From assembly GCF_900156815.1 (NCBI RefSeq), contig NZ_FTOT01000002.1:248001-312000 (forward strand): 64,000 nt of DNA, in the 5' to 3' direction. The stretch comes from Gemmobacter megaterium. Lineage in GTDB: Bacteria; Pseudomonadota; Alphaproteobacteria; Rhodobacterales; Rhodobacteraceae. Under the pieces are notes generated by a model, which saw only the letters and a list, made by a program, of their open reading frames with translations, was not told the DNA's origin and searched no databases. Every line of letters begins with the position of its first letter. The first letter of the stretch is position 1. The translations under genes were made by a program, and so were the position numbers. Shown here piece by piece: positions 1 through 64,000 of this stretch.

Positions 1-1
1 A

Positions 2-97
2 CCGGACAGCGGCACATTCGTGCCCGACTTTGCCCCCAGGAGCCTGCCGACGGTGATGCGCAAGGTCTGGGACGCCGCTGCGCCGCATTTCACCTGA
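2..97 (+). CDS. 3' end of an unidentified protein (partial)
   Basis: An open frame enters from the left edge and stops at TGA 95-97, giving 31 C-terminal residues that end in WDAAAPHFT. Frame and codon use fit a real gene, but the fragment carries no motif I recognise, so no function is assigned. The downstream alkane monooxygenase gene begins 90 bases later on the same strand. Confidence 0.4.
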   Translation, partial: PDSGTFVPDFAPRSLPTVMRKVWDAAAPHFT

Positions 98-187
98 GGT
101 GCGGCACGGCGCACCATTCCCCTGCGCGCGCCTTGCGCTATGATCCCGCCTGCGACCCGGACCGCCGTCGCCCGAAAGGACACCGCC

Positions 188-1345
188 ATGCCTGCCGAAC
201 CGACCCGTGGCGCCAGGGAGATCCGCCGCCTGAGAAACGCTCTGCCCTTCTGGATCTCGTTGCTGTTGCTGCCGGTGGCATGGGTGGCGGCGACGGTGGG
301 CGGCTGGGCGGTGCTGCTGCTGCCGCTGTTCGGCTGGGGCATGGTCACGGTGCTGGATATTGCGGGCGGGCTGGACGAGTCCAACCCGGACCCGCAGGTC
401 GGCGAGGGGGATCTGCTCTGGTACCGGCTGATCACCCTGATCTGGTTTCCGGTCCAGTTCGTGACCGTGTTCGGCTGTCTGTGGTGGGCGACCCATGGCG
501 GCATGGAGGGCACGCTGGAAAAGATCGGGCTGTTCTTCGGCCTAGGCGTGATTTCCGGCGCGGTCGGCATCGTCTATGCCCACGAGCTGCTGCACCAGCG
601 CAACCGGGCGGAACGCTGGCTGGGTGATCTGCTGTTGGCGATGGTGTTGTATTCGCATTTCCGCTCGGAACACCTGCTGGTGCATCACCGCTATGTCGCC
701 ACCCCGCGCGATCCGGTATCGGCCCGCTACAACGAAGGGTTCCACCGCTATTACCTGCGCGTGCTGCGAAGCTGTCCGCCATCCGCCTGGCGGGCCGAGG
801 CGCAGATGCTGGCGCGCAAGGGGCTGGGCCCATGGCATTGGTCGAACCCGTTCTGGAAATACGCCGCATTGCAGGGCGCGATGCTGGGCCTTGCCCTGGC
901 GATTGGCGGCTGGGCCGGGCTGGGGCTGTTTCTGGTGCAGGCGTCCAGTGCGATCTGGCAACTGGAACTGACAAACTACATCGAACATTATGGGCTGACC
1001 CGGCGTCATCTGGGCGATGGACGATACGAACATGTCCTGCCGCGCCATAGCTGGAACGCCGCGCACAAGGTATCCAACTGGTTCCTGATCAACCTTCAGC
1101 GTCATTCCGACCACCATTACAAGCCGGATCGCCGTTTTCCGCTGTTGCAGACCTATACCGCCGACGAGGCGCCGCAACTGCCCTATGGCTATCCGGCCAT
1201 GACGACGCTGGCCATGATACCCCCGCTCTGGCGCCGGGTGATGAACCCGCGCGTGCGCGCCTGGCGGCGGCAATTCTATCCCGACATCGAGGATTGGACC
1301 CCCTACAATCGTGGGCGGCTGCCAAAACCGCGCGGCGCGTCCTGA
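188..1345 (+). CDS. alkB: alkane 1-monooxygenase (AlkB-type membrane di-iron hydroxylase)
   Basis: Integral membrane non-haem di-iron enzyme that hydroxylates the terminal carbon of alkanes, using electrons from rubredoxin. The histidine clusters of the family are all visible: HELLHQ from residue 132, EHLLVHH 161-167, NYIEHYG 263-269 and LQRHSDHH 303-310, between hydrophobic segments near residues 20-75, 95-130 and 225-260. ATG 188 is chosen over an in-frame ATG at 140 because GAAAGGA lies just ahead of it; this gives 385 residues, normal for AlkB. No rubredoxin or rubredoxin reductase gene is adjacent, so the electron donors must be encoded elsewhere. Substrate chain length cannot be read from the sequence. 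Confidence 0.9.
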   Translation: MPAEPTRGAREIRRLRNALPFWISLLLLPVAWVAATVGGWAVLLLPLFGWGMVTVLDIAGGLDESNPDPQVGEGDLLWYRLITLIWFPVQFVTVFGCLWWATHGGMEGTLEKIGLFFGLGVISGAVGIVYAHELLHQRNRAERWLGDLLLAMVLYSHFRSEHLLVHHRYVATPRDPVSARYNEGFHRYYLRVLRSCPPSAWRAEAQMLARKGLGPWHWSNPFWKYAALQGAMLGLALAIGGWAGLGLFLVQASSAIWQLELTNYIEHYGLTRRHLGDGRYEHVLPRHSWNAAHKVSNWFLINLQRHSDHHYKPDRRFPLLQTYTADEAPQLPYGYPAMTTLAMIPPLWRRVMNPRVRAWRRQFYPDIEDWTPYNRGRLPKPRGAS

Positions 1346-1483
1346 GGCCATGTCTTTGCCCGAAAATTGCCGCAATTCGATGGATCGGGCATCCGCCACA
1401 GGCAGGTTCCGGCCCTAGCTCTGTCCGGGCCGCGTGACTCAAAAACGCGAGATAGCGCCATACCGGCTGGCCAGACCCACAAG

Positions 1484-1503
1484 ATGTGTCGATTCGGACA
1501 CAT
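1484..1503. promoter_or_regulatory. inverted repeat in the 312-bp leader of the adhesin gene
   Basis: The gap 1346-1657 holds no convincing gene. It contains a perfect 7-bp inverted repeat, ATGTGTC (1484-1490) and GACACAT (1497-1503), with a 6-base spacer. Further on is the 10-bp palindrome GATTCGAATC (1545-1554), followed directly by the near-palindrome GGGGAATTTTCCC (1555-1567). Such sites between a metabolic gene and an adhesin gene are reasonable operator candidates. No regulator family can be named and no -35/-10 pair is convincing. Confidence 0.35.
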
Positions 1504-1657
1504 ATGCCCGCCCGATTCGCCGATCCGCCCCATTTTCCGCACACGATTCGAATCGGGGAATTTTCCCACTGGCGATTGTGGCGGTCGTTGGGTATCTTCG
1601 TGGCAATAACAGAGAAAAAGCAGCCCAAGCGCTGCGGTCTGAGGCGGAGCAGTAACT

Positions 1658-4600
1658 ATGGCTAAGGCGATTGATTTCGTCTTGCGCTCGCGTATGGGCG
1701 CAATTCGGAAAGGTGTGATCTCCGACGGTGACAACACCACCAGCATTGACCTGACAGGGGGCGGCGATGTGTCGCTGAACCTGCGCAAGGCCGATGTCCT
1801 CGGATATGTACGCGACGGCAACGATCTGCACATCACCCTGGCAGATGGGCGCATGGTGGCGGTCAAGGGCTATTTCGGCGCTTCGGGGCCCGCGAACCGG
1901 CTGTTCCTGTCGACCGATGGCGACATCACGATGGTGGCGCTGGATGGCGGACCCGAAAACAGCATGGTGCCGACCTATGGCCGCACCGACGCCTGGGGCA
2001 AATGGAGCCCGAATGACGCGCTGACCTTCCTGAACGATGTCGACGTCGCACCGGGCGAAGACGATATCGCGGGCATGGCCCCGTTTACACCGGCACTGCT
2101 GGGTGGGATCGGTGGCGGCCTGGGACCGGCCGCAGCCATCGTCGGCGGCGCCACGCTTCTGGCTGCCTCCAGCTCTGGCAGTTCCGCAGATCCGACGGAG
2201 CCGACAGAACCAACGGAACCGACAGAGCCAACGGAGCCAACGGAGCCGACAGAACCAACGGAGCCGACAGAACCCACGGAGCCGACGGAACCGACAGAAC
2301 CAACGGAGCCGACAGAACCCACGGAACCAACGGAGCCGACAGAACCCACGGAGCCGACGGAGCCAACGGAGCCAACGGAGCCGACAGAACCCACGGAGCC
2401 AACGGAACCGACGGAGCCGACGGAACCGACAGAACCCACGGAGCCGACAGAACCCACGGAGCCGACGGAACCGACAGAACCAACGGAGCCGACAGAACCC
2501 ACGGAGCCGACGGAGCCAACGGAGCCGACAGAACCCACGGAGCCAACGGAACCGACGGAGCCGACGGAGCCGACAGAACCCACGGAGCCAACGGAACCGA
2601 CGGAGCCAACGGAGCCGACAGAACCCACGGAGCCAACGGAACCGACGGAACCGACGGAGCCGACGGAGCCGACAGAACCCACGGAGCCGACGGAACCGAC
2701 AGAACCAACGGAGCCAACGGAACCGACGGAGCCGACGGAACCAACGGAGCCGACAGAACCCACGGAGCCGACGGAGCCAACGGAGCCGACAGAACCCACG
2801 GAGCCGACGGAGCCAACGGAACCGACGGAGCCAACGGAGCCAACGGAGCCGACAGAACCAACGGAACCGACAGAACCCACGGAGCCGACGGAGCCAACGG
2901 AACCGACAGAACCCACGGAGCCGACAGAACCCACGGAGCCGACGGAACCGACCGAGCCGACCTGCCCGACCGATCCGACAGAGCCAACGGTTCCGACAGA
3001 GCCGACCGAGCCAACGGAACCGACAGAACCCACGGAGCCGACGGCACCGACCGAGCCGACAGAGCCCACGGTTCCAACGGAACCGACCGAGCCAACGGAA
3101 CCGACAGAACCCACGGAGCCGACGGCACCGACCGAGCCGACCTGCCCGACCGATCCGACAGAGCCCACGGTTCCGACAGAGCCGACCGAGCCAACGGAAC
3201 CGACAGAACCCACGGAGCCGACGGCGCCGACCGATCCGACTTGCCCGACCGATCCGACAGAGCCCACGGCTCCGACAGAGCCGACCGAGCCAACGGAACC
3301 GACAGAACCCACGGAGCCGACGGCACCGACCGATCCTACCTGCCCGACCGATCCAACAGAGCCCACGGTTCCAACGGAACCGACCGAGCCAACGGAACCG
3401 ACAGAACCAACGGAGCCAACGGCACCGACCGAGCCGACCTGCCCGACCGATCCGACAGAGCCCACGGTTCCGACAGAGCCGACCTGTCCGACAGAGCCGA
3501 CCTGCCCTGTCACCGACGTCGATCCTTCGGTCGACAATCCGGGTGCGACATGGCTGATCACCGGCAATGACGCCGCACAGCGGATCAGTGTCACGGGCTG
3601 GGCTCCTGCCGGATCTGCGGTGGTCGTCGTCCTGGGCGGCAAGGCGGTGGCAGCCACCACCGGCGCCAATGGCCGCTGGGAGGTCGCCTTCGAGGGCGGC
3701 ACACTCCCTGCGGATGGGACCTGGCGCGCCTCTGTCACCGTCACCGAACCAAGCGGAGAGGTGACGCATCTTGCCGGGCCACGGGCCATCATCGACCTGA
3801 CCCCGCCGGATCTGGACCTGACCGCAGGCACCGAAAGCACCGGCCATGTGTTCGATACGGAGGACCGCGCCGATGGCGTGGAAATCGGCGGCACATCGGA
3901 ACCCGGCGCCAGGATCACCATCACGCTGGAGGGCGTGGCTGGTGGCACCGCAACGGTCTGGGCCGGAATGGATGGCACATGGGACGTCACCTTCCCCGCC
4001 GGAATGTTCCCGACCGGCAACTATGAACAGCCGATCTCGGTCATGGCCGAAGACGCCTATGGCAATGCTGTCACCACCCGCGACGCGGTGGTCATCGACG
4101 CCCATGGCTGCGGCTGTGCCCGGATCAGCATCGATCCCGTGACCGCCGACAACACCGTCAACGCGGCCGAGGATCAGGCCGGCGTGACACTGAGCGGAAC
4201 AGCCATGGCAGGCGCCACCGTCAGCCTGGTTCTGAAGCTGGAGAACGGCGAGACGCTGGAGGCGGAAACCACCGCCAACACCGCCGGGCTGTGGTCGGCA
4301 CGGTTGCCCAAGGATCTGCTGCCGGATGGCGAATATGGCGCAACGCTGATTGCCACGGCAAAAGGCACGAACGGGGCCGAAGTGCGCGACGTGCACGAAT
4401 TCCGGGTGGATACGCTGGTGAACACCGGCGAGATCCACGCCGACAGCGTCACGGGCGATGGCATCGTCAATGCAGCGGAACTGCTGGGCGGCTTCGTGCT
4501 CACCGGCAAGACCGAAGCAGGGGCCACCTCGGTCGATGTGCATTTCGAAGGGGTGCGCCGCGCGGCCACCGTCGCCAGCGATGGCAACTGGAGCGTGACC

Positions 4601-5275
4601 TTCGGTCCCGGCGAGATCGCGGGCGGCGAGTTCAGCTCGGCGGTCACGGTCCGGGCGGTCGATGCCGCAGGCAATGTGCGGATCGACACCGCGCTGATTG
4701 CCGTCGACAGCATCGCCCCCGAAGCGGCCCGGATCACCGGCGCCACCCATGGCACGGCAGGCGCATTGGGGCTGGCGACCGAGGGCGACGCCACGCTGTA
4801 TGTGGTGGATGAGGACGGCCACAGTGCCGTCGCCTCGACAAGCTATGCCACACCGGCGGGCCAGATGCATTTCTTCGATGCGCCCTTGCCGGACGGCAGC
4901 ACGCTGGTGGTCAGCAACATGGATGCGGCTGGCAACCGCACCGATGCGCTGGTGGTGCTGGGCGACGAAGGCCGGACCGAACTCGACCTGTCGCGGATGG
5001 ATCTCGACGGGTTCCAGATCGCCGAAATCGACCTTGGCTTTGCGCCCGAGGCCAATCTGGTGATCACCGAGGCACAGTTGCGCGACCTGTCGGGCAGCAC
5101 CGATGCGCTGGTGGTGCACGGCGATGCACAAGACACCGTCACGGCCCTGGGTGCGCAGGCAACCGGCGCCAATGTCGAGATCGAAGGCAACACCTACCAC
5201 GTCTATACGCTGGGCGATGCAGGCGCGACGCTGATCGTGGGCGAGGACGTGACCGTCCATACCTCTGTCATCTGA
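1658..5275 (+). CDS. BapA-type type I secreted surface adhesin with Pro-Thr-Glu repeat stalk
   Basis: Very large secreted protein (1205 aa), probably for adhesion or biofilm formation. Residues 1 to about 130 match the BapA-type prefix domain (opening MAKAIDFVLRSRMGAIRKG), followed by a Gly/Ala-rich hydrophobic stretch near 145-175. Residues 179-616 are 146 uninterrupted Pro-Thr-X triplets, X mostly Glu. About four bacterial Ig-like domains follow (roughly 620-715, 725-815, 816-920, 920-1015). The C-terminus (TYHVYTLGDAGATLIVGED) is of the kind found on type I secreted Bap-like proteins. There is no Sec signal peptide. The next three genes encode a complete type I exporter, which is the main support for the secretion route. 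Oddities are nine cysteines, rare in type I substrates, and extreme acidity. GGAG lies about 10 bases before ATG 1658. Confidence 0.85.
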   Translation: MAKAIDFVLRSRMGAIRKGVISDGDNTTSIDLTGGGDVSLNLRKADVLGYVRDGNDLHITLADGRMVAVKGYFGASGPANRLFLSTDGDITMVALDGGPENSMVPTYGRTDAWGKWSPNDALTFLNDVDVAPGEDDIAGMAPFTPALLGGIGGGLGPAAAIVGGATLLAASSSGSSADPTEPTEPTEPTEPTEPTEPTEPTEPTEPTEPTEPTEPTEPTEPTEPTEPTEPTEPTEPTEPTEPTEPTEPTEPTEPTEPTEPTEPTEPTEPTEPTEPTEPTEPTEPTEPTEPTEPTEPTEPTEPTEPTEPTEPTEPTEPTEPTEPTEPTEPTEPTEPTEPTEPTEPTEPTEPTEPTEPTEPTEPTEPTEPTEPTEPTEPTEPTEPTEPTEPTEPTEPTEPTEPTEPTEPTEPTEPTEPTEPTEPTEPTEPTEPTEPTCPTDPTEPTVPTEPTEPTEPTEPTEPTAPTEPTEPTVPTEPTEPTEPTEPTEPTAPTEPTCPTDPTEPTVPTEPTEPTEPTEPTEPTAPTDPTCPTDPTEPTAPTEPTEPTEPTEPTEPTAPTDPTCPTDPTEPTVPTEPTEPTEPTEPTEPTAPTEPTCPTDPTEPTVPTEPTCPTEPTCPVTDVDPSVDNPGATWLITGNDAAQRISVTGWAPAGSAVVVVLGGKAVAATTGANGRWEVAFEGGTLPADGTWRASVTVTEPSGEVTHLAGPRAIIDLTPPDLDLTAGTESTGHVFDTEDRADGVEIGGTSEPGARITITLEGVAGGTATVWAGMDGTWDVTFPAGMFPTGNYEQPISVMAEDAYGNAVTTRDAVVIDAHGCGCARISIDPVTADNTVNAAEDQAGVTLSGTAMAGATVSLVLKLENGETLEAETTANTAGLWSARLPKDLLPDGEYGATLIATAKGTNGAEVRDVHEFRVDTLVNTGEIHADSVTGDGIVNAAELLGGFVLTGKTEAGATSVDVHFEGVRRAATVASDGNWSVTFGPGEIAGGEFSSAVTVRAVDAAGNVRIDTALIAVDSIAPEAARITGATHGTAGALGLATEGDATLYVVDEDGHSAVASTSYATPAGQMHFFDAPLPDGSTLVVSNMDAAGNRTDALVVLGDEGRTELDLSRMDLDGFQIAEIDLGFAPEANLVITEAQLRDLSGSTDALVVHGDAQDTVTALGAQATGANVEIEGNTYHVYTLGDAGATLIVGEDVTVHTSVI
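2192..2962 (+). repeat. 9-bp tandem repeat, 85 Pro-Thr-Glu codon triplets
   Basis: Eighty-five consecutive PTE triplets followed by a final Pro-Thr, with no amino acid substitution. At DNA level the unit is 9 bp (CCN-ACR-GAR), so slippage changes length without breaking the frame. The synonymous codons are not random. ACA is coupled to GAA, and codon CCC occurs only inside GACAGAACCCACGG, which I count about 16 times by eye. This suggests the array grew by copying blocks of two or more units. No frame on either strand meets a stop inside the array. Confidence 0.95.
2963..3505 (+). repeat. 99-bp higher-order repeat of the Pro-Thr-X array
   Basis: The Pro-Thr-X periodicity continues for 61 triplets, but X now follows a pattern of 11 triplets (33 residues): C, D, E, V, E, E, E, E, E, A, then E or D. 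Successive blocks have 11, 9, 11, 11, 11 and 8 triplets; the 9-triplet block lacks C and D, and one block has A in place of V. Cysteine codons start at 2963, 3143, 3242, 3341, 3440, 3485 and 3503. The last two are closer together because the final block is truncated. Confidence 0.93.
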
Positions 5276-5283
5276 CGGGGCCT

Positions 5284-5311
5284 GTCCGACAGGGTCTTTG
5301 CCCTGTCGGAC
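5284..5311 (+). terminator. hairpin between adhesin and exporter genes
   Basis: Perfect 11-bp stem GTCCGACAGGG/CCCTGTCGGAC with a 6-base loop, starting 9 bases after the adhesin stop codon. There is no clear U-tract, so it may be a partial terminator or an mRNA 3'-end stabiliser that sets the adhesin:exporter ratio. Confidence 0.6.
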
Positions 5312-5347
5312 CTTACCATGTGACGAGTCGGAAAAGGGAACGTGGCC

Positions 5348-6664
5348 ATGGTCGATCCGGCATACCGCGCCCTGATGCGGGGCGTATCTCTGGCCGGTCT
5401 GGCGCTGGCGCTGTCGGGCTGCATGGGCGGATGGACCCCCGGTGCCGGTGTCACGAAATCCGCGCAATCTCCGGGCCAGGAGGCGCTGGCCTCACGCCCT
5501 GAACGCAAGGTCGAGGGGTCGGCGGTCATCGCCGATCTGGCAGGCCGGCGCAGCATCCTTCCCGCCGGTTCCAGCTATGACCACATCGCCCGCGCGGTGC
5601 TGGCCGCCGATGCGGGCAGCGCACAGGCCGAATTGCGCGTGAAGCGACTGACCGCCGAGGCGCGGTCCAAGAACTGGCTGCCGTCGCTGGGCCCGTCGGT
5701 CAGCCTGACCTCGCTGAGTTCGGTGGCCACATCCTTGCTGTTGAACCAGACGCTGTTCGATTTCGGCCGCCGCAAGGCCGAGCGTGAATATGCGGTGGCC
5801 GATGTCGAGGTGGCGGCAGTAACCCTGTCGGTCGATGCGAACCGCAGGGTGTTCCAGGCGCTGAGCCTCTATGTCGATGCAGAGGCCGCGCGCGCCCGCA
5901 CAGCCGTTGCCCTTGATGCGCTGTCCCGTCTGTCCGATTTCGACCGCATCATGGCCCTGCGCGTCCAGGGCGGGGTCGCCAACATGTCGGAGCAGACAGT
6001 CCTGCGCCAGAAACTGAACGAAATGCAGGCCACGCTCCAGGCCGACCGTGACGCCGAACTGCTGGCGGCATCGGAACTGGACCAGATGGCGCAGGCGCCG
6101 GTTTCGGGATCTGCCGGTCTGACAGAGTTGCCGGGCGCCATGCCGGGTGTCACGCCGCTGGCCGTCCGGCTTGCAGAGGCGGAAAAGGAACGTACCATTG
6201 CCGAACTGAAGGTCAACCGCGCGGACTATCTGCCGGGGCTGGGGGCCAGCAGCAATCTGGGCAAGGGTGGCATCGGTGTGTCGGGCGATATCGACAACGG
6301 GCTGGGTCTGGGCAGCAAGGCGGCGCTGGAAGCGGTGAACGCCGGGGCCGATGCGGCCGTCGCGCGGGTGGCACAGTCCGGGCAGGATGCCGCACGCAAG
6401 AAACAGGCGCTGGAACTGAAAATCGCAAACCTTGACCGGCAAAGCGCGGCACAAGCCGATGTGGCCCGGCAGATGCGCGACAACCTCCGGCGGTTCGAAC
6501 AACAGTACAAGGCCGGGGTGCGACCGCTGATGGATCTTGTGACGCAGCACGAATCCCTTGCCGCAATGGAGCGTGATCTGGTCAACATGCGGCACGAACG
6601 CGCCCGCGCCCGGCTGGAAATCGCGCGCGATCTTGGCCTTCTGGCGGATGGGGCCGGGATATGA
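5348..6664 (+). CDS. TolC-family outer membrane lipoprotein of the type I secretion system
   Basis: Outer membrane channel component of the exporter (438 aa). The N-terminus is a lipoprotein signal with lipobox LSGC (ALALSGCMGG), followed by alternating helical segments with conserved TolC-like features such as LLNQTLFDFGRRKAER and a second half around LEIARDLG at the end. ATG 5348 is preferred to GTG 5342 because AGGGA (5335-5339) stands 8 bases ahead of it. The stop codon overlaps the ATG of the ABC exporter by 4 bp, implying translational coupling. Acylated TolC relatives are common in Bap/Lap-type secretion operons. Confidence 0.85.
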   Translation: MVDPAYRALMRGVSLAGLALALSGCMGGWTPGAGVTKSAQSPGQEALASRPERKVEGSAVIADLAGRRSILPAGSSYDHIARAVLAADAGSAQAELRVKRLTAEARSKNWLPSLGPSVSLTSLSSVATSLLLNQTLFDFGRRKAEREYAVADVEVAAVTLSVDANRRVFQALSLYVDAEAARARTAVALDALSRLSDFDRIMALRVQGGVANMSEQTVLRQKLNEMQATLQADRDAELLAASELDQMAQAPVSGSAGLTELPGAMPGVTPLAVRLAEAEKERTIAELKVNRADYLPGLGASSNLGKGGIGVSGDIDNGLGLGSKAALEAVNAGADAAVARVAQSGQDAARKKQALELKIANLDRQSAAQADVARQMRDNLRRFEQQYKAGVRPLMDLVTQHESLAAMERDLVNMRHERARARLEIARDLGLLADGAGI

Positions 6665-8994
6665 CGGACAAGGTTGTCTCGTTCGACATGGGTGCGGCGC
6701 GCAGGGCGGGTCAGTCGACGCTGACCCCGCTGTCCCGCAGCGCAAGCCGCATCGAACGCGCCGCCACCACCGACCCTGCACCGCCGCCCTCTGCCCCGGT
6801 GCAGGACCAGCGCATCGGCGCACCCACAACGCCAGCCGCCCGCCCCCGGCCCGGACTATCGGCGCGCGCCAGGGCACGGGCCGAACTTGCAGCGGTCTAT
6901 GCCGGCTGGCTGGGCACAGAGGTGCCACTCGCGGAACTGACCGAACATCTGATGCGCGAACATGGTGAGGCGCCGGTCGGCCTGACCGAATTGGCGGCAG
7001 CCCTGCGGTGTCATGGGCTGACCACCAGCGTCGAGACCACGCGCGCCCCCGCTGCCGGTCTGTGGCCCGCACTGGCCCGGATGACCAGCGGGCAACTGAT
7101 CCTGGTCCTGTCGCAAGAGCGCGACACGCTGACCATCTACGACGCGACCCAGCCCGACCGCCGGGCCGAAGTCCCCGTGGCGGAATTCGCACCGTTCTTT
7201 GCCGGAGAGACCCTGCGCGCACGCCCGACCCTTGGCCAATTGACTAGGGCGCATACCGGCACGGGCAAGCCGCCGCATTGGTTCTGGGGCGAATTTCGCC
7301 ACCATCGCCGCGCCTTTTCCGAAGTCGCCCTCGGGTCGTTCGTGGCCAATGTGCTGGCGGTGGCCGTCGCGCTGTTTTCGCTTCAGGTCTATGACAGGGT
7401 GATCCCGCATCAGTCGCAAGCCACGCTCTGGGTTCTGGCGATTGGCGCCGGGCTGGCGCTGCTGATGGAATCCATGCTGAAGCTCGCCCGCGCGCGGTTG
7501 ATGGACAGCGCGGGCCGCCGGATCGAGCTGTCGATCCAGACCCGGCTGATGGACCGCCTGCTGGGCATGAAACGCGAGCCCGGCGGAGCCTCGCCCAGTT
7601 CGCTGTTCCAGGCGATGCGCGAATTCGGCTCGGTGCGTGAATTCTTCACCGCCTCGACCGTGGGAACCGTGGCCGACCTGCCCTTTCTGCTGCTGTTTCT
7701 GGTGCTGATCTGGTCGATCGGCGGGCCAATCGTTGCCGTGGTGGTGCTGGGCGGGATCCTGATGGTGATCCCCGGCTTTCTGGCGCAAAAGCGCATGGTG
7801 CGGCTGACGCAGGAAACCCATGGCGCGGGCGCCCGGTCGGCCCGGTTGCTGCACGAGACGATCTTCGAGGCGGAAACCCTGCGCACCCAGCGGGGCGAGG
7901 CGCGGGTCCGGCGGCTGTGGGCGGAACTTTCGGCGCTGACCTCGCTGAAATCCTCGGATCAGCGGCGGCTGGCATCGCAACTGACCTATTGGGCGCAAGG
8001 CGTTCAGCAGGCCACCTACATCACCACCGTCGTCATCGGCGCCTATATGGTGTTTGCCGGCGAGTATACGGTTGGCACCATTATCGCCATCGGTATCCTG
8101 ACCGGGCGCACGCTGGCGCCGCTGTCGCAGTTGTCGGCGACCTTTGCGCGCTGGTCCAACGTCAAGACCGCGCTGGAAGGGCTGGAAACCATCGCCTCTG
8201 CCGATCAGGTCGAGGCCGAGGATCGCAGCTATCTGCGCCGCGACCGTATTGGCGGCGCCTGGGAGATGAAGGGCATCGCCTTTCGCTATGATGCCGATGG
8301 CACGGCGACGCTGGACATTCCCGCGCTGGCGATCACAGCGGGGCAGCGCATTGCCGTTCTGGGCCCGAATGGATCGGGCAAATCCACCTTCCTCAAGCTG
8401 CTTGCCGGGTTGTATGCGCCCAGCGAAGGGCGGCTGATGCTGGACGGTGTGGAAATGGCGCAGATCCACCCCCGCGACCTGCGCCGCTCGGTCGGGTATC
8501 TGGGGCAAGAGGTGCGGCTGTTCGCCGGAACCCTGCGCGACAACCTGAACCTCAGCCAGTTGGAACGCGACGACGACCGCCTGTTCGCCGCGCTGGAATT
8601 CGCCGGGCTGGCCCCCTTTGTCAAAGGGCATCCCAAGGGGCTGGACATGGAAATCCGCGATGGCGGCGAGGGGCTGTCGGTCGGCCAGCGCCAAAGCATC
8701 GGCTGGGCCCGCATCTGGTTGCAGGATCCGCGTGTCGTGCTGCTGGACGAACCCACCGCCGCGCTGGACCAGACACTGGAGGCGACCGTCGTGTCCCGGC
8801 TGGGGGCCTGGCTGCAGGGGCGCACGGCCATCATCGCCACTCACCGCGTGCCGATCCTGGCGCTGACGGACCGTGTGCTGATCCTGCAGAATGGCAAGCT
8901 GGCCGTGGACGGCCCGCGCGAGGCGGTGCTGGCCCATCTGATGAACGGCAAGGGCAACGCCCCCCGGCCGCAGACCGAGGTGCGTACCGGATGA
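6661..8994 (+). CDS. type I secretion ABC exporter (permease/ATPase, LssB/LapB-like)
   Basis: Inner membrane energiser of adhesin secretion (777 aa). Residues 1 to about 195 hold a Pro/Ala-rich tail and a C39-peptidase-like fold without the catalytic Cys. The transmembrane domain spans about 210-490. The ATPase domain has Walker A GPNGSGKST (568-576), signature LSVGQRQ, Walker B VVLLDEPT with Asp696, and H-loop THR. The inactive C39-like domain is typical of exporters that hold unfolded substrates without cutting a leader peptide. It overlaps its neighbours by 4 bp at both ends, so TolC, ATPase and HlyD genes are one tightly coupled unit. Confidence 0.92.
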   Translation: MTDKVVSFDMGAARRAGQSTLTPLSRSASRIERAATTDPAPPPSAPVQDQRIGAPTTPAARPRPGLSARARARAELAAVYAGWLGTEVPLAELTEHLMREHGEAPVGLTELAAALRCHGLTTSVETTRAPAAGLWPALARMTSGQLILVLSQERDTLTIYDATQPDRRAEVPVAEFAPFFAGETLRARPTLGQLTRAHTGTGKPPHWFWGEFRHHRRAFSEVALGSFVANVLAVAVALFSLQVYDRVIPHQSQATLWVLAIGAGLALLMESMLKLARARLMDSAGRRIELSIQTRLMDRLLGMKREPGGASPSSLFQAMREFGSVREFFTASTVGTVADLPFLLLFLVLIWSIGGPIVAVVVLGGILMVIPGFLAQKRMVRLTQETHGAGARSARLLHETIFEAETLRTQRGEARVRRLWAELSALTSLKSSDQRRLASQLTYWAQGVQQATYITTVVIGAYMVFAGEYTVGTIIAIGILTGRTLAPLSQLSATFARWSNVKTALEGLETIASADQVEAEDRSYLRRDRIGGAWEMKGIAFRYDADGTATLDIPALAITAGQRIAVLGPNGSGKSTFLKLLAGLYAPSEGRLMLDGVEMAQIHPRDLRRSVGYLGQEVRLFAGTLRDNLNLSQLERDDDRLFAALEFAGLAPFVKGHPKGLDMEIRDGGEGLSVGQRQSIGWARIWLQDPRVVLLDEPTAALDQTLEATVVSRLGAWLQGRTAIIATHRVPILALTDRVLILQNGKLAVDGPREAVLAHLMNGKGNAPRPQTEVRTG

Positions 8995-10163
8995 CCACCA
9001 CATTCGAACAGGATCTGGAAGATCGGTCACGGATGCCCAGCCTGACCATCCGTCTGGTGGCCGCGACCGTCGCCCTGTTCATCGGCTGGGCCGCCTTTGC
9101 CACGGTCGATGAAATCGTGCGCGGCAACGGCGAGATCATTCCAACATCGCGGCCCCAGATCATCCAGAACCTCGAAGGCGGGATTCTGGCCGAGTTGATG
9201 GTGCGTCAGGGCGATGTGGTGAACCCCGGCGATGTGCTCGCCCGGTTGTACGGCACCCAGTTTCAAAGCCAGGTCGATGACCTGACCGCCCAGATCGACA
9301 CGCTGGAAGTGCGCCGCCTGCGGCTGGAGGCCGAAGTGGCCGGGCACCACAGTTTTGACCTGCCGCCCAGCCTCGCCGCGCGGGTGCCCGACATCGCCGC
9401 ATCGGAACGCGCCTTGCTCGTGGCCCGTCAGGCCGATTACGAAAGCCGCCGCGACGGCACCAAGCGGGTGCTGGATCAGGCCGCCAAGGAACGCAGCCTG
9501 CTGGAAGACCTGCACAAGAAGGAAATCGTCTCGCTGATTGAGGTGACCCGCGCGCGCAAGGCCCATTCCGACGCAGAGAACCGCCACAAGGAGATCATCA
9601 CCCAGAGCGGGCTGGACCGCGCCAGCGAGCTGTCGGACACACTGAAGGAACTTGCCTCTTTGCGCCAGACGCTGAAGGCAGCGCAGGACCAGTTGAACCG
9701 CACCATCCTGACCTCGCCCATGAAGGGCATCGTCAACAGCCTGTCCGTCACCACCATCGGCGGTGTTGTCCGGCCCGGCGAGGAAATCCTCCAGATCATT
9801 CCGCTGGACGAGGAATTGTTCATCGAGGCCCGCGTCAAACCTCAGGACATTGCGAACGTCAAACCCGGCCAGAAGGCAACGATCAAGCTGTCGGCTTATG
9901 ATTATACGATCTATGGCGCGATGCATGGCGAAGTCACCTTCGTCTCTGCCGATACGTTCAAGGACGAACGGTCACGCGACGAGCAGACCTACTACCGCGT
10001 CACAGTTTCTGTGGACATGGCGCATCTGTCCGAACGGCAGAGCACGCTGGAAATCCGCCCCGGTATGCAAGCAACGGTCGAACTGCACACCGGATCCAAG
10101 ACGGTGCTGCATTACCTGACCAAGCCGCTGTACAAATCCCGCGAGGCGCTGCGCGAAAAATAG
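8991..10163 (+). CDS. HlyD-family periplasmic adaptor of the type I secretion system
   Basis: Membrane fusion protein linking the ABC exporter to the TolC channel (390 aa). It has a short cytoplasmic N-terminus, one transmembrane helix near residues 20-40, a lipoyl-like half-motif (NLEGGILAELMVRQGDVV), a long coiled-coil region at about 95-240, and the second barrel half ending in the family pattern LEIRPGMQATVELHTGSKTV. It starts inside the exporter stop codon (ATGA). No LapD/LapG-type retention or cleavage genes accompany it. Confidence 0.92.
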   Translation: MTTTFEQDLEDRSRMPSLTIRLVAATVALFIGWAAFATVDEIVRGNGEIIPTSRPQIIQNLEGGILAELMVRQGDVVNPGDVLARLYGTQFQSQVDDLTAQIDTLEVRRLRLEAEVAGHHSFDLPPSLAARVPDIAASERALLVARQADYESRRDGTKRVLDQAAKERSLLEDLHKKEIVSLIEVTRARKAHSDAENRHKEIITQSGLDRASELSDTLKELASLRQTLKAAQDQLNRTILTSPMKGIVNSLSVTTIGGVVRPGEEILQIIPLDEELFIEARVKPQDIANVKPGQKATIKLSAYDYTIYGAMHGEVTFVSADTFKDERSRDEQTYYRVTVSVDMAHLSERQSTLEIRPGMQATVELHTGSKTVLHYLTKPLYKSREALREK

Positions 10164-10218
10164 GAATCACATTCTAACTATTGAATTTGAATATATGAGC
10201 CGCTATATCGACAGGAAC

Positions 10219-10237
10219 GGCAGGCGCGGGGCCTGCC
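10219..10237 (+). terminator. hairpin after the secretion operon
   Basis: Seven-bp stem GGCAGGC/GCCTGCC with a 5-base loop, 55 bases after the HlyD stop. No U-tract follows, so termination is uncertain. Confidence 0.35.
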
Positions 10238-10257
10238 TGCAACCTTTCGGATCCGCC

Positions 10258-10461
10258 ATGACCCTTGATCGCGCCGTCCTGATGTTCGCTGGCTTTGTTG
10301 TCCTGCTCAGCCTTGCACTGGGGTATTTTCTGTCGCCCTACTGGTTCCTTCTGACCGCCTTTGCCGGGCTGAACATGATTCAGGCCTCGATCACCGGGTT
10401 CTGCCCGGCCGCCATGATCTTCAAGCTGTTCGGCATCAAGGAAGGCTGCGCCTTCCGCTGA
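10258..10461 (+). CDS. DUF2892 (YgaP-like) small inner membrane protein
   Basis: Sixty-seven residues with two hydrophobic segments (about 6-25 and 28-48), ending GIKEGCAFR. The pattern of start, two helices and a GxCPAA motif (GFCPAAMIF) matches the DUF2892 family, which occurs alone or fused to rhodanese domains. Function is unknown; sulphur or thiol chemistry is sometimes inferred from the rhodanese fusions. ATG 10258 is chosen over an upstream in-frame ATG because it yields the standard family length. Confidence 0.75.
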   Translation: MTLDRAVLMFAGFVVLLSLALGYFLSPYWFLLTAFAGLNMIQASITGFCPAAMIFKLFGIKEGCAFR

Positions 10462-10547
10462 TCCTGCGCCACCACTCGCAGTGTGGGGGTCGTCCGTTGC
10501 GCGGGCGGCCCCTTTTCCTTTGGCGCGCTGCGCTGTAATCCGGGGGC

Positions 10548-11642
10548 ATGAACACCCTGCCCCAGATCTACGAAACCCGCGTCGCCGATGGCAGCCTGCG
10601 CCCGGATCCCGCGCAAAAGGCGGTTCTGCCCCGGCTGGAAGAGTTGCGCCACTGGTTGGAAAGCACGGACGCACGGCCCAAGGGGCTGCTGTCCGGCCTG
10701 TTCCGCAAACCCCCTGCCCCGCCAAAGGGTCTGTATCTGTGGGGGGGCGTCGGGCGCGGCAAATCCATGCTGATGGATCTGTTCATCGACACTCTCGCAA
10801 TTCCGGCCAAGCGCCGGGTGCATTTCCATGCCTTCATGCAGGAAATCCACCATGGGATGCACGCGGCGCGCAAGACCGGGGTGGATGACGCGCTGGCCCC
10901 GGTGGCCGCGACGGTGGCGCGGGATCTGCGACTGCTTGCATTCGACGAGATGCAGATCACCGACATCACCGACGCGATGATCGTGGGGCGGCTGTTCCAG
11001 ATGCTGATGGATGCCGGCGTGGTGATCGTGACCACCTCGAACCGGCCTCCGGACGATCTGTACAAGAACGGGCTCAATCGCGGGCTGTTCCTGCCCTTCA
11101 TTGATTTCCTCAAGGACCGGATGGAAATTCACCATCTGGAAAGCCCGAACGACTATCGCCAGCACAGGCTGGAAGGGGCGCAGGTGTATTTCGCGCCCGC
11201 CGATGCCAAGGCGAAACGGGCCATCGAGGAAATCTGGGGCGATCTGACCGGCGGCGGCACCGGGGACAAGCTGAAACTGGTGGTGAACGGCCGGGATCTT
11301 GTGCTGGATCAGGTGCAGAACGGCGTTGCCCGCGCCAGTTTCTGGGATCTGTGCGGCCGCCCCTTGGGGGCTGCGGACTTTCTGGCCATCGCCGATGCGG
11401 TGCGCGTGCTGATCCTGGAGGACATTCCCCGCCTGTCCGCGGCGAATTACAACGAGGCCAAGCGGTTCGTCACACTGGTCGATGCGCTGTACGAAGGCAA
11501 GGTGCGCCTGATCGCCTCGGCGGCGGATGTGCCCGAACACCTGTACATGGAAGGCACCGGCGCCTTCGAATTCGAACGCACGGCAAGCCGTCTGCGCGAG
11601 ATGCAGGGCGAGGATTGGGGCCGCGACACCGCAGCCCCCTGA
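10548..11642 (+). CDS. zapE: cell division protein ZapE (AFG1-like ATPase)
   Basis: AFG1/ZapE-family P-loop ATPase of 364 aa. ZapE in E. coli associates with the Z-ring, and AFG1 is the mitochondrial relative. Visible motifs are Walker A GGVGRGKS (residues 66-73), Walker B LLAFDEMQITD, and the family segment VTTSNRPPDDLYKNGLNR. Length and motif order are normal. It is convergent with typA. Confidence 0.9.
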   Translation: MNTLPQIYETRVADGSLRPDPAQKAVLPRLEELRHWLESTDARPKGLLSGLFRKPPAPPKGLYLWGGVGRGKSMLMDLFIDTLAIPAKRRVHFHAFMQEIHHGMHAARKTGVDDALAPVAATVARDLRLLAFDEMQITDITDAMIVGRLFQMLMDAGVVIVTTSNRPPDDLYKNGLNRGLFLPFIDFLKDRMEIHHLESPNDYRQHRLEGAQVYFAPADAKAKRAIEEIWGDLTGGGTGDKLKLVVNGRDLVLDQVQNGVARASFWDLCGRPLGAADFLAIADAVRVLILEDIPRLSAANYNEAKRFVTLVDALYEGKVRLIASAADVPEHLYMEGTGAFEFERTASRLREMQGEDWGRDTAAP

Positions 11643-11712
11643 CCTGCCGGGGCGCGCAAGGTATGATGCGCGCCGGACAGTCCGATCTGTCTGCCCCATT
11701 CTGTCTGCCCCA

Positions 11713-11732
11713 TGCCGGGCGACCGCCCGGCA
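11713..11732. terminator. hairpin between convergent zapE and typA
   Basis: Eight-bp stem TGCCGGGC/GCCCGGCA with a 4-base loop in the 109-bp gap between two converging genes, placed to serve both strands. It is preceded by a tandem 14-bp direct repeat (TCTGTCTGCCCCAT at 11686-11699 and 11700-11713). No U-run is visible. Confidence 0.5.
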
Positions 11733-11751
11733 CGGAGCCAAGACCAAGGGC

Positions 11752-13572
11752 TCAGCCCTCGGCGCGGGCCTGGCGCTTGCGCTCGTGCGGATCGAGATAG
11801 CGTTTGCGCAGGCGGATGATCTTGGGCGTGACCTCGACCAGCTCGTCATCGTCGATATAGGCGATGGACTCTTCCAGGCTCATCCGTACCGGGGTGGTCA
11901 GGCGCACCGCCTCGTCCGTGCCCGAGGCGCGCACGTTGGTCAGCTTCTTGCCCTTGAGCGGGTTGACCTCAAGGTCATTGTCGCGGCTGTGCTCGCCGAT
12001 GATCATGCCTTCGTAAACCTGTTCCTGCGCGCCGATGAACAGCTTGCCACGCTCTTCCAGGTTCCACAGCGCATAAGCCACCGAAACGCCGTTTTCCATG
12101 CTGATCAGCACGCCCTGACGGCGGCCTTGAATGGCACCCTTGTAGGGGGCCCAGTCGTGGAAGATGCGGTTCAGCACGCCGGTGCCGCGGGTGTCGGTCA
12201 GGAACTGGCCGTGATAGCCGATCAGGCCGCGCGACGGCACATGCGCCACGATGCGGGTCTTGCCCACACCGGCCGGTTTCATCTCGACCAGATCGCCCTT
12301 GCGCTCGCCGGTCAGCTTGTCGATCACGGCGCCGGTGTATTCGTCATCGACATCGACGATGACCTCTTCGATGGGTTCCAGCCGCTCGCCGTTTTCCTCG
12401 CGCATGATCACGCGGGGACGGCTGATCGACAGTTCGAACCCTTCGCGGCGCATGTTCTCGATCAGAACGCCCATCTGCAATTCGCCCCGGCCCGAGACGA
12501 TGAACGCCTCGCCGCCCGGAGTGTCCTCGATCTTGATGGCGACGTTCGATTCGGCCTCCTTGAACAGGCGTTCGCGGATGACGCGGCTTTGCACCTTGCT
12601 GCCGTCGCGGCCAGCCAGCGGCGAATCGTTGATGCCGAAGGTGACAGAGATGGTCGGCGGGTCGATCGGCTGCGCGGGCAGCGCGGCATCGACATCCAGC
12701 GCGCACAGCGTATCGGCCACGGTCGCCTTGCTCATGCCTGCCAGGCTGACGATGTCACCGGCCACAGCCTCGTCGATGGCGGTCTGCGCCAGACCGCGGA
12801 AGGCGAGGATCTTGGTGACGCGGAACTGTTCGATCCGGTCACCATCGCGGGTCAGCGCCTTGAGCGTGGTGCCCACGCTCAGCCGTCCCGATTCCACGCG
12901 GCCGGTCAGGATACGCCCGATGAACGGATCGGATCCCAGCGTGGTCGCCAACATGCGGAACGGTTCTTCGCTGCGGGTCTGTTGCGCCGGCGAGGGCACG
13001 TGACGCACGATCAGATCGAACAGCGCCGACAGATCCTTGCGCGGGCCGTCCAGCCCCTCATCCGCCCAGCCAGAGCGGCCAGAGGCATAGAGATGCGGGA
13101 AATCAAGCTGTTCGTCGCTGGCGCCCAGGTTGGCGAACAGGTCGAACACCTCGTTCAGCGCGCGGTCGGGTTCGGCATCGGGCTTGTCGACCTTGTTCAG
13201 CACCACGATGGGCCGCAGGTTCAGCGCCAGCGCCTTGGCCAACACGAACTTGGTCTGGGGCATCGGGCCTTCGGCGGCATCGACCAGCAGGCAGACGCCA
13301 TCGACCATCGACAGGATCCGCTCCACCTCGCCACCGAAATCGGCGTGGCCGGGGGTGTCGACGATATTGACGCGCACACCCTTCCATTCCACCGAAGTCG
13401 CCTTGGCCAGGATGGTGATCCCGCGCTCGCGTTCGATGTCGTTGCTGTCCATCGCACGTTCGGTCACCTGCTGGTTCTCCCGATAGGTGCCGGACTGTTT
13501 CAGAAGCTCGTCCACCAGCGTGGTTTTGCCATGGTCGACGTGCGCGATGATCGCGATGTTGCGGATGTCCAT
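11752..13572 (-). CDS. typA: ribosome-associated translational GTPase TypA/BipA
   Basis: EF-G-like GTPase of 606 aa that binds the 70S ribosome and supports 50S assembly and stress adaptation. The N-terminus [19 protein letters not shown] carries the G1 P-loop; G3 is DTPGHADF and G4 NKVD. Domains II, III and V plus the TypA-specific C-terminal domain follow in normal order. The frame stays open upstream of this ATG, but the ATG with AAGG ahead of it gives the canonical N-terminus. Confidence 0.95.
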
Positions 13573-13631
13573 ATGTTCGCCTTGAATGCTGCGCTGCCGC
13601 GCATACACGAGCAAGAGCCGATTGGCCAGAC

Positions 13632-14249
13632 TCAGCCGGGCAGATACCAGTCGCGGCGATGGTTCATGGCGATCACAAAATTCAGAACCAGCGCACCGAC
13701 CAGCGACCACAGCACCTGTGGCAGCGGCAGAACAAGAAACGCCACCGCAAACAATGCCGCATCCCACCCCAGTTGCACCCAGCCCGCGCGGATGCCGAAA
13801 CGGTCCTGTAGCAGGATGGCAACGATCGACACGCCGCCCAGGCTGGAGCCATGTCGGAACAGACCCAGCAGACCCACCCCGGCAATCACCCCGAACAGCA
13901 GCGCAGCCATGCCCGGATGCAGATAGGACAGGGTCAGGTAGTCGGGCAGCAGTTCGGCCAGCCAGGACACCGCCGACACCGCCGCGAGGCTTTTGAGCGC
14001 AAAGACCGGGCCGCGCGTCCACCAGGCCAATGCATAGAACGGCAGGTTCACCGCAAAGAAGACCCAGCCAAAGCCCCAGCCTGTGAGATACGAGACAAGC
14101 AGCGCCAGCCCCGCAGTGCCCCCTGTCACCAAGCCCGCAGAGCGCAGCAGCATGATGCCAGCCGCCCCGCCGATGATGGAAACGACCAAACCTTGCAGGT
14201 CTTCGATCCGGGAATAGCGCGGTGGGGTGGGGGCGACACTGGCGGTCAT
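13632..14249 (-). CDS. YitT-family membrane protein (copy 1)
   Basis: Polytopic membrane protein of 205 aa with about six hydrophobic segments and the family signature TGGTAGLALLVSYLTG near residue 45. YitT/DUF161 proteins are widespread but have no settled function. It ends 59 bases before the start of typA on the same strand and sits next to a paralogue (14363-14965) with the same topology and motifs such as GLFRHGSSLGG and WVQLGWDA. Confidence 0.85.
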   Translation of the reverse strand: MTASVAPTPPRYSRIEDLQGLVVSIIGGAAGIMLLRSAGLVTGGTAGLALLVSYLTGWGFGWVFFAVNLPFYALAWWTRGPVFALKSLAAVSAVSWLAELLPDYLTLSYLHPGMAALLFGVIAGVGLLGLFRHGSSLGGVSIVAILLQDRFGIRAGWVQLGWDAALFAVAFLVLPLPQVLWSLVGALVLNFVIAMNHRRDWYLPG

Positions 14250-14362
14250 GGCATCCTCTTGGCCAAAGGCGTATCAAAGGATGTTGCACTGCCGCATATA
14301 CGTCAATGACACTGACGCATTTTTAGCACCAGGCATGGCGGGTCTGCCCCCTGCGCATGACC

Positions 14363-14965
14363 TCAGGTGGCGATATAGCGGTCTTTGCGATGATTTATGG
14401 CAATAACCAGATTGACCACCAATGCACCGATGAAACTGTAGGCAACCGCAGAAACCGGCAGCATCAGCAAGGCCACGGCAAACAGGACGGCATCGAATCC
14501 CAACTGAACCCAGCCCGCGCGCCATCCCAGCCGGTCCTGCAACAGCAGCGCCAGAATGCCGATGCCTCCCAGGCTGGCCCCATGCCGGAACAGCGCCAGC
14601 AGCGCCGAACCAGAGGCCAGGCCGAACAGCACTGCGCCGAACAGCGGGTTCAGATTGGCAAAGCTGACCCACCCCGGCATCAGCATGGTCAGCGCCGACA
14701 GGATGGCGACCGCCGCAAAGGTCTTGAGCGTGAACTGCCAGCCCATCCGCCACAGTCCCAAGGCATAGAACGGAATATTGACCACAAAGAACACCGGGCC
14801 AAAGCCCCAGCCGGTCGCATAGGCAATCAGCACCGCAAGCCCCGCCGTCTGGCCGGTGACAAGGCCAAGATGCGTCAGAACCACCATGCCAAAGGCCGCC
14901 ATCGTGGCACCATAGGCGATGCCTTGGGCATCTTCGGCCAGGGAATGGGTTTTGGGATCGGTCAT
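14363..14965 (-). CDS. YitT-family membrane protein (copy 2)
   Basis: Paralogue of the adjacent downstream gene (200 aa). It shares TGQTAGLAVLIAYATGWGFG, ALFRHGASLGG, WVQLGFDA and the C-terminal NHRKD pattern, but is clearly diverged, so the duplication is old. The ATG at 14965 gives the standard N-terminus; the frame continues upstream without a good start. The 113-bp gap before copy 1 contains CGTCA-N7-TGACG (14301-14317), a possible operator. Confidence 0.85.
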   Translation of the reverse strand: MTDPKTHSLAEDAQGIAYGATMAAFGMVVLTHLGLVTGQTAGLAVLIAYATGWGFGPVFFVVNIPFYALGLWRMGWQFTLKTFAAVAILSALTMLMPGWVSFANLNPLFGAVLFGLASGSALLALFRHGASLGGIGILALLLQDRLGWRAGWVQLGFDAVLFAVALLMLPVSAVAYSFIGALVVNLVIAINHRKDRYIAT

Positions 14966-15374
14966 GGTGCCCCTCGTTGCCGCAGCTTTGGTCCTCATGC
15001 CGCAGGAATGCCTGTGTCCGCAATGCCTCAGATCGGCAGGAAATCCGCGCCCCGGCGGTGGAAAGGCTGGACAGGCGCCTGCCCCCTGCGGCAATCCGTC
15101 GCTATCCGGCACATCAGACAGGAGGGCGGACAATGATCGTACGATTTACCGCACCTCGCGCCGGTGGGCACCATGATGGCGCATCCTGCGCCCGATATCC
15201 GGGCTGGTCGCGCCGTCAAGGCTGATCCATCGGCCGCCCGGCCCTCACTGTCTGTCACATCCCCCTGATCTGTCCGGCGCCACAGGGCGCCTGCCCAAGC
15301 GGCGCCGCGCGTGACGCGGGGGGTTTTCCACCTTTGATACGAAAGGCCGGTCCCTTGGGCCGGAGATGCCAGTC
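14966..15374. other. 409-bp intergenic region without a supported gene
   Basis: Region between the divergent YitT copy 2 and DUF1127 genes. Only short GC-rich frames are present. It must hold both promoters, but I find no convincing -35/-10 pair. Near 15280 there is a self-complementary GGCGCC-ACAG-GGCGCC. Confidence 0.5.
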
Positions 15375-15578
15375 ATGCACCTGTTGACCATTGACGACCT
15401 GATCCAGATCCACGGCCCGCGCCGCGTTCTGTTCGCGGCCCTTGGCGCCATGTTCACCCCCAGCCCACGCCTCAGGATCGGCGGGATCGAGGGCATGGAC
15501 GACCGACTGCTGCGCGACATTGGCCTGCCACCCCGGAGCGGGGCACCCCCGAGGCTGCATTCGAGACTGATGCGGTAA
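15375..15578 (+). CDS. DUF1127 (YjiS-like) small protein
   Basis: Sixty-seven residues. The family hallmark MDDRLLRDIGLPP lies near residues 42-54. DUF1127 proteins are small Arg-rich alphaproteobacterial proteins; some bind RNA or affect phosphate, stress or sRNA-linked regulation. ATG 15375 is chosen because GGAG lies 8 bases upstream, while the in-frame ATG 15366 directly abuts that GGAG. Confidence 0.75.
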   Translation: MHLLTIDDLIQIHGPRRVLFAALGAMFTPSPRLRIGGIEGMDDRLLRDIGLPPRSGAPPRLHSRLMR

Positions 15579-15584
15579 GCGGCC

Positions 15585-15614
15585 CCGGCCCGTCACGCCG
15601 GAGTGACGGGCCGG
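15585..15614. terminator. bidirectional terminator hairpin
   Basis: Perfect 12-bp stem CCGGCCCGTCAC/GTGACGGGCCGG with a 6-base loop, filling the gap between the converging DUF1127 and RTX genes. Confidence 0.7.
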
Positions 15615-15625
15615 ACGACCGTTGA

Positions 15626-17275
15626 TCAGAACAGAAAGTTGTCCGCATCGCGCAGATCGTCAAGCGCGACATTCTGCACCAGAACCGTGCCATCGCCGAC
15701 CCGGAGCAGCACGTCATCGCCCTGCGCGGCAAAGGAAATGTCGCGCAGGCGAGAGGCGTTGCCGAACTGGAGCACGTCCATCCCGATCTCGAAATCGGTG
15801 ATCACATCGTCGCCATGCCCACGGGCAAAGCGGAACACATCCGCGCCCCAGCCGCCGGTCAGCACATCATTGCCCTTGCCGCCGATCAGCGTGTCATCGC
15901 CATCCATTCCAAACAGCGAATCCTTGCCACCGCCGCCGCGCAGGACATTGCCCTCCTGATTGCCGACCAGCCGGTCCGCCTTGCCGCTGCCGGTCAGGTG
16001 CTCGAACCCGTCCAGCCAGAACCAGCCGCGCGAGTCCTTGCCCTCGGGGACGATCTGCTGATAGCCACTGGCCGACAAGGACACGTCAAGCGCCACCCTG
16101 GCCCGCGACAGATCCAGCGTATCACTGCCGTTTCCGCCCCAAATACGCACCGAGGCAAGCGGCTCCAGCCCGGCCGTGGCAAGCGTGTCATGGCCATCGC
16201 CCAGATCCACCAGACCGGCGCCGCCGGTGCCCAGCCGCACCAGATCGTCGCCATCCATGGTGCGGATCGTGCCGACATATTCGGCATTGGTCCTGACAAC
16301 ATCGCCGCCCAGCCCGGTCCGGATGGAATCGGCACCGCCCTTCAACACCAGGTCCACCCCATCGGGCCCCGTCGCCACCAGCGCCCCGACCCAGCCCTTG
16401 GAGGTGATCTTCTGCGTCGCGCCGGTGGTTCCGATCAGGGAGATCTGGCCAATCCCCCCGGTGCCGATCCGCAGGTCCACGGTGGTCTCATGCGCCACCA
16501 GCGCATCCACATGGCCCGCGCCGGTGGTCAGCCGCAGATCTCCCGCATCGGTCTTGAGCATGGAGATCCGGGCCGCGTCGGACAGGGTCAGGCGCATCTC
16601 TCCGCCTGCCATCATCGCCTGTTCGATCATGGCAGTTCCCGAAAGGTCAAAGGTCTTGACGCCCCCATCGCTGCGCAGGCTCTCAATCCGGGCGTCGCCG
16701 GTCATCGTCAGGCTGTCGCGCCCGTCATACAGCCGGACCCAGCCGATCGCGGCCCCCTCGCCCATGGTGATCCGGTCATTCCCGTCGCCCATGATCAGCG
16801 CCTCGACGCTGCCGGTCCCGGCAGTAAATCGGTTGTTGCCGCCGCCCATGTCGATGGTGGTGACGCGGCCGCTGCCGCCGATGACGGTATCGTTGCCCTC
16901 AAACAACTCGACCGATGTGGTTCGCCGGATGCCCAGCGTGATCGCATTGCTTTCGGTGTCAAAGGCGGTGATGTGGCGCACCCGCGTTTCGCCCAGCACG
17001 ACCTGCGCCCCGCCATCCCCCAGCCACAGCCAGTCGATGCGGCGTTCCAGACCATCGCCGGACTCCGTGAAGCGTGACGAGACCCCGAAATCCCCAAGGC
17101 GCAGGTGGCGGATCAACCAGTCGCCCTGCATGGTGAAGTCCAGCCGATGGTCGGTTCCGTCGTCGGGAAAGGCGATCCCCAGAAAATCGAGCCGCCCGTC
17201 CTGCCAGGTGTAGGTCTGGTCAAGCTCTATTGGCGTGACCCCGTCCAGAACGATGGTGTGCACAACTGTGGCCAT
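15626..17275 (-). CDS. RTX-type calcium-binding beta-solenoid protein
   Basis: Secreted-type protein of 549 aa with no Sec signal. Residues 1-130 have no recognised domain. Residues about 134-365 form roughly eleven loose repeats of 18-22 residues (pattern G-x-G-x-V-x-x-L-x-M-x-D-G-N-D-x-I), as expected for a parallel beta-roll or solenoid. Residues about 447-480 hold typical RTX nonapeptides (GGGGKDSLF, GMDGDDTLI, GGKGNDVLT), then GDDVITDFEIGMD and a C-terminus ending NFLF, typical of type I export signals. The in-frame ATG at 17275 with GAGGAGA ahead is chosen. No exporter is adjacent; the type I system about 5 kb upstream is a candidate, not proven. No enzymatic domain is visible. Confidence 0.8.
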   Translation of the reverse strand: MATVVHTIVLDGVTPIELDQTYTWQDGRLDFLGIAFPDDGTDHRLDFTMQGDWLIRHLRLGDFGVSSRFTESGDGLERRIDWLWLGDGGAQVVLGETRVRHITAFDTESNAITLGIRRTTSVELFEGNDTVIGGSGRVTTIDMGGGNNRFTAGTGSVEALIMGDGNDRITMGEGAAIGWVRLYDGRDSLTMTGDARIESLRSDGGVKTFDLSGTAMIEQAMMAGGEMRLTLSDAARISMLKTDAGDLRLTTGAGHVDALVAHETTVDLRIGTGGIGQISLIGTTGATQKITSKGWVGALVATGPDGVDLVLKGGADSIRTGLGGDVVRTNAEYVGTIRTMDGDDLVRLGTGGAGLVDLGDGHDTLATAGLEPLASVRIWGGNGSDTLDLSRARVALDVSLSASGYQQIVPEGKDSRGWFWLDGFEHLTGSGKADRLVGNQEGNVLRGGGGKDSLFGMDGDDTLIGGKGNDVLTGGWGADVFRFARGHGDDVITDFEIGMDVLQFGNASRLRDISFAAQGDDVLLRVGDGTVLVQNVALDDLRDADNFLF

Positions 17276-17333
17276 GTCCGTCTCCTCGCCCTTCGGCTGG
17301 CTGGCAGCTTTGGCGCACACTACCTGACCGGCA

Positions 17334-17362
17334 ACGGTCCGGGCAATCTTCGCCCGGACCGT
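17334..17362 (-). terminator. hairpin downstream of proS
   Basis: Perfect 11-bp stem ACGGTCCGGGC/GCCCGGACCGT with a 7-base loop, 25 bases past the proS stop and ahead of the RTX gene on the same strand. No U-tract. Confidence 0.6.
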
Positions 17363-17387
17363 GTGGTGTTCACAACTTCGGTGGTGC

Positions 17388-18725
17388 TCAGACCCCGGCG
17401 TAGATGCTGGCCACGCGGGCCACGGCGGCCTCGGGGCTCATCTCCTCGGAGGTGCCGGTGCGGCGGCAGGTCAGTTCCACCTTGCCCGCAGCCAGGCCGC
17501 GCGGCCCCACCGTGATGCGCCAGGGCAGTCCGATCAGGTCCATGGTGGCGAATTTCGCGCCCGCCCGCTCGTCCCGGTCGTCATACAGCGCCTCGAGACC
17601 CTTGGCCGCAAGCCCCTTGTAGATACCTTCGCAGGCCAGATCGGTCGAACCATCGCCTTGCTTGAGGTTGACGATGCCAACCGGGAAAGGCGTCACGCCT
17701 TCGGGCCAGATGATGCCCTTGTCGTCGTGGCTCGCTTCGATGATCGCGCCCAGCAGGCGCGACACGCCAATGCCATGGCTGCCCATTTCCACCGGCACGC
17801 GGCTGCCGTCGGCGGTCACGACGGTGGCGCCCATCGACTCGGAATATTTGGTGCCGAAATAGAAGATCTGCCCCACCTCGATGCCGCGACCCACCTTGCG
17901 GTGTTCCTCGGGGATCTGGTCGAACAGCGCCGCATCATGGGTTTCATCGGTGCGCGCGTAAAGCGTGGTGAATTCCTCGCACACGGCGGCCACCTGCCCG
18001 CGGTCGTCATAGTCGATGTCGCGCGCGCCCAGTTTCAGCGCGGTGACGCGATCATCATAGAACACCTCGGATTCGCCGGTATTGGCCAGCACCAGGAATT
18101 CATGCGTATTGTCGCCGCCGATCGGGCCACTAGCCGCGCGCATCGGAATGGCGGTCAGGCCCATCCGCTCGTAGCTGCGCAGATAGCTGACCATGTGGCG
18201 ATTGTAGGCATGCAAGGCGGCGTCGCGGTCCACGTCGAAGTTGTAGCCATCCTTCATCAGGAACTCGCGCCCGCGCATCACGCCAAAACGGGGGCGCACC
18301 TCATCGCGGAACTTCCACTGGATGTGATACAGCGTCAGCGGCAGATCCTTGTAGCTGCCGACATGGGCGCGGAAGATGTCGGTGATCATCTCCTCGTTGG
18401 TGGGCCCATACAGCATGTCGCGGTCGTGCCGGTCCTTGATGCGCAGCATTTCCTGGCCGTAGTCGTCATAGCGCCCGGATTCGCGCCACAGATCGGCCGG
18501 TTGCAACGTGGGCATCAGCAACGGGATATGGCCCGCGCGCTGCTGTTCCTCGTGCACGATCTGCTCGATCCGGCGCAGGACGCGATAGCCCAGCGGCAGC
18601 CAGGAATAGATGCCCGCCGCCTGCTGCTTGATCATCCCGGCCCGCAACATGTAGCGGTGCGAAACGATCTGCGCCTCGGCAGGGTTTTCCTTGAGAACGG
18701 GCAGGAAATAACGCGACAGACGCAT
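17388..18725 (-). CDS. proS: prolyl-tRNA synthetase
   Basis: Class II aminoacyl-tRNA synthetase charging tRNA-Pro (445 aa). Motif 2 ([21 protein letters not shown]) and motif 3 ([16 protein letters not shown]) are clear, as is TNEEMITD. It is the short alphaproteobacterial form lacking the editing insertion between motifs 2 and 3, so it is about 125 residues shorter than the E. coli enzyme. The C-terminal anticodon-binding domain follows. It is a single-gene unit followed by a strong hairpin. Confidence 0.96.
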
Positions 18726-18894
18726 CGGTGGCCTCCAGAATGCACGGGTCGCGCCGTCCTAGCGCGGCGCGGGCCAAAGCGCAATCGGCAGGGCGGCCTT
18801 GCACGAACCGCCTCTGGACGGCGACCACCCTGCACGGCTAGGGCTTTGGCAAAGGCGTCGCGCGCGCCGCTGAGCTGTTCGTGGCGGAACCGAC

Positions 18895-19776
18895 ATGCCC
18901 CCTGCACTGCGAAAACCGACGGTCTTGGCCCTGATCGTGATGGCTGGCGCAGCGGCCGCCCTTTCGGCGGTCCTGTCTCCGCCGGCACTGGTGGGCGGCG
19001 GGCTGCTTGCCCGTGGATATGTCGCCGACATCGACCGCGCGCCCATCCACGAGGTTGCCGACAACCTGTCGGGGCTGACCTATTCCGACGCGACAGGCAC
19101 GTTGTTTTCCGTGACGAACCGCCCGCCACAGGTGGTGGAACTGACGCCGGACGGCCAGCTTGTGACCCTGATCCCGCTGGACGGGTATCTCGACCCCGAA
19201 GGCATCACGCATGTGGCTGGCGAGGTGTTCCTGATTGCCGACGAAGGCGACCAGAGCCTGCACCGCGTGACGATCAACGCGGGCACGCGGCGCCTTGCGG
19301 CAGCGCCCGACACGCGGGTCGCAACGGGGATCGGCGCCTGGCGGAACATGGGGATCGAGGGAATCTCCTGGGACGCACGGCACGGGCGGCTGTTCCTTGC
19401 ACAGGAAATGCTGCCAATGCGCGCCCTGATCCTGGAAGGGTTCGACAGCGCGGCCCGCCTGACATCCGCGGCCCCGCAGGTCTCCGAGTGGTATCCCGCA
19501 AGCCTGTCCTCGCTGGAAACGCTGGACCTGTCTTCGCTGACCCTGCACGAAGCGACGGGGCATCTACTGTTGCTGAGCCACCTGTCCTCGGCAGTGGTGG
19601 AATATGACCAGACCGACCGCCTGATCGGGCGCATGGGGCTGGGTGGCGGGCAAAGCGGCCTTGCGGCTGGGATCGGGCAGGCCGAGGGGCTGGCGGTGGG
19701 GCCGGACGGGTCCATCTTTGTGGTGGCAGAACCCAACCTGTTCTATCGCTTTCGCATGGGTTCGCCCTTGCCATGA
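18895..19776 (+). CDS. SdiA-regulated-family (YjiK-like) beta-propeller protein
   Basis: Protein of 293 aa with an N-terminal hydrophobic anchor or signal (about residues 8-38) and an extracytoplasmic domain with the family segments NLSGLTYSDATGTLFSVTNRP, LDPEGITHV and GIEGISWD, as in SdiA-regulated proteins. These are predicted beta-propellers of unknown function. The name comes from an E. coli homologue regulated by SdiA, so no quorum-sensing role should be read into it. It overlaps the next frame by 4 bp (ATGA). Confidence 0.75.
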   Translation: MPPALRKPTVLALIVMAGAAAALSAVLSPPALVGGGLLARGYVADIDRAPIHEVADNLSGLTYSDATGTLFSVTNRPPQVVELTPDGQLVTLIPLDGYLDPEGITHVAGEVFLIADEGDQSLHRVTINAGTRRLAAAPDTRVATGIGAWRNMGIEGISWDARHGRLFLAQEMLPMRALILEGFDSAARLTSAAPQVSEWYPASLSSLETLDLSSLTLHEATGHLLLLSHLSSAVVEYDQTDRLIGRMGLGGGQSGLAAGIGQAEGLAVGPDGSIFVVAEPNLFYRFRMGSPLP

Positions 19777-20207
19777 TCCGCACCGAGCCGCGTGCCCCGT
19801 TTGCCTTCCGGCGTGGAATATGCGACCTGTGGCGAATGAACGCTCCGGCATCCCAGCTACGCCTGACGGGGGCAAGGCTTCTCGCCTTGTTCATGGTGCT
19901 TGCCGTGGCCGTTCTGTGGCAACCGCGCATCGCCGGTCGCACGGCCGGCGCCGGTCCGGCAGAGGCGTTGCTGACCACCGCGACGCTGCAAGGCGACAAG
20001 GGCCAGACACCCCGCGCCGCTGTCATGGTCAAACGCGCAACCGAGGATCGCGGTCCGGGCGCGCCCCCCGGCCTGATCCTTGCCGCCCTGCGCAGCATCG
20101 GCCCTGCCTGGCATCCGACACCCCAAGGCCGTGTCGCGGCAATTGCCGCCTGCCCCCCGGATCAGCCCTGCGCCCGACAGGCCCCGCGCGCACCGCCGCT
20201 GGCCTGA
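19773..20207 (+). CDS. hypothetical protein coupled to the SdiA-regulated-like gene
   Basis: An open frame of 144 codons whose ATG overlaps the previous stop by 4 bp. A second ATG at 19836 would start MNAPASQLRL and place a hydrophobic segment (LLALFMVLAVAVLW) near the N-terminus. The rest is Pro/Ala/Arg-rich with no recognised domain. The overlap and codon use support a gene; the low-complexity tail argues caution. Confidence 0.4.
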   Translation: MIRTEPRAPFAFRRGICDLWRMNAPASQLRLTGARLLALFMVLAVAVLWQPRIAGRTAGAGPAEALLTTATLQGDKGQTPRAAVMVKRATEDRGPGAPPGLILAALRSIGPAWHPTPQGRVAAIAACPPDQPCARQAPRAPPLA

Positions 20208-20318
20208 TCGCCCATCTTTCGCCGCCCTGCCCCACGTCAGAGGCGTTCCTCTCCGTTGACCCGCCCGTCCCAGCGTGCCCGATGGCATGATCCGCACGGG
20301 CGCTTCTGGACACCACCC

Positions 20319-22952
20319 ATGCAAAACACCGCCTTGTGGAAACGCCTCATCATCTGGGGCATCTGTCTTTGGGGCCTTCTGGCCGCCATGCCCAACGCCT
20401 TTTACACGCAAGTGGAAAAGCACAACGATGCCGCTGCGCTGATCGAGACCGGCGCGACGCTGACGCCCGAACAAACCTCTGAACTGGCCGGCTGGCCGAA
20501 CTGGTTGCCGTCCAGCCTGGTCGCGCTGGGGCTTGACCTGCGCGGGGGCGCGCATCTGCTGGCCGAAGTGCGGGTGCAGGATGTCTATGCCGCGCGCATG
20601 GACAGCTTCTGGCCCGAGGTGCGCGACACGCTGCGCGCCCAGCGTGATCAGGTCGGCGCGATACGCCGCATCACCGGCGCCCCTGGCGAGCTGAAGGTGG
20701 AAATCGGCAACCCCGACGGGATGCAGGCGGCGGCAGATGCGATCCGCAAGCTGGCCACCCCTGTCGTCAGCCTGACCGGCGTGGGCCAGAACGACATCGA
20801 GGTCTCGACCGCCGCCAATACGCTGACCATTCGCCTGTCCGATGCCGAACGCGCCGGGATGGACGACCGGACAATGCGGCAAAGCCTGGAAATCATCCGC
20901 CGCCGCGTGGACGAGGTGGGCACCCGCGAGCCGACGATCCAGCGTCAGGGTGCCGACCGTATCCTGATTCAGGTGCCCGGCATCGGTTCGGCGGCCGAAC
21001 TCAAGGCGCTGATCGGGACCACGGCGAAACTGACCTTCAACCCTGTCATTGGCGTGGCCTCCAGCGCCGATGAGGTGGCGCCGGTCGGCGCCACGGTGCT
21101 GCCCTCGATGGATCAGCCGGGGGTTTACTACATCATCGAACAGTTGCCCGTCGTCACCGGCGAGGAACTGGTCGATGCCCAGCCCGCCTTTGACCAGAAC
21201 GGTCGCCCGGCGGTGAACTTCCGCTTCAACCCATCGGGCGCGCGGGTCTTTGGGGATTATACGGCCAACAACATCGGCCGCCCCTTTGCCATCGTGCTGG
21301 ATGACGAGGTGATTTCGGCACCGACGATCCAGAGCCACATTCCCGGCGGCTCGGGCATCATCACCGGGCGCTTCACGGTCGAGGAAAGCACCCAGCTTGC
21401 CGTTCTGCTGCGCGCCGGTGCCTTGCCCGCTGGCATGGACTTTCTGGAAGAACGCACCGTCGGCCCGGAACTGGGCCAGGACAGCATCGACGCAGGCAAG
21501 ACCGCCTCGATCATCGCCATGGTGGCCGTCATCGTCTTCATGGTTGCGGTCTATGGCACCTACGGCATGATCGCCAACGTGGCCCTGACCATCAACGTGC
21601 TGCTGATCCTTGCCATCCTCTCGGCACTGGGCGCAACGCTCACCCTGCCCGGCATCGCGGGCATCGTCCTGACGATGGGCATGGCGGTGGATGCCAACGT
21701 TCTGATCTTCGAACGCGCCCGAGAAGAATTGCGATTGGGCAAACCGGCAGGGCGTGCCATCGAGCTGGGCTTTGACAAGGCGCTGTCGGCGATCATGGAT
21801 TCGAACATCACCGGCCTGCTGACGGCGGTGATCATGTTCTCGGTCGGCTCTGGTCCGGTGCGCGGCTTTGCCGTGACGCTGGGGATCGGGATCATCACCT
21901 CGATGTTCACCGCGGTCTATGTGACGCGCCTGCTGATCCACACCTGGAACAGCCTCCGCAAGCCCCGCAGCGCGCCGCTCAAGGGGTTCATCACGCTGAT
22001 CCCCAACGATACCAAGATCAACTTCTTCCGCTGGCAATGGGCGACCTTCGGCACCTCGATGGCGATGATGGCCGCGTCGATCGTGCTGATCGCCACAATG
22101 GGGCTGAACTTTGGCATCGACTTCCGGGGGGGCACAACCATCCGGACAGAATCGACCCAGGCGGTGGATGTGGGCATCTACCGGACCGCGCTGACACCGC
22201 TGGACCTGGGCGATGTGGCGATCACGCAGGTCTTTGACCCGACCTTCCGCGACAACCAGCATGTCGCCATGATCCGCATCCAGGCGCAGGAAGGCGACGA
22301 GGCGATCACGCCCGAGATCATCACGAGCATCGAAGCCGCGCTCAAGGCGGTGGATCCGGCGATCACTTTCCCCTCGGTCGAATCCGTCGGGCCGAAAGTA
22401 TCGTCCGAGTTGATCTGGCTTGCACTGGCGGCGGTCGCGGCCGGATCGGTCGGCATCCTGATCTATATCTGGCTGCGGTTCGAATGGCAGTTCGCGGTGG
22501 GTCTGGTTGTCGCGCTTCTGCATGACGTGATCGTCACGGTCGGGATCTATTCGTTGTTCCAGCTCAGGTTCGACCTGACCATCGTGGCCGCGCTGCTGAC
22601 CATCCTTGGCTATTCGGTCAATGACACGGTCGTCATCTTTGACCGCCTGCGCGAAAACATGGCCAAATACAAATCCATGCCGCTACGCGACATGATGAAC
22701 TTGACCACGAACGAAACCCTTGGACGAACGTTGATGACAGCGATCACCACGATCCTTGCGCTGACCGCGCTGATCGTGTTCGGCGGCGACGTGATCCGGG
22801 GCTTTGTCTTCGCCATGCTGCTGGGCGTGTTCCTTGGCACATGGTCCACGCTGTATGTCGCCAAGAACATTGTGCTGCTCCTTGGGCTCGACCGCAGCGA
22901 CAAGCCCAAGAAGAAGGGATCGGATCACGAATTCTCCAAGATCGACGCCTGA
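20319..22952 (+). CDS. secDF: fused protein translocase subunit SecDF
   Basis: Proton-driven accessory of the SecYEG translocon that pulls preproteins across the inner membrane (877 aa). The SecD half has one N-terminal helix, the LDLRGGAHLL motif near residue 70, the periplasmic P1 domain, then membrane segments with GMAVDANVLIFER. The SecF half begins about residue 555 with a new helix and GLNFGIDFRGGTTI, ending with SVNDTVVIFDRLREN. Fusion into one chain is seen in several phyla. No yajC or separate secD/secF is in the window. ATG 20319 gives the normal start; the frame is open 63 bases further upstream. Confidence 0.93.
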   Translation: MQNTALWKRLIIWGICLWGLLAAMPNAFYTQVEKHNDAAALIETGATLTPEQTSELAGWPNWLPSSLVALGLDLRGGAHLLAEVRVQDVYAARMDSFWPEVRDTLRAQRDQVGAIRRITGAPGELKVEIGNPDGMQAAADAIRKLATPVVSLTGVGQNDIEVSTAANTLTIRLSDAERAGMDDRTMRQSLEIIRRRVDEVGTREPTIQRQGADRILIQVPGIGSAAELKALIGTTAKLTFNPVIGVASSADEVAPVGATVLPSMDQPGVYYIIEQLPVVTGEELVDAQPAFDQNGRPAVNFRFNPSGARVFGDYTANNIGRPFAIVLDDEVISAPTIQSHIPGGSGIITGRFTVEESTQLAVLLRAGALPAGMDFLEERTVGPELGQDSIDAGKTASIIAMVAVIVFMVAVYGTYGMIANVALTINVLLILAILSALGATLTLPGIAGIVLTMGMAVDANVLIFERAREELRLGKPAGRAIELGFDKALSAIMDSNITGLLTAVIMFSVGSGPVRGFAVTLGIGIITSMFTAVYVTRLLIHTWNSLRKPRSAPLKGFITLIPNDTKINFFRWQWATFGTSMAMMAASIVLIATMGLNFGIDFRGGTTIRTESTQAVDVGIYRTALTPLDLGDVAITQVFDPTFRDNQHVAMIRIQAQEGDEAITPEIITSIEAALKAVDPAITFPSVESVGPKVSSELIWLALAAVAAGSVGILIYIWLRFEWQFAVGLVVALLHDVIVTVGIYSLFQLRFDLTIVAALLTILGYSVNDTVVIFDRLRENMAKYKSMPLRDMMNLTTNETLGRTLMTAITTILALTALIVFGGDVIRGFVFAMLLGVFLGTWSTLYVAKNIVLLLGLDRSDKPKKKGSDHEFSKIDA

Positions 22953-22958
22953 AAAACC

Positions 22959-22983
22959 GCCGGGCCCCGTTTCGGGGCCCGGC
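22959..22983. terminator. GC-rich terminator hairpin between secDF and thioesterase
   Basis: Perfect 11-bp stem GCCGGGCCCCG/CGGGGCCCGGC with loop TTT, 7 bases after the secDF stop and before the converging thioesterase gene. It can act on both strands; AAAAA precedes it, giving a U-run for the minus strand. Confidence 0.75.
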
Positions 22984-23023
22984 ACGATTCCCCACCGAAA
23001 GGGCGATCCATGAAAGGCTGGCG

Positions 23024-23443
23024 TCAGCCGCGCGCGTTGCGCTTCAGGATCATCTGGGTCTGCGTCACCTGCGCCGCCAGCTTGCCATCCCCGCGGTAGA
23101 CAGAGGTCTGCCACACCTTGGTTGTCCGCCCGTTGTGCAGCAACCGTGCCACCGCCCGCGCGGTATCGCCGAATTCCAGCGACCGGAAGAAGTTGGTCTT
23201 GCTTTCCGAAGTGGTGGTGAATTCGTCCTCGGCCACATGCAGAAAGGTCGCCGTGCCGCCGGTATTGTCCGCAAGCGACATCAACGCGCCACCGTGCAGC
23301 ACACCGTTGCGATTGATCAGCGCCTCGGTCACGGGCATCTCGGCCACCACTTCCTCGGGCGTGGCCGACACGACCCTGATGCCCAGATGGCGCGCATAGG
23401 GCGGCTGGCCATCCACAACGATCTCGACGTATCTGTCTTCCAT
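23024..23443 (-). CDS. PaaI-type hotdog-fold thioesterase
   Basis: Acyl-CoA thioesterase-like protein (139 aa). The PaaI-family core is visible: NRNGVLHGGALMSLADN near residues 43-59, with the catalytic Asp in the helix, then TTSESKTNFFRS. Substrate is unknown. It is divergent from pccB, so release of short acyl-CoAs in propionate metabolism is possible but only contextual. ATG 23443 has AAGGAGC upstream. Confidence 0.8.
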   Translation of the reverse strand: MEDRYVEIVVDGQPPYARHLGIRVVSATPEEVVAEMPVTEALINRNGVLHGGALMSLADNTGGTATFLHVAEDEFTTTSESKTNFFRSLEFGDTARAVARLLHNGRTTKVWQTSVYRGDGKLAAQVTQTQMILKRNARG

Positions 23444-23556
23444 CCTGCGCTCCTTCGGTTCCGTCGCGGGTATGGGCGTGGCCTGTACCCCTGTCAACGT
23501 CGCCGATGCCGGGTCTCGATCCGGCGGTCGGGTCTGACAGATCGGCACGATTAGCT

Positions 23557-23600
23557 GATTTGCAATTATCAGATTTGATATTGCACAATATTTGCAAATT
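23557..23600 (+). promoter_or_regulatory. candidate ScfR/PccR operator upstream of pccB
   Basis: AT-rich island with three TGCA-centred half-sites: ATTTGCAATT (TGCA at 23561), ATTGCACAA (TGCA at 23582) and ATTTGCAAAT (TGCA at 23593). Their spacings are 21 and 11 bp, so all face one side of the helix. ScfR-family regulators such as PccR of Rhodobacter sphaeroides bind TTTGCAAA-type sites at pccB. The regulator gene is not in this window. Confidence 0.6.
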
Positions 23601-23668
23601 TTCTGATTTCTTCTTTGTCACAGCATCGCCCTGCCCTATGGTCGCCGCGACAGAACGGGGAGACTGCG

Positions 23669-25201
23669 ATGAAGGACATCCTGCAAGAGCTCGAAGACCG
23701 CCGCGCCGTGGCGCGTATGGGCGGGGGCGAACGCCGGATCGCGGCGCAGCACGCCAAGGGCAAACTGACCGCGCGCGAACGGATAGAGCTGTTGCTTGAC
23801 GAAGGCTCGTTCGAAGAATTCGACATGTTCGTCGCCCATCGCTGCACCGATTTCGGCATGGAACAGGACCGCCCTGCGGGGGATGGCGTGGTGACAGGCT
23901 GGGGCACGATCAACGGGCGCCAAGTCTATGTCTTTTCGCAGGATTTCACGGTCTTTGGCGGCTCGCTGTCGGAAACCCATGCCCAGAAGATCTGCAAGAT
24001 CATGGACATGGCGATGCAGAATGGCGCCCCGGTGATCGGCATGAACGACTCGGGCGGCGCACGGATTCAGGAAGGCGTGGCCTCTCTGGCCGGCTATGCG
24101 GATGTGTTCCAGCGCAACATCATGGCCAGCGGTGTGGTGCCGCAGATCAGCCTGATCATGGGCCCCTGCGCAGGCGGGGCCGTCTATTCGCCCGCGATGA
24201 CCGACTTCATCTTCATGGTGAAGGACAGCAGCTACATGTTTGTCACCGGCCCCGACGTGGTCAAAACCGTGACGAACGAGGTGGTGACGGCCGAGGAACT
24301 GGGCGGCGCCATCACCCACACCAAGAAATCCAGCGTGGCCGACGGCGCCTATGAAAACGATGTCGAGGCGATTGCCGAAACCCGCCGCCTGTTCGATTTT
24401 CTGCCGTTGTCGAACCGCGAAAAGGCCCCGGTGCGCCCGTTCTTTGATGATCCGGCGCGGGTGGAATCCAGCCTCGACAGCCTGATCCCCGACAACCCGA
24501 ACCAGCCCTATGACATGAAGGAGCTGATCACGAAGGTTGCCGACGAAGGCGACTTCTTCGAGATCCAGAAGGATTACGCTGGCAACATCATCACCGGCTT
24601 TGTCCGAATCGAAGGGCAGACGGTCGGCGTGGTGGCGAACCAGCCGATGGTGCTGGCCGGATGTCTGGATATCGACAGCAGCCGCAAGGCCGCGCGATTC
24701 GTCCGGTTCTGCGATGCCTTCGAGGTGCCGATCCTGACGCTTGTGGATGTTCCGGGCTTCCTGCCCGGAACGGGCCAGGAATATGGCGGCGTCATCAAGC
24801 ACGGGGCAAAGCTGCTGTTCGCCTATGGCGAGGCGACCGTGCCCAAGGTGACGGTGATCACCCGCAAGGCCTATGGCGGCGCCTATGACGTGATGGCCTC
24901 CAAACACCTGCGCGGCGATTTCAACTATGCCTGGCCAACGGCAGAAATTGCCGTGATGGGCGCCAAGGGGGCGGTCGAAATCCTGTATCGCAGCGAACTG
25001 GCCGACAAGGACAAGATCGCAGCCCGCACCAAGGATTACGAAGACCGCTTCGCCAACCCCTTTGTCGCGGCCGAAAAGGGCTTCATCGACGAGGTGATCA
25101 TGCCACATTCGACGCGCCGCCGGGTGGCACGGGCCTTTGCGAGCCTTCGGAACAAGAAGCTCTCGAACCCGTGGAAAAAGCACGACAACATCCCGTTGTG
25201 A
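23669..25201 (+). CDS. pccB: propionyl-CoA carboxylase beta chain
   Basis: Carboxyltransferase subunit (510 aa) that transfers CO2 from carboxybiotin on PccA to propionyl-CoA, giving methylmalonyl-CoA. N- and C-terminal crotonase-like halves are intact, with [35 protein letters not shown] in the first and [23 protein letters not shown] in the second. Length is normal for PccB. Upstream lies the ScfR-like operator. Its partner pccA is 1.9 kb downstream on the same strand. Confidence 0.95.
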
Positions 25202-25208
25202 TCCTGCG

Positions 25209-25604
25209 ATGCGCGGGGCCTGGGCCGTCGCATTGCTGACAGTATCTCCTGCCTTCGGGCAGGAACTGGTACCTGTTCCATCCGGGCAACCCGTGACCTT
25301 GCAGGACGTCGTCCTGAACGCACCCGGCCCCGCCGGATTGACCGCCCGTTTCCGCTTTGTCGCGCCGCAGATCGCGCGATTTGGCGGAACGATAGATTTC
25401 GAAACCGCAGTCGCCGACATGGATCACCTGTGCGCCACCTATGCCCTGCCGCGAATCGACACCATCACCGGGCCGCGCCCGGCCGAGGTGGTGATCTCGT
25501 TGTCGGACAGGCCGGTGGAGTTCGGCGTGATCACCCCCGAGGCGACACAGTTCTTCGAAGCCTATTCGATCCAGGATGGCACCTGCGTATGGGAGGCGTT
25601 CTGA
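25209..25604 (+). CDS. exported protein of unknown function (DUF6497-like)
   Basis: Protein of 131 aa beginning 7 bases after pccB, with a short signal peptide (MRGAWAVALLTVSPAFGQ). The rest is a compact domain with two cysteines (HLCATYAL and DGTCVWEAF). From memory such a protein sits between pccB and pccA in many Rhodobacteraceae and is filed under DUF6497; function unknown. ATG 25209 is chosen because it gives the signal peptide and sits just after pccB. Confidence 0.65.
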   Translation: MRGAWAVALLTVSPAFGQELVPVPSGQPVTLQDVVLNAPGPAGLTARFRFVAPQIARFGGTIDFETAVADMDHLCATYALPRIDTITGPRPAEVVISLSDRPVEFGVITPEATQFFEAYSIQDGTCVWEAF

Positions 25605-25791
25605 TGCGGTCACGCGATGCCTCCGCCTGTGATGCAGGCCAGCCACAAGGCGGATCTATGGCGGCGATGCCATGGGCGAAGCCATGCGCATACGCTATGA
25701 TATTGCCTCGCGGCCCGTTCATGGCCGTGGTATTGCAGCCGTCGCCGGGCACCACATCCGCCCGGACGAACCCGGATAACAGGAGCAGTGG

Positions 25792-25926
25792 ATGTCCTTT
25801 ACCCTTCGCGCCACCTCGGCACTCATGCTGGTCGCCTTCGTTGCGGCCTGCGCCAAGAAAGAAGAGCCGGTCTATGTCACCGAGCCGGTTCCCGCCGCGC
25901 CGGTCTACACCGGCAAGTACAAGTGA
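25792..25926 (+). CDS. small lipoprotein (44 aa)
   Basis: MSFTLRATSALMLVAFVAAC is a lipoprotein signal with the acylated Cys at residue 20, followed by a mature part of only 24 residues rich in Val, Pro and Tyr (ending TGKYK). AGGAG stands 6 bases before the ATG. The mature chain is too short for an enzyme; an envelope-spacing or toxin-entericidin-like role is conceivable but unsupported. Confidence 0.7.
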   Translation: MSFTLRATSALMLVAFVAACAKKEEPVYVTEPVPAAPVYTGKYK

Positions 25927-25948
25927 TCTGACAACAGGTCATCGCTCG

Positions 25949-25970
25949 CGGGCAGGCACGGGCCTGCCCG
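25949..25970 (+). terminator. hairpin after the small lipoprotein gene
   Basis: Perfect 8-bp stem CGGGCAGG/CCTGCCCG with a 6-base loop, 22 bases after the stop; no U-tract. Confidence 0.5.
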
Positions 25971-26010
25971 GAGCAAGCCTTCCGCGCGCCATGGCCGGAA
26001 GGAGTTCCCG

Positions 26011-26427
26011 ATGCTGAAACATCGCGGGTTTCCGGGCCGACTGCCCGGTACGGATTTTCAATTCGTCATTCGCCGCGCCAACAAGGACGGCGCAACCAAG
26101 ATCATCCGGCGCGAACGCTATGCCGACCGCGCCTATCCCGATCGCATGGCCGATCAGGGCTTCATGCAGGCCCTTTGGGAACAGTTCGGCGAAGACCCGT
26201 TCGAGCGCGGCAATCTGGATGCCGGCCGCCTGTCCTGGCTGTTCGGCCGCGAAGTGGTGCCGGCCGAAGATCCGTTCAACCCGGCCTCGTATGACGCACT
26301 GCTGCGCATCGACGTCAAACGCGCCCGCGCCGCCTTTCCCGAAGTCTTTGCCGAACCCGAAGGCCCGTGGTCGCCTGACGAGGACGATTGGGACGACGAG
26401 GATCTGGACGACGAGGACGAGGCATGA
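26011..26427 (+). CDS. conserved hypothetical protein with acidic tail
   Basis: Cytoplasmic-type protein of 138 aa with no signal or membrane segment. Residues 1-115 look globular (FQFVIRRANKDGATKIIRRERYADR near the start); the last 22 residues are almost all Asp/Glu. GGAAGGAG lies ahead of the ATG, so it is translated well. I do not recognise the family. Its place between pccB and pccA could mean a link to the carboxylase, but that is context only. Confidence 0.65.
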   Translation: MLKHRGFPGRLPGTDFQFVIRRANKDGATKIIRRERYADRAYPDRMADQGFMQALWEQFGEDPFERGNLDAGRLSWLFGREVVPAEDPFNPASYDALLRIDVKRARAAFPEVFAEPEGPWSPDEDDWDDEDLDDEDEA

Positions 26428-26589
26428 CCCCGCCGATGTCCCTGCGCAACCGGCGAACTGCCGCGCATCCCGCCGCGGGGCGCAACGTACCGCTTGCACA
26501 GATGGCATCGGCACCGAATGCTGGGTGCAGGCTGGCGCGTGTGCGTCGTGTCGGCCCGATCCTGCTGGATCACCCCCCTTCCCATGACT

Positions 26590-26624
26590 TGCGCCCGGAC
26601 CGCCTGTCGGCCGGGCGCACTTTT
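26590..26624 (+). terminator. terminator in the 334-bp gap 26428-26761
   Basis: Nine-bp stem TGCGCCCGG/CCGGGCGCA with a 12-base loop, followed by CTTTT. The rest of the gap 26428-26761 shows no gene; its right part must carry the promoter of the glycine-zipper lipoprotein. Confidence 0.7.
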
Positions 26625-26761
26625 CCCGACCGGGATCGCGCCGGAACCGGGCGGAATTTCGCCGCGCCCGGAAAGTTGATCGGTATTGCCATTGCAGCGG
26701 GAACCGCGTTGCGGGACTCTGCGTTCATACAACCAGAACACCGCAAACGAGGCAGTTCCCC

Positions 26762-26977
26762 ATGCGCAAGCTCATTCTTCTTCCGTTCCTCATCGCGCCG
26801 CTTGCCGGCTGTATGCAGGATCCCATGTCGCGCGGTGCCGGTGGCGCCGTCGCGGGTGCCGTCATCGCCGATGCCACGGGGGGCAGCGCGCTTACCGGCG
26901 CCGTTGTCGGTGGCCTGGCCGGTGCCGCGACCTGCGGCGTCAACGTCGGCCTGCCGCCGTGCCGTCCGCGCTACTGA
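26762..26977 (+). CDS. small glycine-zipper lipoprotein
   Basis: Seventy-one residues with lipobox LAGC (Cys at residue 17) and a mature part built of Gly/Ala-rich helices (GAGGAVAGAVIADATGG), the glycine-zipper pattern of SlyB/YMGG-like outer membrane lipoproteins. Two further Cys (TCGVNVGLPPC) may form a disulphide. It is followed by a strong terminator, so it forms its own transcript. Confidence 0.75.
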   Translation: MRKLILLPFLIAPLAGCMQDPMSRGAGGAVAGAVIADATGGSALTGAVVGGLAGAATCGVNVGLPPCRPRY

Positions 26978-27020
26978 TCTGATCCGCGCCGCTTCGCTGC
27001 GGCGCCCCGCCCTGTTGCAA

Positions 27021-27054
27021 ACCACCCGGAGCCTGCGGCCTCGGGTGGTTTTTT
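27021..27054 (+). terminator. intrinsic terminator before pccA
   Basis: Eight-bp stem ACCACCCG/CGGGTGGT closed by a 13-base loop and followed by a run of six T (27049-27054). One of the most convincing intrinsic terminators of the window. It separates pccA (start 27098) from upstream transcription. Confidence 0.85.
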
Positions 27055-27097
27055 CATGTCTTGCGCCCGCAGTCCCGCGCGCATCCCAGGAGGACCA

Positions 27098-29101
27098 ATG
27101 TTCAAGAAGATCCTGATCGCCAACCGGGGCGAGATCGCCTGCCGTGTCATCAAGACCGCGCGCAAGATGGGCATCCAGACGGTTGCGGTCTATTCCGACG
27201 CCGATCGCAACGCGCTGCATGTGCGCATGGCAGACGAGGCGGTGCATATCGGCCCGTCGCCTGCGAACCAGTCCTATATCGTGATCGACAAGATCATGCA
27301 GGCCATCCGGCAGACCGGCGCCGAAGCCGTGCACCCCGGTTATGGCTTTCTGTCCGAAAACATGAACTTTGCCGCCGCCCTGGAAAAGGAAGGCGTGGTG
27401 TTCATCGGCCCGCCCAGCCCGGCCATCGAGGCGATGGGGGACAAGATCACCTCGAAAAAACTGGCGCAAGAGGCCGGTGTCTCGACCGTGCCCGGCTATA
27501 TGGGCCTGATTGCCGACGCGGATGAGGCCGTGAAGATCTCGAACGAGATCGGCTATCCGGTGATGATCAAGGCCTCTGCGGGCGGCGGCGGCAAAGGGAT
27601 GCGCATCGCCTGGTCGGAATCCGAGGTCAAGGAAGGCTTTGAATCGTCCAAGAACGAAGCCGCCAACAGCTTTGGCGACGACCGGATCTTTATCGAGAAA
27701 TTCGTGACGCAACCGCGCCACATCGAAATTCAGGTGCTGGCCGACAAGAAAGGCAACTGCGTCTATCTGCACGAGCGCGAATGCAGCATCCAGCGGCGCA
27801 ACCAGAAGGTCATCGAAGAAGCACCTTCGCCGTTCCTGGACGAGGCCACGCGCAAGGCGATGGGCGAACAGGCCTGTGCCCTGGCCAAGGCGGTGGGCTA
27901 TACCAGCGCGGGCACGGTGGAATTCATCGTCGACGGGAATCGCAACTTCTATTTCCTGGAAATGAACACCCGCCTTCAGGTGGAACACCCTGTCACCGAA
28001 CTGATCACCGGGATCGACCTGGTGGAACAGATGATCCGCGTGGCCGCAGGCGAACCGCTGCCCTTCGCCCAGGGGGATCTGAAGATCAACGGCTGGGCGA
28101 TGGAATCGCGGCTGTACGCCGAGGATCCCTATCGCAACTTCCTGCCCTCGATCGGCCGCCTGACGCGCTATCGGCCGCCAGCCGAGGGCGAGACGACCCG
28201 CGGCGGCATCGTGCGCAATGACACCGGCGTCTATGAGGGGGGCGAGATCAGCATGTTCTACGACCCGATGATCGCCAAGCTGTGCACCTGGGCGCCCACC
28301 CGCGAAGCCGCGATCGAGGAAATGCGCCTGGCGCTGGACACGTTCGAGGTGGAGGGCATCGGGCACAACCTGCCCTTTGTTGCCGCCGTGATGGACCATC
28401 CGAAATTCGTCGCAGGCGACATGACCACCGCCTTCATCGCCGAGGAATACCCCGATGGGTTCCAGGGCGCCGCGCTGGACGAGTCCCAGTTGCGCAAGGT
28501 GGCCGCCGCCGCAGCCGCGATGAACCGGCTGGCCGAGATCCGCCGCACCCGCATCTCTGGCACCATGGACAACCATCAGCGCCGGGTCGGCAATGATTGG
28601 GTGGTATCGGTCGGCGGGCATGAACTTGCGGTAAAGATCGACGCCGACCGCGACGGGGCGACCGTGACCTTTACCGATGGCGCGGCGCATCGCGTGACGT
28701 CGGACTGGACGCCCGGTAGCCAGCTGGCCCGCACGACCGTCGATGGCGCGCCGGTGGTGATGAAAGTGGGCGAGATCCCGATGGGCTTCCGCCTGCGGCT
28801 GCGCGGCGCGGATCTCAAGGTTCATGTCCGCACCCCGCGCGCGGCGGAACTGGCCAAGCTGATGCCGGAAAAACTGCCGCCCGACACCTCGCGCTTCCTG
28901 CTGTGCCCGATGCCGGGTCTGGTGGTGAAGATCAACGTCTCCGAAGGGGACGAGGTGCAGGAAGGTCAGGCCCTGGCCACCGTCGAGGCGATGAAGATGG
29001 AAAACATCCTGCGCGCCGAAAAGAAGGCCGTGATCAAGAAGATCAACGCCGCCCCCGGCGCCAGCCTGAAGGTGGACGATGTGATCATGGAGTTCGAGTG
29101 A
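27098..29101 (+). CDS. pccA: propionyl-CoA carboxylase alpha chain (biotin carboxylase/carrier)
   Basis: ATP-dependent biotin carboxylase plus biotin carrier (667 aa). The biotin carboxylase domain opens KKILIANRGEIACRVIKTA; the ATP-grasp loop is KASAGGGGKGMR and EMNTRLQVEHPVTE is intact. The BT linker domain and carrier domain follow with EAMKM, the biotinylated Lys being residue 633. AGGAGG stands 6 bases before the ATG. A strong terminator ends 43 bases upstream, so pccA probably has its own promoter or depends on read-through. Confidence 0.95.
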   Translation: MFKKILIANRGEIACRVIKTARKMGIQTVAVYSDADRNALHVRMADEAVHIGPSPANQSYIVIDKIMQAIRQTGAEAVHPGYGFLSENMNFAAALEKEGVVFIGPPSPAIEAMGDKITSKKLAQEAGVSTVPGYMGLIADADEAVKISNEIGYPVMIKASAGGGGKGMRIAWSESEVKEGFESSKNEAANSFGDDRIFIEKFVTQPRHIEIQVLADKKGNCVYLHERECSIQRRNQKVIEEAPSPFLDEATRKAMGEQACALAKAVGYTSAGTVEFIVDGNRNFYFLEMNTRLQVEHPVTELITGIDLVEQMIRVAAGEPLPFAQGDLKINGWAMESRLYAEDPYRNFLPSIGRLTRYRPPAEGETTRGGIVRNDTGVYEGGEISMFYDPMIAKLCTWAPTREAAIEEMRLALDTFEVEGIGHNLPFVAAVMDHPKFVAGDMTTAFIAEEYPDGFQGAALDESQLRKVAAAAAAMNRLAEIRRTRISGTMDNHQRRVGNDWVVSVGGHELAVKIDADRDGATVTFTDGAAHRVTSDWTPGSQLARTTVDGAPVVMKVGEIPMGFRLRLRGADLKVHVRTPRAAELAKLMPEKLPPDTSRFLLCPMPGLVVKINVSEGDEVQEGQALATVEAMKMENILRAEKKAVIKKINAAPGASLKVDDVIMEFE

Positions 29102-29182
29102 GCGTCACCCGAAGGGGCCATCCATGCGGCAAGGTTCGATCCAGCCACAGACGGACGCAGGCGGCGTGCCGCCCGCGTCGCC

Positions 29183-29617
29183 CTACCGCCCCGAGGGGTG
29201 CCGTTCCAGCACTTCCTGGCGGCGCAGGGGAAACTTGTCGATGGCTGCGATGATCTCGCGCACATCCCAGGGCAGCGGCTTGCGGATCACGGGTTGCAAA
29301 TCCTTGTCCAGCAGCACCAGCGAAAAGCCGCGCGGGCGGTATCGCTGCCGCCATTCGCTGCGCGCGGCGGGATCGGCATCGAACACCACCACAACATCGC
29401 GTTCCGCCAAGGCGTCGGGATTGCGGGCCAGCAACTCCAGCTGGCGCTGGAAATTCGGATCGTTCGGACTGTCGGCAAAGACCAGAATGGGGCGGGTGAC
29501 GAACATCTGGTCCGCCATCACCACCTCGTCCGCGGGCTTGGCATCAAATTCCAGGGCCTGCACCGGCCCGACCATCAGCGGCCACAGGGCCGCAAGCAGA
29601 ACATAGAGCGGTTTCAT
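29183..29617 (-). CDS. exported DUF4174 protein
   Basis: Protein of 144 aa with a signal peptide ([21 protein letters not shown]) and a thioredoxin-like DUF4174 domain ([27 protein letters not shown]), without a CxxC pair. Function unknown. It is divergent from the mutase gene scpA, with 86 bp between the start codons, and convergent with pccA. The frame is open upstream; the chosen ATG gives the signal peptide. Confidence 0.75.
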
Positions 29618-29703
29618 CGCGCCTCCCTTGTTCCCCATACATAGGGGCGGGCGCCGCGAAACCCAAGACAATCCGGGGAGTTCCCCGCATCAGACCAAGG
29701 AGA

Positions 29704-31845
29704 ATGGGCGTGGCCGACAAGCTCGATCAATGGCGCCAGCTGGCAAGCAAGGAACTCAAGGGCGCCGATCCCGACGAGAAACTGGCCTGGAACACGCTGG
29801 AAGGCATCCGGGTCAAACCGCTTTACACCGAGGAGGACGTCAAGGGCCTGCCCCAGATCGGCGAAATCCCCGGCGTGGCGCCCTTTACCCGTGGGGTCCG
29901 TGCCACGATGTATGCCGGGCGGCCCTGGACGATCCGGCAATATGCGGGCTTTTCCACCGCCGAGGAATCGAATGCCTTCTACCGCAAGGCTCTGGCGGCC
30001 GGGCAACAGGGCGTGTCGGTAGCCTTCGATCTGGCCACCCATCGCGGCTATGATAGCGACCATCCCCGCGTGGTGGGCGATGTCGGCAAGGCGGGTGTGG
30101 CCATCGACAGCGTCGAGGACATGAAGATCCTGTTCGACGGCATCCCGCTGGACAAGGTGTCGGTGTCGATGACGATGAATGGCGCTGTGATCCCGATTCT
30201 GGCCAATTTCATTGTCACCGGCGAGGAACAGGGCCACGACCGCGCGCTGCTGTCGGGCACGATCCAGAACGACATCCTCAAGGAATTCATGGTCCGCAAC
30301 ACCTATATCTATCCGCCCGAGCCCTCGATGCGGATCATTGCGGACATCATCGAATACACCTCGAAGGAGATGCCGAAGTTCAACAGCATCTCGATCTCTG
30401 GCTACCACATGCAGGAGGCCGGCGCGAACCTGGTGCAGGAGCTGGCCTTTACCCTGGCCGATGGCCGCGAATATGTGCGCGCCGCGATTGCCGCAGGCAT
30501 GGATGTGGATGCGTTCGCCGGGCGGCTGTCGTTCTTCTTTGCCATCGGCATGAACTTCTTCATGGAGGCGGCCAAGCTGCGCGCCGCGCGCCTGTTGTGG
30601 ACGCGCATCATGCAGGAATTCGAGCCGAAGAAACCCGGCAGCCTGATGCTGCGCACCCATTGCCAGACCTCGGGCGTGTCGTTGCAGGAACAGGATCCCT
30701 ATAACAACGTGATCCGCACCGCCTATGAGGCGATGGCGGCGGCGCTGGGGGGCACGCAATCGCTGCACACCAATGCCCTCGACGAGGCCATTGCGCTGCC
30801 GACCGAATTCAGCGCCCGCATCGCGCGCAACACCCAGTTGATCCTGCAAGAGGAAACCGGCATCACCCATGTCGTCGATCCGCTGGCCGGGTCGTATTAC
30901 GTCGAAAGCCTGACAGCGGAACTGGCCGAAAAGGCCTGGGCGCTGATCGAAGAGGTCGAGGCGATGGGCGGCATGACCAAGGCCGTGGCCAGCGGGATGC
31001 CCAAGCTGCGGATCGAGGAAACCGCCGCACGGCGCCAGGCGCTGATCGACCGGGGCGAAGATGTGATCGTCGGCGTCAACAAGTACAAGCTGGCCAAGCA
31101 GGATCCGATCGACATCCTGGAGATCGACAACACCAAGGTCCGCGATTCCCAGATTGCCCGGCTGGAGCAGATGCGCGCCACCCGCGACGAGGCGAAATGC
31201 GAGGCGGCGCTGCTGGAACTGGGCCGGCGCACCGTCGAGGGCGGCAACCTGCTGGAGGCCGCGGTCGAATGTGCCCGCGCTCGTGCCAGCGTGGGGGAAA
31301 TCTCGCTGGCCATGGAAGGGACTTTCGGACGGCATCGGGCAGAGGTGAAGACATTGGCAGGGGTATACGGGGCCGCCTACGAGGGCGACGAGGGCTTTGC
31401 CGCCATCCAGAAGGATGTCGAGGATTTCGCCGCCGAAGAGGGCCGCCGCCCGCGGATGCTGGTGGTCAAGATGGGCCAGGACGGCCATGATCGCGGTGCC
31501 AAGGTGATTGCCACCGCCTTTGCCGACATCGGCTTTGACGTCGATGTCGGGCCGCTGTTCCAGACCCCAGAAGAAGCCGCACAGGATGCCATCGACAATG
31601 ACGTGCATATCGTCGGCATTTCCTCGCAGGCCGCCGGACACAAGACGCTGGCGCCCAAACTGGTCGAGGCGCTGCAGGCCGCAGGTGCCGGGGACATTCT
31701 GGTGATCTGCGGCGGGGTCATCCCGCAGCAGGATTACCAGTATCTTTACGATCGCGGGGTAAAGGCGATCTTTGGGCCGGGCACCAACATTCCCGATGCG
31801 GCGCGTGACATCCTCAAGCTGATCCGCGCAGCGCGGTCTGCCTGA
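29704..31845 (+). CDS. scpA: methylmalonyl-CoA mutase
   Basis: Adenosylcobalamin-dependent enzyme (713 aa) converting methylmalonyl-CoA to succinyl-CoA. The N-terminal barrel has [21 protein letters not shown]; the C-terminal B12 domain has the ligand motif DGHDRG (His near residue 595) and [11 protein letters not shown]. One chain carries both parts, as in single-subunit mutases. The start is ambiguous: ATG 29704, or GTG 29710, which is better spaced from AAGGAG (29697-29702). With pccA and pccB it completes propionyl-CoA assimilation; the epimerase is not in the window. Confidence 0.95.
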
Positions 31846-31869
31846 AGGCGCCGCCGGGGGCGGGCGCCT
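31846..31869 (+). terminator. hairpin directly after scpA
   Basis: Seven-bp stem AGGCGCC/GGCGCCT with a 10-base loop starting right at the stop codon; only CCTTT follows. The rest of the 221-bp gap to 32066 shows nothing. Confidence 0.4.
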
Positions 31870-32066
31870 CGTCCTTTGGCCGCCGCCGCAGGCCCTGTCG
31901 GCCGGTCGAGGCAAGCGATTGCCGCACGGCTGGCAGGGTCAGCAGCCTTCGGCGCGATATCCGGTTCCTCGGCGCGGCAGGACCGCGCCGGATCGCAGAC
32001 AGGCCATTGCGCCTTTGGCGGGGGCGCGGCAGTCTGCGCGCCAGGGACTCGGGCGCAGGAGCGGGC

Positions 32067-32795
32067 ATGGCACTGACACTGGACATGATGGACGGGCTGG
32101 CGGTCTACGGCCCGGCCATCGGAGAGGCCCTGCCCGGCGTGGTGATCGTCCACGGATCGGAAGGGCCCGCCGCCGGATGGAGCCATCGCTTCGCCGCGAT
32201 CCTGGCCGCACATGGCATGTTGGCAGCCCCCTGGGCCTATGGTGCCGGGGATTTGTGGCACGCAGGGCCGATTGCCGATGTGCCGTTGCCAGAGTTGATT
32301 GCGGCCGGGCATATATTGGCGCGGCATCCGCGCTGCCGGGGCGTGGGGGTGTTTGGCTGGTCGTTCGGGGGCGGTCTGGTGCTGATCGCGTCGGCGCTTC
32401 AGGGTGCCGAAGGGCCCTTCAAGGCGGTTGCCAGCCATGCCGGGGCAGATTTCGTGACGCAAGCCTTCGACCCGGCGAACTTCCTGTCGGGGGAGCATCG
32501 GCGCAGACCGGGACCAGAGGCGCCGCGCGCCCTTGTCTGGCCCGGCGAAGAGGCCGCGCTGGCGCCTGGAACGCCGCTGCCGCTCGACCGGCTGCGCGTT
32601 CCGGTCTTTCTGTCGGTCGGCGATGCCGATCCGGTCTGGCCCCATGAGCAGACCCTGAACATCGCCGCGACATTGCGCGCGCAGGGCAAGGCCGTCGATC
32701 TGATGATCGGCAAGGATCAGGGGCATGGCTACGACTTTGACCACGAACCAGAGCTGTGGGCGCGGCTGCTGGCCTTCTTTGGGGAGCATCTGTGA
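32067..32795 (+). CDS. dienelactone hydrolase/BAAT-like alpha/beta hydrolase
   Basis: Alpha/beta hydrolase of 242 aa. Oxyanion-hole segment VIVHGSEGP, nucleophile elbow GWSFGG, the acid in SVGDADPVW and catalytic His in DQGHGYDF fit the dienelactone hydrolase/BAAT C-terminal group. Substrate unknown. AGGAG precedes the ATG. Its stop overlaps the next start (TGATG), so it leads a chain of small-molecule genes (glyoxalase-like, GNAT). Confidence 0.75.
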   Translation: MALTLDMMDGLAVYGPAIGEALPGVVIVHGSEGPAAGWSHRFAAILAAHGMLAAPWAYGAGDLWHAGPIADVPLPELIAAGHILARHPRCRGVGVFGWSFGGGLVLIASALQGAEGPFKAVASHAGADFVTQAFDPANFLSGEHRRRPGPEAPRALVWPGEEAALAPGTPLPLDRLRVPVFLSVGDADPVWPHEQTLNIAATLRAQGKAVDLMIGKDQGHGYDFDHEPELWARLLAFFGEHL

Positions 32796-33406
32796 TGCTG
32801 TGGCTGGATCATGTCGCGGTCGCCTGCACCGGACTGGAGACGGGCGTCACAGCGGCAGAGAACGCCCTTGGGGTGGCATTGGCACCGGGGGGTGAGCATG
32901 TGGCAATGGGCACGCACAACCGCCTGCTGTCGCTGGGCGCCGGGGAATACCTGGAGGTGATCGCCATCAACCCCACCGCACCGCCGCCGGGGCGGCCGCG
33001 GTGGTTCGATCTTGACCGTTTCGCCGGCCCGCCCCGATTGGCAAGCTGGGTCTGTGCCTGTGACGACATGGCGACCGCGCTTGCCGCCTGCCCTGCCGGG
33101 GTGGGGCGGCCCATGGAACTGGCGCGGGGCGATCTGCGCTGGCAGATGGCGGTTCCCGATGACGGGCGACTGCCATTCGACGGCGTGTTTCCGGCGTTGA
33201 TCCGCTGGGATGGCAGCGCCCATCCCGCCCCACGCCTGCCGGATCATGGCGTTCGGCTGACCGGCCTTCGGCTGAGCCATCCCGAGGCCGATGCGCTGCG
33301 GCAGACCCTGGCCGCGTTGATCGCAGATCCGCGCCTTGTGGTGACGCAAGGGGCCCCCGGCCTGTCCGCCACCTTCTCCACCCCGCAGGGAGAGCGTCGG
33401 CTGTGA
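32795..33406 (+). CDS. glyoxalase-like (VOC superfamily) protein
   Basis: Protein of 203 aa beginning MLWLDHVAVACTGLE, the typical first strand of the glyoxalase-like domain family; NRLLSLGAGEYLEVIAINP provides the usual metal-ligand Glu position. Catalytic activity and substrate are unknown. It overlaps the stop of the preceding hydrolase and its own stop overlaps the GTG of the acetyltransferase. Confidence 0.7.
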   Translation: MLWLDHVAVACTGLETGVTAAENALGVALAPGGEHVAMGTHNRLLSLGAGEYLEVIAINPTAPPPGRPRWFDLDRFAGPPRLASWVCACDDMATALAACPAGVGRPMELARGDLRWQMAVPDDGRLPFDGVFPALIRWDGSAHPAPRLPDHGVRLTGLRLSHPEADALRQTLAALIADPRLVVTQGAPGLSATFSTPQGERRL

Positions 33407-33891
33407 TCCGCGCGGCCCGGCCAGACGATGCCCCCGCGATACTCGCCTTCTGGAACCCGCTGATCCGCGAGACCCTTGTCACCTTCAACCCGACGGAAAA
33501 GACCGAGACAGAGCTGCGCGCGACAATCGAAGCCAAGCCTCTGGCAGGACAGGCGTTTCTTGTGGCGGAAGTTGACGGGGCGATTCTGGGCTTTGTCACC
33601 TATGGCCAGTTTCGCGCCGGGGTCGGCTATGGCCGGGCGATGGAGCACACCATCATCCTCGCGCCGGCCGCGCAGGGCAAGGGCGTGGGACGCGCGCTGA
33701 TGGCCGCCGCCGAAGATCACGCCCGCCGCCAAGGATACCATATCATGGTGGCGGCGGTGTCGGGCGGCAACCCGCAGGGCCGTGCGTTTCATGCGGCGCT
33801 TGGCTATGCCGAAGTCGGCGTCATCCCCGAAGCGGGCTGGAAATTCGACCGCTACTGGGATCTTGTGCTGATGCAGAAAGTTCTGACCTGA
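33403..33891 (+). CDS. GNAT N-acetyltransferase (phosphinothricin acetyltransferase-like)
   Basis: Acetyl-CoA-dependent N-acetyltransferase of 162 aa. It opens IRAARPDDAPAILAFWNPLI and has the acetyl-CoA loop AAQGKGVGRALM, then GGNPQGRAFHAALGYAEVG, which matches the PAT/MnaT-type subgroup acting on amino-group compounds such as phosphinothricin or methionine derivatives. The start is GTG 33403, which overlaps the previous stop. Confidence 0.75.
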   Translation: MIRAARPDDAPAILAFWNPLIRETLVTFNPTEKTETELRATIEAKPLAGQAFLVAEVDGAILGFVTYGQFRAGVGYGRAMEHTIILAPAAQGKGVGRALMAAAEDHARRQGYHIMVAAVSGGNPQGRAFHAALGYAEVGVIPEAGWKFDRYWDLVLMQKVLT

Positions 33892-33922
33892 CAGCGCCGG
33901 GCGCCGCCGTTATGCTGGCACC

Positions 33923-34606
33923 ATGTCGATCTGGACCCGCATTTCCGAAGCACTGGCCGCCCTTGCCAATGGCGAGGGGCTGGCGGCTGTGTTCGACCGC
34001 CTGCGTACCCCGCCAGAGCGTTCGATCGCCTTCACCATCGCCATCATCGGTCTGGGCGCCAAGATGGCCAAGGCCGATGGCGAAGTGACCCGCGACGAGG
34101 TGCGCGCCTTTCGCCAGATCTTTTTCATCCCGCCACAGGAAGAGGCGAATGCGGCCCGTGTCTTCAATCTCGCCCGTCAGGACGTGGCCGGGTATGACGC
34201 CTATGCCCGCAAGATCGCGCGGATGTTCGCAGGCGACCGCGAGACGCTGATGGACATCATGGAGGGACTGTTCCGCATTGCGGTGGCCGACGGCGACTAC
34301 CACGAGGCGGAAGATGCGTTCCTGCGCGACGTTGCCGGGATCTTCGGCCTGCGCGAATGCTGCTTCAGAGGGTTGCGCGAACGCCATGTTCCGAACCTTC
34401 CGCATGATCCTTATGATGTGCTGGACGTTGACCATGACGCACCGCTGGAAGAGATCCGCGCGGCCTGGCGCACGGCAGTCAAGGAGAACCACCCGGATCG
34501 CATTCAGGCGCGCGGGGTGCCGCCCGAAGCCGTCCGGTTGGCCGAGCAGCGCCTGATTGCCATCAATGCGGCCTGGGAGGAGATCAGCCAGGCACGCGCG
34601 GCGTGA
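33923..34606 (+). CDS. DjlA-like co-chaperone (TerB and J domains)
   Basis: Protein of 227 aa. Residues about 35-150 form a TerB-like helical domain (IIGLGAKMAKADGEVTRDEV, then a matching VADGDYHEAEDAF). Residues about 160-225 form a DnaJ domain with the HPD motif in ENHPDRI. This is the order of DjlA, but without its N-terminal membrane helix, so it is probably cytosolic. It would stimulate DnaK on an unknown client. Confidence 0.8.
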   Translation: MSIWTRISEALAALANGEGLAAVFDRLRTPPERSIAFTIAIIGLGAKMAKADGEVTRDEVRAFRQIFFIPPQEEANAARVFNLARQDVAGYDAYARKIARMFAGDRETLMDIMEGLFRIAVADGDYHEAEDAFLRDVAGIFGLRECCFRGLRERHVPNLPHDPYDVLDVDHDAPLEEIRAAWRTAVKENHPDRIQARGVPPEAVRLAEQRLIAINAAWEEISQARAA

Positions 34607-35634
34607 TGCGACTGGCAACCTGGAACATCGAATGGATGAACGCGCTGTTCGATGACGACGGCGAACCGCTGGACGATGACGGACCATCGGCCAGATACCG
34701 CGTGACACGGCGCGAACAGCTGGTTGGCATCGGAATCGTTCTGGCCGCAATGGATGCCGATGCGGTGTTCATCGTCGAGGCACCCGACGACAACCGACGC
34801 CGCAGCACGGTGCGCGCGCTGGAAACGCTGGCCGAGGTATGTGGCCTGCGCACCCGCCGCGCCATCATGGGGTATCGCAGCGACACAGAGCAGGAACTCG
34901 CGCTGCTGTATGATCCCGACAGGATGAGCGTGGCGGTCGATCCGCAGCATTCCGACAACGCGCCACGCTTCGATGGCGACGCCACAATAGACCTTGGCAA
35001 TGGCAACGGGGCCGAGCTGATACGCTTCGCCCGCCCACCGCTGGAACTGGCCGTCACGCCTGCCAGAGGAACGCCATTCCGCCTGATCGGCGCCCATGCA
35101 AAATCCAAGGCACCGCACGGCGCGCGCACCAAGGCCGATGTCTGGCGGCTGGGCTTGGCGAACCGCCGCAAGCAGTTGGCCCAGTGCATCTGGCTGCGGA
35201 GGCGCATCGAAGCCCATCTGACGGCTGGCGACGATCTGATCGTGATGGGCGACCTGAACGACGGACCCGGCATCGATTCCTTCGAAGGGGTTTTCGGCAT
35301 CTCCGGGGTCGAGATCGTCATGGGATGCGCCGAAATGGCAGGATGTTCGATCAGCGGGCCGATGCGCCTGCACGATCCACATGCCATGGAGGCGCTGCGG
35401 CGGCCCATGGGCGGCGGGCCGTCCAGCGCACGATTTTACAGCAAGGAAACCGAACGGTACTTTTCGGCGCTGCTGGACTATATCCTGGTTTCGCCCTCTC
35501 TGGCCGCCAGGCGGCCGAAATGGCGGATCTGGCATCCTTTCGACGATCCGGTCTGCTGGAAAACCCCCGAGTTGCGACAGGCCCTTCTGGCAGCGTCGGA
35601 TCACTTCCCGGTGACGCTGGATTTGCCGTCGTGA
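34606..35634 (+). CDS. endonuclease/exonuclease/phosphatase (EEP) family protein
   Basis: Metal-dependent phosphoesterase fold (342 aa). The N-terminal MRLATWNIEW and VFIVEAPDD carry the Asn and Glu ligands, GDLNDGPG the central Asp/Asn pair, and SDHFPVTLDL the catalytic His at the C-terminus. It could be a nuclease or phospho-sugar/lipid phosphatase; not decidable. The start is ATG 34606 (overlapping TGATG) or GTG 34603. Confidence 0.75.
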   Translation: MRLATWNIEWMNALFDDDGEPLDDDGPSARYRVTRREQLVGIGIVLAAMDADAVFIVEAPDDNRRRSTVRALETLAEVCGLRTRRAIMGYRSDTEQELALLYDPDRMSVAVDPQHSDNAPRFDGDATIDLGNGNGAELIRFARPPLELAVTPARGTPFRLIGAHAKSKAPHGARTKADVWRLGLANRRKQLAQCIWLRRRIEAHLTAGDDLIVMGDLNDGPGIDSFEGVFGISGVEIVMGCAEMAGCSISGPMRLHDPHAMEALRRPMGGGPSSARFYSKETERYFSALLDYILVSPSLAARRPKWRIWHPFDDPVCWKTPELRQALLAASDHFPVTLDLPS

Positions 35635-35665
35635 CGTTGTCCCGATGCGGGGCTAATCTGCGCCT

Positions 35666-36028
35666 ATGCGTGTGTCCGTTGCCCTTGCCCTCCTGCTGCT
35701 GACAACCGCCCCTGCGGCGGCTGACGATCCGCCCGCGGCCGCACCACCGGCAGACAGCGAGATGGATCAGGGGCTAAGTCTGCTGGGCGAAGGCGCGCGG
35801 CTGCTGTTTCGCGGCCTGATGGCAGAGATGGAACCGGCGCTGGATGAAATGGCCGGGCAGTTGCAGGCAATGGAACCCATGCTGCGGTCGCTAGCGGAAA
35901 TGATCGGCGACATGCGCGCCTATGATGCCCCGGTCAAGCTGCCGAACGGCGACATCCTGATCCGCCGCAAGCCGCCCGTGATCGTGCCGGAGACCGACTC
36001 ACCGGCAGAGCCCGAGATCGAGCTTTAG
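35666..36028 (+). CDS. small exported protein of unknown function
   Basis: Protein of 120 aa with a signal peptide (MRVSVALALLLLTTAPAAA) and a mostly helical acidic mature part rich in Met and Glu (LMAEMEPALDEMAGQLQAMEP), then a Pro-rich C-terminus. No domain recognised. It is convergent with the lytic transglycosylase; the two stop codons share 4 bp. Confidence 0.65.
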   Translation: MRVSVALALLLLTTAPAAADDPPAAAPPADSEMDQGLSLLGEGARLLFRGLMAEMEPALDEMAGQLQAMEPMLRSLAEMIGDMRAYDAPVKLPNGDILIRRKPPVIVPETDSPAEPEIEL

Positions 36029-36912
36029 CCGCCGGCGGCGATCACCTTGAACACGCATGGATCGCTGACCAGTTCCGGGGGGGTCGCACACAGCCCCTGG
36101 GCCACCTGCCAGGCCGCCAGCACCTTGGGCACATAGGCGCGGGTTTCGGCATAGGGGGGAACGCCACCGTTGGTTTTGACCGCCCCCTCCCCCGCATTAT
36201 AGGCCGCCAGCACCATCAGCGGATCGCCGTCGAAATGCTTCATCAACCAGTCGAGATAGGCGACCCCTCCGCGCAGGTTCTGCACCGGATCCGTGCTGTC
36301 CGTCACCCCGAAGCGGCTCGCCGTGGCCGGGATCAACTGCATCAGCCCGACCGCTCCGGCACTGCTGACCGCATCGGCGCGGCCACCGCTTTCGATCCCC
36401 ATCACCGCCAGCACCAGCGCCGGAGAAACCCGTGTGCCGATGGTCGCCTTGAGGATCTCTGTGCCAAAGCGGTTCGCCATATCCTGCATGGCCTGCATCC
36501 GCGGCGCCGCCACGCTGCCCCCACCCGGCGCCTTGCCCAGCATCTCCAGCGCCTTGCCAAAGCGTCCCGTCACGGAGCCCAGCGTTGGCGTCACCTCCGC
36601 CCAATACCAGTCGAACAAGCCAGGCGCACCAGAGGGCGGCGGCGGGGCCACCGCCCCCCCTTCGACGGAGACCTGCGGTTCCGGCCGGGCCGCGGGGATC
36701 GCCAGCAGTCGCGCCTGTTCCGCCGGGTCGATCTGCACCAGCGCGCGCTTTTCGCCGGCGGCAGGCACCTTGACCCGTTTGAAGGTGAAATCGTTGGTCG
36801 GGGCTTCGGCCCATCCCGGCGCAGCCGCCAGTGCGGCGGCAACGACACCCGCACATAGGCCGATACGCGCCCCCGTTGCGAGGCGCCGCCCAACTTGAAA
36901 CTGCAACATCAC
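36025..36912 (-). CDS. lytic transglycosylase (SLT domain)
   Basis: Periplasmic peptidoglycan lyase (295 aa). A signal-type hydrophobic N-terminus (about residues 12-34) and a linker precede the SLT domain at about 155-275: ALVLAVMGIESGGRADAVS with the catalytic Glu, AVGLMQLIPATASRFGV, and AAYNAGEGAV. It releases anhydromuropeptides, perhaps opening the wall for the surface structures encoded nearby; that link is only positional. The start is the ATG at 36912. Confidence 0.85.
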   Translation of the reverse strand: MMLQFQVGRRLATGARIGLCAGVVAAALAAAPGWAEAPTNDFTFKRVKVPAAGEKRALVQIDPAEQARLLAIPAARPEPQVSVEGGAVAPPPPSGAPGLFDWYWAEVTPTLGSVTGRFGKALEMLGKAPGGGSVAAPRMQAMQDMANRFGTEILKATIGTRVSPALVLAVMGIESGGRADAVSSAGAVGLMQLIPATASRFGVTDSTDPVQNLRGGVAYLDWLMKHFDGDPLMVLAAYNAGEGAVKTNGGVPPYAETRAYVPKVLAAWQVAQGLCATPPELVSDPCVFKVIAAGG

Positions 36913-37042
36913 TGCTCTGCCCGTTATTGCCCGGCTTTGCGCCAGTTTGCCAGAATATACCCGATTTCAGAAGTCTTGCGTGATCGCTGCGGCAATCGCC
37001 CGGCAAAAGCGGCAAATCTGCCGCGATCCGCCAGGGGAGTCA

Positions 37043-37110
37043 TCAGACTTCATACAAATTACTATTTAATATCAAGTAATTAGATTAAAATTTGGATAGT
37101 TTGATTAGTC
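37043..37110 (+). promoter_or_regulatory. AT-rich promoter/operator island ahead of the pilin genes
   Basis: The 351-bp gap 36913-37263 has no gene but holds a sharply AT-rich stretch in otherwise GC-rich DNA. It contains an inverted repeat AATTACT (37057-37063) and AGTAATT (37075-37081), plus TTAA at 37066 and 37085. CtrA-type sites (TTAA-N7-TTAA) are known in this class; here the spacing does not fit exactly. It implies a leader of about 150 bases before the first pilin. Confidence 0.5.
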
Positions 37111-37263
37111 CGAAAATACCCGATACCTGCCCAACTCGTGCCACGATTCAAAGGCCATATCCACTCATGCCAAGACGGAAGGCAGACCGGAACAGAGGCC
37201 GGGATGACGCACTCCAGACCGGCGAACTGAACCGAGCAAACATCCTGTTGGAAGGACTCCAGA

Positions 37264-37452
37264 ATGAAACTCTTCTCGCTGCTGAAAAAATTCCGTGCCG
37301 ACGAATCGGGCGCCGTGACCGTTGACTGGGTCGTGCTGACCGCCGCCATCGTGGGCCTGGGCGTCATCGTCATCCAGACCGTCGGCGGTGGCATCACCAC
37401 CGTGGCCGATGAAATGGCCCTCAAGATCGAAGAAACCGTCGTCGGCTACTGA
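37264..37452 (+). CDS. Flp-family type IVb pilin (copy 1)
   Basis: Pre-pilin of 62 aa for the Tad/Flp pilus. A short basic leader (MKLFSLLKKFRADESG) ends at the prepilin peptidase site after Gly; the mature chain starts AVTVDWVVLTAAIVGLG, a hydrophobic assembly helix. The usual Glu5-Tyr6 pair is Asp-Trp here, which I recall as common in Rhodobacteraceae. The protein is identical to copy 2. GGA precedes the ATG in GGACTCCAGA. Confidence 0.88.
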   Translation: MKLFSLLKKFRADESGAVTVDWVVLTAAIVGLGVIVIQTVGGGITTVADEMALKIEETVVGY

Positions 37453-37535
37453 TAGCCCCCTGGCAACCTGATTTCCCGATATCGCGGCTGATCGTGCCAC
37501 AGGGCGCTGGTCGCAAGAAACCAAAGGACAAGACC

Positions 37536-37724
37536 ATGAAACTCTTCTCGCTGCTGAAAAAATTCCGTGCCGACGAATCGGGCGCCGTGACCGTTGACTG
37601 GGTCGTGCTGACCGCCGCCATCGTGGGCTTGGGCGTCATCGTCATCCAGACCGTCGGCGGTGGCATCACCACCGTGGCCGATGAAATGGCCCTCAAGATC
37701 GAAGAAACCGTCGTCGGCTACTGA
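37536..37724 (+). CDS. Flp-family type IVb pilin (copy 2)
   Basis: Same 62-residue pilin as copy 1, 272 bp downstream. The two coding sequences differ by one silent base (CTG at 37357, TTG at 37629), while the flanking DNA is unrelated. AAAGGACAAGACC precedes the ATG. A strong terminator follows, so the pilin pair makes a separate short transcript. Confidence 0.88.
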   Translation: MKLFSLLKKFRADESGAVTVDWVVLTAAIVGLGVIVIQTVGGGITTVADEMALKIEETVVGY

Positions 37725-37750
37725 TAGCCGCCGCTCTGGTAAACTCAGGC

Positions 37751-37784
37751 AAAGGCCGCGCCACGGGCGCGGCCTTTCCTCTTT
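37751..37784 (+). terminator. strong terminator after the pilin pair
   Basis: Perfect 12-bp stem AAAGGCCGCGCC/GGCGCGGCCTTT with loop ACG, followed by CCTCTTT. Confidence 0.85.
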
Positions 37785-37924
37785 CGCATCCCCAGGCATC
37801 GCGCGGCGATTGACGCCACGATTGTTCATCGAGCTTCCGTACAACCTCCCTGTTTTCGCCACATTCCACCGACACTCTTTTCCAATAGCGCCGCACGGGG
37901 CGGAAGCGGAACCGGGAGACACCA

Positions 37925-38104
37925 GTGAAGCGGGTTGCGAACGACTTCATGACGAACGAGGACGGCGCGGTCTCGGCCGATTTCGTTGTCCTGACTGCCG
38001 GTGTGATCGGGCTGTGTATGCTGTTCATCATTCCGGTCCTGAACGAATCGGTGAACTGGGGACAGGCGATTGCCGATCTGGCATCGCGCAACCTGGGGAA
38101 CTGA
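37925..38104 (+). CDS. third Flp/Tad pilin-like protein (59 aa)
   Basis: A GTG-started frame of 59 codons with GGGAG 6 bases upstream. Product: MKRVANDFMTNEDGAVSADF and then VVLTAGVIGLCMLFIIPVL, i.e. a short leader, a Gly cleavage site and a hydrophobic helix exactly as in the Flp pilins, but with Asp-Phe in place of Glu-Tyr. The C-terminal half (NESVNWGQAIADLASRNLGN) differs from the main pilin, so it may be a minor or pseudopilin. cpaB follows 56 bp later. Confidence 0.75.
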   Translation: MKRVANDFMTNEDGAVSADFVVLTAGVIGLCMLFIIPVLNESVNWGQAIADLASRNLGN

Positions 38105-38160
38105 ACGGGTGACTCGGCCGAAAGCCAAGGGGGCTGGCCGTCAGATCGAGGAAGACTGAG

Positions 38161-39000
38161 ATGCGTATGGTATTTTCGTTGGTCATGGTGCTCGGGATCG
38201 CGCTCGCTGGCTTTGCCGCCTGGAAAACGTCGCAATTCATCAACGTGACCAAGGCGCGCGAGCAAGCGGCCTTGCGGCGCATCGTGCCGACGGTCGAGGT
38301 GTTCGTCGCCAAGAAGCCCCTGCCCTTCGGCCATGTGCTGACCCCGGATGATGTGGTCAAGGTCGCCTGGCCAAAGAACGCCCTGCCCGAGAACACGTTC
38401 CAGGATCCGGCACTGCTGTTCCCCGGCGATGGCGCCCGCCAACGTACCGTGATCCGCCAGATGGAAAAGTTTGAACCCCTGCTCGTCTCCAAGGTCACGG
38501 AACCCGGCGAGGATGCGGGCCTGAACACCCGCCTTGGTCGCGGGATGCGGGCCTTTACCATCCGCGTCGATGCCTCGTCCGGTGTATCGGGCTTTCTGCG
38601 CCCCGGCGACCGGGTGGATATCTACTGGACCGGCACGACGGCCGGCCTCACCGACGAACGCTCTGGCGAGATCACCAAGCTGATCGAATCCGGCATCAAT
38701 ATCGTCGCCATCGACCAGAACACGGAAGGCGGCTCTTCCAGCGCGGCCCGCACCGTGACGGTTGAAATCTCGCCGCAGCAGGTTGCCCGGCTCGCCCAGG
38801 CGCAAATGACCGGCCGACTGGCCTTGTCGCTGGTAGGTATCGCCGACGACACCCAGGCCGCCGCCGCCGATGTCGACAAACGCGGGCTGCTGGGCATCGA
38901 GCGCGAGGAAATCGCGCCGGTAGAAGCCGCAAGGGTCTGCACCATCCGCACCCGCAAAGGCGCCGAGGTGGTGGAGATCCCGATCCCCTGCACCAACTGA
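38161..39000 (+). CDS. cpaB: Flp pilus assembly protein CpaB (RcpC-like)
   Basis: Periplasmic assembly factor of Tad pili (279 aa). It has an N-terminal membrane anchor (about residues 3-21), an SAF domain (VEVFVAKKPLPFGHVLTPDDVVKVAWP) and the RcpC/CpaB domain (RAFTIRVDASSGVSGFLRPGDRVDIYW). It normally sits ahead of the secretin gene cpaC/rcpA. Here the next gene is dcd on the other strand, so the rest of the Tad machinery is encoded elsewhere. Confidence 0.9.
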   Translation: MRMVFSLVMVLGIALAGFAAWKTSQFINVTKAREQAALRRIVPTVEVFVAKKPLPFGHVLTPDDVVKVAWPKNALPENTFQDPALLFPGDGARQRTVIRQMEKFEPLLVSKVTEPGEDAGLNTRLGRGMRAFTIRVDASSGVSGFLRPGDRVDIYWTGTTAGLTDERSGEITKLIESGINIVAIDQNTEGGSSSAARTVTVEISPQQVARLAQAQMTGRLALSLVGIADDTQAAAADVDKRGLLGIEREEIAPVEAARVCTIRTRKGAEVVEIPIPCTN

Positions 39001-39163
39001 GCCCCGATCCGGCACTCCGGCCGCGGTGCGCCCACCAGGGCCGCCGCGGCCTTGCGTTGCGCAGCATGGCCATTGCAGCGATGCGATCACACGGCCCTTG
39101 CGCCCTGATCCGGGTATACACACCGCAGCCATCCGACGCAGGCCACGGGCGCCGACAGACGGA

Positions 39164-40240
39164 TCAGCCCCGGAAATGCTTGGACAGCTTCAACCCCTGG
39201 CCCTGATAATTGGACGCGATTCCAGCGCCGTACAGCGTATCCGGGCGCTCGGTCATGCGTTCATACACCAGCCGGCCCACCACCTGCCCATGCTCCAGCA
39301 CAAAGGGCGCCTCGTGGCAGCGCACTTCGAGCACCCCCCGGCTGCCCGCGCCCCCCGCAGCGGCATGGCCGAACCCAGGATCGAAAAACCCGGCGTAATG
39401 CACCCGGAATTCCCCGACCATCGCAAGATAGGGCGCCATTTCAGCCGCATGATCCGGCGGGATTGTCACGGCCTCGCGGCTGACAAGAATATAGAAAGCG
39501 CCGGGGTCCAGGATGATGCGTCCCTGGGCGCTGTGCACCTCTTCCCAGAAGTCGGCAGGATCATAGGCGCCGACCCGGTCCAGGTCGATCACGCCGGTAT
39601 GCGGCTTGGCGCGGTAGCCCACCAGATCGCCGTCCTTTGGGCGCAGGTCCACAGAGAACCCCAGCCCGCCGGAAATCAGCGGCTCGCCCGACACCAACGG
39701 TTCCCGCGCATGGAGAGCCGCCAAGGCGGCATCGTCCAGCATCGCATTCCCCCGGCGCAGGCGCAGCTGATTCAGCCGCATTCCCGGCCGCACCAATACC
39801 GAAAAACTGCGCGGACAGATCTCGGCATACAGCGGGCCGTGATACCCTGCCGGGATCCTGTCGAATTCCACACCGCCATCCGTGATCGTCCGGGTCAGAA
39901 GATCCAGCCGCCCGGTCGAGCTTTTGGCATTGGCCACTCCGCCGACATCCCCCGGCAACGCGAGATGTTCCATCAAAGGCACGACATAGACGCAGCCCTT
40001 CTCCAGCACAGCGCCATGGGTCAGATCCACCCGATGCATCTCGAATTCGGCAATCCGGTCCGCGACCCGCTGCCCCTGCCCGGCCAGGAACGACGCGCGC
40101 ACGCGATAGGCCACCATGCCCAATCGCAAATCCAGGCTGGCTGGCTGTATCTGCCCCGGCGGAACGGCGGGATCGGCGGCGATGGCACCATCGGCGATCA
40201 TCTGCCGGATCGTCTGAGCAGGCAGAACGCCGTCACCCAT
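39164..40240 (-). CDS. dcd: dCTP deaminase, long form
   Basis: Converts dCTP to dUTP for thymidylate synthesis. At 358 aa it is about twice the usual Dcd and has two Dcd/dUTPase-like halves; the first has SSTGRLDLLTRTITDGG and PLYAEICPRSFSVLVRPGMRLNQLRL. This duplicated form is common in alphaproteobacteria. It lies downstream of tRNA-Pro but is separated from it by a terminator. Confidence 0.88.
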   Translation of the reverse strand: MGDGVLPAQTIRQMIADGAIAADPAVPPGQIQPASLDLRLGMVAYRVRASFLAGQGQRVADRIAEFEMHRVDLTHGAVLEKGCVYVVPLMEHLALPGDVGGVANAKSSTGRLDLLTRTITDGGVEFDRIPAGYHGPLYAEICPRSFSVLVRPGMRLNQLRLRRGNAMLDDAALAALHAREPLVSGEPLISGGLGFSVDLRPKDGDLVGYRAKPHTGVIDLDRVGAYDPADFWEEVHSAQGRIILDPGAFYILVSREAVTIPPDHAAEMAPYLAMVGEFRVHYAGFFDPGFGHAAAGGAGSRGVLEVRCHEAPFVLEHGQVVGRLVYERMTERPDTLYGAGIASNYQGQGLKLSKHFRG

Positions 40241-40254
40241 GATAGCCCCCTTGG

Positions 40255-40296
40255 AAAACGGAACCGCCCGCGCTGCCGAATGGCAGGCGGGCGGTT
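40255..40296 (-). terminator. terminator of tRNA-Pro
   Basis: Ten-bp stem AACCGCCCGC (40262-40271) paired with GCGGGCGGTT (40287-40296); on the minus strand it is followed after a short gap by CGTTTTCC. It lies 7 bases beyond the tRNA 3' end. Confidence 0.75.
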
Positions 40297-40303
40297 TCGG
40301 TAA

Positions 40304-40381
40304 TGGTCGGGCCGGTGAGATTCGAACTCACGACCTTCCGCCCCCCAGACGGACGCGCTAACCAGGCTGCGCCACGGCCCG
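40304..40381 (-). tRNA. tRNA-Pro (anticodon GGG)
   Basis: Folds as a full cloverleaf of 78 bases: acceptor CGGGCCG/CGGCCCG, D-stem GCGC, anticodon arm TCCGT-CTGGGGG-GCGGA with anticodon GGG, T-arm with GTTCGAATC, discriminator A, and an encoded CCA end. It reads proline codons CCC/CCU. It is at the end of the yceD-to-merR gene block on the same strand. Confidence 0.95.
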
Positions 40382-40452
40382 ACGAGGGGGATACATACCC
40401 ATATTCCGCGCAGGAGCAAGGGCGAAATCGCGTCACGCCAAACCTATTGCGA

Positions 40453-41508
40453 TCACACATGCCCCCCGTCGATGCGATCACGCAACAGACGCAGGTCGCG
40501 GGCAATGTCTCGCAGGATCATGCGGTTCTGGGCCGAGGGCGAAATCCGCCGGATATGCCTTGCCAGCAAAGGCATATCGTACTGCATGTCATCGGGTGCC
40601 GACGATTGGGCTGTCTCGGGCACCCGCAGGACGGGCGCCGACAGCGAAACCGGCGCAGGGGGCTGCGCGAACAATGGCAACCCTTCGAACGGATGGGCCG
40701 CGGCGCCGGAGGGATCGGAAAGGTCCGGCACCGGGGGATCATCCCCCGCGAGATGCCCTTCGGCAGACGTCCCCGCCGGTGGCGCCTCTGGCGGGGCGCG
40801 CAGCATATCATCCTCCTCGGCCGCAGTGAGCGGCGCATGGTCTGTGACAGATGGTTGGTCGTCCGCCACCGGCTCGGGCGGGATCGAGAGTGTTCCGCCT
40901 GACGCAGCAGGCGCCGCCTCGACCATGAGATGCTCCGCAGGTTCGTGCAGCGCCGCTTCGTCCAACGCATCCAGCGATGGGGCGGGCTGGGTGTCCGGCG
41001 CTGACAGGTCCGGCGCTGACAGGGCGCTGTCCGGCAGGGGCGGATCTGACGGCCCGCTCGGCCCATCGGCCTGGGGCTGCGTCTCCGCGTTCTCCACTGC
41101 GCCCGCAGGCAAAGGCAGCGCGGCATCGGGCTGGCGCGGGCCGGGCCACGGGATCACCCGCTCTGCCCCGGCTGGCGGCGGGGCCACGACAGTCGCATCC
41201 TCATCGGACCATTCCTGCTGCGCATCGGAGGCAAGCCCCTGATCCGCCAATTCACAGACATGCCGGACACCCTGTTCGCGCAGGATCTTCTGCACACCGC
41301 GGATCGTGATGCCCTGATCGTGCAACAGACGCCGGATGCCCGCCAGCAGCGCGACATCCGTTGGTCGATAATACCGCCGCCCACCGGCCCGTTTCACCGG
41401 GCGGATCTGCGTGAACCGGCTTTCCCAGAACCGCAGAACATGCGCAGGCACCTCCAGCAGGTCGGCGACCTCGCTGATCGTGCGGAACGCATCGGGCGAT
41501 TTTTCCAT
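40453..41508 (-). CDS. MerR-family transcriptional regulator with long disordered tail
   Basis: Protein of 351 aa. Residues about 8-80 are a MerR winged helix ([22 protein letters not shown], then [25 protein letters not shown]). The remaining 250 residues are Pro/Ala/Glu-rich and probably unstructured, except for a conserved end near [32 protein letters not shown]. No metal-binding Cys pattern is present. A MerR gene after ihfA is typical of Rhodobacterales; its targets are unknown. Confidence 0.85.
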
Positions 41509-41522
41509 CCGCCCTGCGCCCT

Positions 41523-41822
41523 TCAGCCTTTGCCAGCCGCCACGCGATCCTTCATCAGGTGCGAGGGCCGGAAGGACAGCACGCGGCGCGGCGAAATCGG
41601 CACCTCTTCGCCCGTCTTGGGATTGCGACCAACGCGGGCGGCCTTGTCCCGCACCGAGAAGGTGCCGAACGAGGAAATCTTCACCGTCTCTCCGGCGACC
41701 AGCGCATCCGAGACATGTTGCAGAACCGATTCAACAAGTTGCGCCGATTCATTGCGCGACAGCCCGACCTCTCGGAATACGGCTTCGCTCAGATCCATGC
41801 GTGTCAGAGTCTTTTCGCCCAT
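41523..41822 (-). CDS. ihfA: integration host factor alpha subunit
   Basis: DNA-bending nucleoid protein (99 aa) that works as a dimer with IhfB. It shows the family body [20 protein letters not shown], the core [14 protein letters not shown] and the DNA-inserting arm with [14 protein letters not shown] 41822 gives the normal length. It lies 14 bp ahead of the merR gene and after fabH in one operon. Confidence 0.93.
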
Positions 41823-41904
41823 ACCGTCCCCCCGGTGTTTGGGGCAGAATGGGCCAGCCAATTTTCCGAGTCAATATCAATGGCTTGCAGTGGCGCCTTG
41901 ACGC

Positions 41905-42879
41905 CTACCAGCGCAGCACCACCGCGCCCCAGGCCAGACCGCCGCCGATGGCCTCTGTCACCAGCAAATCACCCTGCTTGATCTGCCCGCGCGCCTTGCC
42001 GACCGAAAGCGCCAGGGGGATCGACGCGGCCGAAGTGTTGCCATGGTCCTGCACGGTGACGATCACCCGCTCCATGGGAACCTGCATCCGTTCGGCAGTG
42101 GCCGTAATGATGCGCAGATTGGCCTGATGCGGCACGATCCAGTCCACATCGGCGCCGCTCAGCCCGGCCTTGTCCAATGCGGTATGGGCGGTTTCAGCCA
42201 GCTTCTGCACCGCATGTTTGAAAACGGCATTCCCCTGCATCCGCAGATACCCGGCCTGTCCGGTCGAGGACACCCCGCCATCGACATACAACAGGTCGCG
42301 GTAGCGTCCGTCGGAATGCAGATCGACCGACAGGATCCCGCGATCTGCGACCGCACCCGTCCCGTCTTGGGCCTCCAGCACCAGGGCACCGGCGCCATCA
42401 CCGAACAGCACGCAGGTGCCGCGGTCAGTCCAGTCCATGATGCGCGAAAAGGTCTCTGCACCGATCACCAGAACGCGGCGGGCCTGTCCCGACAGAATCA
42501 GCCCGTTGGCGTTGGCCAGCGCAAAGACGAATCCGGCACAGACCGCCTGCACATCATAGGCAAAGCCCCGTGTCGTCCCCAGCCCGGCCTGAACCATGGT
42601 GGCCACCGAGGGAAACGTGAAATCCGGTGTCGAGGTTGCCACGACAATCGCGTCGATGCTGTCCGCCGGCATACCGGCATCGGCCAGTGCCGCCTGAGCG
42701 GCACGGATGGCCAGATCAGAGGTCGCCTGCCCCTCGGCCGCGAAATGCCGCTGCTGGATACCAGAGCGCGACCTGATCCAGGCGTCGGTGGTGTCGAGGG
42801 TTTTCTCGAATTCGCTGTTGGGGACCACGCGTTCGGGCAAATAATGCCCAACGCCCCGTACGACGGCGCGGATTGTCAT
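41905..42879 (-). CDS. fabH: 3-oxoacyl-ACP synthase III
   Basis: Starts fatty acid synthesis by condensing acetyl-CoA with malonyl-ACP (324 aa). Catalytic Cys in VQAVCAGF, His in VPHQANLRI and Asn in DHGNTSAA are all present. The start overlaps the plsX stop by 4 bp, so the two lipid genes are translationally coupled. Confidence 0.96.
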   Translation of the reverse strand: MTIRAVVRGVGHYLPERVVPNSEFEKTLDTTDAWIRSRSGIQQRHFAAEGQATSDLAIRAAQAALADAGMPADSIDAIVVATSTPDFTFPSVATMVQAGLGTTRGFAYDVQAVCAGFVFALANANGLILSGQARRVLVIGAETFSRIMDWTDRGTCVLFGDGAGALVLEAQDGTGAVADRGILSVDLHSDGRYRDLLYVDGGVSSTGQAGYLRMQGNAVFKHAVQKLAETAHTALDKAGLSGADVDWIVPHQANLRIITATAERMQVPMERVIVTVQDHGNTSAASIPLALSVGKARGQIKQGDLLVTEAIGGGLAWGAVVLRW

Positions 42880-44000
42880 GAATTGAACGCGGCTCCTTCC
42901 CCCTGCCCGGCCGTATCCTGCCCCGCCGCACCGGCAGATGCAACCCGCGCGGCCAGTCGTTCGATGAACCCTGCGCGAGCGAGCCGGCAGGCCAGACCGA
43001 TCGCAGCCTCGACGCCCATCGCATCGGCCGACCCATGGGATTTCACAACCGTGCCGTTCAACCCCAGAAAGACCCCGCCATTCACCCGGCGCGGATCAAT
43101 CCGCGTCTGCAACCGCTTCAATGAGGTCAGCGCCAGCAACGCGGCAATCTTGGACAGGAACGTCGCATTGAACGCCGCGCGCAGCGCATCGCCGACAAAC
43201 CGGGCCGTGCCCTCGCCGGTCTTGAGCGCGATGTTTCCGGTGAAACCATCGGTCACGATCACATCGACCCGGTCAGAGGGGATATCCCCGCCTTCGACGA
43301 ACCCGACATAGTCAAAGCCACCCGCCCCGGTGGCCGGACCGATCAGATCATGCGCGGCCTTCAGCTCTGCCCGGCCCTTGTGCTCTTCGGTGCCGACATT
43401 CAGCAACCCCACGCGCGGCCGCGCCAGACCAAGGCCGTTCCGCGCATAGGACGCCCCCATCAGGGCATATTGCAGCAGGTCGGGCGCATCCGCCTTTACG
43501 TCGGCGCCAACGTCCAGCATCACATTGAACCCGCCGGGGTTCCGGCTGGGCCACAGACAGGCGATGGCCGGACGGTTCACGCCGGGCATCCGGCGCAGAC
43601 GGATCATGGAAACCGCCATCAGCGCGCCGGTATTGCCACAAGACACCGCCGCCGCCGCCTCGCCCGAGCGCACGGCCTCGATGCAGGACCACATCGACGT
43701 GCCTTCGCCATGCCGCATGACCTGGCTCGGCTTGTCCTCCATCGTCACCACCCGTGGGGCGTGACGCAGTTCCACCATGGACGAAAGGCCCGGCTTCTTG
43801 TCTAGAAGCGGGCGCAAAACGGCTTCGTCGCCATGCAGGATCACGCGGACATCAGGGTTGGCAGCGATAACCGCTGCCACGCCCGAAACAACAGCCGAAG
43901 GGCCGCGATCTCCGCCCATCGCATCGACCGATATGACCAGACCTTGCCGCGATCCGGCATGTCCAGCGTGATCAGTCTGTTCCGATCCGGTCGAACCCAT
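42876..44000 (-). CDS. plsX: phosphate acyltransferase PlsX
   Basis: Makes acyl-phosphate from acyl-ACP for phospholipid synthesis (374 aa). N-terminal ISVDAMGGDRGP and the segment GNTGALMA are family hallmarks; the C-terminus holds DGFTGNIALKTGEG. ATG 44000 is used; another in-frame ATG lies 15 bases upstream. It follows rpmF in the conserved rpmF-plsX-fabH order. Confidence 0.95.
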   Translation of the reverse strand: MGSTGSEQTDHAGHAGSRQGLVISVDAMGGDRGPSAVVSGVAAVIAANPDVRVILHGDEAVLRPLLDKKPGLSSMVELRHAPRVVTMEDKPSQVMRHGEGTSMWSCIEAVRSGEAAAAVSCGNTGALMAVSMIRLRRMPGVNRPAIACLWPSRNPGGFNVMLDVGADVKADAPDLLQYALMGASYARNGLGLARPRVGLLNVGTEEHKGRAELKAAHDLIGPATGAGGFDYVGFVEGGDIPSDRVDVIVTDGFTGNIALKTGEGTARFVGDALRAAFNATFLSKIAALLALTSLKRLQTRIDPRRVNGGVFLGLNGTVVKSHGSADAMGVEAAIGLACRLARAGFIERLAARVASAGAAGQDTAGQGEGAAFNS

Positions 44001-44034
44001 GGCGGAACGCGGCAAGCGGCGTCAGGCCGAAGCC

Positions 44035-44241
44035 TTACGCCGCGTCCTCGTCCAGATCGACTTCGCTTGCGGTCGAGACCACTTCGCGCGAATCGTAGTG
44101 GCCGCAGGCACCGCACACATGGTGCGGGCGCTTCAGCTCACCGCAGTTCGGGCATTCATTGGGGTTCGCGGCGACGAGCGCATCATGGGCACGACGCATG
44201 TTGCGGCGCGAACGGGTGACTCGGTTCTGCGGAACGGCCAT
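44035..44241 (-). CDS. rpmF: 50S ribosomal protein L32
   Basis: Sixty-eight residues: [20 protein letters not shown], then zinc-binding cysteines in [18 protein letters not shown] (four Cys, so the zinc form), and an acidic tail. It is located between yceD and plsX, as in most proteobacteria. Confidence 0.97.
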
Positions 44242-44399
44242 TTCTAAACCTCGGGCTTGTCGGGGACACGCCCCTGATTCTCTTGCGTAAATCGCTCTGA
44301 TCGCCGGATTTTGACCGGCTTGGTGCGACCTGTCTTGCGAGGCGCGGAACATAGACGGATTCTGCGCGGGCGCAAGGGGTTTCTGCGGGGTCCGGCGGC

Positions 44400-44936
44400 T
44401 CAGCCCTCCAGCTTTCCCTTCAGCGCCGCCAGGCCGGCAAAGGGCCGCAATGCCTCGTCGGTCAGCGGCTCTGTCCCCGGCTCGGTGAACACGGCCTGCC
44501 CCAGTTCGGCGCCGGGCGCGCGCGGATAGTCGGGCAAGGCCAGGGCCAGCGCCTCGACCATCACGGCCTCCAGATCGACCGCCTCGGGCAAGGGCTCGCG
44601 GCTGTCATCCGCCGGCATCTCCACCTCGTCGCCGTCCGGGTCCGGCATGTCGGCGACGTAGACCCGACCCACCCGGACATCGAGCGCGAAGGGCACGGGT
44701 GCAAGCGTGACAACGCAGGCCTGATCGCCTGCCGCTTCCAGCCGCCCGTCCAGCGCAACATCCGAGCGGCCATGCGGCCGCAACTCGCCGCTGAAGCGCA
44801 ACTGCGTCAACGTCAGAAGCCCCAGGTCGTCGGCCAGGGCTGCGCGATCCGGCGCATCGGGCGCAAGCTCGAACGCGCGGCGGCGGTTGCCGGTCAGTTC
44901 CGCAGTGCGGATACGGTTGGTGGAACGGTCGGTCAT
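44400..44936 (-). CDS. yceD: YceD/DUF177 family protein
   Basis: Protein of 178 aa found beside rpmF across bacteria and plastids, where it has been linked to 23S rRNA accumulation. Here the core [21 protein letters not shown] with [12 protein letters not shown] is visible, followed by an acidic centre and the C-terminal [14 protein letters not shown]. The family's usual second Cys region is reduced to one Cys. The gap to rpmF (158 bp) contains GCCGG-N7-CCGGC at 44303-44319. Confidence 0.85.
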
Positions 44937-45032
44937 GCGGGCCTCCGTCTGATCGCGCGGTCTTGCTTGAACCGCGCCGAAACCTTCTGTAAGCCGGATA
45001 GGAGGCTTCGGCAGTCAAGACAAGAGGACGCG

Positions 45033-45497
45033 ATGGCTAAGGCGATAATCGGGTTGCGCATGGCCCTGGTTGGGTTGGCGCTGCTGACGCTTGGCGCCTG
45101 CGCCGAGATCATCCGTAACCACGGCTATACACCATCTGACGAGGAACTGGCCGATGTCGTCGTCGGAACGGACACCCGCCAGTCGGTTGCGGCCAAGGTC
45201 GGGCGCCCCTCGGCCGGTGGCCTGATGGCCGACAGCGGCTGGTACTATGTCCAAAGCCAATGGTCCCATCGCGGTGCCCGCGCGCCCGAGGAAATCGACC
45301 GTCAGGTTCTGGCGGTCAGCTTTGATGACCGGGGCCGCGTGGCCAATATCGAAAGGTTCGGCTTGCAGGACGGCCAGGTCGTTGCCTTGTCGCGCCGCGT
45401 GACAGAGACCAACATCCGCGGCGTCGGGTTCATCCGGCAGATGATGGGCAACCTCGGCCGCTTCGACGCCGGCCAGTTCATCCGCCAGGGGCTCTGA
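45033..45497 (+). CDS. bamE: outer membrane assembly lipoprotein BamE (SmpA/OmlA)
   Basis: Lipoprotein of 154 aa. The signal ends with LGAC (acylated Cys near residue 23). The SmpA/OmlA domain follows: VVVGTDTRQSVAAKVGRPS, then WYYVQSQ and VLAVSFDDRGRVANIERFG. It belongs to the BAM complex that inserts beta-barrels such as TolC. AGAGGA precedes the ATG. It is divergent from yceD, 96 bp away. Confidence 0.9.
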   Translation: MAKAIIGLRMALVGLALLTLGACAEIIRNHGYTPSDEELADVVVGTDTRQSVAAKVGRPSAGGLMADSGWYYVQSQWSHRGARAPEEIDRQVLAVSFDDRGRVANIERFGLQDGQVVALSRRVTETNIRGVGFIRQMMGNLGRFDAGQFIRQGL

Positions 45498-45515
45498 CCC
45501 ACCCGGCACAGGCGA

Positions 45516-45542
45516 CCGGAGGCTGGCATCGCCCGCCTCCGG
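45516..45542. terminator. bidirectional hairpin between bamE and aminotransferase
   Basis: Eight-bp stem CCGGAGGC/GCCTCCGG with an 11-base loop between converging genes; no U-tract. Confidence 0.5.
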
Positions 45543-45615
45543 CGCGACAGGTGGAGCAGGGACCAAAGGCACGCCGTCCTGGGATTTACGGACAGCGGCC
45601 TGCCTGTGCGGCGAC

Positions 45616-46758
45616 TCAGCCGCGCGCGGCCATGAAGCGTTGCAGCCGTGCCAACCCCTCTGCAATGTCGGCGGTCGCCCGCGCATATGAAAAGCGCAGC
45701 GTCCGGTGCCCGCGCACGGGATCGAAATCCAGCCCCGGCGTGACCGCAACCCCAGCCCCGTTCAGGATGTCGGCGGCCAGCGCGCGGCTGTCATCGGTCA
45801 GGTCGGACACATCGGCATAGATATAGAACGCCCCGTCTGGCGGCGCGATCCGCGTGAACCCTGCTTTGGGCAACCCCTCCAGCATCAGGCGGCGATTCTC
45901 GGCATAGACGGCCCGATTTGCCTCCAGCTCCGGGATGCAGTCCAGCGCGGCCAAGGCGGCGATCTGGCTGGCATGGGGCGGGCAGATGAACATGTTCTGT
46001 GCCAGGCGTTCGACAGGCCGCACCAGCCCGTCGGGAACCACCATCCAGCCAATGCGCCAGCCGGTCATCGAGAAGTATTTCGAGAACGAGTTGATAACCA
46101 CCACCTCGTCCGTAACCTCCAGCGCGCTGACCGCCGGGGTCTCGTAATGCAGCCCGTGGTAGATCTCGTCAGAGATCAACGCGATGCCCTGCGCAGCGCA
46201 ATGGGCGGCAAGGGCCGCCAGTTCGGCCTTGCCCAGCATGGTTCCCGACGGGTTGCCGGGCGACGCGACAATAAGCCCTGCCAGATCCTCGGAAATCTGC
46301 GCAGGAACCGGCTGGAACCGCGTTTCCGGGCCGGTCGGCACGCCGACGGCCGTCAGGGACAGCGCCTTGAGGATATGCCGGTAGCTCGGGTATCCCGGCA
46401 GGCCAAGCCCCACCTTGTCGCCCGCCTCGAACAGGGCGGTGAACGCCAGCAGGAACGCGGCAGAGGATCCGGCCGTCACCACCACCCGCTCGGGGCTCAC
46501 CTCGACGCCATACCAGCGGCGATAGAGCTGTGCGATTCCCGCACGCAGTTCCGGCAGGCCAAGCGCCACGGTATATCCCAGCGGATCGCGCCCCATCGCA
46601 TCGGCCAGCGCCTGTCGCGCCGCCTCTGGCGCCGGGGTGCCCGGTTGCCCCACTTCCATGTGGATGATGTGGCGCCCCTGCACCTCCAGGCTGCGCGCGG
46701 CCTCCATCACGTCCATCACGATGAAGGGATCCACATCGCCTCGACTTGAAACCCGCAT
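45616..46758 (-). CDS. class I/II PLP-dependent aminotransferase
   Basis: Fold-type I aminotransferase of 380 aa. Features include GYTVALGLPELR, the ASPGNPSG motif, SDEIYHGL with the PLP-binding Asp and Tyr, and the Schiff-base Lys in SFSKYFSMTGWRIGW. It most resembles AspC/MalY-like enzymes of the aspartate aminotransferase group; the exact substrate is not readable. ATG 46758 has GGGGGC upstream; another in-frame ATG lies 21 bases before. Confidence 0.85.
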   Translation of the reverse strand: MRVSSRGDVDPFIVMDVMEAARSLEVQGRHIIHMEVGQPGTPAPEAARQALADAMGRDPLGYTVALGLPELRAGIAQLYRRWYGVEVSPERVVVTAGSSAAFLLAFTALFEAGDKVGLGLPGYPSYRHILKALSLTAVGVPTGPETRFQPVPAQISEDLAGLIVASPGNPSGTMLGKAELAALAAHCAAQGIALISDEIYHGLHYETPAVSALEVTDEVVVINSFSKYFSMTGWRIGWMVVPDGLVRPVERLAQNMFICPPHASQIAALAALDCIPELEANRAVYAENRRLMLEGLPKAGFTRIAPPDGAFYIYADVSDLTDDSRALAADILNGAGVAVTPGLDFDPVRGHRTLRFSYARATADIAEGLARLQRFMAARG

Positions 46759-46871
46759 GTGCTGCCCCCTATGGTACATTAAGACCGTGGACTTGTTCCG
46801 CGCCGGCGCCCCCCGGTCAAGGGTCGATCATCAATCACCGCCGGACCTCCGGCACCTCAACCGGAGTGACC

Positions 46872-47618
46872 ATGCGCCTTCTGACCGCCGCCCTTTGCCT
46901 TGCCCTTGCTGCACCGGCCTCGGCCCTTGATCTCTCCGCGATGTCCGCCACCGAACGCACGGCCTTTGGTCAGGCGGTGCGGGAATATCTGCTGGAAAAT
47001 CCCGAGGTGCTGATGGAGGCGATAGGGGTTCTGGAACAAAAGCGCGAAGCCGATCAGGTTGCCACTGATCTGAAGATCATGCGCGACAATGCCGATATGC
47101 TTTACACCAATCCCGCAGACTGGGTGGGCGGCAATCCGGCAGGCGATGTGACGGTGGTGGAATTTCTCGACTATCGCTGCGGCTATTGCCGGAAGGCATG
47201 GGAGGATGTGGAAAACCTGGTCGCCGCCGATGGCAACATCCGGCTGGTGCTGAAGGAGTTTCCGATTCTGGGCGAGGATTCGCTTGCCTCGTCGCAATTC
47301 GCCATTGCCGCGCGCAAACTGGGCGGCGACGAGACCTACAAGAAGGCGCATGATGCGCTGATCTCGCTGGTCGGCCCGGCGGATGAGGCCGCGCTGTCCG
47401 ATCTGGCAGAGGACCTCGGGCTCGACCCGGCCAAGGTTGCCGCCGAGATGATGTCGGACGAGACGGCGGCCATCATCCGCGCCAACCATCAGCTTGCGAC
47501 CTTGCTGCAAATCAATGGCACGCCCACCTTCGTGGTGAACGAAACCATGGTGCGTGGCTATGTCCCGATGGACGGGATGCGCCAGATCGTCGATGGCCAG
47601 CGCAAGAAGGCAAACTGA
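46872..47618 (+). CDS. DsbA-family periplasmic thiol-disulphide oxidoreductase
   Basis: Protein of 248 aa with a signal peptide (MRLLTAALCLALAAPASA), an N-terminal helical extension, and a thioredoxin fold with the active site DYRCGYCRKAW and the cis-Pro loop INGTPTFVVNE. The extension plus the CGYC site fits the Com1/ScsC-like group, which oxidises or isomerises disulphides. If the cysteine-containing adhesin were ever periplasmic this would matter, but type I substrates bypass the periplasm. Confidence 0.85.
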   Translation: MRLLTAALCLALAAPASALDLSAMSATERTAFGQAVREYLLENPEVLMEAIGVLEQKREADQVATDLKIMRDNADMLYTNPADWVGGNPAGDVTVVEFLDYRCGYCRKAWEDVENLVAADGNIRLVLKEFPILGEDSLASSQFAIAARKLGGDETYKKAHDALISLVGPADEAALSDLAEDLGLDPAKVAAEMMSDETAAIIRANHQLATLLQINGTPTFVVNETMVRGYVPMDGMRQIVDGQRKKAN

Positions 47619-47772
47619 GCCGGAGCCGTCACCTTTGTGTGACCCTTGGCGGAAATCGGCCGCCCGAACAGCCGTGTTTGCGGTAACACCATGATTTGGC
47701 GGGGATTCCGCGCTTTCGCCTTACCGAAATCCGGTGTAACGGGGCGGCAATCCCCTTTTCATGGAGTCGCGC

Positions 47773-48774
47773 ATGACCATTACCATCGGCATCAACGGCT
47801 TTGGCCGCATCGGGCGCTGCACGCTGTCCCATATCGCCGAGGCTGCGCGGACGGACGTGCGCGTGGTCGCCATGAATGCCACCGGCCCGATCGAGACCAA
47901 TGCCCATCTGCTGAAATACGACAGCGTGCATGGCCGGTTCGGTGGCACGGTCAAGGTGGATGGCACCACGATGGATGTGGGTCAGGGCCCGATCCGCGTG
48001 ATGTCCACCTACAACCCCGAGGAACTGGACTGGTCCGGCGTCGATGTCGTTCTGGAATGCTCGGGCAAGTTCAACGACCGCGACAAGGCCGCCGTCCACC
48101 TGCGCCATGGCGCCAAGCGGGTGCTGGTGTCGGCCCCGGCCAAGAGGGCTGACAAGACCATCGTGTTCGGTGTGAACGACGGCACGCTGACCGCCGAGGA
48201 TCTGGTCGTGTCGAACGGATCGTGCACGACCAACTGCCTGGCCCCGCTGGCCAAGGTGCTGAACGACACGGTCGGAATCGAATCGGGCATCATGACCACG
48301 ATCCATTCCTACACCGGCGATCAGCCCACGCTGGACCGCCGCCACAGCGACCTCTACCGTGCCCGTGCTGCGGCCATGGCAATGATCCCGACAACCACCG
48401 GCGCTGCCAAGGCCCTGGGCGATGTGCTGCCCGAACTTCAGGGCAAGCTGGATGGCTCGGCCGTGCGGGTGCCGACGCCGAACGTGTCCTGCGTTGATCT
48501 GACCTTTTATGCCGGCAAGGATGTGACCGCCGCCGAGATCAACGAAATCATGCGCGAAGCCGCTGCCGGTCCGATGGGCGCGGTGTTGGGGTATGACCCC
48601 GAGCCCAAGGTCTCGATAGATTTCAACCATACCACGCAATCGTCGATCTTCGCGCCGGACCAGACCCGCGTGGTCGGCAAGCGCATGGTGCGCGTGCTGT
48701 CGTGGTACGACAACGAATGGGGGTTCTCGGCCCGCATGGCGGATGTGGCGGCGGCGATGGGCCGTCTGCTCTGA
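47773..48774 (+). CDS. gap: glyceraldehyde-3-phosphate dehydrogenase, type I
   Basis: Glycolytic/gluconeogenic enzyme (333 aa). NAD-binding GINGFGRIGRCTL at the N-terminus, catalytic Cys151 in SCTTNC, and SWYDNEWGFS at the end. The second in-frame ATG (47773) is used because the first ATG (47761) contains the ribosome site GGAG. The 154-bp gap upstream holds GTCAC-N6-GTGAC (47629-47644) but no clear promoter. Confidence 0.96.
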   Translation: MTITIGINGFGRIGRCTLSHIAEAARTDVRVVAMNATGPIETNAHLLKYDSVHGRFGGTVKVDGTTMDVGQGPIRVMSTYNPEELDWSGVDVVLECSGKFNDRDKAAVHLRHGAKRVLVSAPAKRADKTIVFGVNDGTLTAEDLVVSNGSCTTNCLAPLAKVLNDTVGIESGIMTTIHSYTGDQPTLDRRHSDLYRARAAAMAMIPTTTGAAKALGDVLPELQGKLDGSAVRVPTPNVSCVDLTFYAGKDVTAAEINEIMREAAAGPMGAVLGYDPEPKVSIDFNHTTQSSIFAPDQTRVVGKRMVRVLSWYDNEWGFSARMADVAAAMGRLL

Positions 48775-48799
48775 TCCCGCTATGCCATCGTGACACGGG

Positions 48800-48822
48800 A
48801 AAGGGGCCGCAAGGCCCCTTTT
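48800..48822 (+). terminator. terminator of gap
   Basis: Nine-bp stem AAAGGGGCC/GGCCCCTTT with the stable GCAA tetraloop and a T-run of four. Confidence 0.85.
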
Positions 48823-48885
48823 GCTTGCCTGCACGGCGCGCCCGGCTTAACGCTGGCACCGACCGGAACCGTAGGAACCGACACT

Positions 48886-49026
48886 GTGACCAACACGCTC
48901 GCCATCATCCTTGCCGGGCTGGTTCTGGCCGGACTGGGCCTGGACTACCTGCTTGGGACCGGCGCGGGGCTGTTTCTGGCCCGGCGCTTTCTTGATCTGG
49001 TCGACTGGATGGTCTTCTGGCGATAG
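48886..49026 (+). CDS. small single-span membrane protein (46 aa)
   Basis: GTG-started frame with AGGA 8 bases upstream: MTNTLAIILAGLVLAGLGLD, then YLLGTGAGLFLARRFLDLVDWMVFWR. One transmembrane helix and an amphipathic Trp/Arg tail. From memory similar small proteins follow gap in related genomes. Function unknown; an inhibitor or regulator of a membrane enzyme is possible. Confidence 0.65.
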   Translation: MTNTLAIILAGLVLAGLGLDYLLGTGAGLFLARRFLDLVDWMVFWR

Positions 49027-49038
49027 CCCAGCAAGTGG

Positions 49039-50694
49039 CTATTCGGATGTCAGCGCCGCCGTCAGCGGAGCCAGCGCCAAAGAGGCCGCCCGTCCGTCCA
49101 GCGCCCATTCCAGCAGCGCCGTCACGGTTTCGGGGCGCAACCGGCCCAGCACAACCGCGCGCCCGTCCTGCTGCGCCTTGAAGGCCGCACGGTCCAGGTA
49201 GCGGCGGATCACCGGCGACGTTTCCTCCTTGGCGTCCAGATCACGAAAGATGGAAACCGTCGGCAACCCGCCGCGCCGCGCGATCTGATCTGCGGCGTTC
49301 AACCCGCGATCCCAGGTCACAAGCGCAAATCCACGCGCGGCCAGGGCGGGGGCCAGCGCCCCGGCCCAGGCACGATCCCCCTGCATCCCGCCGTCCGGCA
49401 GATCGACAACCGCCAGCGCCTGCGGAAACTGTGCCTCCAATGCCTCCATGGCGATTTCCATGTCGGCCGGGCCGCCCCGGCGCGGCAGGCCCGAGGCCAG
49501 CAAGGCCACCTCTTGCCCGGCGGCCCGCCAGACTGCGGCACGGTCCTGCGCATCGGGGTGCGACGGGTCCACGACCAGCGTCAGGGCCAGATCACTGGCC
49601 GCCAGTTCTGCCAGATCGACAGACATATCGGCACTGTCCAGCAACAGCACAGCGAATGGCGGCTTGGCATCGGAGTTGGCAAACGGACGCGCATTCCGCG
49701 CCAGCGCACCAACGGGCACCGTCGCTTGCGGCTCCGCCAGGGGCGCATCCTCGGGCGCGGCGATCCGGGGCAACCGCCCTGTCCGCACCCCCTCGACCGC
49801 ACCGCTGAAGCCCGGCGCCGGACGGGGCGGGGGGGTACCTTCGGCCTCTGGCTCTGGTGTGTCGGGCCGTGTCTGCGGGGTCGGAACCGGCGCGTCGGGC
49901 AGAACCCGCGGCCCATCCGCCATCCGCTCCTCCTCGGCCAGGGGCGGAGGGCTGGGGGCTGCCAGTTCGGGGACCGGATCCGCCGGGGGCAGAACGGGCG
50001 CCGCCTCTGACGGGACGGCCAGTGCTGGCGGCGCCGCCGGAGCCTCGGTCGGGACCGGCGCCACAGGCGACAGATCCCCGGTGCTGCCGGGCAGGTCGGG
50101 CACCGGCGCGGGCAGTATCGAGGAGGGCGGCAGATCCACCGGCCCGCTGTCCGGCGCAGATGGCGCGACAGGCCGATCCACTGGCGCGACCGCCTGCGGC
50201 AATGTCGCCGGAGGCTGATCCGCACCGTCGGCCAGCACCGGCGCCGTGTCAGCGTCGTCCCCCGCCTCGCCTTCGGCATCCGGGGGTGCGGTCGCGGGAG
50301 GCTCTGTCGGCGGCGCTTCGGCATCGGGCATCGCTTCGGGTGTCAGGGGCTGCTGGGCGGGCACCTCTGGCAGGTCCGTCGCGGGAGCTTCGGGCAATGC
50401 GGGTTCCGCCGGTTCGACAGGCCCGGCGTCCGGGGTCTCGACAGGATCTGGAACTGCGGACGGGCTGGCGGGGTCTGCCACCGGCTCTGCCGGGGTTGGC
50501 TCCGGGGGCGCCACAATCGGCGGCGTTTCGGGTGCTGACGGTGCTGCGGGGGGGGTGGCCGGATCGGGCGACACCCCGACAGGCGTTTCTGCAACCGGAG
50601 ACACCGGCAAAGGTGTGGTCAACGAGACCGCCACCAGCCCGACGCCCCCCAGAACCCCGCCCCAGAACATCCCTGCCAGAATTCCCCGGATCAC
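49039..50694 (-). CDS. yibQ: YibQ-like divergent polysaccharide deacetylase family protein
   Basis: Protein of 551 aa: an N-terminal membrane anchor (residues 1-26), a Pro/Ala/Glu linker of over 300 residues, and a C-terminal domain from about residue 344 (PFAVLLLDSADMSVDLAEL, TLVVDPSHPDA, VALLASGLP) matching the YibQ divergent deacetylases. The family's catalytic-type motifs are eroded: the second Asp after LLLD is missing and the GMNNHxGS loop is replaced by GGMQGDRAW. GTG 50694 is preferred because AGGAGG stands 5 bases ahead. yibQ beside trp genes is known from Rhodobacter sphaeroides. Confidence 0.75.
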   Translation of the reverse strand: MIRGILAGMFWGGVLGGVGLVAVSLTTPLPVSPVAETPVGVSPDPATPPAAPSAPETPPIVAPPEPTPAEPVADPASPSAVPDPVETPDAGPVEPAEPALPEAPATDLPEVPAQQPLTPEAMPDAEAPPTEPPATAPPDAEGEAGDDADTAPVLADGADQPPATLPQAVAPVDRPVAPSAPDSGPVDLPPSSILPAPVPDLPGSTGDLSPVAPVPTEAPAAPPALAVPSEAAPVLPPADPVPELAAPSPPPLAEEERMADGPRVLPDAPVPTPQTRPDTPEPEAEGTPPPRPAPGFSGAVEGVRTGRLPRIAAPEDAPLAEPQATVPVGALARNARPFANSDAKPPFAVLLLDSADMSVDLAELAASDLALTLVVDPSHPDAQDRAAVWRAAGQEVALLASGLPRRGGPADMEIAMEALEAQFPQALAVVDLPDGGMQGDRAWAGALAPALAARGFALVTWDRGLNAADQIARRGGLPTVSIFRDLDAKEETSPVIRRYLDRAAFKAQQDGRAVVLGRLRPETVTALLEWALDGRAASLALAPLTAALTSE

Positions 50695-50850
50695 AGATCC
50701 CTCCTGCCTCATACTGCCGCACGGTCCGGCAAACCTGTCCGTGGCGGTCTTGACGCCCTGCCCGCGCTGCGCGCATCTATAGCGCGACATCGGACGGGGT
50801 TCACCCCCTGAATACGCCGCAGACCGGCACAACGCCATGGGGGCACCGGC

Positions 50851-51432
50851 ATGATCCTGCTGATCGATAACTACGACAGCTTCACTTTCAACCTGGTCCA
50901 CTACCTTGGCGAACTTGGGGCAGAGGTGAAAGTGGTGCGCAATGACGCGCTGGACGTCGGGCAGGCCATGGGCCTTGGACCCGATGCGATCGTGTTGTCG
51001 CCTGGTCCCTGCGACCCTGACCGGGCGGGGATCTGCCTGCCCCTGACACTGGCCGCCGCCAAGGCGCGGGTGCCGCTGCTGGGCGTTTGCCTCGGCCATC
51101 AGACTATCGGCCAGGCCTTTGGCGGCCAGGTGGTCCGCGCCCCGCAGATCGTGCATGGCAAGACCGACCTGATGCAGCATCAGGGCCAGGGCGTGTTCGC
51201 CGGATTGCCCAACCCGCTGCGCGCCACCCGCTATCATTCGCTGGTGGTGGACCGCGCCACCCTGCCCGCCTGCCTTGACATTACCGCCGAGACCGGAGAC
51301 GGGCTGATCATGGGCCTGCGCCACCGCGATCTGCCGATCGAAGGCGTGCAGTTCCACCCGGAATCCATCGCCTCGGATCATGGCCACGACATGCTCCGCA
51401 ATTTCCTGACCAAAGCAAGGGTGCCCGCATGA
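50851..51432 (+). CDS. trpG: anthranilate synthase component II (glutamine amidotransferase)
   Basis: Supplies ammonia from glutamine to TrpE for anthranilate (193 aa). Nucleophile Cys in GVCLGHQ, His and Glu in GVQFHPESI; opening segment [17 protein letters not shown]. TrpG-type proteins may also serve p-aminobenzoate synthesis. trpE is not in the window; trpD starts inside its stop codon. Confidence 0.93.
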
Positions 51433-52445
51433 GCATGGCCCTCAAGCCGCTGATCGCTGCCGCCAGCATCCGCCCCCTGACACGCGCCGAGGCAGAGGAC
51501 GCGTTCGGCATCCTGTTCGCGGGCGAAGCAACCCCGGCACAGATGGGCGGTCTGCTGATGGCGCTGCGCACGCGGGGCGAAACGGTGGACGAATATGCCG
51601 CTGCCGCCTCGGTGATGCGGGCGAAATGCGTCAAGGTGACCGCCCCCGAAGGCGCAATCGACATCGTGGGAACCGGCGGCGATGGCAAGGGCACGCTGAA
51701 CATCTCGACAGCCACATCCCTGGTCGTTGCCGGGGCCGGCGTCACGGTGGCCAAACATGGAAACCGCAATCTGTCGTCCAAATCCGGCGCCGCAGATGCG
51801 CTGACCGAACTGGGGCTGAACGTGATGGTCGGGCCCGACATCGTGGAGCGCTGCCTGACCGAGGCGGGCATCGGTTTCATGATGGCACCCATGCACCACC
51901 CGGCCACCCGCCATGTCGCGCCGGTGCGGATGGAACTCGGCACCCGCACCATCTTCAACATCCTCGGACCGCTGACCAACCCGGCCGGCGTGCGGCGGCA
52001 ACTGACCGGCACTTTCGCCGCCGATCTCTGCCGTCCGATGGCCGACACACTGGCCGCGCTGGGGGCCGTCAAGGCATGGATCGTGCATGGAGGCGACGGG
52101 ACCGACGAACTGTCGATCGCCGCCCCATCGACCGTTGCGGCGTTGCAAGACGGGATCGTGACCGAATTCACCCTATCGCCCGACGATGCGGGCCTGCCCT
52201 GGCATCCGTTCGAAAAGCTGCTTGGCGGAAGCCCGGCCGAAAACGCCGTCGCGCTGCGCGCGCTGCTGGATGGCGAGACCGGCGCCTATCGGGATGCCGT
52301 GCTGCTGAACTCTGCCGCGGCCTTGATCGTTGCCGACCATGCCACCACCCTGCCCGAGGGCGTGGACATGGCCCGCAGATCGCTGGACAGCGGCGCCGCA
52401 CGGGACCGGCTTGACCGGCTGCGTCGGATCACGCCCGCACAATGA
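51429..52445 (+). CDS. trpD: anthranilate phosphoribosyltransferase
   Basis: Second step of tryptophan synthesis (338 aa). PRPP-binding [14 protein letters not shown], then [21 protein letters not shown] and the acidic site with the Asp-Glu pair in GTDELS. It overlaps trpG and ung by 4 bp each. Confidence 0.95.
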
Positions 52446-53089
52446 ACCGGCCAGAGCCCCCCGCCGCCTGGGCACACCTGCCGTTTTTCGCAACGCAATG
52501 GCCCGCGCTTTGGGACCGGCTGGCCGCAAATCCCGGCTGGCAGCCAGCCCCCGAGGCGATCTTTCGTGCCCTGGCGCTGACCCCGCCCGATGCGGCACGG
52601 GTGGTGATCCTGGGGCAGGATCCCTACCATACGCCAGGCCGCGCCACCGGGCTGGCCTTTGGGTTTCCCCCTGGCACACCGCCCAGGGACAGCCTGCGCA
52701 ACATCCTGACCGAGGTTGCCACCGACACCGGCCATGTCGCGCCCTCTGCCGATCTGACCGGCTGGGCGCGGCAGGGGGTTCTGCTGCTGAACACGGTGCT
52801 GACCGTGCCTGTCGGCCAGGCCAATGGCCACAAGGGTTGGGGCTGGGAACCACTGGTCGCGCAGATCCTGTCGCACCTGGCCACAACCGCACCGCGGGCC
52901 TTCCTGCTGTGGGGGGCGCCTGCGCAAAAGCTGTGCGCCAAGCTGCCGCGTGATGGGCACCTGTTCGTCGAAAGCCCCCATCCGTCGCCACTTGCCGCCT
53001 ATCGCGGGTTCTTCGGTTCGCGCCCGTTCAGTGCCACCAATCGCTGGCTGGCCGCACAGGGCCTGTCCGAAATCGACTGGTCGGCCTGA
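52442..53089 (+). CDS. ung: uracil-DNA glycosylase, family 1
   Basis: Removes uracil from DNA (215 aa). Water-activating loop GQDPYH with the catalytic Asp, [10 protein letters not shown], and the minor-groove loop [10 protein letters not shown] with catalytic His are present. Its ATG overlaps the trpD stop by 4 bp, so a DNA repair gene is translated as part of the tryptophan operon, with trpC 95 bp further on. Confidence 0.93.
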
Positions 53090-53184
53090 GCGGTCCCGCG
53101 CCAGGATCGCATGGGCCACCGACCATGCCCAAAGCCTTCCATTCGCGGCGCTCCCGCGCTACTCACGGGAAAAGGAGATCGCCC

Positions 53185-53997
53185 ATGACCACGATCCTCG
53201 ACCGTATCAAGGCCTACAAGCTGGAAGAGATCGCCGCCGCCAAGGCCGCGTTGCCGCTCTCGGATCTTCAGGCCCAGGTGGCTGCCGCCCCCAGCCCGCG
53301 CGACTTTTCCGAGGCGCTGAGCCGTGCGGCCGTTCAAGGCTATGGGCTGATTGCCGAGATCAAGAAAGCCAGCCCGTCCAAAGGGTTGATCCGCCCCGAT
53401 TTCGATCCGCCAGCCCTTGCCCGCGCCTATGAGGAGGGCGGCGCCGCCTGTCTGTCGGTCCTGACCGATGGCCCCTCGTTCCAAGGCGCGCCCGAGTTTC
53501 TGATGCAGGCACGCGCGGCGACCGAACTGCCCTGCCTGCGCAAGGATTTCCTGTACGACCCCTGGCAGGTGCTGGAGGCGCGGGCCTGGGGCGCGGACTG
53601 CATCCTGATCATCATGGCCTCGGTCGATGACACGCTGGCGGCCGAACTTGAAACCACGGCCATGGATCTGGGCATGGATGTCCTGATCGAAATCCATGAC
53701 CGGGACGAGCTGGAACGCGCAACCCGCCTGCAATCGCCGCTGATCGGCATCAACAACCGGAACCTGCATACCTTCGAAACCAGCCTTGGGGCCACGCGCG
53801 ACCTGTCGCGTCGCGTGCCCGAAGACCGGCAGGTCGTTTCGGAAAGCGGATTGTTCACCCCCGCAGATCTGGCAGACATGGCACAATACGGCGTCCGCCG
53901 GTTCCTGATCGGCGAGGCGCTGATGCGACAGGACGATGTTGCCGCAGCCACCAGGACATTGCTGGGCCAGCCGCTGACGGCACAGGGCGGGCTCTAG
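53185..53997 (+). CDS. trpC: indole-3-glycerol phosphate synthase
   Basis: Closes the indole ring (270 aa). Barrel motifs [36 protein letters not shown] and [10 protein letters not shown] carry the catalytic Lys and Glu residues. AAAGGAG precedes the ATG. moaC follows after 2 bases. Confidence 0.96.
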
Positions 53998-53999
53998 GG

Positions 54000-54470
54000 A
54001 TGCTGACGCATTTCGACGGCAAGGGTCAGGCCCATATGGTCGATGTCTCGGACAAGGACGTCACATCGCGCACGGCCGTTGCACAGGGCGAGGTGCGGAT
54101 GTCGGCCGCCACGCTTGCCCTTGCGACCGATGGCGGCGCGAAAAAGGGCGATGTGCTGGGCGTCGCACGGCTGGCAGGCATCATGGGGGCCAAGCGCACC
54201 GCCGACCTGATCCCGCTGTGCCACCCCCTGCCCATCACCAAGGTTGCGGTTGAGTTGACCCCGGACACTGACCTGCCCGGCATCCGCATCACCGCCACCG
54301 TCCGGACCACCGGCCAGACCGGCGTCGAGATGGAGGCGCTGACGGCCGTTTCCGTCGCCGCGCTGACGATCTATGACATGCTCAAGGCCGCTGAAAAGGG
54401 GATGGAGATCGGCGCGATCCGGTTGGTGCGAAAGGAAGGCGGCAAATCCGGCCGCTACGAGGCGCCATGA
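54000..54470 (+). CDS. moaC: cyclic pyranopterin monophosphate synthase
   Basis: Molybdenum cofactor step after MoaA (156 aa). Signature [13 protein letters not shown] and [20 protein letters not shown] are complete. The start is 2 bases after the trpC stop; the stop overlaps moeA by 4 bp. Confidence 0.95.
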
Positions 54471-55651
54471 TCCCCGTCGACGATGCGCTGAGGCGTCTCC
54501 TGTCGCTGGTTCCCCCCGTTCAGGCCGAACCGCTGGCGCTGGCGCAGGCGGCGGGTCGCGTTCTTTGGGCCGATGCGGTAGCGGACCGTGCGCAGCCGCC
54601 CTTTGCGGCCTCGGCGATGGATGGCTATGCCATCGCAACCCAGCCGATGGCAGGCCAGACCTTTGACATCATCGGCACCGCCCAGGCAGGGGCCGGATTT
54701 TCCGGTCGCGTCGGCCCCGGCGAAGCGGTGCGCATATTTACCGGTGCCTCGGTTCCCCAGGGGGCCCAATGGGTGGTGATCCAGGAAGATGTGACGCGGG
54801 ACGGCGCGCGCATTACCATTTCCGACACTCTGGGAGACGGCAGAAACATCCGCCCCGCCGGAGCCGACTTTTCCGCCGGATACCGGCTGACCGCGCCACG
54901 GCGTCTTCGCGCCGCCGACCTTGCCCTGCTGGCCGCGATGAACTGCGCCACGCTCTCGGTCGCGCGCAAACCCGTGGTGGCGTTGATTGCGACCGGCGAC
55001 GAACTCGTCCAGCCGGGAGAGCCCCCCGGCCCGAACCAGATCGTCGCCTCGAACATCTTTGCATTGAAAGCCATGGCAGAGGCCGAAGGCGCGCATGTCC
55101 GCCTCTTGCCCATCGCACGCGACACCCAGGCGGCGCTGACCCAGGTTCTGGCGTTGGCCCGTGGTGCCGATGTGATCGTCACCATCGGCGGCGCGTCAGT
55201 GGGCGACCATGACCTGGTGGCCCGCGTGGCAGAGGCCGAAGGAATGGAGCTTGCGTTCCACAAGATCGCCATGCGCCCTGGCAAGCCGCTGCTGTCGGGC
55301 AGGCTGGACGGCTCGATCCTGCTGGGCCTGCCCGGCAATCCGGTCTCGGCAATCATATGCGGCCATCTGTTCCTGGTGCCGCTGGTGCGCGCCCTGCAAG
55401 GGCTGCCCGACCCGGCGCCGCGACCGCTCAGGGCGCGTCTGGTCTGCGACCTCCCGGCCAACGGGCCGCGCGCCCATTACATGCGCGCCGTGCTGACGGG
55501 CGACGACGGCCTGCCCATGATCGACCCGTTTCCCGATCAGGACAGCGGTCGCCTGACGCCATTGGCAGGCGCGCAGGCCCTGCTCATCCGCCCGGTTTCT
55601 GCCCCCGCCGCAACCGTCGGCGATGTCGTGGACTACCTGCCGCTTGTCTAG
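54467..55651 (+). CDS. moeA: molybdopterin molybdenumtransferase
   Basis: Inserts molybdate into adenylylated molybdopterin (394 aa). Domains in order: SAMDGYAI near the N-terminus, IFTGASVP, then the MoaB/Mog-like domain with [10 protein letters not shown] and [10 protein letters not shown], and the C-terminal barrel (LPGNPVSAI). Last gene of the trp/moa chain; lexA follows after 67 bp with its own promoter. Confidence 0.95.
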
Positions 55652-55660
55652 CACGAATGG

Positions 55661-55699
55661 TTGACACAAAACGGGAACGGTGACAGAACATACCGGAAC
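55661..55699 (+). promoter_or_regulatory. lexA promoter with SOS box
   Basis: TTGACA at 55661-55666 is a consensus -35. GAAC (55675-55678), seven bases, GAAC (55686-55689) is exactly the alphaproteobacterial LexA box (GTTC-N7-GTTC on the other strand), covering the expected -10 zone. A third GAAC follows at 55696. Autoregulation of lexA is inferred from this. Confidence 0.85.
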
Positions 55700-55718
55700 C
55701 TTGGCGAAAGGGGCCGGA

Positions 55719-56402
55719 ATGCTGACCCGCAAACAGCTGGAACTGCTGGATTTCATTCGTGTCCGGATGGAGGCCGATGGCGTTCCCCCATCCTTTGACG
55801 AGATGAAGGATGCGCTTGACCTGAAGTCGAAATCCGGCATTCACCGGCTGATCACGGCATTGGAAGAGCGGGGGTTCATCCGCCGTCTGGCGCATCGCGC
55901 CCGTGCGATCGAAATCGTCAAACTGCCCGAAGCCATGGAAAAACCGGGCTTTCGCCCCCGTCTGGTGGCCCAGACGCCAGCCCCGCCCAGCGGTGCGCTG
56001 CCGGTTGCGGCAATCCATGCCCTTGAACTGCCCGTCATGGGCCGTATTGCGGCAGGCGTGCCGATCGAGGCGATCAACCATGTCTCGCATCATGTTGCCG
56101 TTCCGGGCTCGATGCTGACAGGCAGCGGCCAGCACTACGCGCTGGAAGTGCGCGGGGATTCGATGATCGAGGCAGGTATCAACGATGGAGACATCGTGGT
56201 GATCCGCGAACAGATCACGGCCGAGAATGGCGATATCGTCGTTGCTCTCGTCGAAGATCAGGAAGCCACATTGAAGCGCTTTCGCCGCCGCAATGGCATG
56301 ATCGCGCTGGAGGCGGCGAACCCCGCCTATGAAACCCGCGTCTACCCCGATCATGCCGTCAAGGTGCAGGGACGTCTGGTTGGCCTGATCCGTACCTACT
56401 GA
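55719..56402 (+). CDS. lexA: LexA SOS repressor
   Basis: Repressor of the DNA damage response (227 aa). N-terminal winged helix [17 protein letters not shown]; cleavage site Ala112-Gly113 in GRIAAGVP; catalytic Ser148 in RGDSMIEAG and Lys186 in ATLKRF. The Ala-Gly bond, Ser and Lys are intact, so RecA-stimulated self-cleavage should work. ATG 55719 gives the canonical start. Confidence 0.96.
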
Positions 56403-58501
56403 CCGGATGCCTGCGCATCGCGCGGGCTTTGGAACGTCAGGGCCGTCAACTGCGCCGGATCGGGCGGGGGTGGGTGCCCTGACCATCGGCGCAAGTGGCT
56501 TGGGCGTGTTGCGCGCAGGTCCAGCCGGCCCTCTGGGTCCAGGCGGATCGCCAGCGGCCCCGTGCGCGTCAAAAGGGACTGGTCGATCACGCGGCATCCT
56601 TGCGGCGGCGGCCCGTCAAGCCGTCCGGCCAGAATGACAAGATCCGCATCGGCACAGGCGGCCTCGACACGCTGGGCGGCGCCCTTGCCTGTCAGCGACG
56701 CCCCCAGAACCGGACCCAGCGCAAACCTCAGATCCCCCTTGACCCCTGTAAAGCCGGCTCTGCGGGCGGCCATGTCCTGAATCGCGGGATCGCCATCGTT
56801 CTCCAGCCAGCTTCGCGCCGAAAAGCCATTGCCACGCGGGGCGGATATGGCCCGCCCACCGTCGCCCATCAGCCCCAGCAAAGCCCCATCCGCCGATATC
56901 AGCAGATGAGGGCGATCCTCTTGCCACAGCAGCAGCACCGCCACGACCGGCAAGGCACCCAGCAACCGCGCGCGCCCGCGCATCAAGACCAACGTACAGC
57001 CCCCCAGCGCCAGAACAGGCAGCGCCCAAGGCGCAGGGGCGGCAATCATGGTCACGGCGCCGTCCCATCCTGCAACCATGCGCGCGATCGCCAGAATCCA
57101 CCCTGTCCCGAGGTCCAGCAGCCACAAGGCCGGTGCCCCCAGCCCGACCGGCGCGAGCACCGCCGCCATGACGGCCGAGGGCATCACCATCAGCCCCATC
57201 AGCGGCGATGCCAGCACATTCGCAACCAGCCCGTAGTCGGTGAAACGGTTGAAATGCGCCGCAGCAAACGGCGCCGAGGCAAATCCCGCCAACACCGACG
57301 ATACGACCAGAGCCACAAGCGGCCGCAGCCAGCCTGGCATCCGCCCCGGAGGAACCAGCCGGGAAAAGGCGCCAAAGCCCGCCACCAACGCAACCGTCGC
57401 CGCAAAGGACATCTGAAAGCCGGGTTCTGCCACGCCTTCGGGTTGCAATGTCAGCAGGACGACCGCCGCCATCGCGACCGAGCGCAGGGTCACGGCGCGA
57501 CGGTCCAACAGGACCGCCCCCAGCATCATGGCCACCATCACAAAAGCGCGGCTGGTGGCCACATCCCCGCCCGACAGCACCAGGTAAAAGGCCGCCGCCA
57601 CCAGCGCGACCACCGCCGCCACCTTGCGCGTCGGTATGCGCAACGCCAAAGGCGGGATCATCGCCAACCCATACCGCAAGGCCGCAAAGACAAATCCCGC
57701 CAGCAGCCCCATATGTACCCCCGAGATCGACACAAGGTGGTACAAGCTGGAGTCGCGCAAGGCACGCACGGCCTCGGCCCCCATGCCCGAACGGTCCCCC
57801 GTCATCATCGCGGCGGCAAACGCCCCCGGCTCTCCAGGGATGGCGGCTTGCAACGACTGCGACAGATACATGCGCAGGCGGGTGATCCAGGCCTCCCATG
57901 CCGCGGGTGGGCTATGAGGCAGGACCGGCGTGCGCACATATCCGACCGCGCCAAGCCCCCTGAACCACGAAAGACGCTGAAAATCGAACCCGCCGGGTTC
58001 GACCGCACCCTCCGGCGGGGTCAGATGCGCCGTCATCATCACCCGCATCCCCGGCTGCGGATCGACAAAGCCCTGATCGCCATGCAGCGCCACCCGCACC
58101 CGCCCCGGCGTGCGCTCGGGCGGTACCCGCTCCAGCACCACCCGGTCGAGCGTCAGGCGCGGCCGATCCGACTGCGAACGGTCGATATCGACGATCCGCC
58201 CCTCGACCGGACCGTAGTAGCGAAAACCGAGCACCGGCGCGGCCACCCTGTCCGACCGCGCGCCTGCCAACAGAAAGCCCAGACAGCCGGCCAGCAAGGC
58301 GGCCCCCAGGGGCTGGACCACCGCCGCCGGCGCCTGCCAGACGGCCAGTCCGGCCAGCGCCAGACCGAACGCGACCCAATAGGCCCCCGCAGGTTCCCCC
58401 GGCCAGGACAACCACATGCCGATGCCGCAGGCCATGCAGACCGGCACCCAGGGAAACAACCGCCCCCGTTCCGCCAGCAGCCATGCGCCGACCCCGCCCA
58501 C
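56396..58501 (-). CDS. comEC: ComEC/Rec2-family DNA uptake channel protein
   Basis: Inner membrane protein of 701 aa for transport of single-stranded DNA in natural transformation. N-terminal helices, then an OB-fold DUF4131 region ([18 protein letters not shown]), the competence core ([36 protein letters not shown]), and a C-terminal soluble domain ([17 protein letters not shown]) in which the metallo-beta-lactamase metal motifs are missing. It converges on lexA with a 7-bp overlap of the coding ends. Confidence 0.88.
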
Positions 58502-58600
58502 TTGCCGCGCCCCCCGCGATTGCCTAGACAGTCAGCGATCGTGAACCAAATTGGTTTCCCGAACGTTAATCCAGAAGACCGCACCCGAAAGGCCCCGCCC

Positions 58601-60031
58601 ATGCCCGGCCCTGCCGACCGCCCCGTCGTGACCCGCTTTGCCCCCTCGCCCACCGGCTATCTGCATATCGGCGGGGCCCGGACCGCGCTGTTCAACTGGC
58701 TTTACGCCCGAGGCCGCGGCGGCAGGTTCCTGTTGCGGATCGAGGATACCGACCGCGAACGCTCCACCCCCGAGGCGACGGCCGCCATCCTGCAGGGGCT
58801 GCAATGGCTGGGTCTGGATTGGGACGGCGCGGCAATCAGCCAGTTCGAACGCGCCCCCCGCCATGCCGACGTCGCGCATGAAATGCTGGCGCGCGGCAAG
58901 GCCTACAAGTGCTTTTCCACCCCCGAGCAGATCAACGCCTTCCGCGAGACGGAAAAGGCGGCGGGGCGCTATCCGGTCTTTCTCAGCCCCTGGCGCGACG
59001 CCGATCCCGCGATCCATCCCGAAGGCGCCCCCTATGTGATCCGCATGAAGGCGCCGCGCGTCGGCGAAACCGTGGTCCGGGACGCGGTGCAGGGCGACGT
59101 GCGCGTAAAGAACGAGAACCTCGACGACATGATCGTGCTGCGCTCGGACGGAACGCCGGTCTACATGCTGGCCGTGGTGGTTGACGACCACGACATGGGC
59201 GTCACCCATGTGATCCGCGGCGACGATCACCTGAACAACGCCTTTCGCCAACAGATGGTCTATGACGCAATGGAATGGGAGATTCCGGTCTGGGCGCATA
59301 TACCACTTATTCACGGTCCCGATGGCAAAAAGCTGTCCAAGCGGCATGGGGCGGTAGGTTTGCACGAATACGCGACACTGGGCTATCCGGCGCAAGCCAT
59401 GCGCAACTACCTGTCCCGGCTGGGCTGGGCGCATGGCGATGCCGAGTTCTTTTCCGACGCCCAGGCCATCGAATGGTTCGATCTGGCGGGAATCGGCCGC
59501 GCGCCTGCACGGCTGGATTTCAAGAAGCTCGAGAATCTGTCGGGCCAGCACATTGCCAGCATGGACGACGCCGCACTGCTGCACGAATTGCAGGCATATC
59601 TGCAAGCCGCCGGCCGCCCGCCCCTGACCGATCCACAGGCCGACATGATGTTGCGCGCCATGCCCGCACTCAAGGAACGATCCAAGACTTTCCCGGAACT
59701 GCTTGACAAGGCAACGTTTATCCTGGTCGCGCGCCCACTTTCCCCTGAGCCCAAGGCCCTGGCTGCGCTGGATCCGGTATCCCGTGGTATACTGTCCGAA
59801 TTGACGCCGCGCCTGCAAACTGCTACTTGGTCGCGCGAGACGCTTGAGGCGGTGGTAGCGGAAACAGCCGCCACACACGGGCTGGGGTTGGGCAAGATTG
59901 CCGCACCGCTGCGTGCGGCGCTGGCAGGCCGGACCGTCACCCCCAGCGTCTTCGACATGATGCTGGTCATCGGGCGTGACGAATCGATGGCGCGGCTTGC
60001 GGAGGCTGCGGTCTGGCCGGCATCGGCCTGA
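58601..60031 (+). CDS. gltX: glutamyl-tRNA synthetase
   Basis: Class I synthetase (476 aa) with the HIGH-type motif [15 protein letters not shown] and the KMSKS-type loop KKLSKRHG. The frame is open for 2.1 kb upstream, but the ATG at 58601 gives the normal start just before the HIGH motif. It lies head-to-head with comEC, with 99 bp between. Confidence 0.96.
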
Positions 60032-60095
60032 CCCCTCCGTGCGGGAATGAGCTTTCGCAGGGGCAACTGCCCCGGCACCTAGAAGAGGGACCAGA

Positions 60096-61391
60096 ATGCC
60101 GAAACAGATCAAGACCGCCAAGCTGACGCTCGACGACAAGACCTATGACCTGCCGGTGTATGCCCCGACGGTCGGCCCCGACGTGATCGACATCGGCAAG
60201 CTCTATGGGCAGGCGGGCGTCTTTACCTTCGACCCCGGCTTCACCTCGACGGCTGCTTGCGACTCGACCATCACCTATATCGATGGCGACAAGGGCGAGC
60301 TGCTGTATCGCGGCTATCCCATCGAACAACTGGCCGAGCAGTCGCACCACCTCGAAGTCTGCTACCTGCTGCTGTACGGCGAACTGCCGACCAAGGCCCA
60401 GATGATCGACTTTGAAACCCGTGTGACCCGCCACACGATGGTGCATGAACAGATGCACAACTTCTTCCGTGGCTTCCGCCGCGATGCGCATCCGATGGCC
60501 ACCATGGTCGGCGTGGTGGGCGCGATGTCCGCGTTCTACCACGACTCGACCGACATCAACGATCCCTGGCAGCGCGAGGTTGCCGCGATCCGCATGATCG
60601 CCAAGATCCCGACCATTGCCGCCATGGCCTATAAATATTCGGTCGGCCAACCCTTCGTCTATCCGAAGAACGACCTCAGCTATGCGGGCAACTTCCTGCG
60701 CATGTGCTTTTCGGTCCCGGCCGAGGACTATGTGGTCAACCCGATCCTGGAAAAGGCGATGGACCGCATCATGATGCTCCATGCCGACCACGAACAGAAC
60801 GCCTCGACCTCGACCGTGCGTCTGGCTGGCTCGTCGGGCGCCAATCCCTTCGCCTGCATCGCGGCCGGCATTGCCTGTCTTTGGGGACCGGCCCATGGCG
60901 GCGCCAACCAGGCCTGCCTCGAAATGCTGCGCGAGATCGGCACCGTGGACCGCATCCCCGAATTCATCGCGCGCGCCAAGGACAAGAACGATCCCTTCCG
61001 CCTGATGGGCTTTGGCCACCGCGTCTACAAGAACTTCGACCCGCGCGCCAAGGTGATGAAGGAATCGGCCGACGAGGTGCTCAACCTGCTGGGCATCCAC
61101 GACAACGAGACGCTGAGGGTCGCCAAGGAGCTGGAGAAGATCGCGCTCGAAGACCCCTATTTCGTCGAGAAGAAGCTCTATCCCAACGTCGATTTCTATT
61201 CGGGCATCATCCTCGAGGCGATGGGCTTCCCGACCTCGATGTTCACCCCGATCTTCGCCCTGTCGCGCGCCGTGGGCTGGATCGCCCAATGGAAAGAGAT
61301 GATCTCGGATCCGGCCGGCAAGATCGGCCGCCCGCGTCAGCTCTATGTCGGCGCCACCATGCGCGACTACGCCCCCGTCGAGACGCGCTGA
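60096..61391 (+). CDS. gltA: citrate synthase
   Basis: Condenses acetyl-CoA and oxaloacetate (431 aa). Type II (hexameric) family: [20 protein letters not shown] near the start, catalytic His in [10 protein letters not shown], and [24 protein letters not shown] precedes the ATG. It ends in a strong terminator. Confidence 0.97.
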
Positions 61392-61412
61392 TACGCCGCA
61401 CGATCCCAGACC

Positions 61413-61441
61413 AAGGCCCTGCCCGACCGGCAGGGCCTTTT
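61413..61441 (+). terminator. intrinsic terminator of gltA
   Basis: Perfect 11-bp stem AAGGCCCTGCC/GGCAGGGCCTT with a 5-base loop and TTTT. Confidence 0.88.
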
Positions 61442-61490
61442 GCATGATGCCGGCCGCCCTTGCCATCCCACGCGCCCCTGCCCCATTCAT

Positions 61491-61554
61491 CTTGCCGGAA
61501 ATACCCTCGGGGGTGAATTGGCCGCAGGCCAAGAGGGGGGCTGACAGCCCCCCT
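61491..61554 (+). ncRNA. multi-hairpin intergenic element (candidate conserved RNA/repeat)
   Basis: A compact string of hairpins: CCC-TCG-GGG near 61505; TTGGCC-GCA-GGCCAA (61518-61532); and GGGGGGCT-GAC-AGCCCCCC (61535-61553) followed by TT. The core GGGTGAATTGGCC lies between the first two. From memory, very similar sequences recur between genes in many Rhodobacterales genomes, but I cannot verify copy number. It may be a structured RNA or transcription-ending repeat; function unknown. Confidence 0.5.
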
Positions 61555-61595
61555 TCGCCAGCCCCCCCGCGATACCGCTTGAGTTTCAGCGCGAA

Positions 61596-61617
61596 ACATA
61601 CCAGATGGTCGGTATTA
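61596..61617. promoter_or_regulatory. candidate TetR-type operator
   Basis: Inverted repeat ATACC (61598-61602) and GGTAT (61611-61615) with an 8-base spacer, of the ATACC-N-GGTAT type often used by TetR proteins. It lies 18 bp before the SMR efflux gene, which is co-transcribed with a TetR gene, so autoregulation is the natural reading. Confidence 0.55.
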
Positions 61618-61634
61618 TCATGTCAGGTCGAATC

Positions 61635-61979
61635 ATGCCCACCATCCTGCAATCCTGGGCGGCGCTTGGCGTCGCCATCGTGCTCGAAGTCGCCGGGTCG
61701 TCGTTTCTGTTGAAATCCGAACAGTTCAGCCGGCTTGTCCCCTCGGCCATGACGCTGATCCTCTATGCGCTGGCGTTCTACATGCTGTCCTTTGCCCTGC
61801 GGCATATTCCCCTTGGGGTGGCCTATGCAATCTGGTCGGGGGTTGGCATCGTGCTGACCGCAATGATCAGCGTCGTCATCTTCCGCCAGAGCCTGGATAT
61901 GGCAGCCCTGGTCGGCATCGGCTTCATCATGACCGGCGTGATCATCATGAACGCCTTCTCGCGCGCGGCGGCCCATTGA
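61635..61979 (+). CDS. small multidrug resistance (SMR) family transporter
   Basis: Four-helix membrane protein (114 aa) that exports cationic compounds or guanidinium by proton exchange. The membrane-embedded Glu is in VLEVAGSSFLLKS, and SFALRHIPLGVAYAIWSGVG is the SMR hallmark. Of three in-frame ATGs (61605, 61620, 61635), the first lies inside the operator; 61635 has AGGT upstream and gives the usual SMR length. Quaternary-compound or guanidinium specificity cannot be decided by eye. Confidence 0.85.
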   Translation: MPTILQSWAALGVAIVLEVAGSSFLLKSEQFSRLVPSAMTLILYALAFYMLSFALRHIPLGVAYAIWSGVGIVLTAMISVVIFRQSLDMAALVGIGFIMTGVIIMNAFSRAAAH

Positions 61980-62509
61980 GCGGGGCGCATCACCGCCGCA
62001 AGCAGCCCGATCTGGTGCGGGCCACCATCCTGGCCGAGGCCGGGGCGCTGGCTGCGCGGATCGGGGTGCAGGCCCTGACGGTTCAGGCCGTTGCCGAAGC
62101 CTCGGGCGTCACAAAGGGCGGCTTGCTGCACCACTTCCCCAGCAAGGATTTGATGGTGCGCGCCCTTCAGGCCGAGGCCATCGACGCATTCCAGTCCGCG
62201 ATTGCCGGATACATGGCCGCAGATCCGCTGCCCCAGGGGCGTTTCACCCGTGCCTATGTCCGGACTTGCCTGGACGGCGCGGCCGATGGCCCCTCCCCCA
62301 TGCTGATCGCCGCGCTCTGGGCCGATCCGATCCTGCGCCGCGACTGGTATGACTGGATGGCACGGCAAGAGACGCGCCATGCCGCAACCGACGGCACCCC
62401 GCAGTTGCAACAGCTCCGCTTTGCCGCCGATGGGGTCTGGCTGGCGCTGACCAATGGCAATGATGTCAGCGATTGGCTGGACCGGCTGCTCGACGCCACC
62501 CGTGCCTAA
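61976..62509 (+). CDS. TetR-family transcriptional regulator
   Basis: Protein of 177 aa with an N-terminal TetR helix-turn-helix (LTVQAVAEASGVTKGGLLHHFPSKDLM near residues 34-60) and a ligand-binding C-terminal domain. The start is TTG 61976, overlapping the SMR stop by 4 bp; no better ATG or GTG lies upstream of the HTH. It probably represses the SMR gene and itself through the operator at 61596-61617. Confidence 0.8.
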   Translation: MSGAHHRRKQPDLVRATILAEAGALAARIGVQALTVQAVAEASGVTKGGLLHHFPSKDLMVRALQAEAIDAFQSAIAGYMAADPLPQGRFTRAYVRTCLDGAADGPSPMLIAALWADPILRRDWYDWMARQETRHAATDGTPQLQQLRFAADGVWLALTNGNDVSDWLDRLLDATRA

Positions 62510-62745
62510 TGTGCGCGGCGCGGCGGATCGCGACGGCCGGACACCGGCAGAACCAGCAGCGCGGTGCCGATCACAAGCCCCGTGATGCCGGGCACCGGCC
62601 CATGTACAAACGTTGCCAGCCCCAGCAACGGAATGCCCGTCACTGTCAGCACCGCGCGCAGCACTCTGGCATGGGCGGGGCGCGAACGGCGGGCAATCAG
62701 AACCGCCGCCAGCCAGAACGCCATGCTGATCGTCGTCAGAATCAT
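62506..62745 (-). CDS. DUF2484 small membrane protein
   Basis: Seventy-nine residues with two or three hydrophobic segments (MILTTISMAFWLAAVLIA; VTGIPLLGLATFVHG; ITGLVIGTALLVLPV). DUF2484 proteins are restricted to Rhodobacterales-type genomes and lie in the mur cluster; function unknown. It is 28 bp downstream of murC on the same strand and its stop overlaps the TetR stop by 4 bp. Confidence 0.75.
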   Translation of the reverse strand: MILTTISMAFWLAAVLIARRSRPAHARVLRAVLTVTGIPLLGLATFVHGPVPGITGLVIGTALLVLPVSGRRDPPRRAH

Positions 62746-62773
62746 CGGCGGCCCTCTATGGCTCGTCGCGCGC

Positions 62774-64000
62774 TCACGCGGCGGATTGTGCAGCCCTCAG
62801 GGCCTCGGGCAGGCCGTTCGCCCAGGTCGAGATGGTCCCCGCCCCAAGGCATACAACCATATCCCCCGGCCGCGCCTGTTCACGCACCAGACGGGCCAGA
62901 TCGGCCTCGTCCAGAATGGCACGGGCGTGGCGATGGCCATGGGCGATCAACCCGGCGACCAGATCATCCCGGCTGGCGCCCGGAATGGGGTCTTCGCCTG
63001 CGGCATAGATCTCGGCTATGGCAACGACATCGGCCTCGTTGAAACAGGTGCAGAAGTCCTCGAACAGATGCGACAGGCGGCTGTATCGGTGGGGCTGATG
63101 CACAGCGATCACCCGCCCCCTGGTCGCCTGACGTGCGGCCTTGAGCACCGCCGTGATTTCTACCGGATGGTGGCCGTAGTCGTCGATGATGGTAACGCCA
63201 TTCACCTCGCCGACCTTGGTGAAACGCCGGTTGACCCCGCCGAACTTTGCCAGCGCCTCACGGATATCCTCTCGCGAGATGCCAAGATGGCGGGCCACCG
63301 CCACCGCAGACAGCGCGTTCGACACATTGTGGTCGCCCGGCATCGGCAGCGTACATCCCTCGATCATCGCCCCCTCGCCTTCGCCCTGCAACTGGATGTC
63401 GAAATGGGCAACACCGTTCTCATAGTGCAACCCGGTGGCGCGCACGTCGGCCTGCGCATTGAACCCGAAGGTGACGACCCGGCGATCCGTGACACGGCCG
63501 ACCAGCGCCTGCACCTCGGGGTGATCGGTGCAACAGACCGCAAGGCCATAGAACGGGATGTTCGAGACGAAATCGGTGAACCCCTTGCGCAGCGCGTCAA
63601 AGCTGCCCCAGTGCTCCATATGTTCGGGGTCGATGTTGGTCACGATGGCGATGGTGGCCGGCAGACGGTTGAAGCTTCCGTCCGACTCGTCGGCCTCGAC
63701 CACCATCCATTCCCCCGCGCCCGCGCGCGCGTTCGACCCATAGGCATGGATCACGCCGCCGTTGATGACCGTCGGATCAACGCCCCCCTTGTCCAGCAGC
63801 GCCGCGACCATCGTGGTTGTCGTCGTCTTGCCATGCGTGCCGGCGATGGCGACGTTTGACTTCAACCGCATGAGTTCGGCCAGCATCTCGGCCCGCCGGA
63901 CCACCGGCAACTTGCGCCGGCGCGCTTCCTCAAGCTCAAGGTTGCCCTTCTTGATCGCAGAGGAAATGACCACGACGGCGGCATTGCCGATGTTCTCCGC
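62774..64000 (-). CDS. murC: UDP-N-acetylmuramate-L-alanine ligase (partial, 5' end outside)
   Basis: Adds L-Ala to UDP-MurNAc in peptidoglycan synthesis. The visible 408 residues include the ATP loop [35 protein letters not shown] and [14 protein letters not shown], then the C-terminal domain. The N-terminal UDP-binding part lies beyond the right edge; the frame is open to base 64000. Confidence 0.95.

Follow-up and report, generated by a model that had tools for sequence, protein, structure and literature searches.

The window, a stretch of 64,000 nucleotides from Gemmobacter megaterium, encodes an adhesin in which an array of Pro-Thr-X units separates the N-terminal domain from the Ig-like domains. 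The array occupies a slot that is short in most relatives and filled with different tandem repeats in others. We consider it probable that the array is an enlarged linker, an acidic and extended spacer in a type I exported, N-terminally retained adhesin, which grew by blocks while selection kept its Pro and Thr residues. The adhesin gene and its parts are as follows.

1658-5275, plus strand: BapA-like adhesin gene, 1205 amino acids, frame open along its whole length
1730-1924 (residues 25-89), plus strand: match to the BapA_N prefix domain (Pfam PF22783, 35.8 bits, cut-off 27)
about residues 1-110, plus strand: mostly beta-strand N-terminal domain (AlphaFold2 block-mean pLDDT 79-94)
2075-2191 (about residues 140-178), plus strand: Gly/Ala-rich segment ahead of the array (alignment; low pLDDT)
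2192-3505 (residues 179-616), plus strand: array of 146 Pro-Thr-X units (translation and unit count)
2192-2956, plus strand: proximal part of the array, 85 units, all Pro-Thr-Glu, in which only third codon positions vary
2957-3505, plus strand: distal part of the array, 61 units, in a higher-order repeat of 11 units that includes Cys, Asp, Val and Ala (unit count)
3506-4912, plus strand: Ig-like region (Big_6, Big_13 and Ca_tandemer; Pfam and NCBIfam)
4913-5272, plus strand: conserved C-terminal 120 amino acids, presumed type I secretion signal

The initial annotation had placed a BapA-type N-terminus before the array and Ig-like domains after it, and both were recovered by profile searches. 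The BapA_N match exceeded its Pfam cut-off, and the NCBIfam model biofilm_BapA_N (NF033677) reached 33.7 bits, narrowly below its cut-off of 35. Big_6 and Big_13 matched C-terminal of the array, and tandem Ig-like domains are thus present in the adhesin. These domains are of the Ca2+-stabilised type: Ca_tandemer matched with 137 bits, Ig_like_ice also matched, and a home-made Ig model gave four matches. No RTX family that would indicate GGxGxDxxx nonapeptides was among the three Pfam matches of the adhesin, and a simple pattern found two adjacent RTX nonapeptides in one of 99 family ORFs. The Gly/Ala-rich segment ahead of the array was conserved in kind across 14 aligned members. An AlphaFold2 model of residues 1-175 only had a mean pLDDT of 68.6 and showed the N-terminal domain as mostly beta strands. 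For this domain no convincing match to a solved structure or fold was found (best E 0.45 in one search, nothing at E ≤0.001 in another), and at that mean pLDDT a missing match says little. Judged by its sequence, with a BapA_N prefix, tandem Ig-like domains and adjoining type I secretion genes, the protein is a BapA-like adhesin. Long open frames also cross the array on the minus strand (1439-5467, 1342 amino acids; 1975-4020, 681 amino acids) and are a trap for gene callers; they were set aside as shadows of the repeat.

The assignment to the type I secreted adhesins is borne out by the genes directly downstream, which follow the adhesin gene nearly without gaps.

140-1345: fatty-acid-desaturase-family gene, upstream of the adhesin (profile match)
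5342-6664, plus strand: outer membrane TolC-like protein (Pfam OEP)
6661-8994, plus strand: type I secretion permease/ATPase (ABC_tran, ABC_membrane; best NCBIfam match type_I_sec_LssB, 675 bits, cut-off 693)
8991-10163, plus strand: HlyD-type periplasmic adaptor (TIGR01843, 337 bits, cut-off 209)

This arrangement was conserved. The N-terminal domain retrieved 68 loci, nearly all from Rhodobacteraceae-type bacteria by record title, and 66 of them were scored for the operon (L211, missed by default HMMER filters, and L216, a weak match, were left out); four of these end at a contig edge. Directly downstream of the adhesin, tolC was present in 61, the ABC gene in 60 and hlyD in 60 of the 62 other loci. 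One locus (L159) had downstream room, yet lacked all three genes. Of 108 family ORFs, 102 contained the C-terminal 120 amino acids, which ended at most five residues from the ORF end in 94. By gene order, then, the adhesin and its tolC, ABC and hlyD genes constitute one conserved adhesin operon. A tblastn search with the N-terminal domain found no plasmid-borne relatives. The type I system may serve a further client that is encoded 5 kb away in the window, on the minus strand at 15626-17320: a 564-amino-acid protein whose RTX calcium-binding repeats matched HemolysinCabind with 41 bits.

The array itself comprises 438 residues, or 36% of the protein, in consecutive units that never leave the frame, exactly as the initial annotation had counted. 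Pro and Thr were present in all 146 units, and the third residue was Glu in 121, Cys in seven, Asp in seven, Ala in six and Val in five. With 128 Asp or Glu residues and no Lys or Arg, the spacer is as strongly acidic as had been claimed. A run of this length excludes chance, and no shuffle test was needed for it. An assembly artefact, which had been named beforehand as speaking against the array, or a collapsed or expanded repeat is extremely improbable as its source, even though the assemblies of both congeners that carry such an array break within it. The contig around the array has 842,971 bases. Exact repeats in the array reach at most 68 bp and none of its 77-mers occurs twice, so ordinary short reads of 100-250 bases could resolve it; like arrays were found at the same place in two further species of the genus. 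An artefact was rejected on these grounds for the array as such, the exact count excepted: the number 146 comes from a single draft assembly, in 45 contigs.

Three of five genomes of the genus, including that of the window, contained the adhesin with a Pro-Thr-X array. Identity to the window protein was 75% in the N-terminal domain and 83% after the array in one congener (G003), and 71% and 62% in the other (G004). The G003 array consists of 11 full units, a gap of 1185 Ns and 23 units; in G004, 34 units reach the end of one contig and 118 lie at the end of another. The three-residue register was unbroken in each contiguous stretch counted apart (146; 11 and 23; 34 and 118). Pro was kept in 146 of 146 units in the window, 34 of 34 in G003 and 144 of 152 in G004, and Thr in 146 of 146, 34 of 34 and 150 of 152. 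The third residue varied freely, being mostly Glu in the window and Asp, Glu or Val in G004 (33 Val in 118 units). If the G003 gap length is fair and the G004 ends are complete and do not overlap, the arrays are estimated at roughly 146, 166 and 152 units in the window, G003 and G004. They may thus be of similar length with different letters, which would speak against a freely changing stalk, neither estimate being secure.

In the two remaining genomes of the genus (G001 and G002) the Ig part had no counterpart, and the ABC gene was matched at 39-42% identity at best. G002 gave a weak N-domain match (E 2.1e-5), to a different protein. This BapA_N protein of 494 amino acids (L008, 217-1701, minus strand) has no Ig match; eight DDEDPPT-like units stand straight after its Gly stretch, with Gly-Leu-rich repeats beyond, and it shares its contig with another type I secretion gene. 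In the genome of the window, 12 Pro-Thr-Glu units (108 bp; G000:C33:46666-46779, loci L003 and L218) form a second array, in a different ORF of 1282 amino acids without a Pfam match. The Pro-Thr-Glu unit evidently arose more than once in this genome.

We defined the slot as the stretch between the Gly/Ala-rich segment and the first Ig domain and compared it across the family. A more sensitive family search brought no large extension of the set, the N-terminal domain being found in 107 of 394 family genomes at E 1e-8 with alignment against 111 of 394 at the looser limit of E 0.001. The survey covered the window and 104 of the 105 strong hits besides it (L223, in genome G093, was cut by a contig end and left out), and HMMER filters were off for the slot, cysteine and tree counts. 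Slot length ranged from 0 to 448 amino acids with a median of 16, and the slot was often Gly-rich. By one rule applied to all 105, 13 slots were tandem arrays (the window and 12 others), 10 were long without a clean array and 82 were short. The arrays were built of GD (L111, 202 amino acids, and L120), EP (L129 and L060), GGGDDTV (L077), DDTGPG (L086), DTGTDP (L145), DPVDPK (L115) and DPT (L096), and three others were Gly-Asp-rich (L061, L112 and L137). A second set, in which 67 of the 68 N-domain loci were measured (L216, a weak match, was left out), contained arrays in seven of the 67 slots; it overlaps the first and is not independent of it (e.g., L213 with L077, and L197 with L060). The window slot, at 448 amino acids, was the longest in both sets. 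Other fillings included GGDDTT in Salipiger pallidus (190 amino acids), GGGGDTTP in Pseudotabrizicola algicola (L211, 226 amino acids) and a Pro-Thr slot of 38 amino acids in a Pelagimonas MAG (L166). The slot of L226 looks overestimated because its N-domain boundary was placed early.

The initial annotation had regarded a simple-repeat spacer as unusual in such adhesins, and this view was not sustained. Slot arrays are present in 12 of 104 other members, and BapA of Paracoccus denitrificans is described as carrying 891 Asp-Ala repeats, which make up 1782 of its 2211 residues (PMC5588039). In the genus of L150, a MAG titled Paracoccus haematequi, three of four genomes had a match, in each case with a short Gly linker and no Asp-Ala run.

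A tree of the N-terminal domain with 107 rows included the two congeners (L089 and L090), whose slots were not measurable and which were labelled as arrays by hand. The tree was a quick one, and 41 of its 104 inner branches had support under 80. It calls for no fewer than 12 changes of the array state, seven of them forced by branches with support of at least 95, and for 20 changes of the array-or-long state. The array label was slightly more clustered than by chance (20 of 500 shuffles were as low), as the trio of the genus would make it. Since most of the units are unrelated in sequence, the plain reading is that arrays would have arisen in the slot repeatedly and independently; the two GD arrays, and likewise the two EP arrays, might also have separate origins.

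Two observations concern the records and searches themselves. A record titled Enemella evansiae (L213) holds an adhesin whose slot and ORF lengths equal those of G006. Enemella evansiae is an actinobacterium, and this record is probably either mistitled or mixed. Default HMMER filters missed the array-bearing adhesins L111 (GD) and L211 (GGGGDTTP), supposedly because of their repeats; both were found with the filters off, and surveys with default filters may undercount stalk-bearing adhesins.

The composition of the slots bears on a reading in which the array is a polyanion and not a ruler, so that its charge would matter for Ca2+ binding, repulsion of lipopolysaccharide, unfolded export or cation bridging in the matrix, and its length would be secondary. 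Many arrays (GD, EP, DDTGPG, GGGDDTV and DTGTDP) are acidic although their units, periods and predicted shapes are not alike. Asp plus Glu exceeded that of the post-slot part in 18 of 21 slots of at least 40 amino acids vs. 18 of 67 slots of 8-39 amino acids, and Lys plus Arg was below it in 16 of the 21. BapA of P. denitrificans is reported in excerpts of the source as 42.6% Asp, with biofilm formation stimulated by Ca2+ (PMC5588039). However, only six of 10 slots of at least 40 amino acids in the second set exceeded the rest of the protein in acidity, and the Ig region of the window adhesin is likewise acidic. Neither the slot of L211 nor that of L149, which is Gly-Ala-rich, was more acidic than the rest, and neither was the Pro-Thr slot of the Pelagimonas MAG, which is outside this length class. 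The acidity of long slots is not a rule, with three exceptions in 21 and four in 10 (overlapping sets). Charge alone also does not require the Pro-Thr frame, which was kept in the genus where the third residue is neutral, as in the 33 Val units of G004. We regard the polyanion reading as rather unlikely.

The array carries traces of how it grew. Tandem Repeats Finder reported periods of 18, 45 and 99 bp. Adjacent identical units were depleted (5 of 145 vs. 13.7 in shuffles, P 0.004), and matches were in excess at lags of five units (45 bp; 29 of 141 vs. 13.3), 11 units (99 bp; 37 of 135 vs. 12.9) and 20 units (180 bp; 31 of 126 vs. 11.9), each excess being higher than the highest of 3000 shuffles. 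Growth by duplication of multi-unit blocks fits these patterns. Slippage of single 9-bp units was rejected as the mode of growth because identical neighbours are depleted. The initial annotation had argued that a 9-bp unit lets the stalk change length without a frameshift; that part stands, as multiples of 9 bp keep the frame, but change by single units does not agree with the depleted neighbours and the lags of 5, 11 and 20 units.

In the 85 proximal units, the first and second positions of all three codons were invariant and third positions varied, giving nine unit variants. These variants need at least eight changes, all synonymous, when seven of 27 possible single changes are synonymous; the chance of this is about 2 in 100,000 if the changes are neutral and independent, a figure that is approximate given block copying. 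The Pro-Thr-Glu sequence is therefore under selection, or was until recently. Enlargement of a tolerant linker by recombination between repeats, with no selected role, would account for the short slots of 82 of the 105 members and for arrays scattered on the tree. Such neutral drift is nonetheless improbable. It does not explain 85 units without change at codon positions 1 and 2 and with many changes at position 3, nor a Pro-Thr frame and distal Cys units that were kept in all three congeners while the flanks diverged to 62-83% identity.

Cysteine is the least expected feature of the Pro-Thr-X stalk in a family that is nearly free of it. The part after the slot contained 12 Cys in 96,477 residues over the 105 members, and 96 members had none there. 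Cysteine-free proteins have been described among others that are also type I exported, namely the RTX lipases of one subfamily and S-layer RTX proteins, in excerpts of one source (PMC3034196). The window adhesin had seven Cys in the array (units 86, 106, 117, 128, 139, 144 and 146) and two in the Ig region; the array parts of G003 and G004 had four and nine. Pro-Thr-Cys units were present in all three congeners, and the last and third-last units had Cys in three of three. Further Cys units lay at similar distances from the Ig junction (8, 9 and 9 units; 19, 18 and 18 units). The only other Cys-bearing slot among the 105 was the EP array of L060, with three Cys; this locus, in genome G185, has one TAG within the frame. 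The Cys units of the window array were multiplied by block copying and do not represent seven separate events.

The obvious conjecture is that these residues form disulfide cross-links once the protein has been exported. The array may be a polyproline-like rod, and a polyproline II helix has three residues per turn and a rise of 0.31 nm per residue. In this conformation the third residue of every unit, whether acidic or Cys, would point to the same side of the rod. It is a doubtful but conceivable extension that the distal Cys of such a one-faced rod, at fixed distances from the Ig junction, form disulfides after export that join adjacent stalks or fix a stalk to the Ig part, so that covalent bundles result.

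With the array as an enlarged linker, the reading that we prefer, the adhesin would leave the cell through its own type I system with the C-terminus leading. SiiE, in the excerpts cited, is exported in this order, and its N-terminus governs retention (PMC6272769). The BapA_N domain would remain at the cell, and the Ig-like domains would fold outside. The Pro-Thr-X array, adjoining the retained N-terminus, would be unfoldable, extended and highly acidic and would hold the Ig-like part off the cell surface, at a distance of as much as about 136 nm were it stretched out completely with a rise of 0.31 nm per residue. Duplication of multi-unit blocks would lengthen it, and selection would retain Pro and Thr. 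As 82 of 105 members have a short linker, the family cannot have reach as its basic function.

Retention controlled by the LapG protease (PF06035) is unlikely from the gene content. The genome of the window had no match, and control by LapG was rejected for it; the control search matched in one of 14 other genomes (Caulobacter). LapG was found in three of 30 other family members searched, the congener G003 among them.

Threonine next to proline also recalls mucins, whose composition the array resembles, and O-glycosylation of the Thr present in every unit would make it a hydrated, protease-resistant brush. This is very unlikely: no glycosyltransferase was among the five genes scanned at 140-10163, and several other slot arrays (GD and EP) lack Thr altogether.

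One slot of a conserved secretion operon, filled with GD, EP, DDTGPG, GGGDDTV, GGGGDTTP, PTX and others, amounts to a natural experiment. Features common to the slot repeats should show what the slot needs, and whether length, charge or neither matters becomes testable. The conserved stalk Cys, unexpected in this adhesin family, are open to a simple biochemical test. In the open-access literature searched, we found no description of the Pro-Thr-X version, of recurrent filling of one slot by different repeats or of Cys in the stalk.

The first report of BapA is said to be that of Yoshida et al. in 2017. An adhesin of this kind with a giant acidic simple repeat has already been published, namely BapA of P. 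denitrificans (PMC5588039). Its gene lies upstream of bapBCD and is required for biofilm formation, which Ca2+ stimulates (PMC5588039). As described there, that envelope protein resembles the window adhesin in having three type I secretion genes directly downstream and a giant acidic simple repeat between distinct termini, but its unit is an Asp-Ala dipeptide repeated 891 times (PMC5588039), whereas the window has 146 Pro-Thr-X units with Cys.

Salmonella BapA and SiiE, as far as the cited excerpts describe them, share the BapA_N-type prefix, the Ca2+-type Ig repeats and the C-terminal export signal (PMC6272769); the SiiEA model matched the window adhesin weakly (23.4 bits, cut-off 425). SiiE is lengthened by 53 Ig domains (PMC6272769), whereas here a tripeptide rod accompanies four matches to the Ig model. 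Adhesins of the LapA type, under LapG/LapD control, are likewise type I exported and retained by the N-terminus, as the window adhesin presumably is. They differ in that control, the genome of the window being without a member of the LapG family that three of 30 other members have.

The serine-aspartate stalks of staphylococcal SdrG and SdrC are also simple acidic repeats, and that of SdrG is said, in the excerpts available, to extend the ligand domain (PMC7616799, PMC5588039). These proteins are Gram-positive and cell-wall anchored, unlike the window adhesin, and no homology is implied. Periscope Proteins likewise have a repetitive stalk, whose copy number sets their reach according to the excerpted source; they are defined by highly identical, individually folding repeat domains (PMC9704523), whereas the three-residue unit of the window adhesin would be unable to fold alone.
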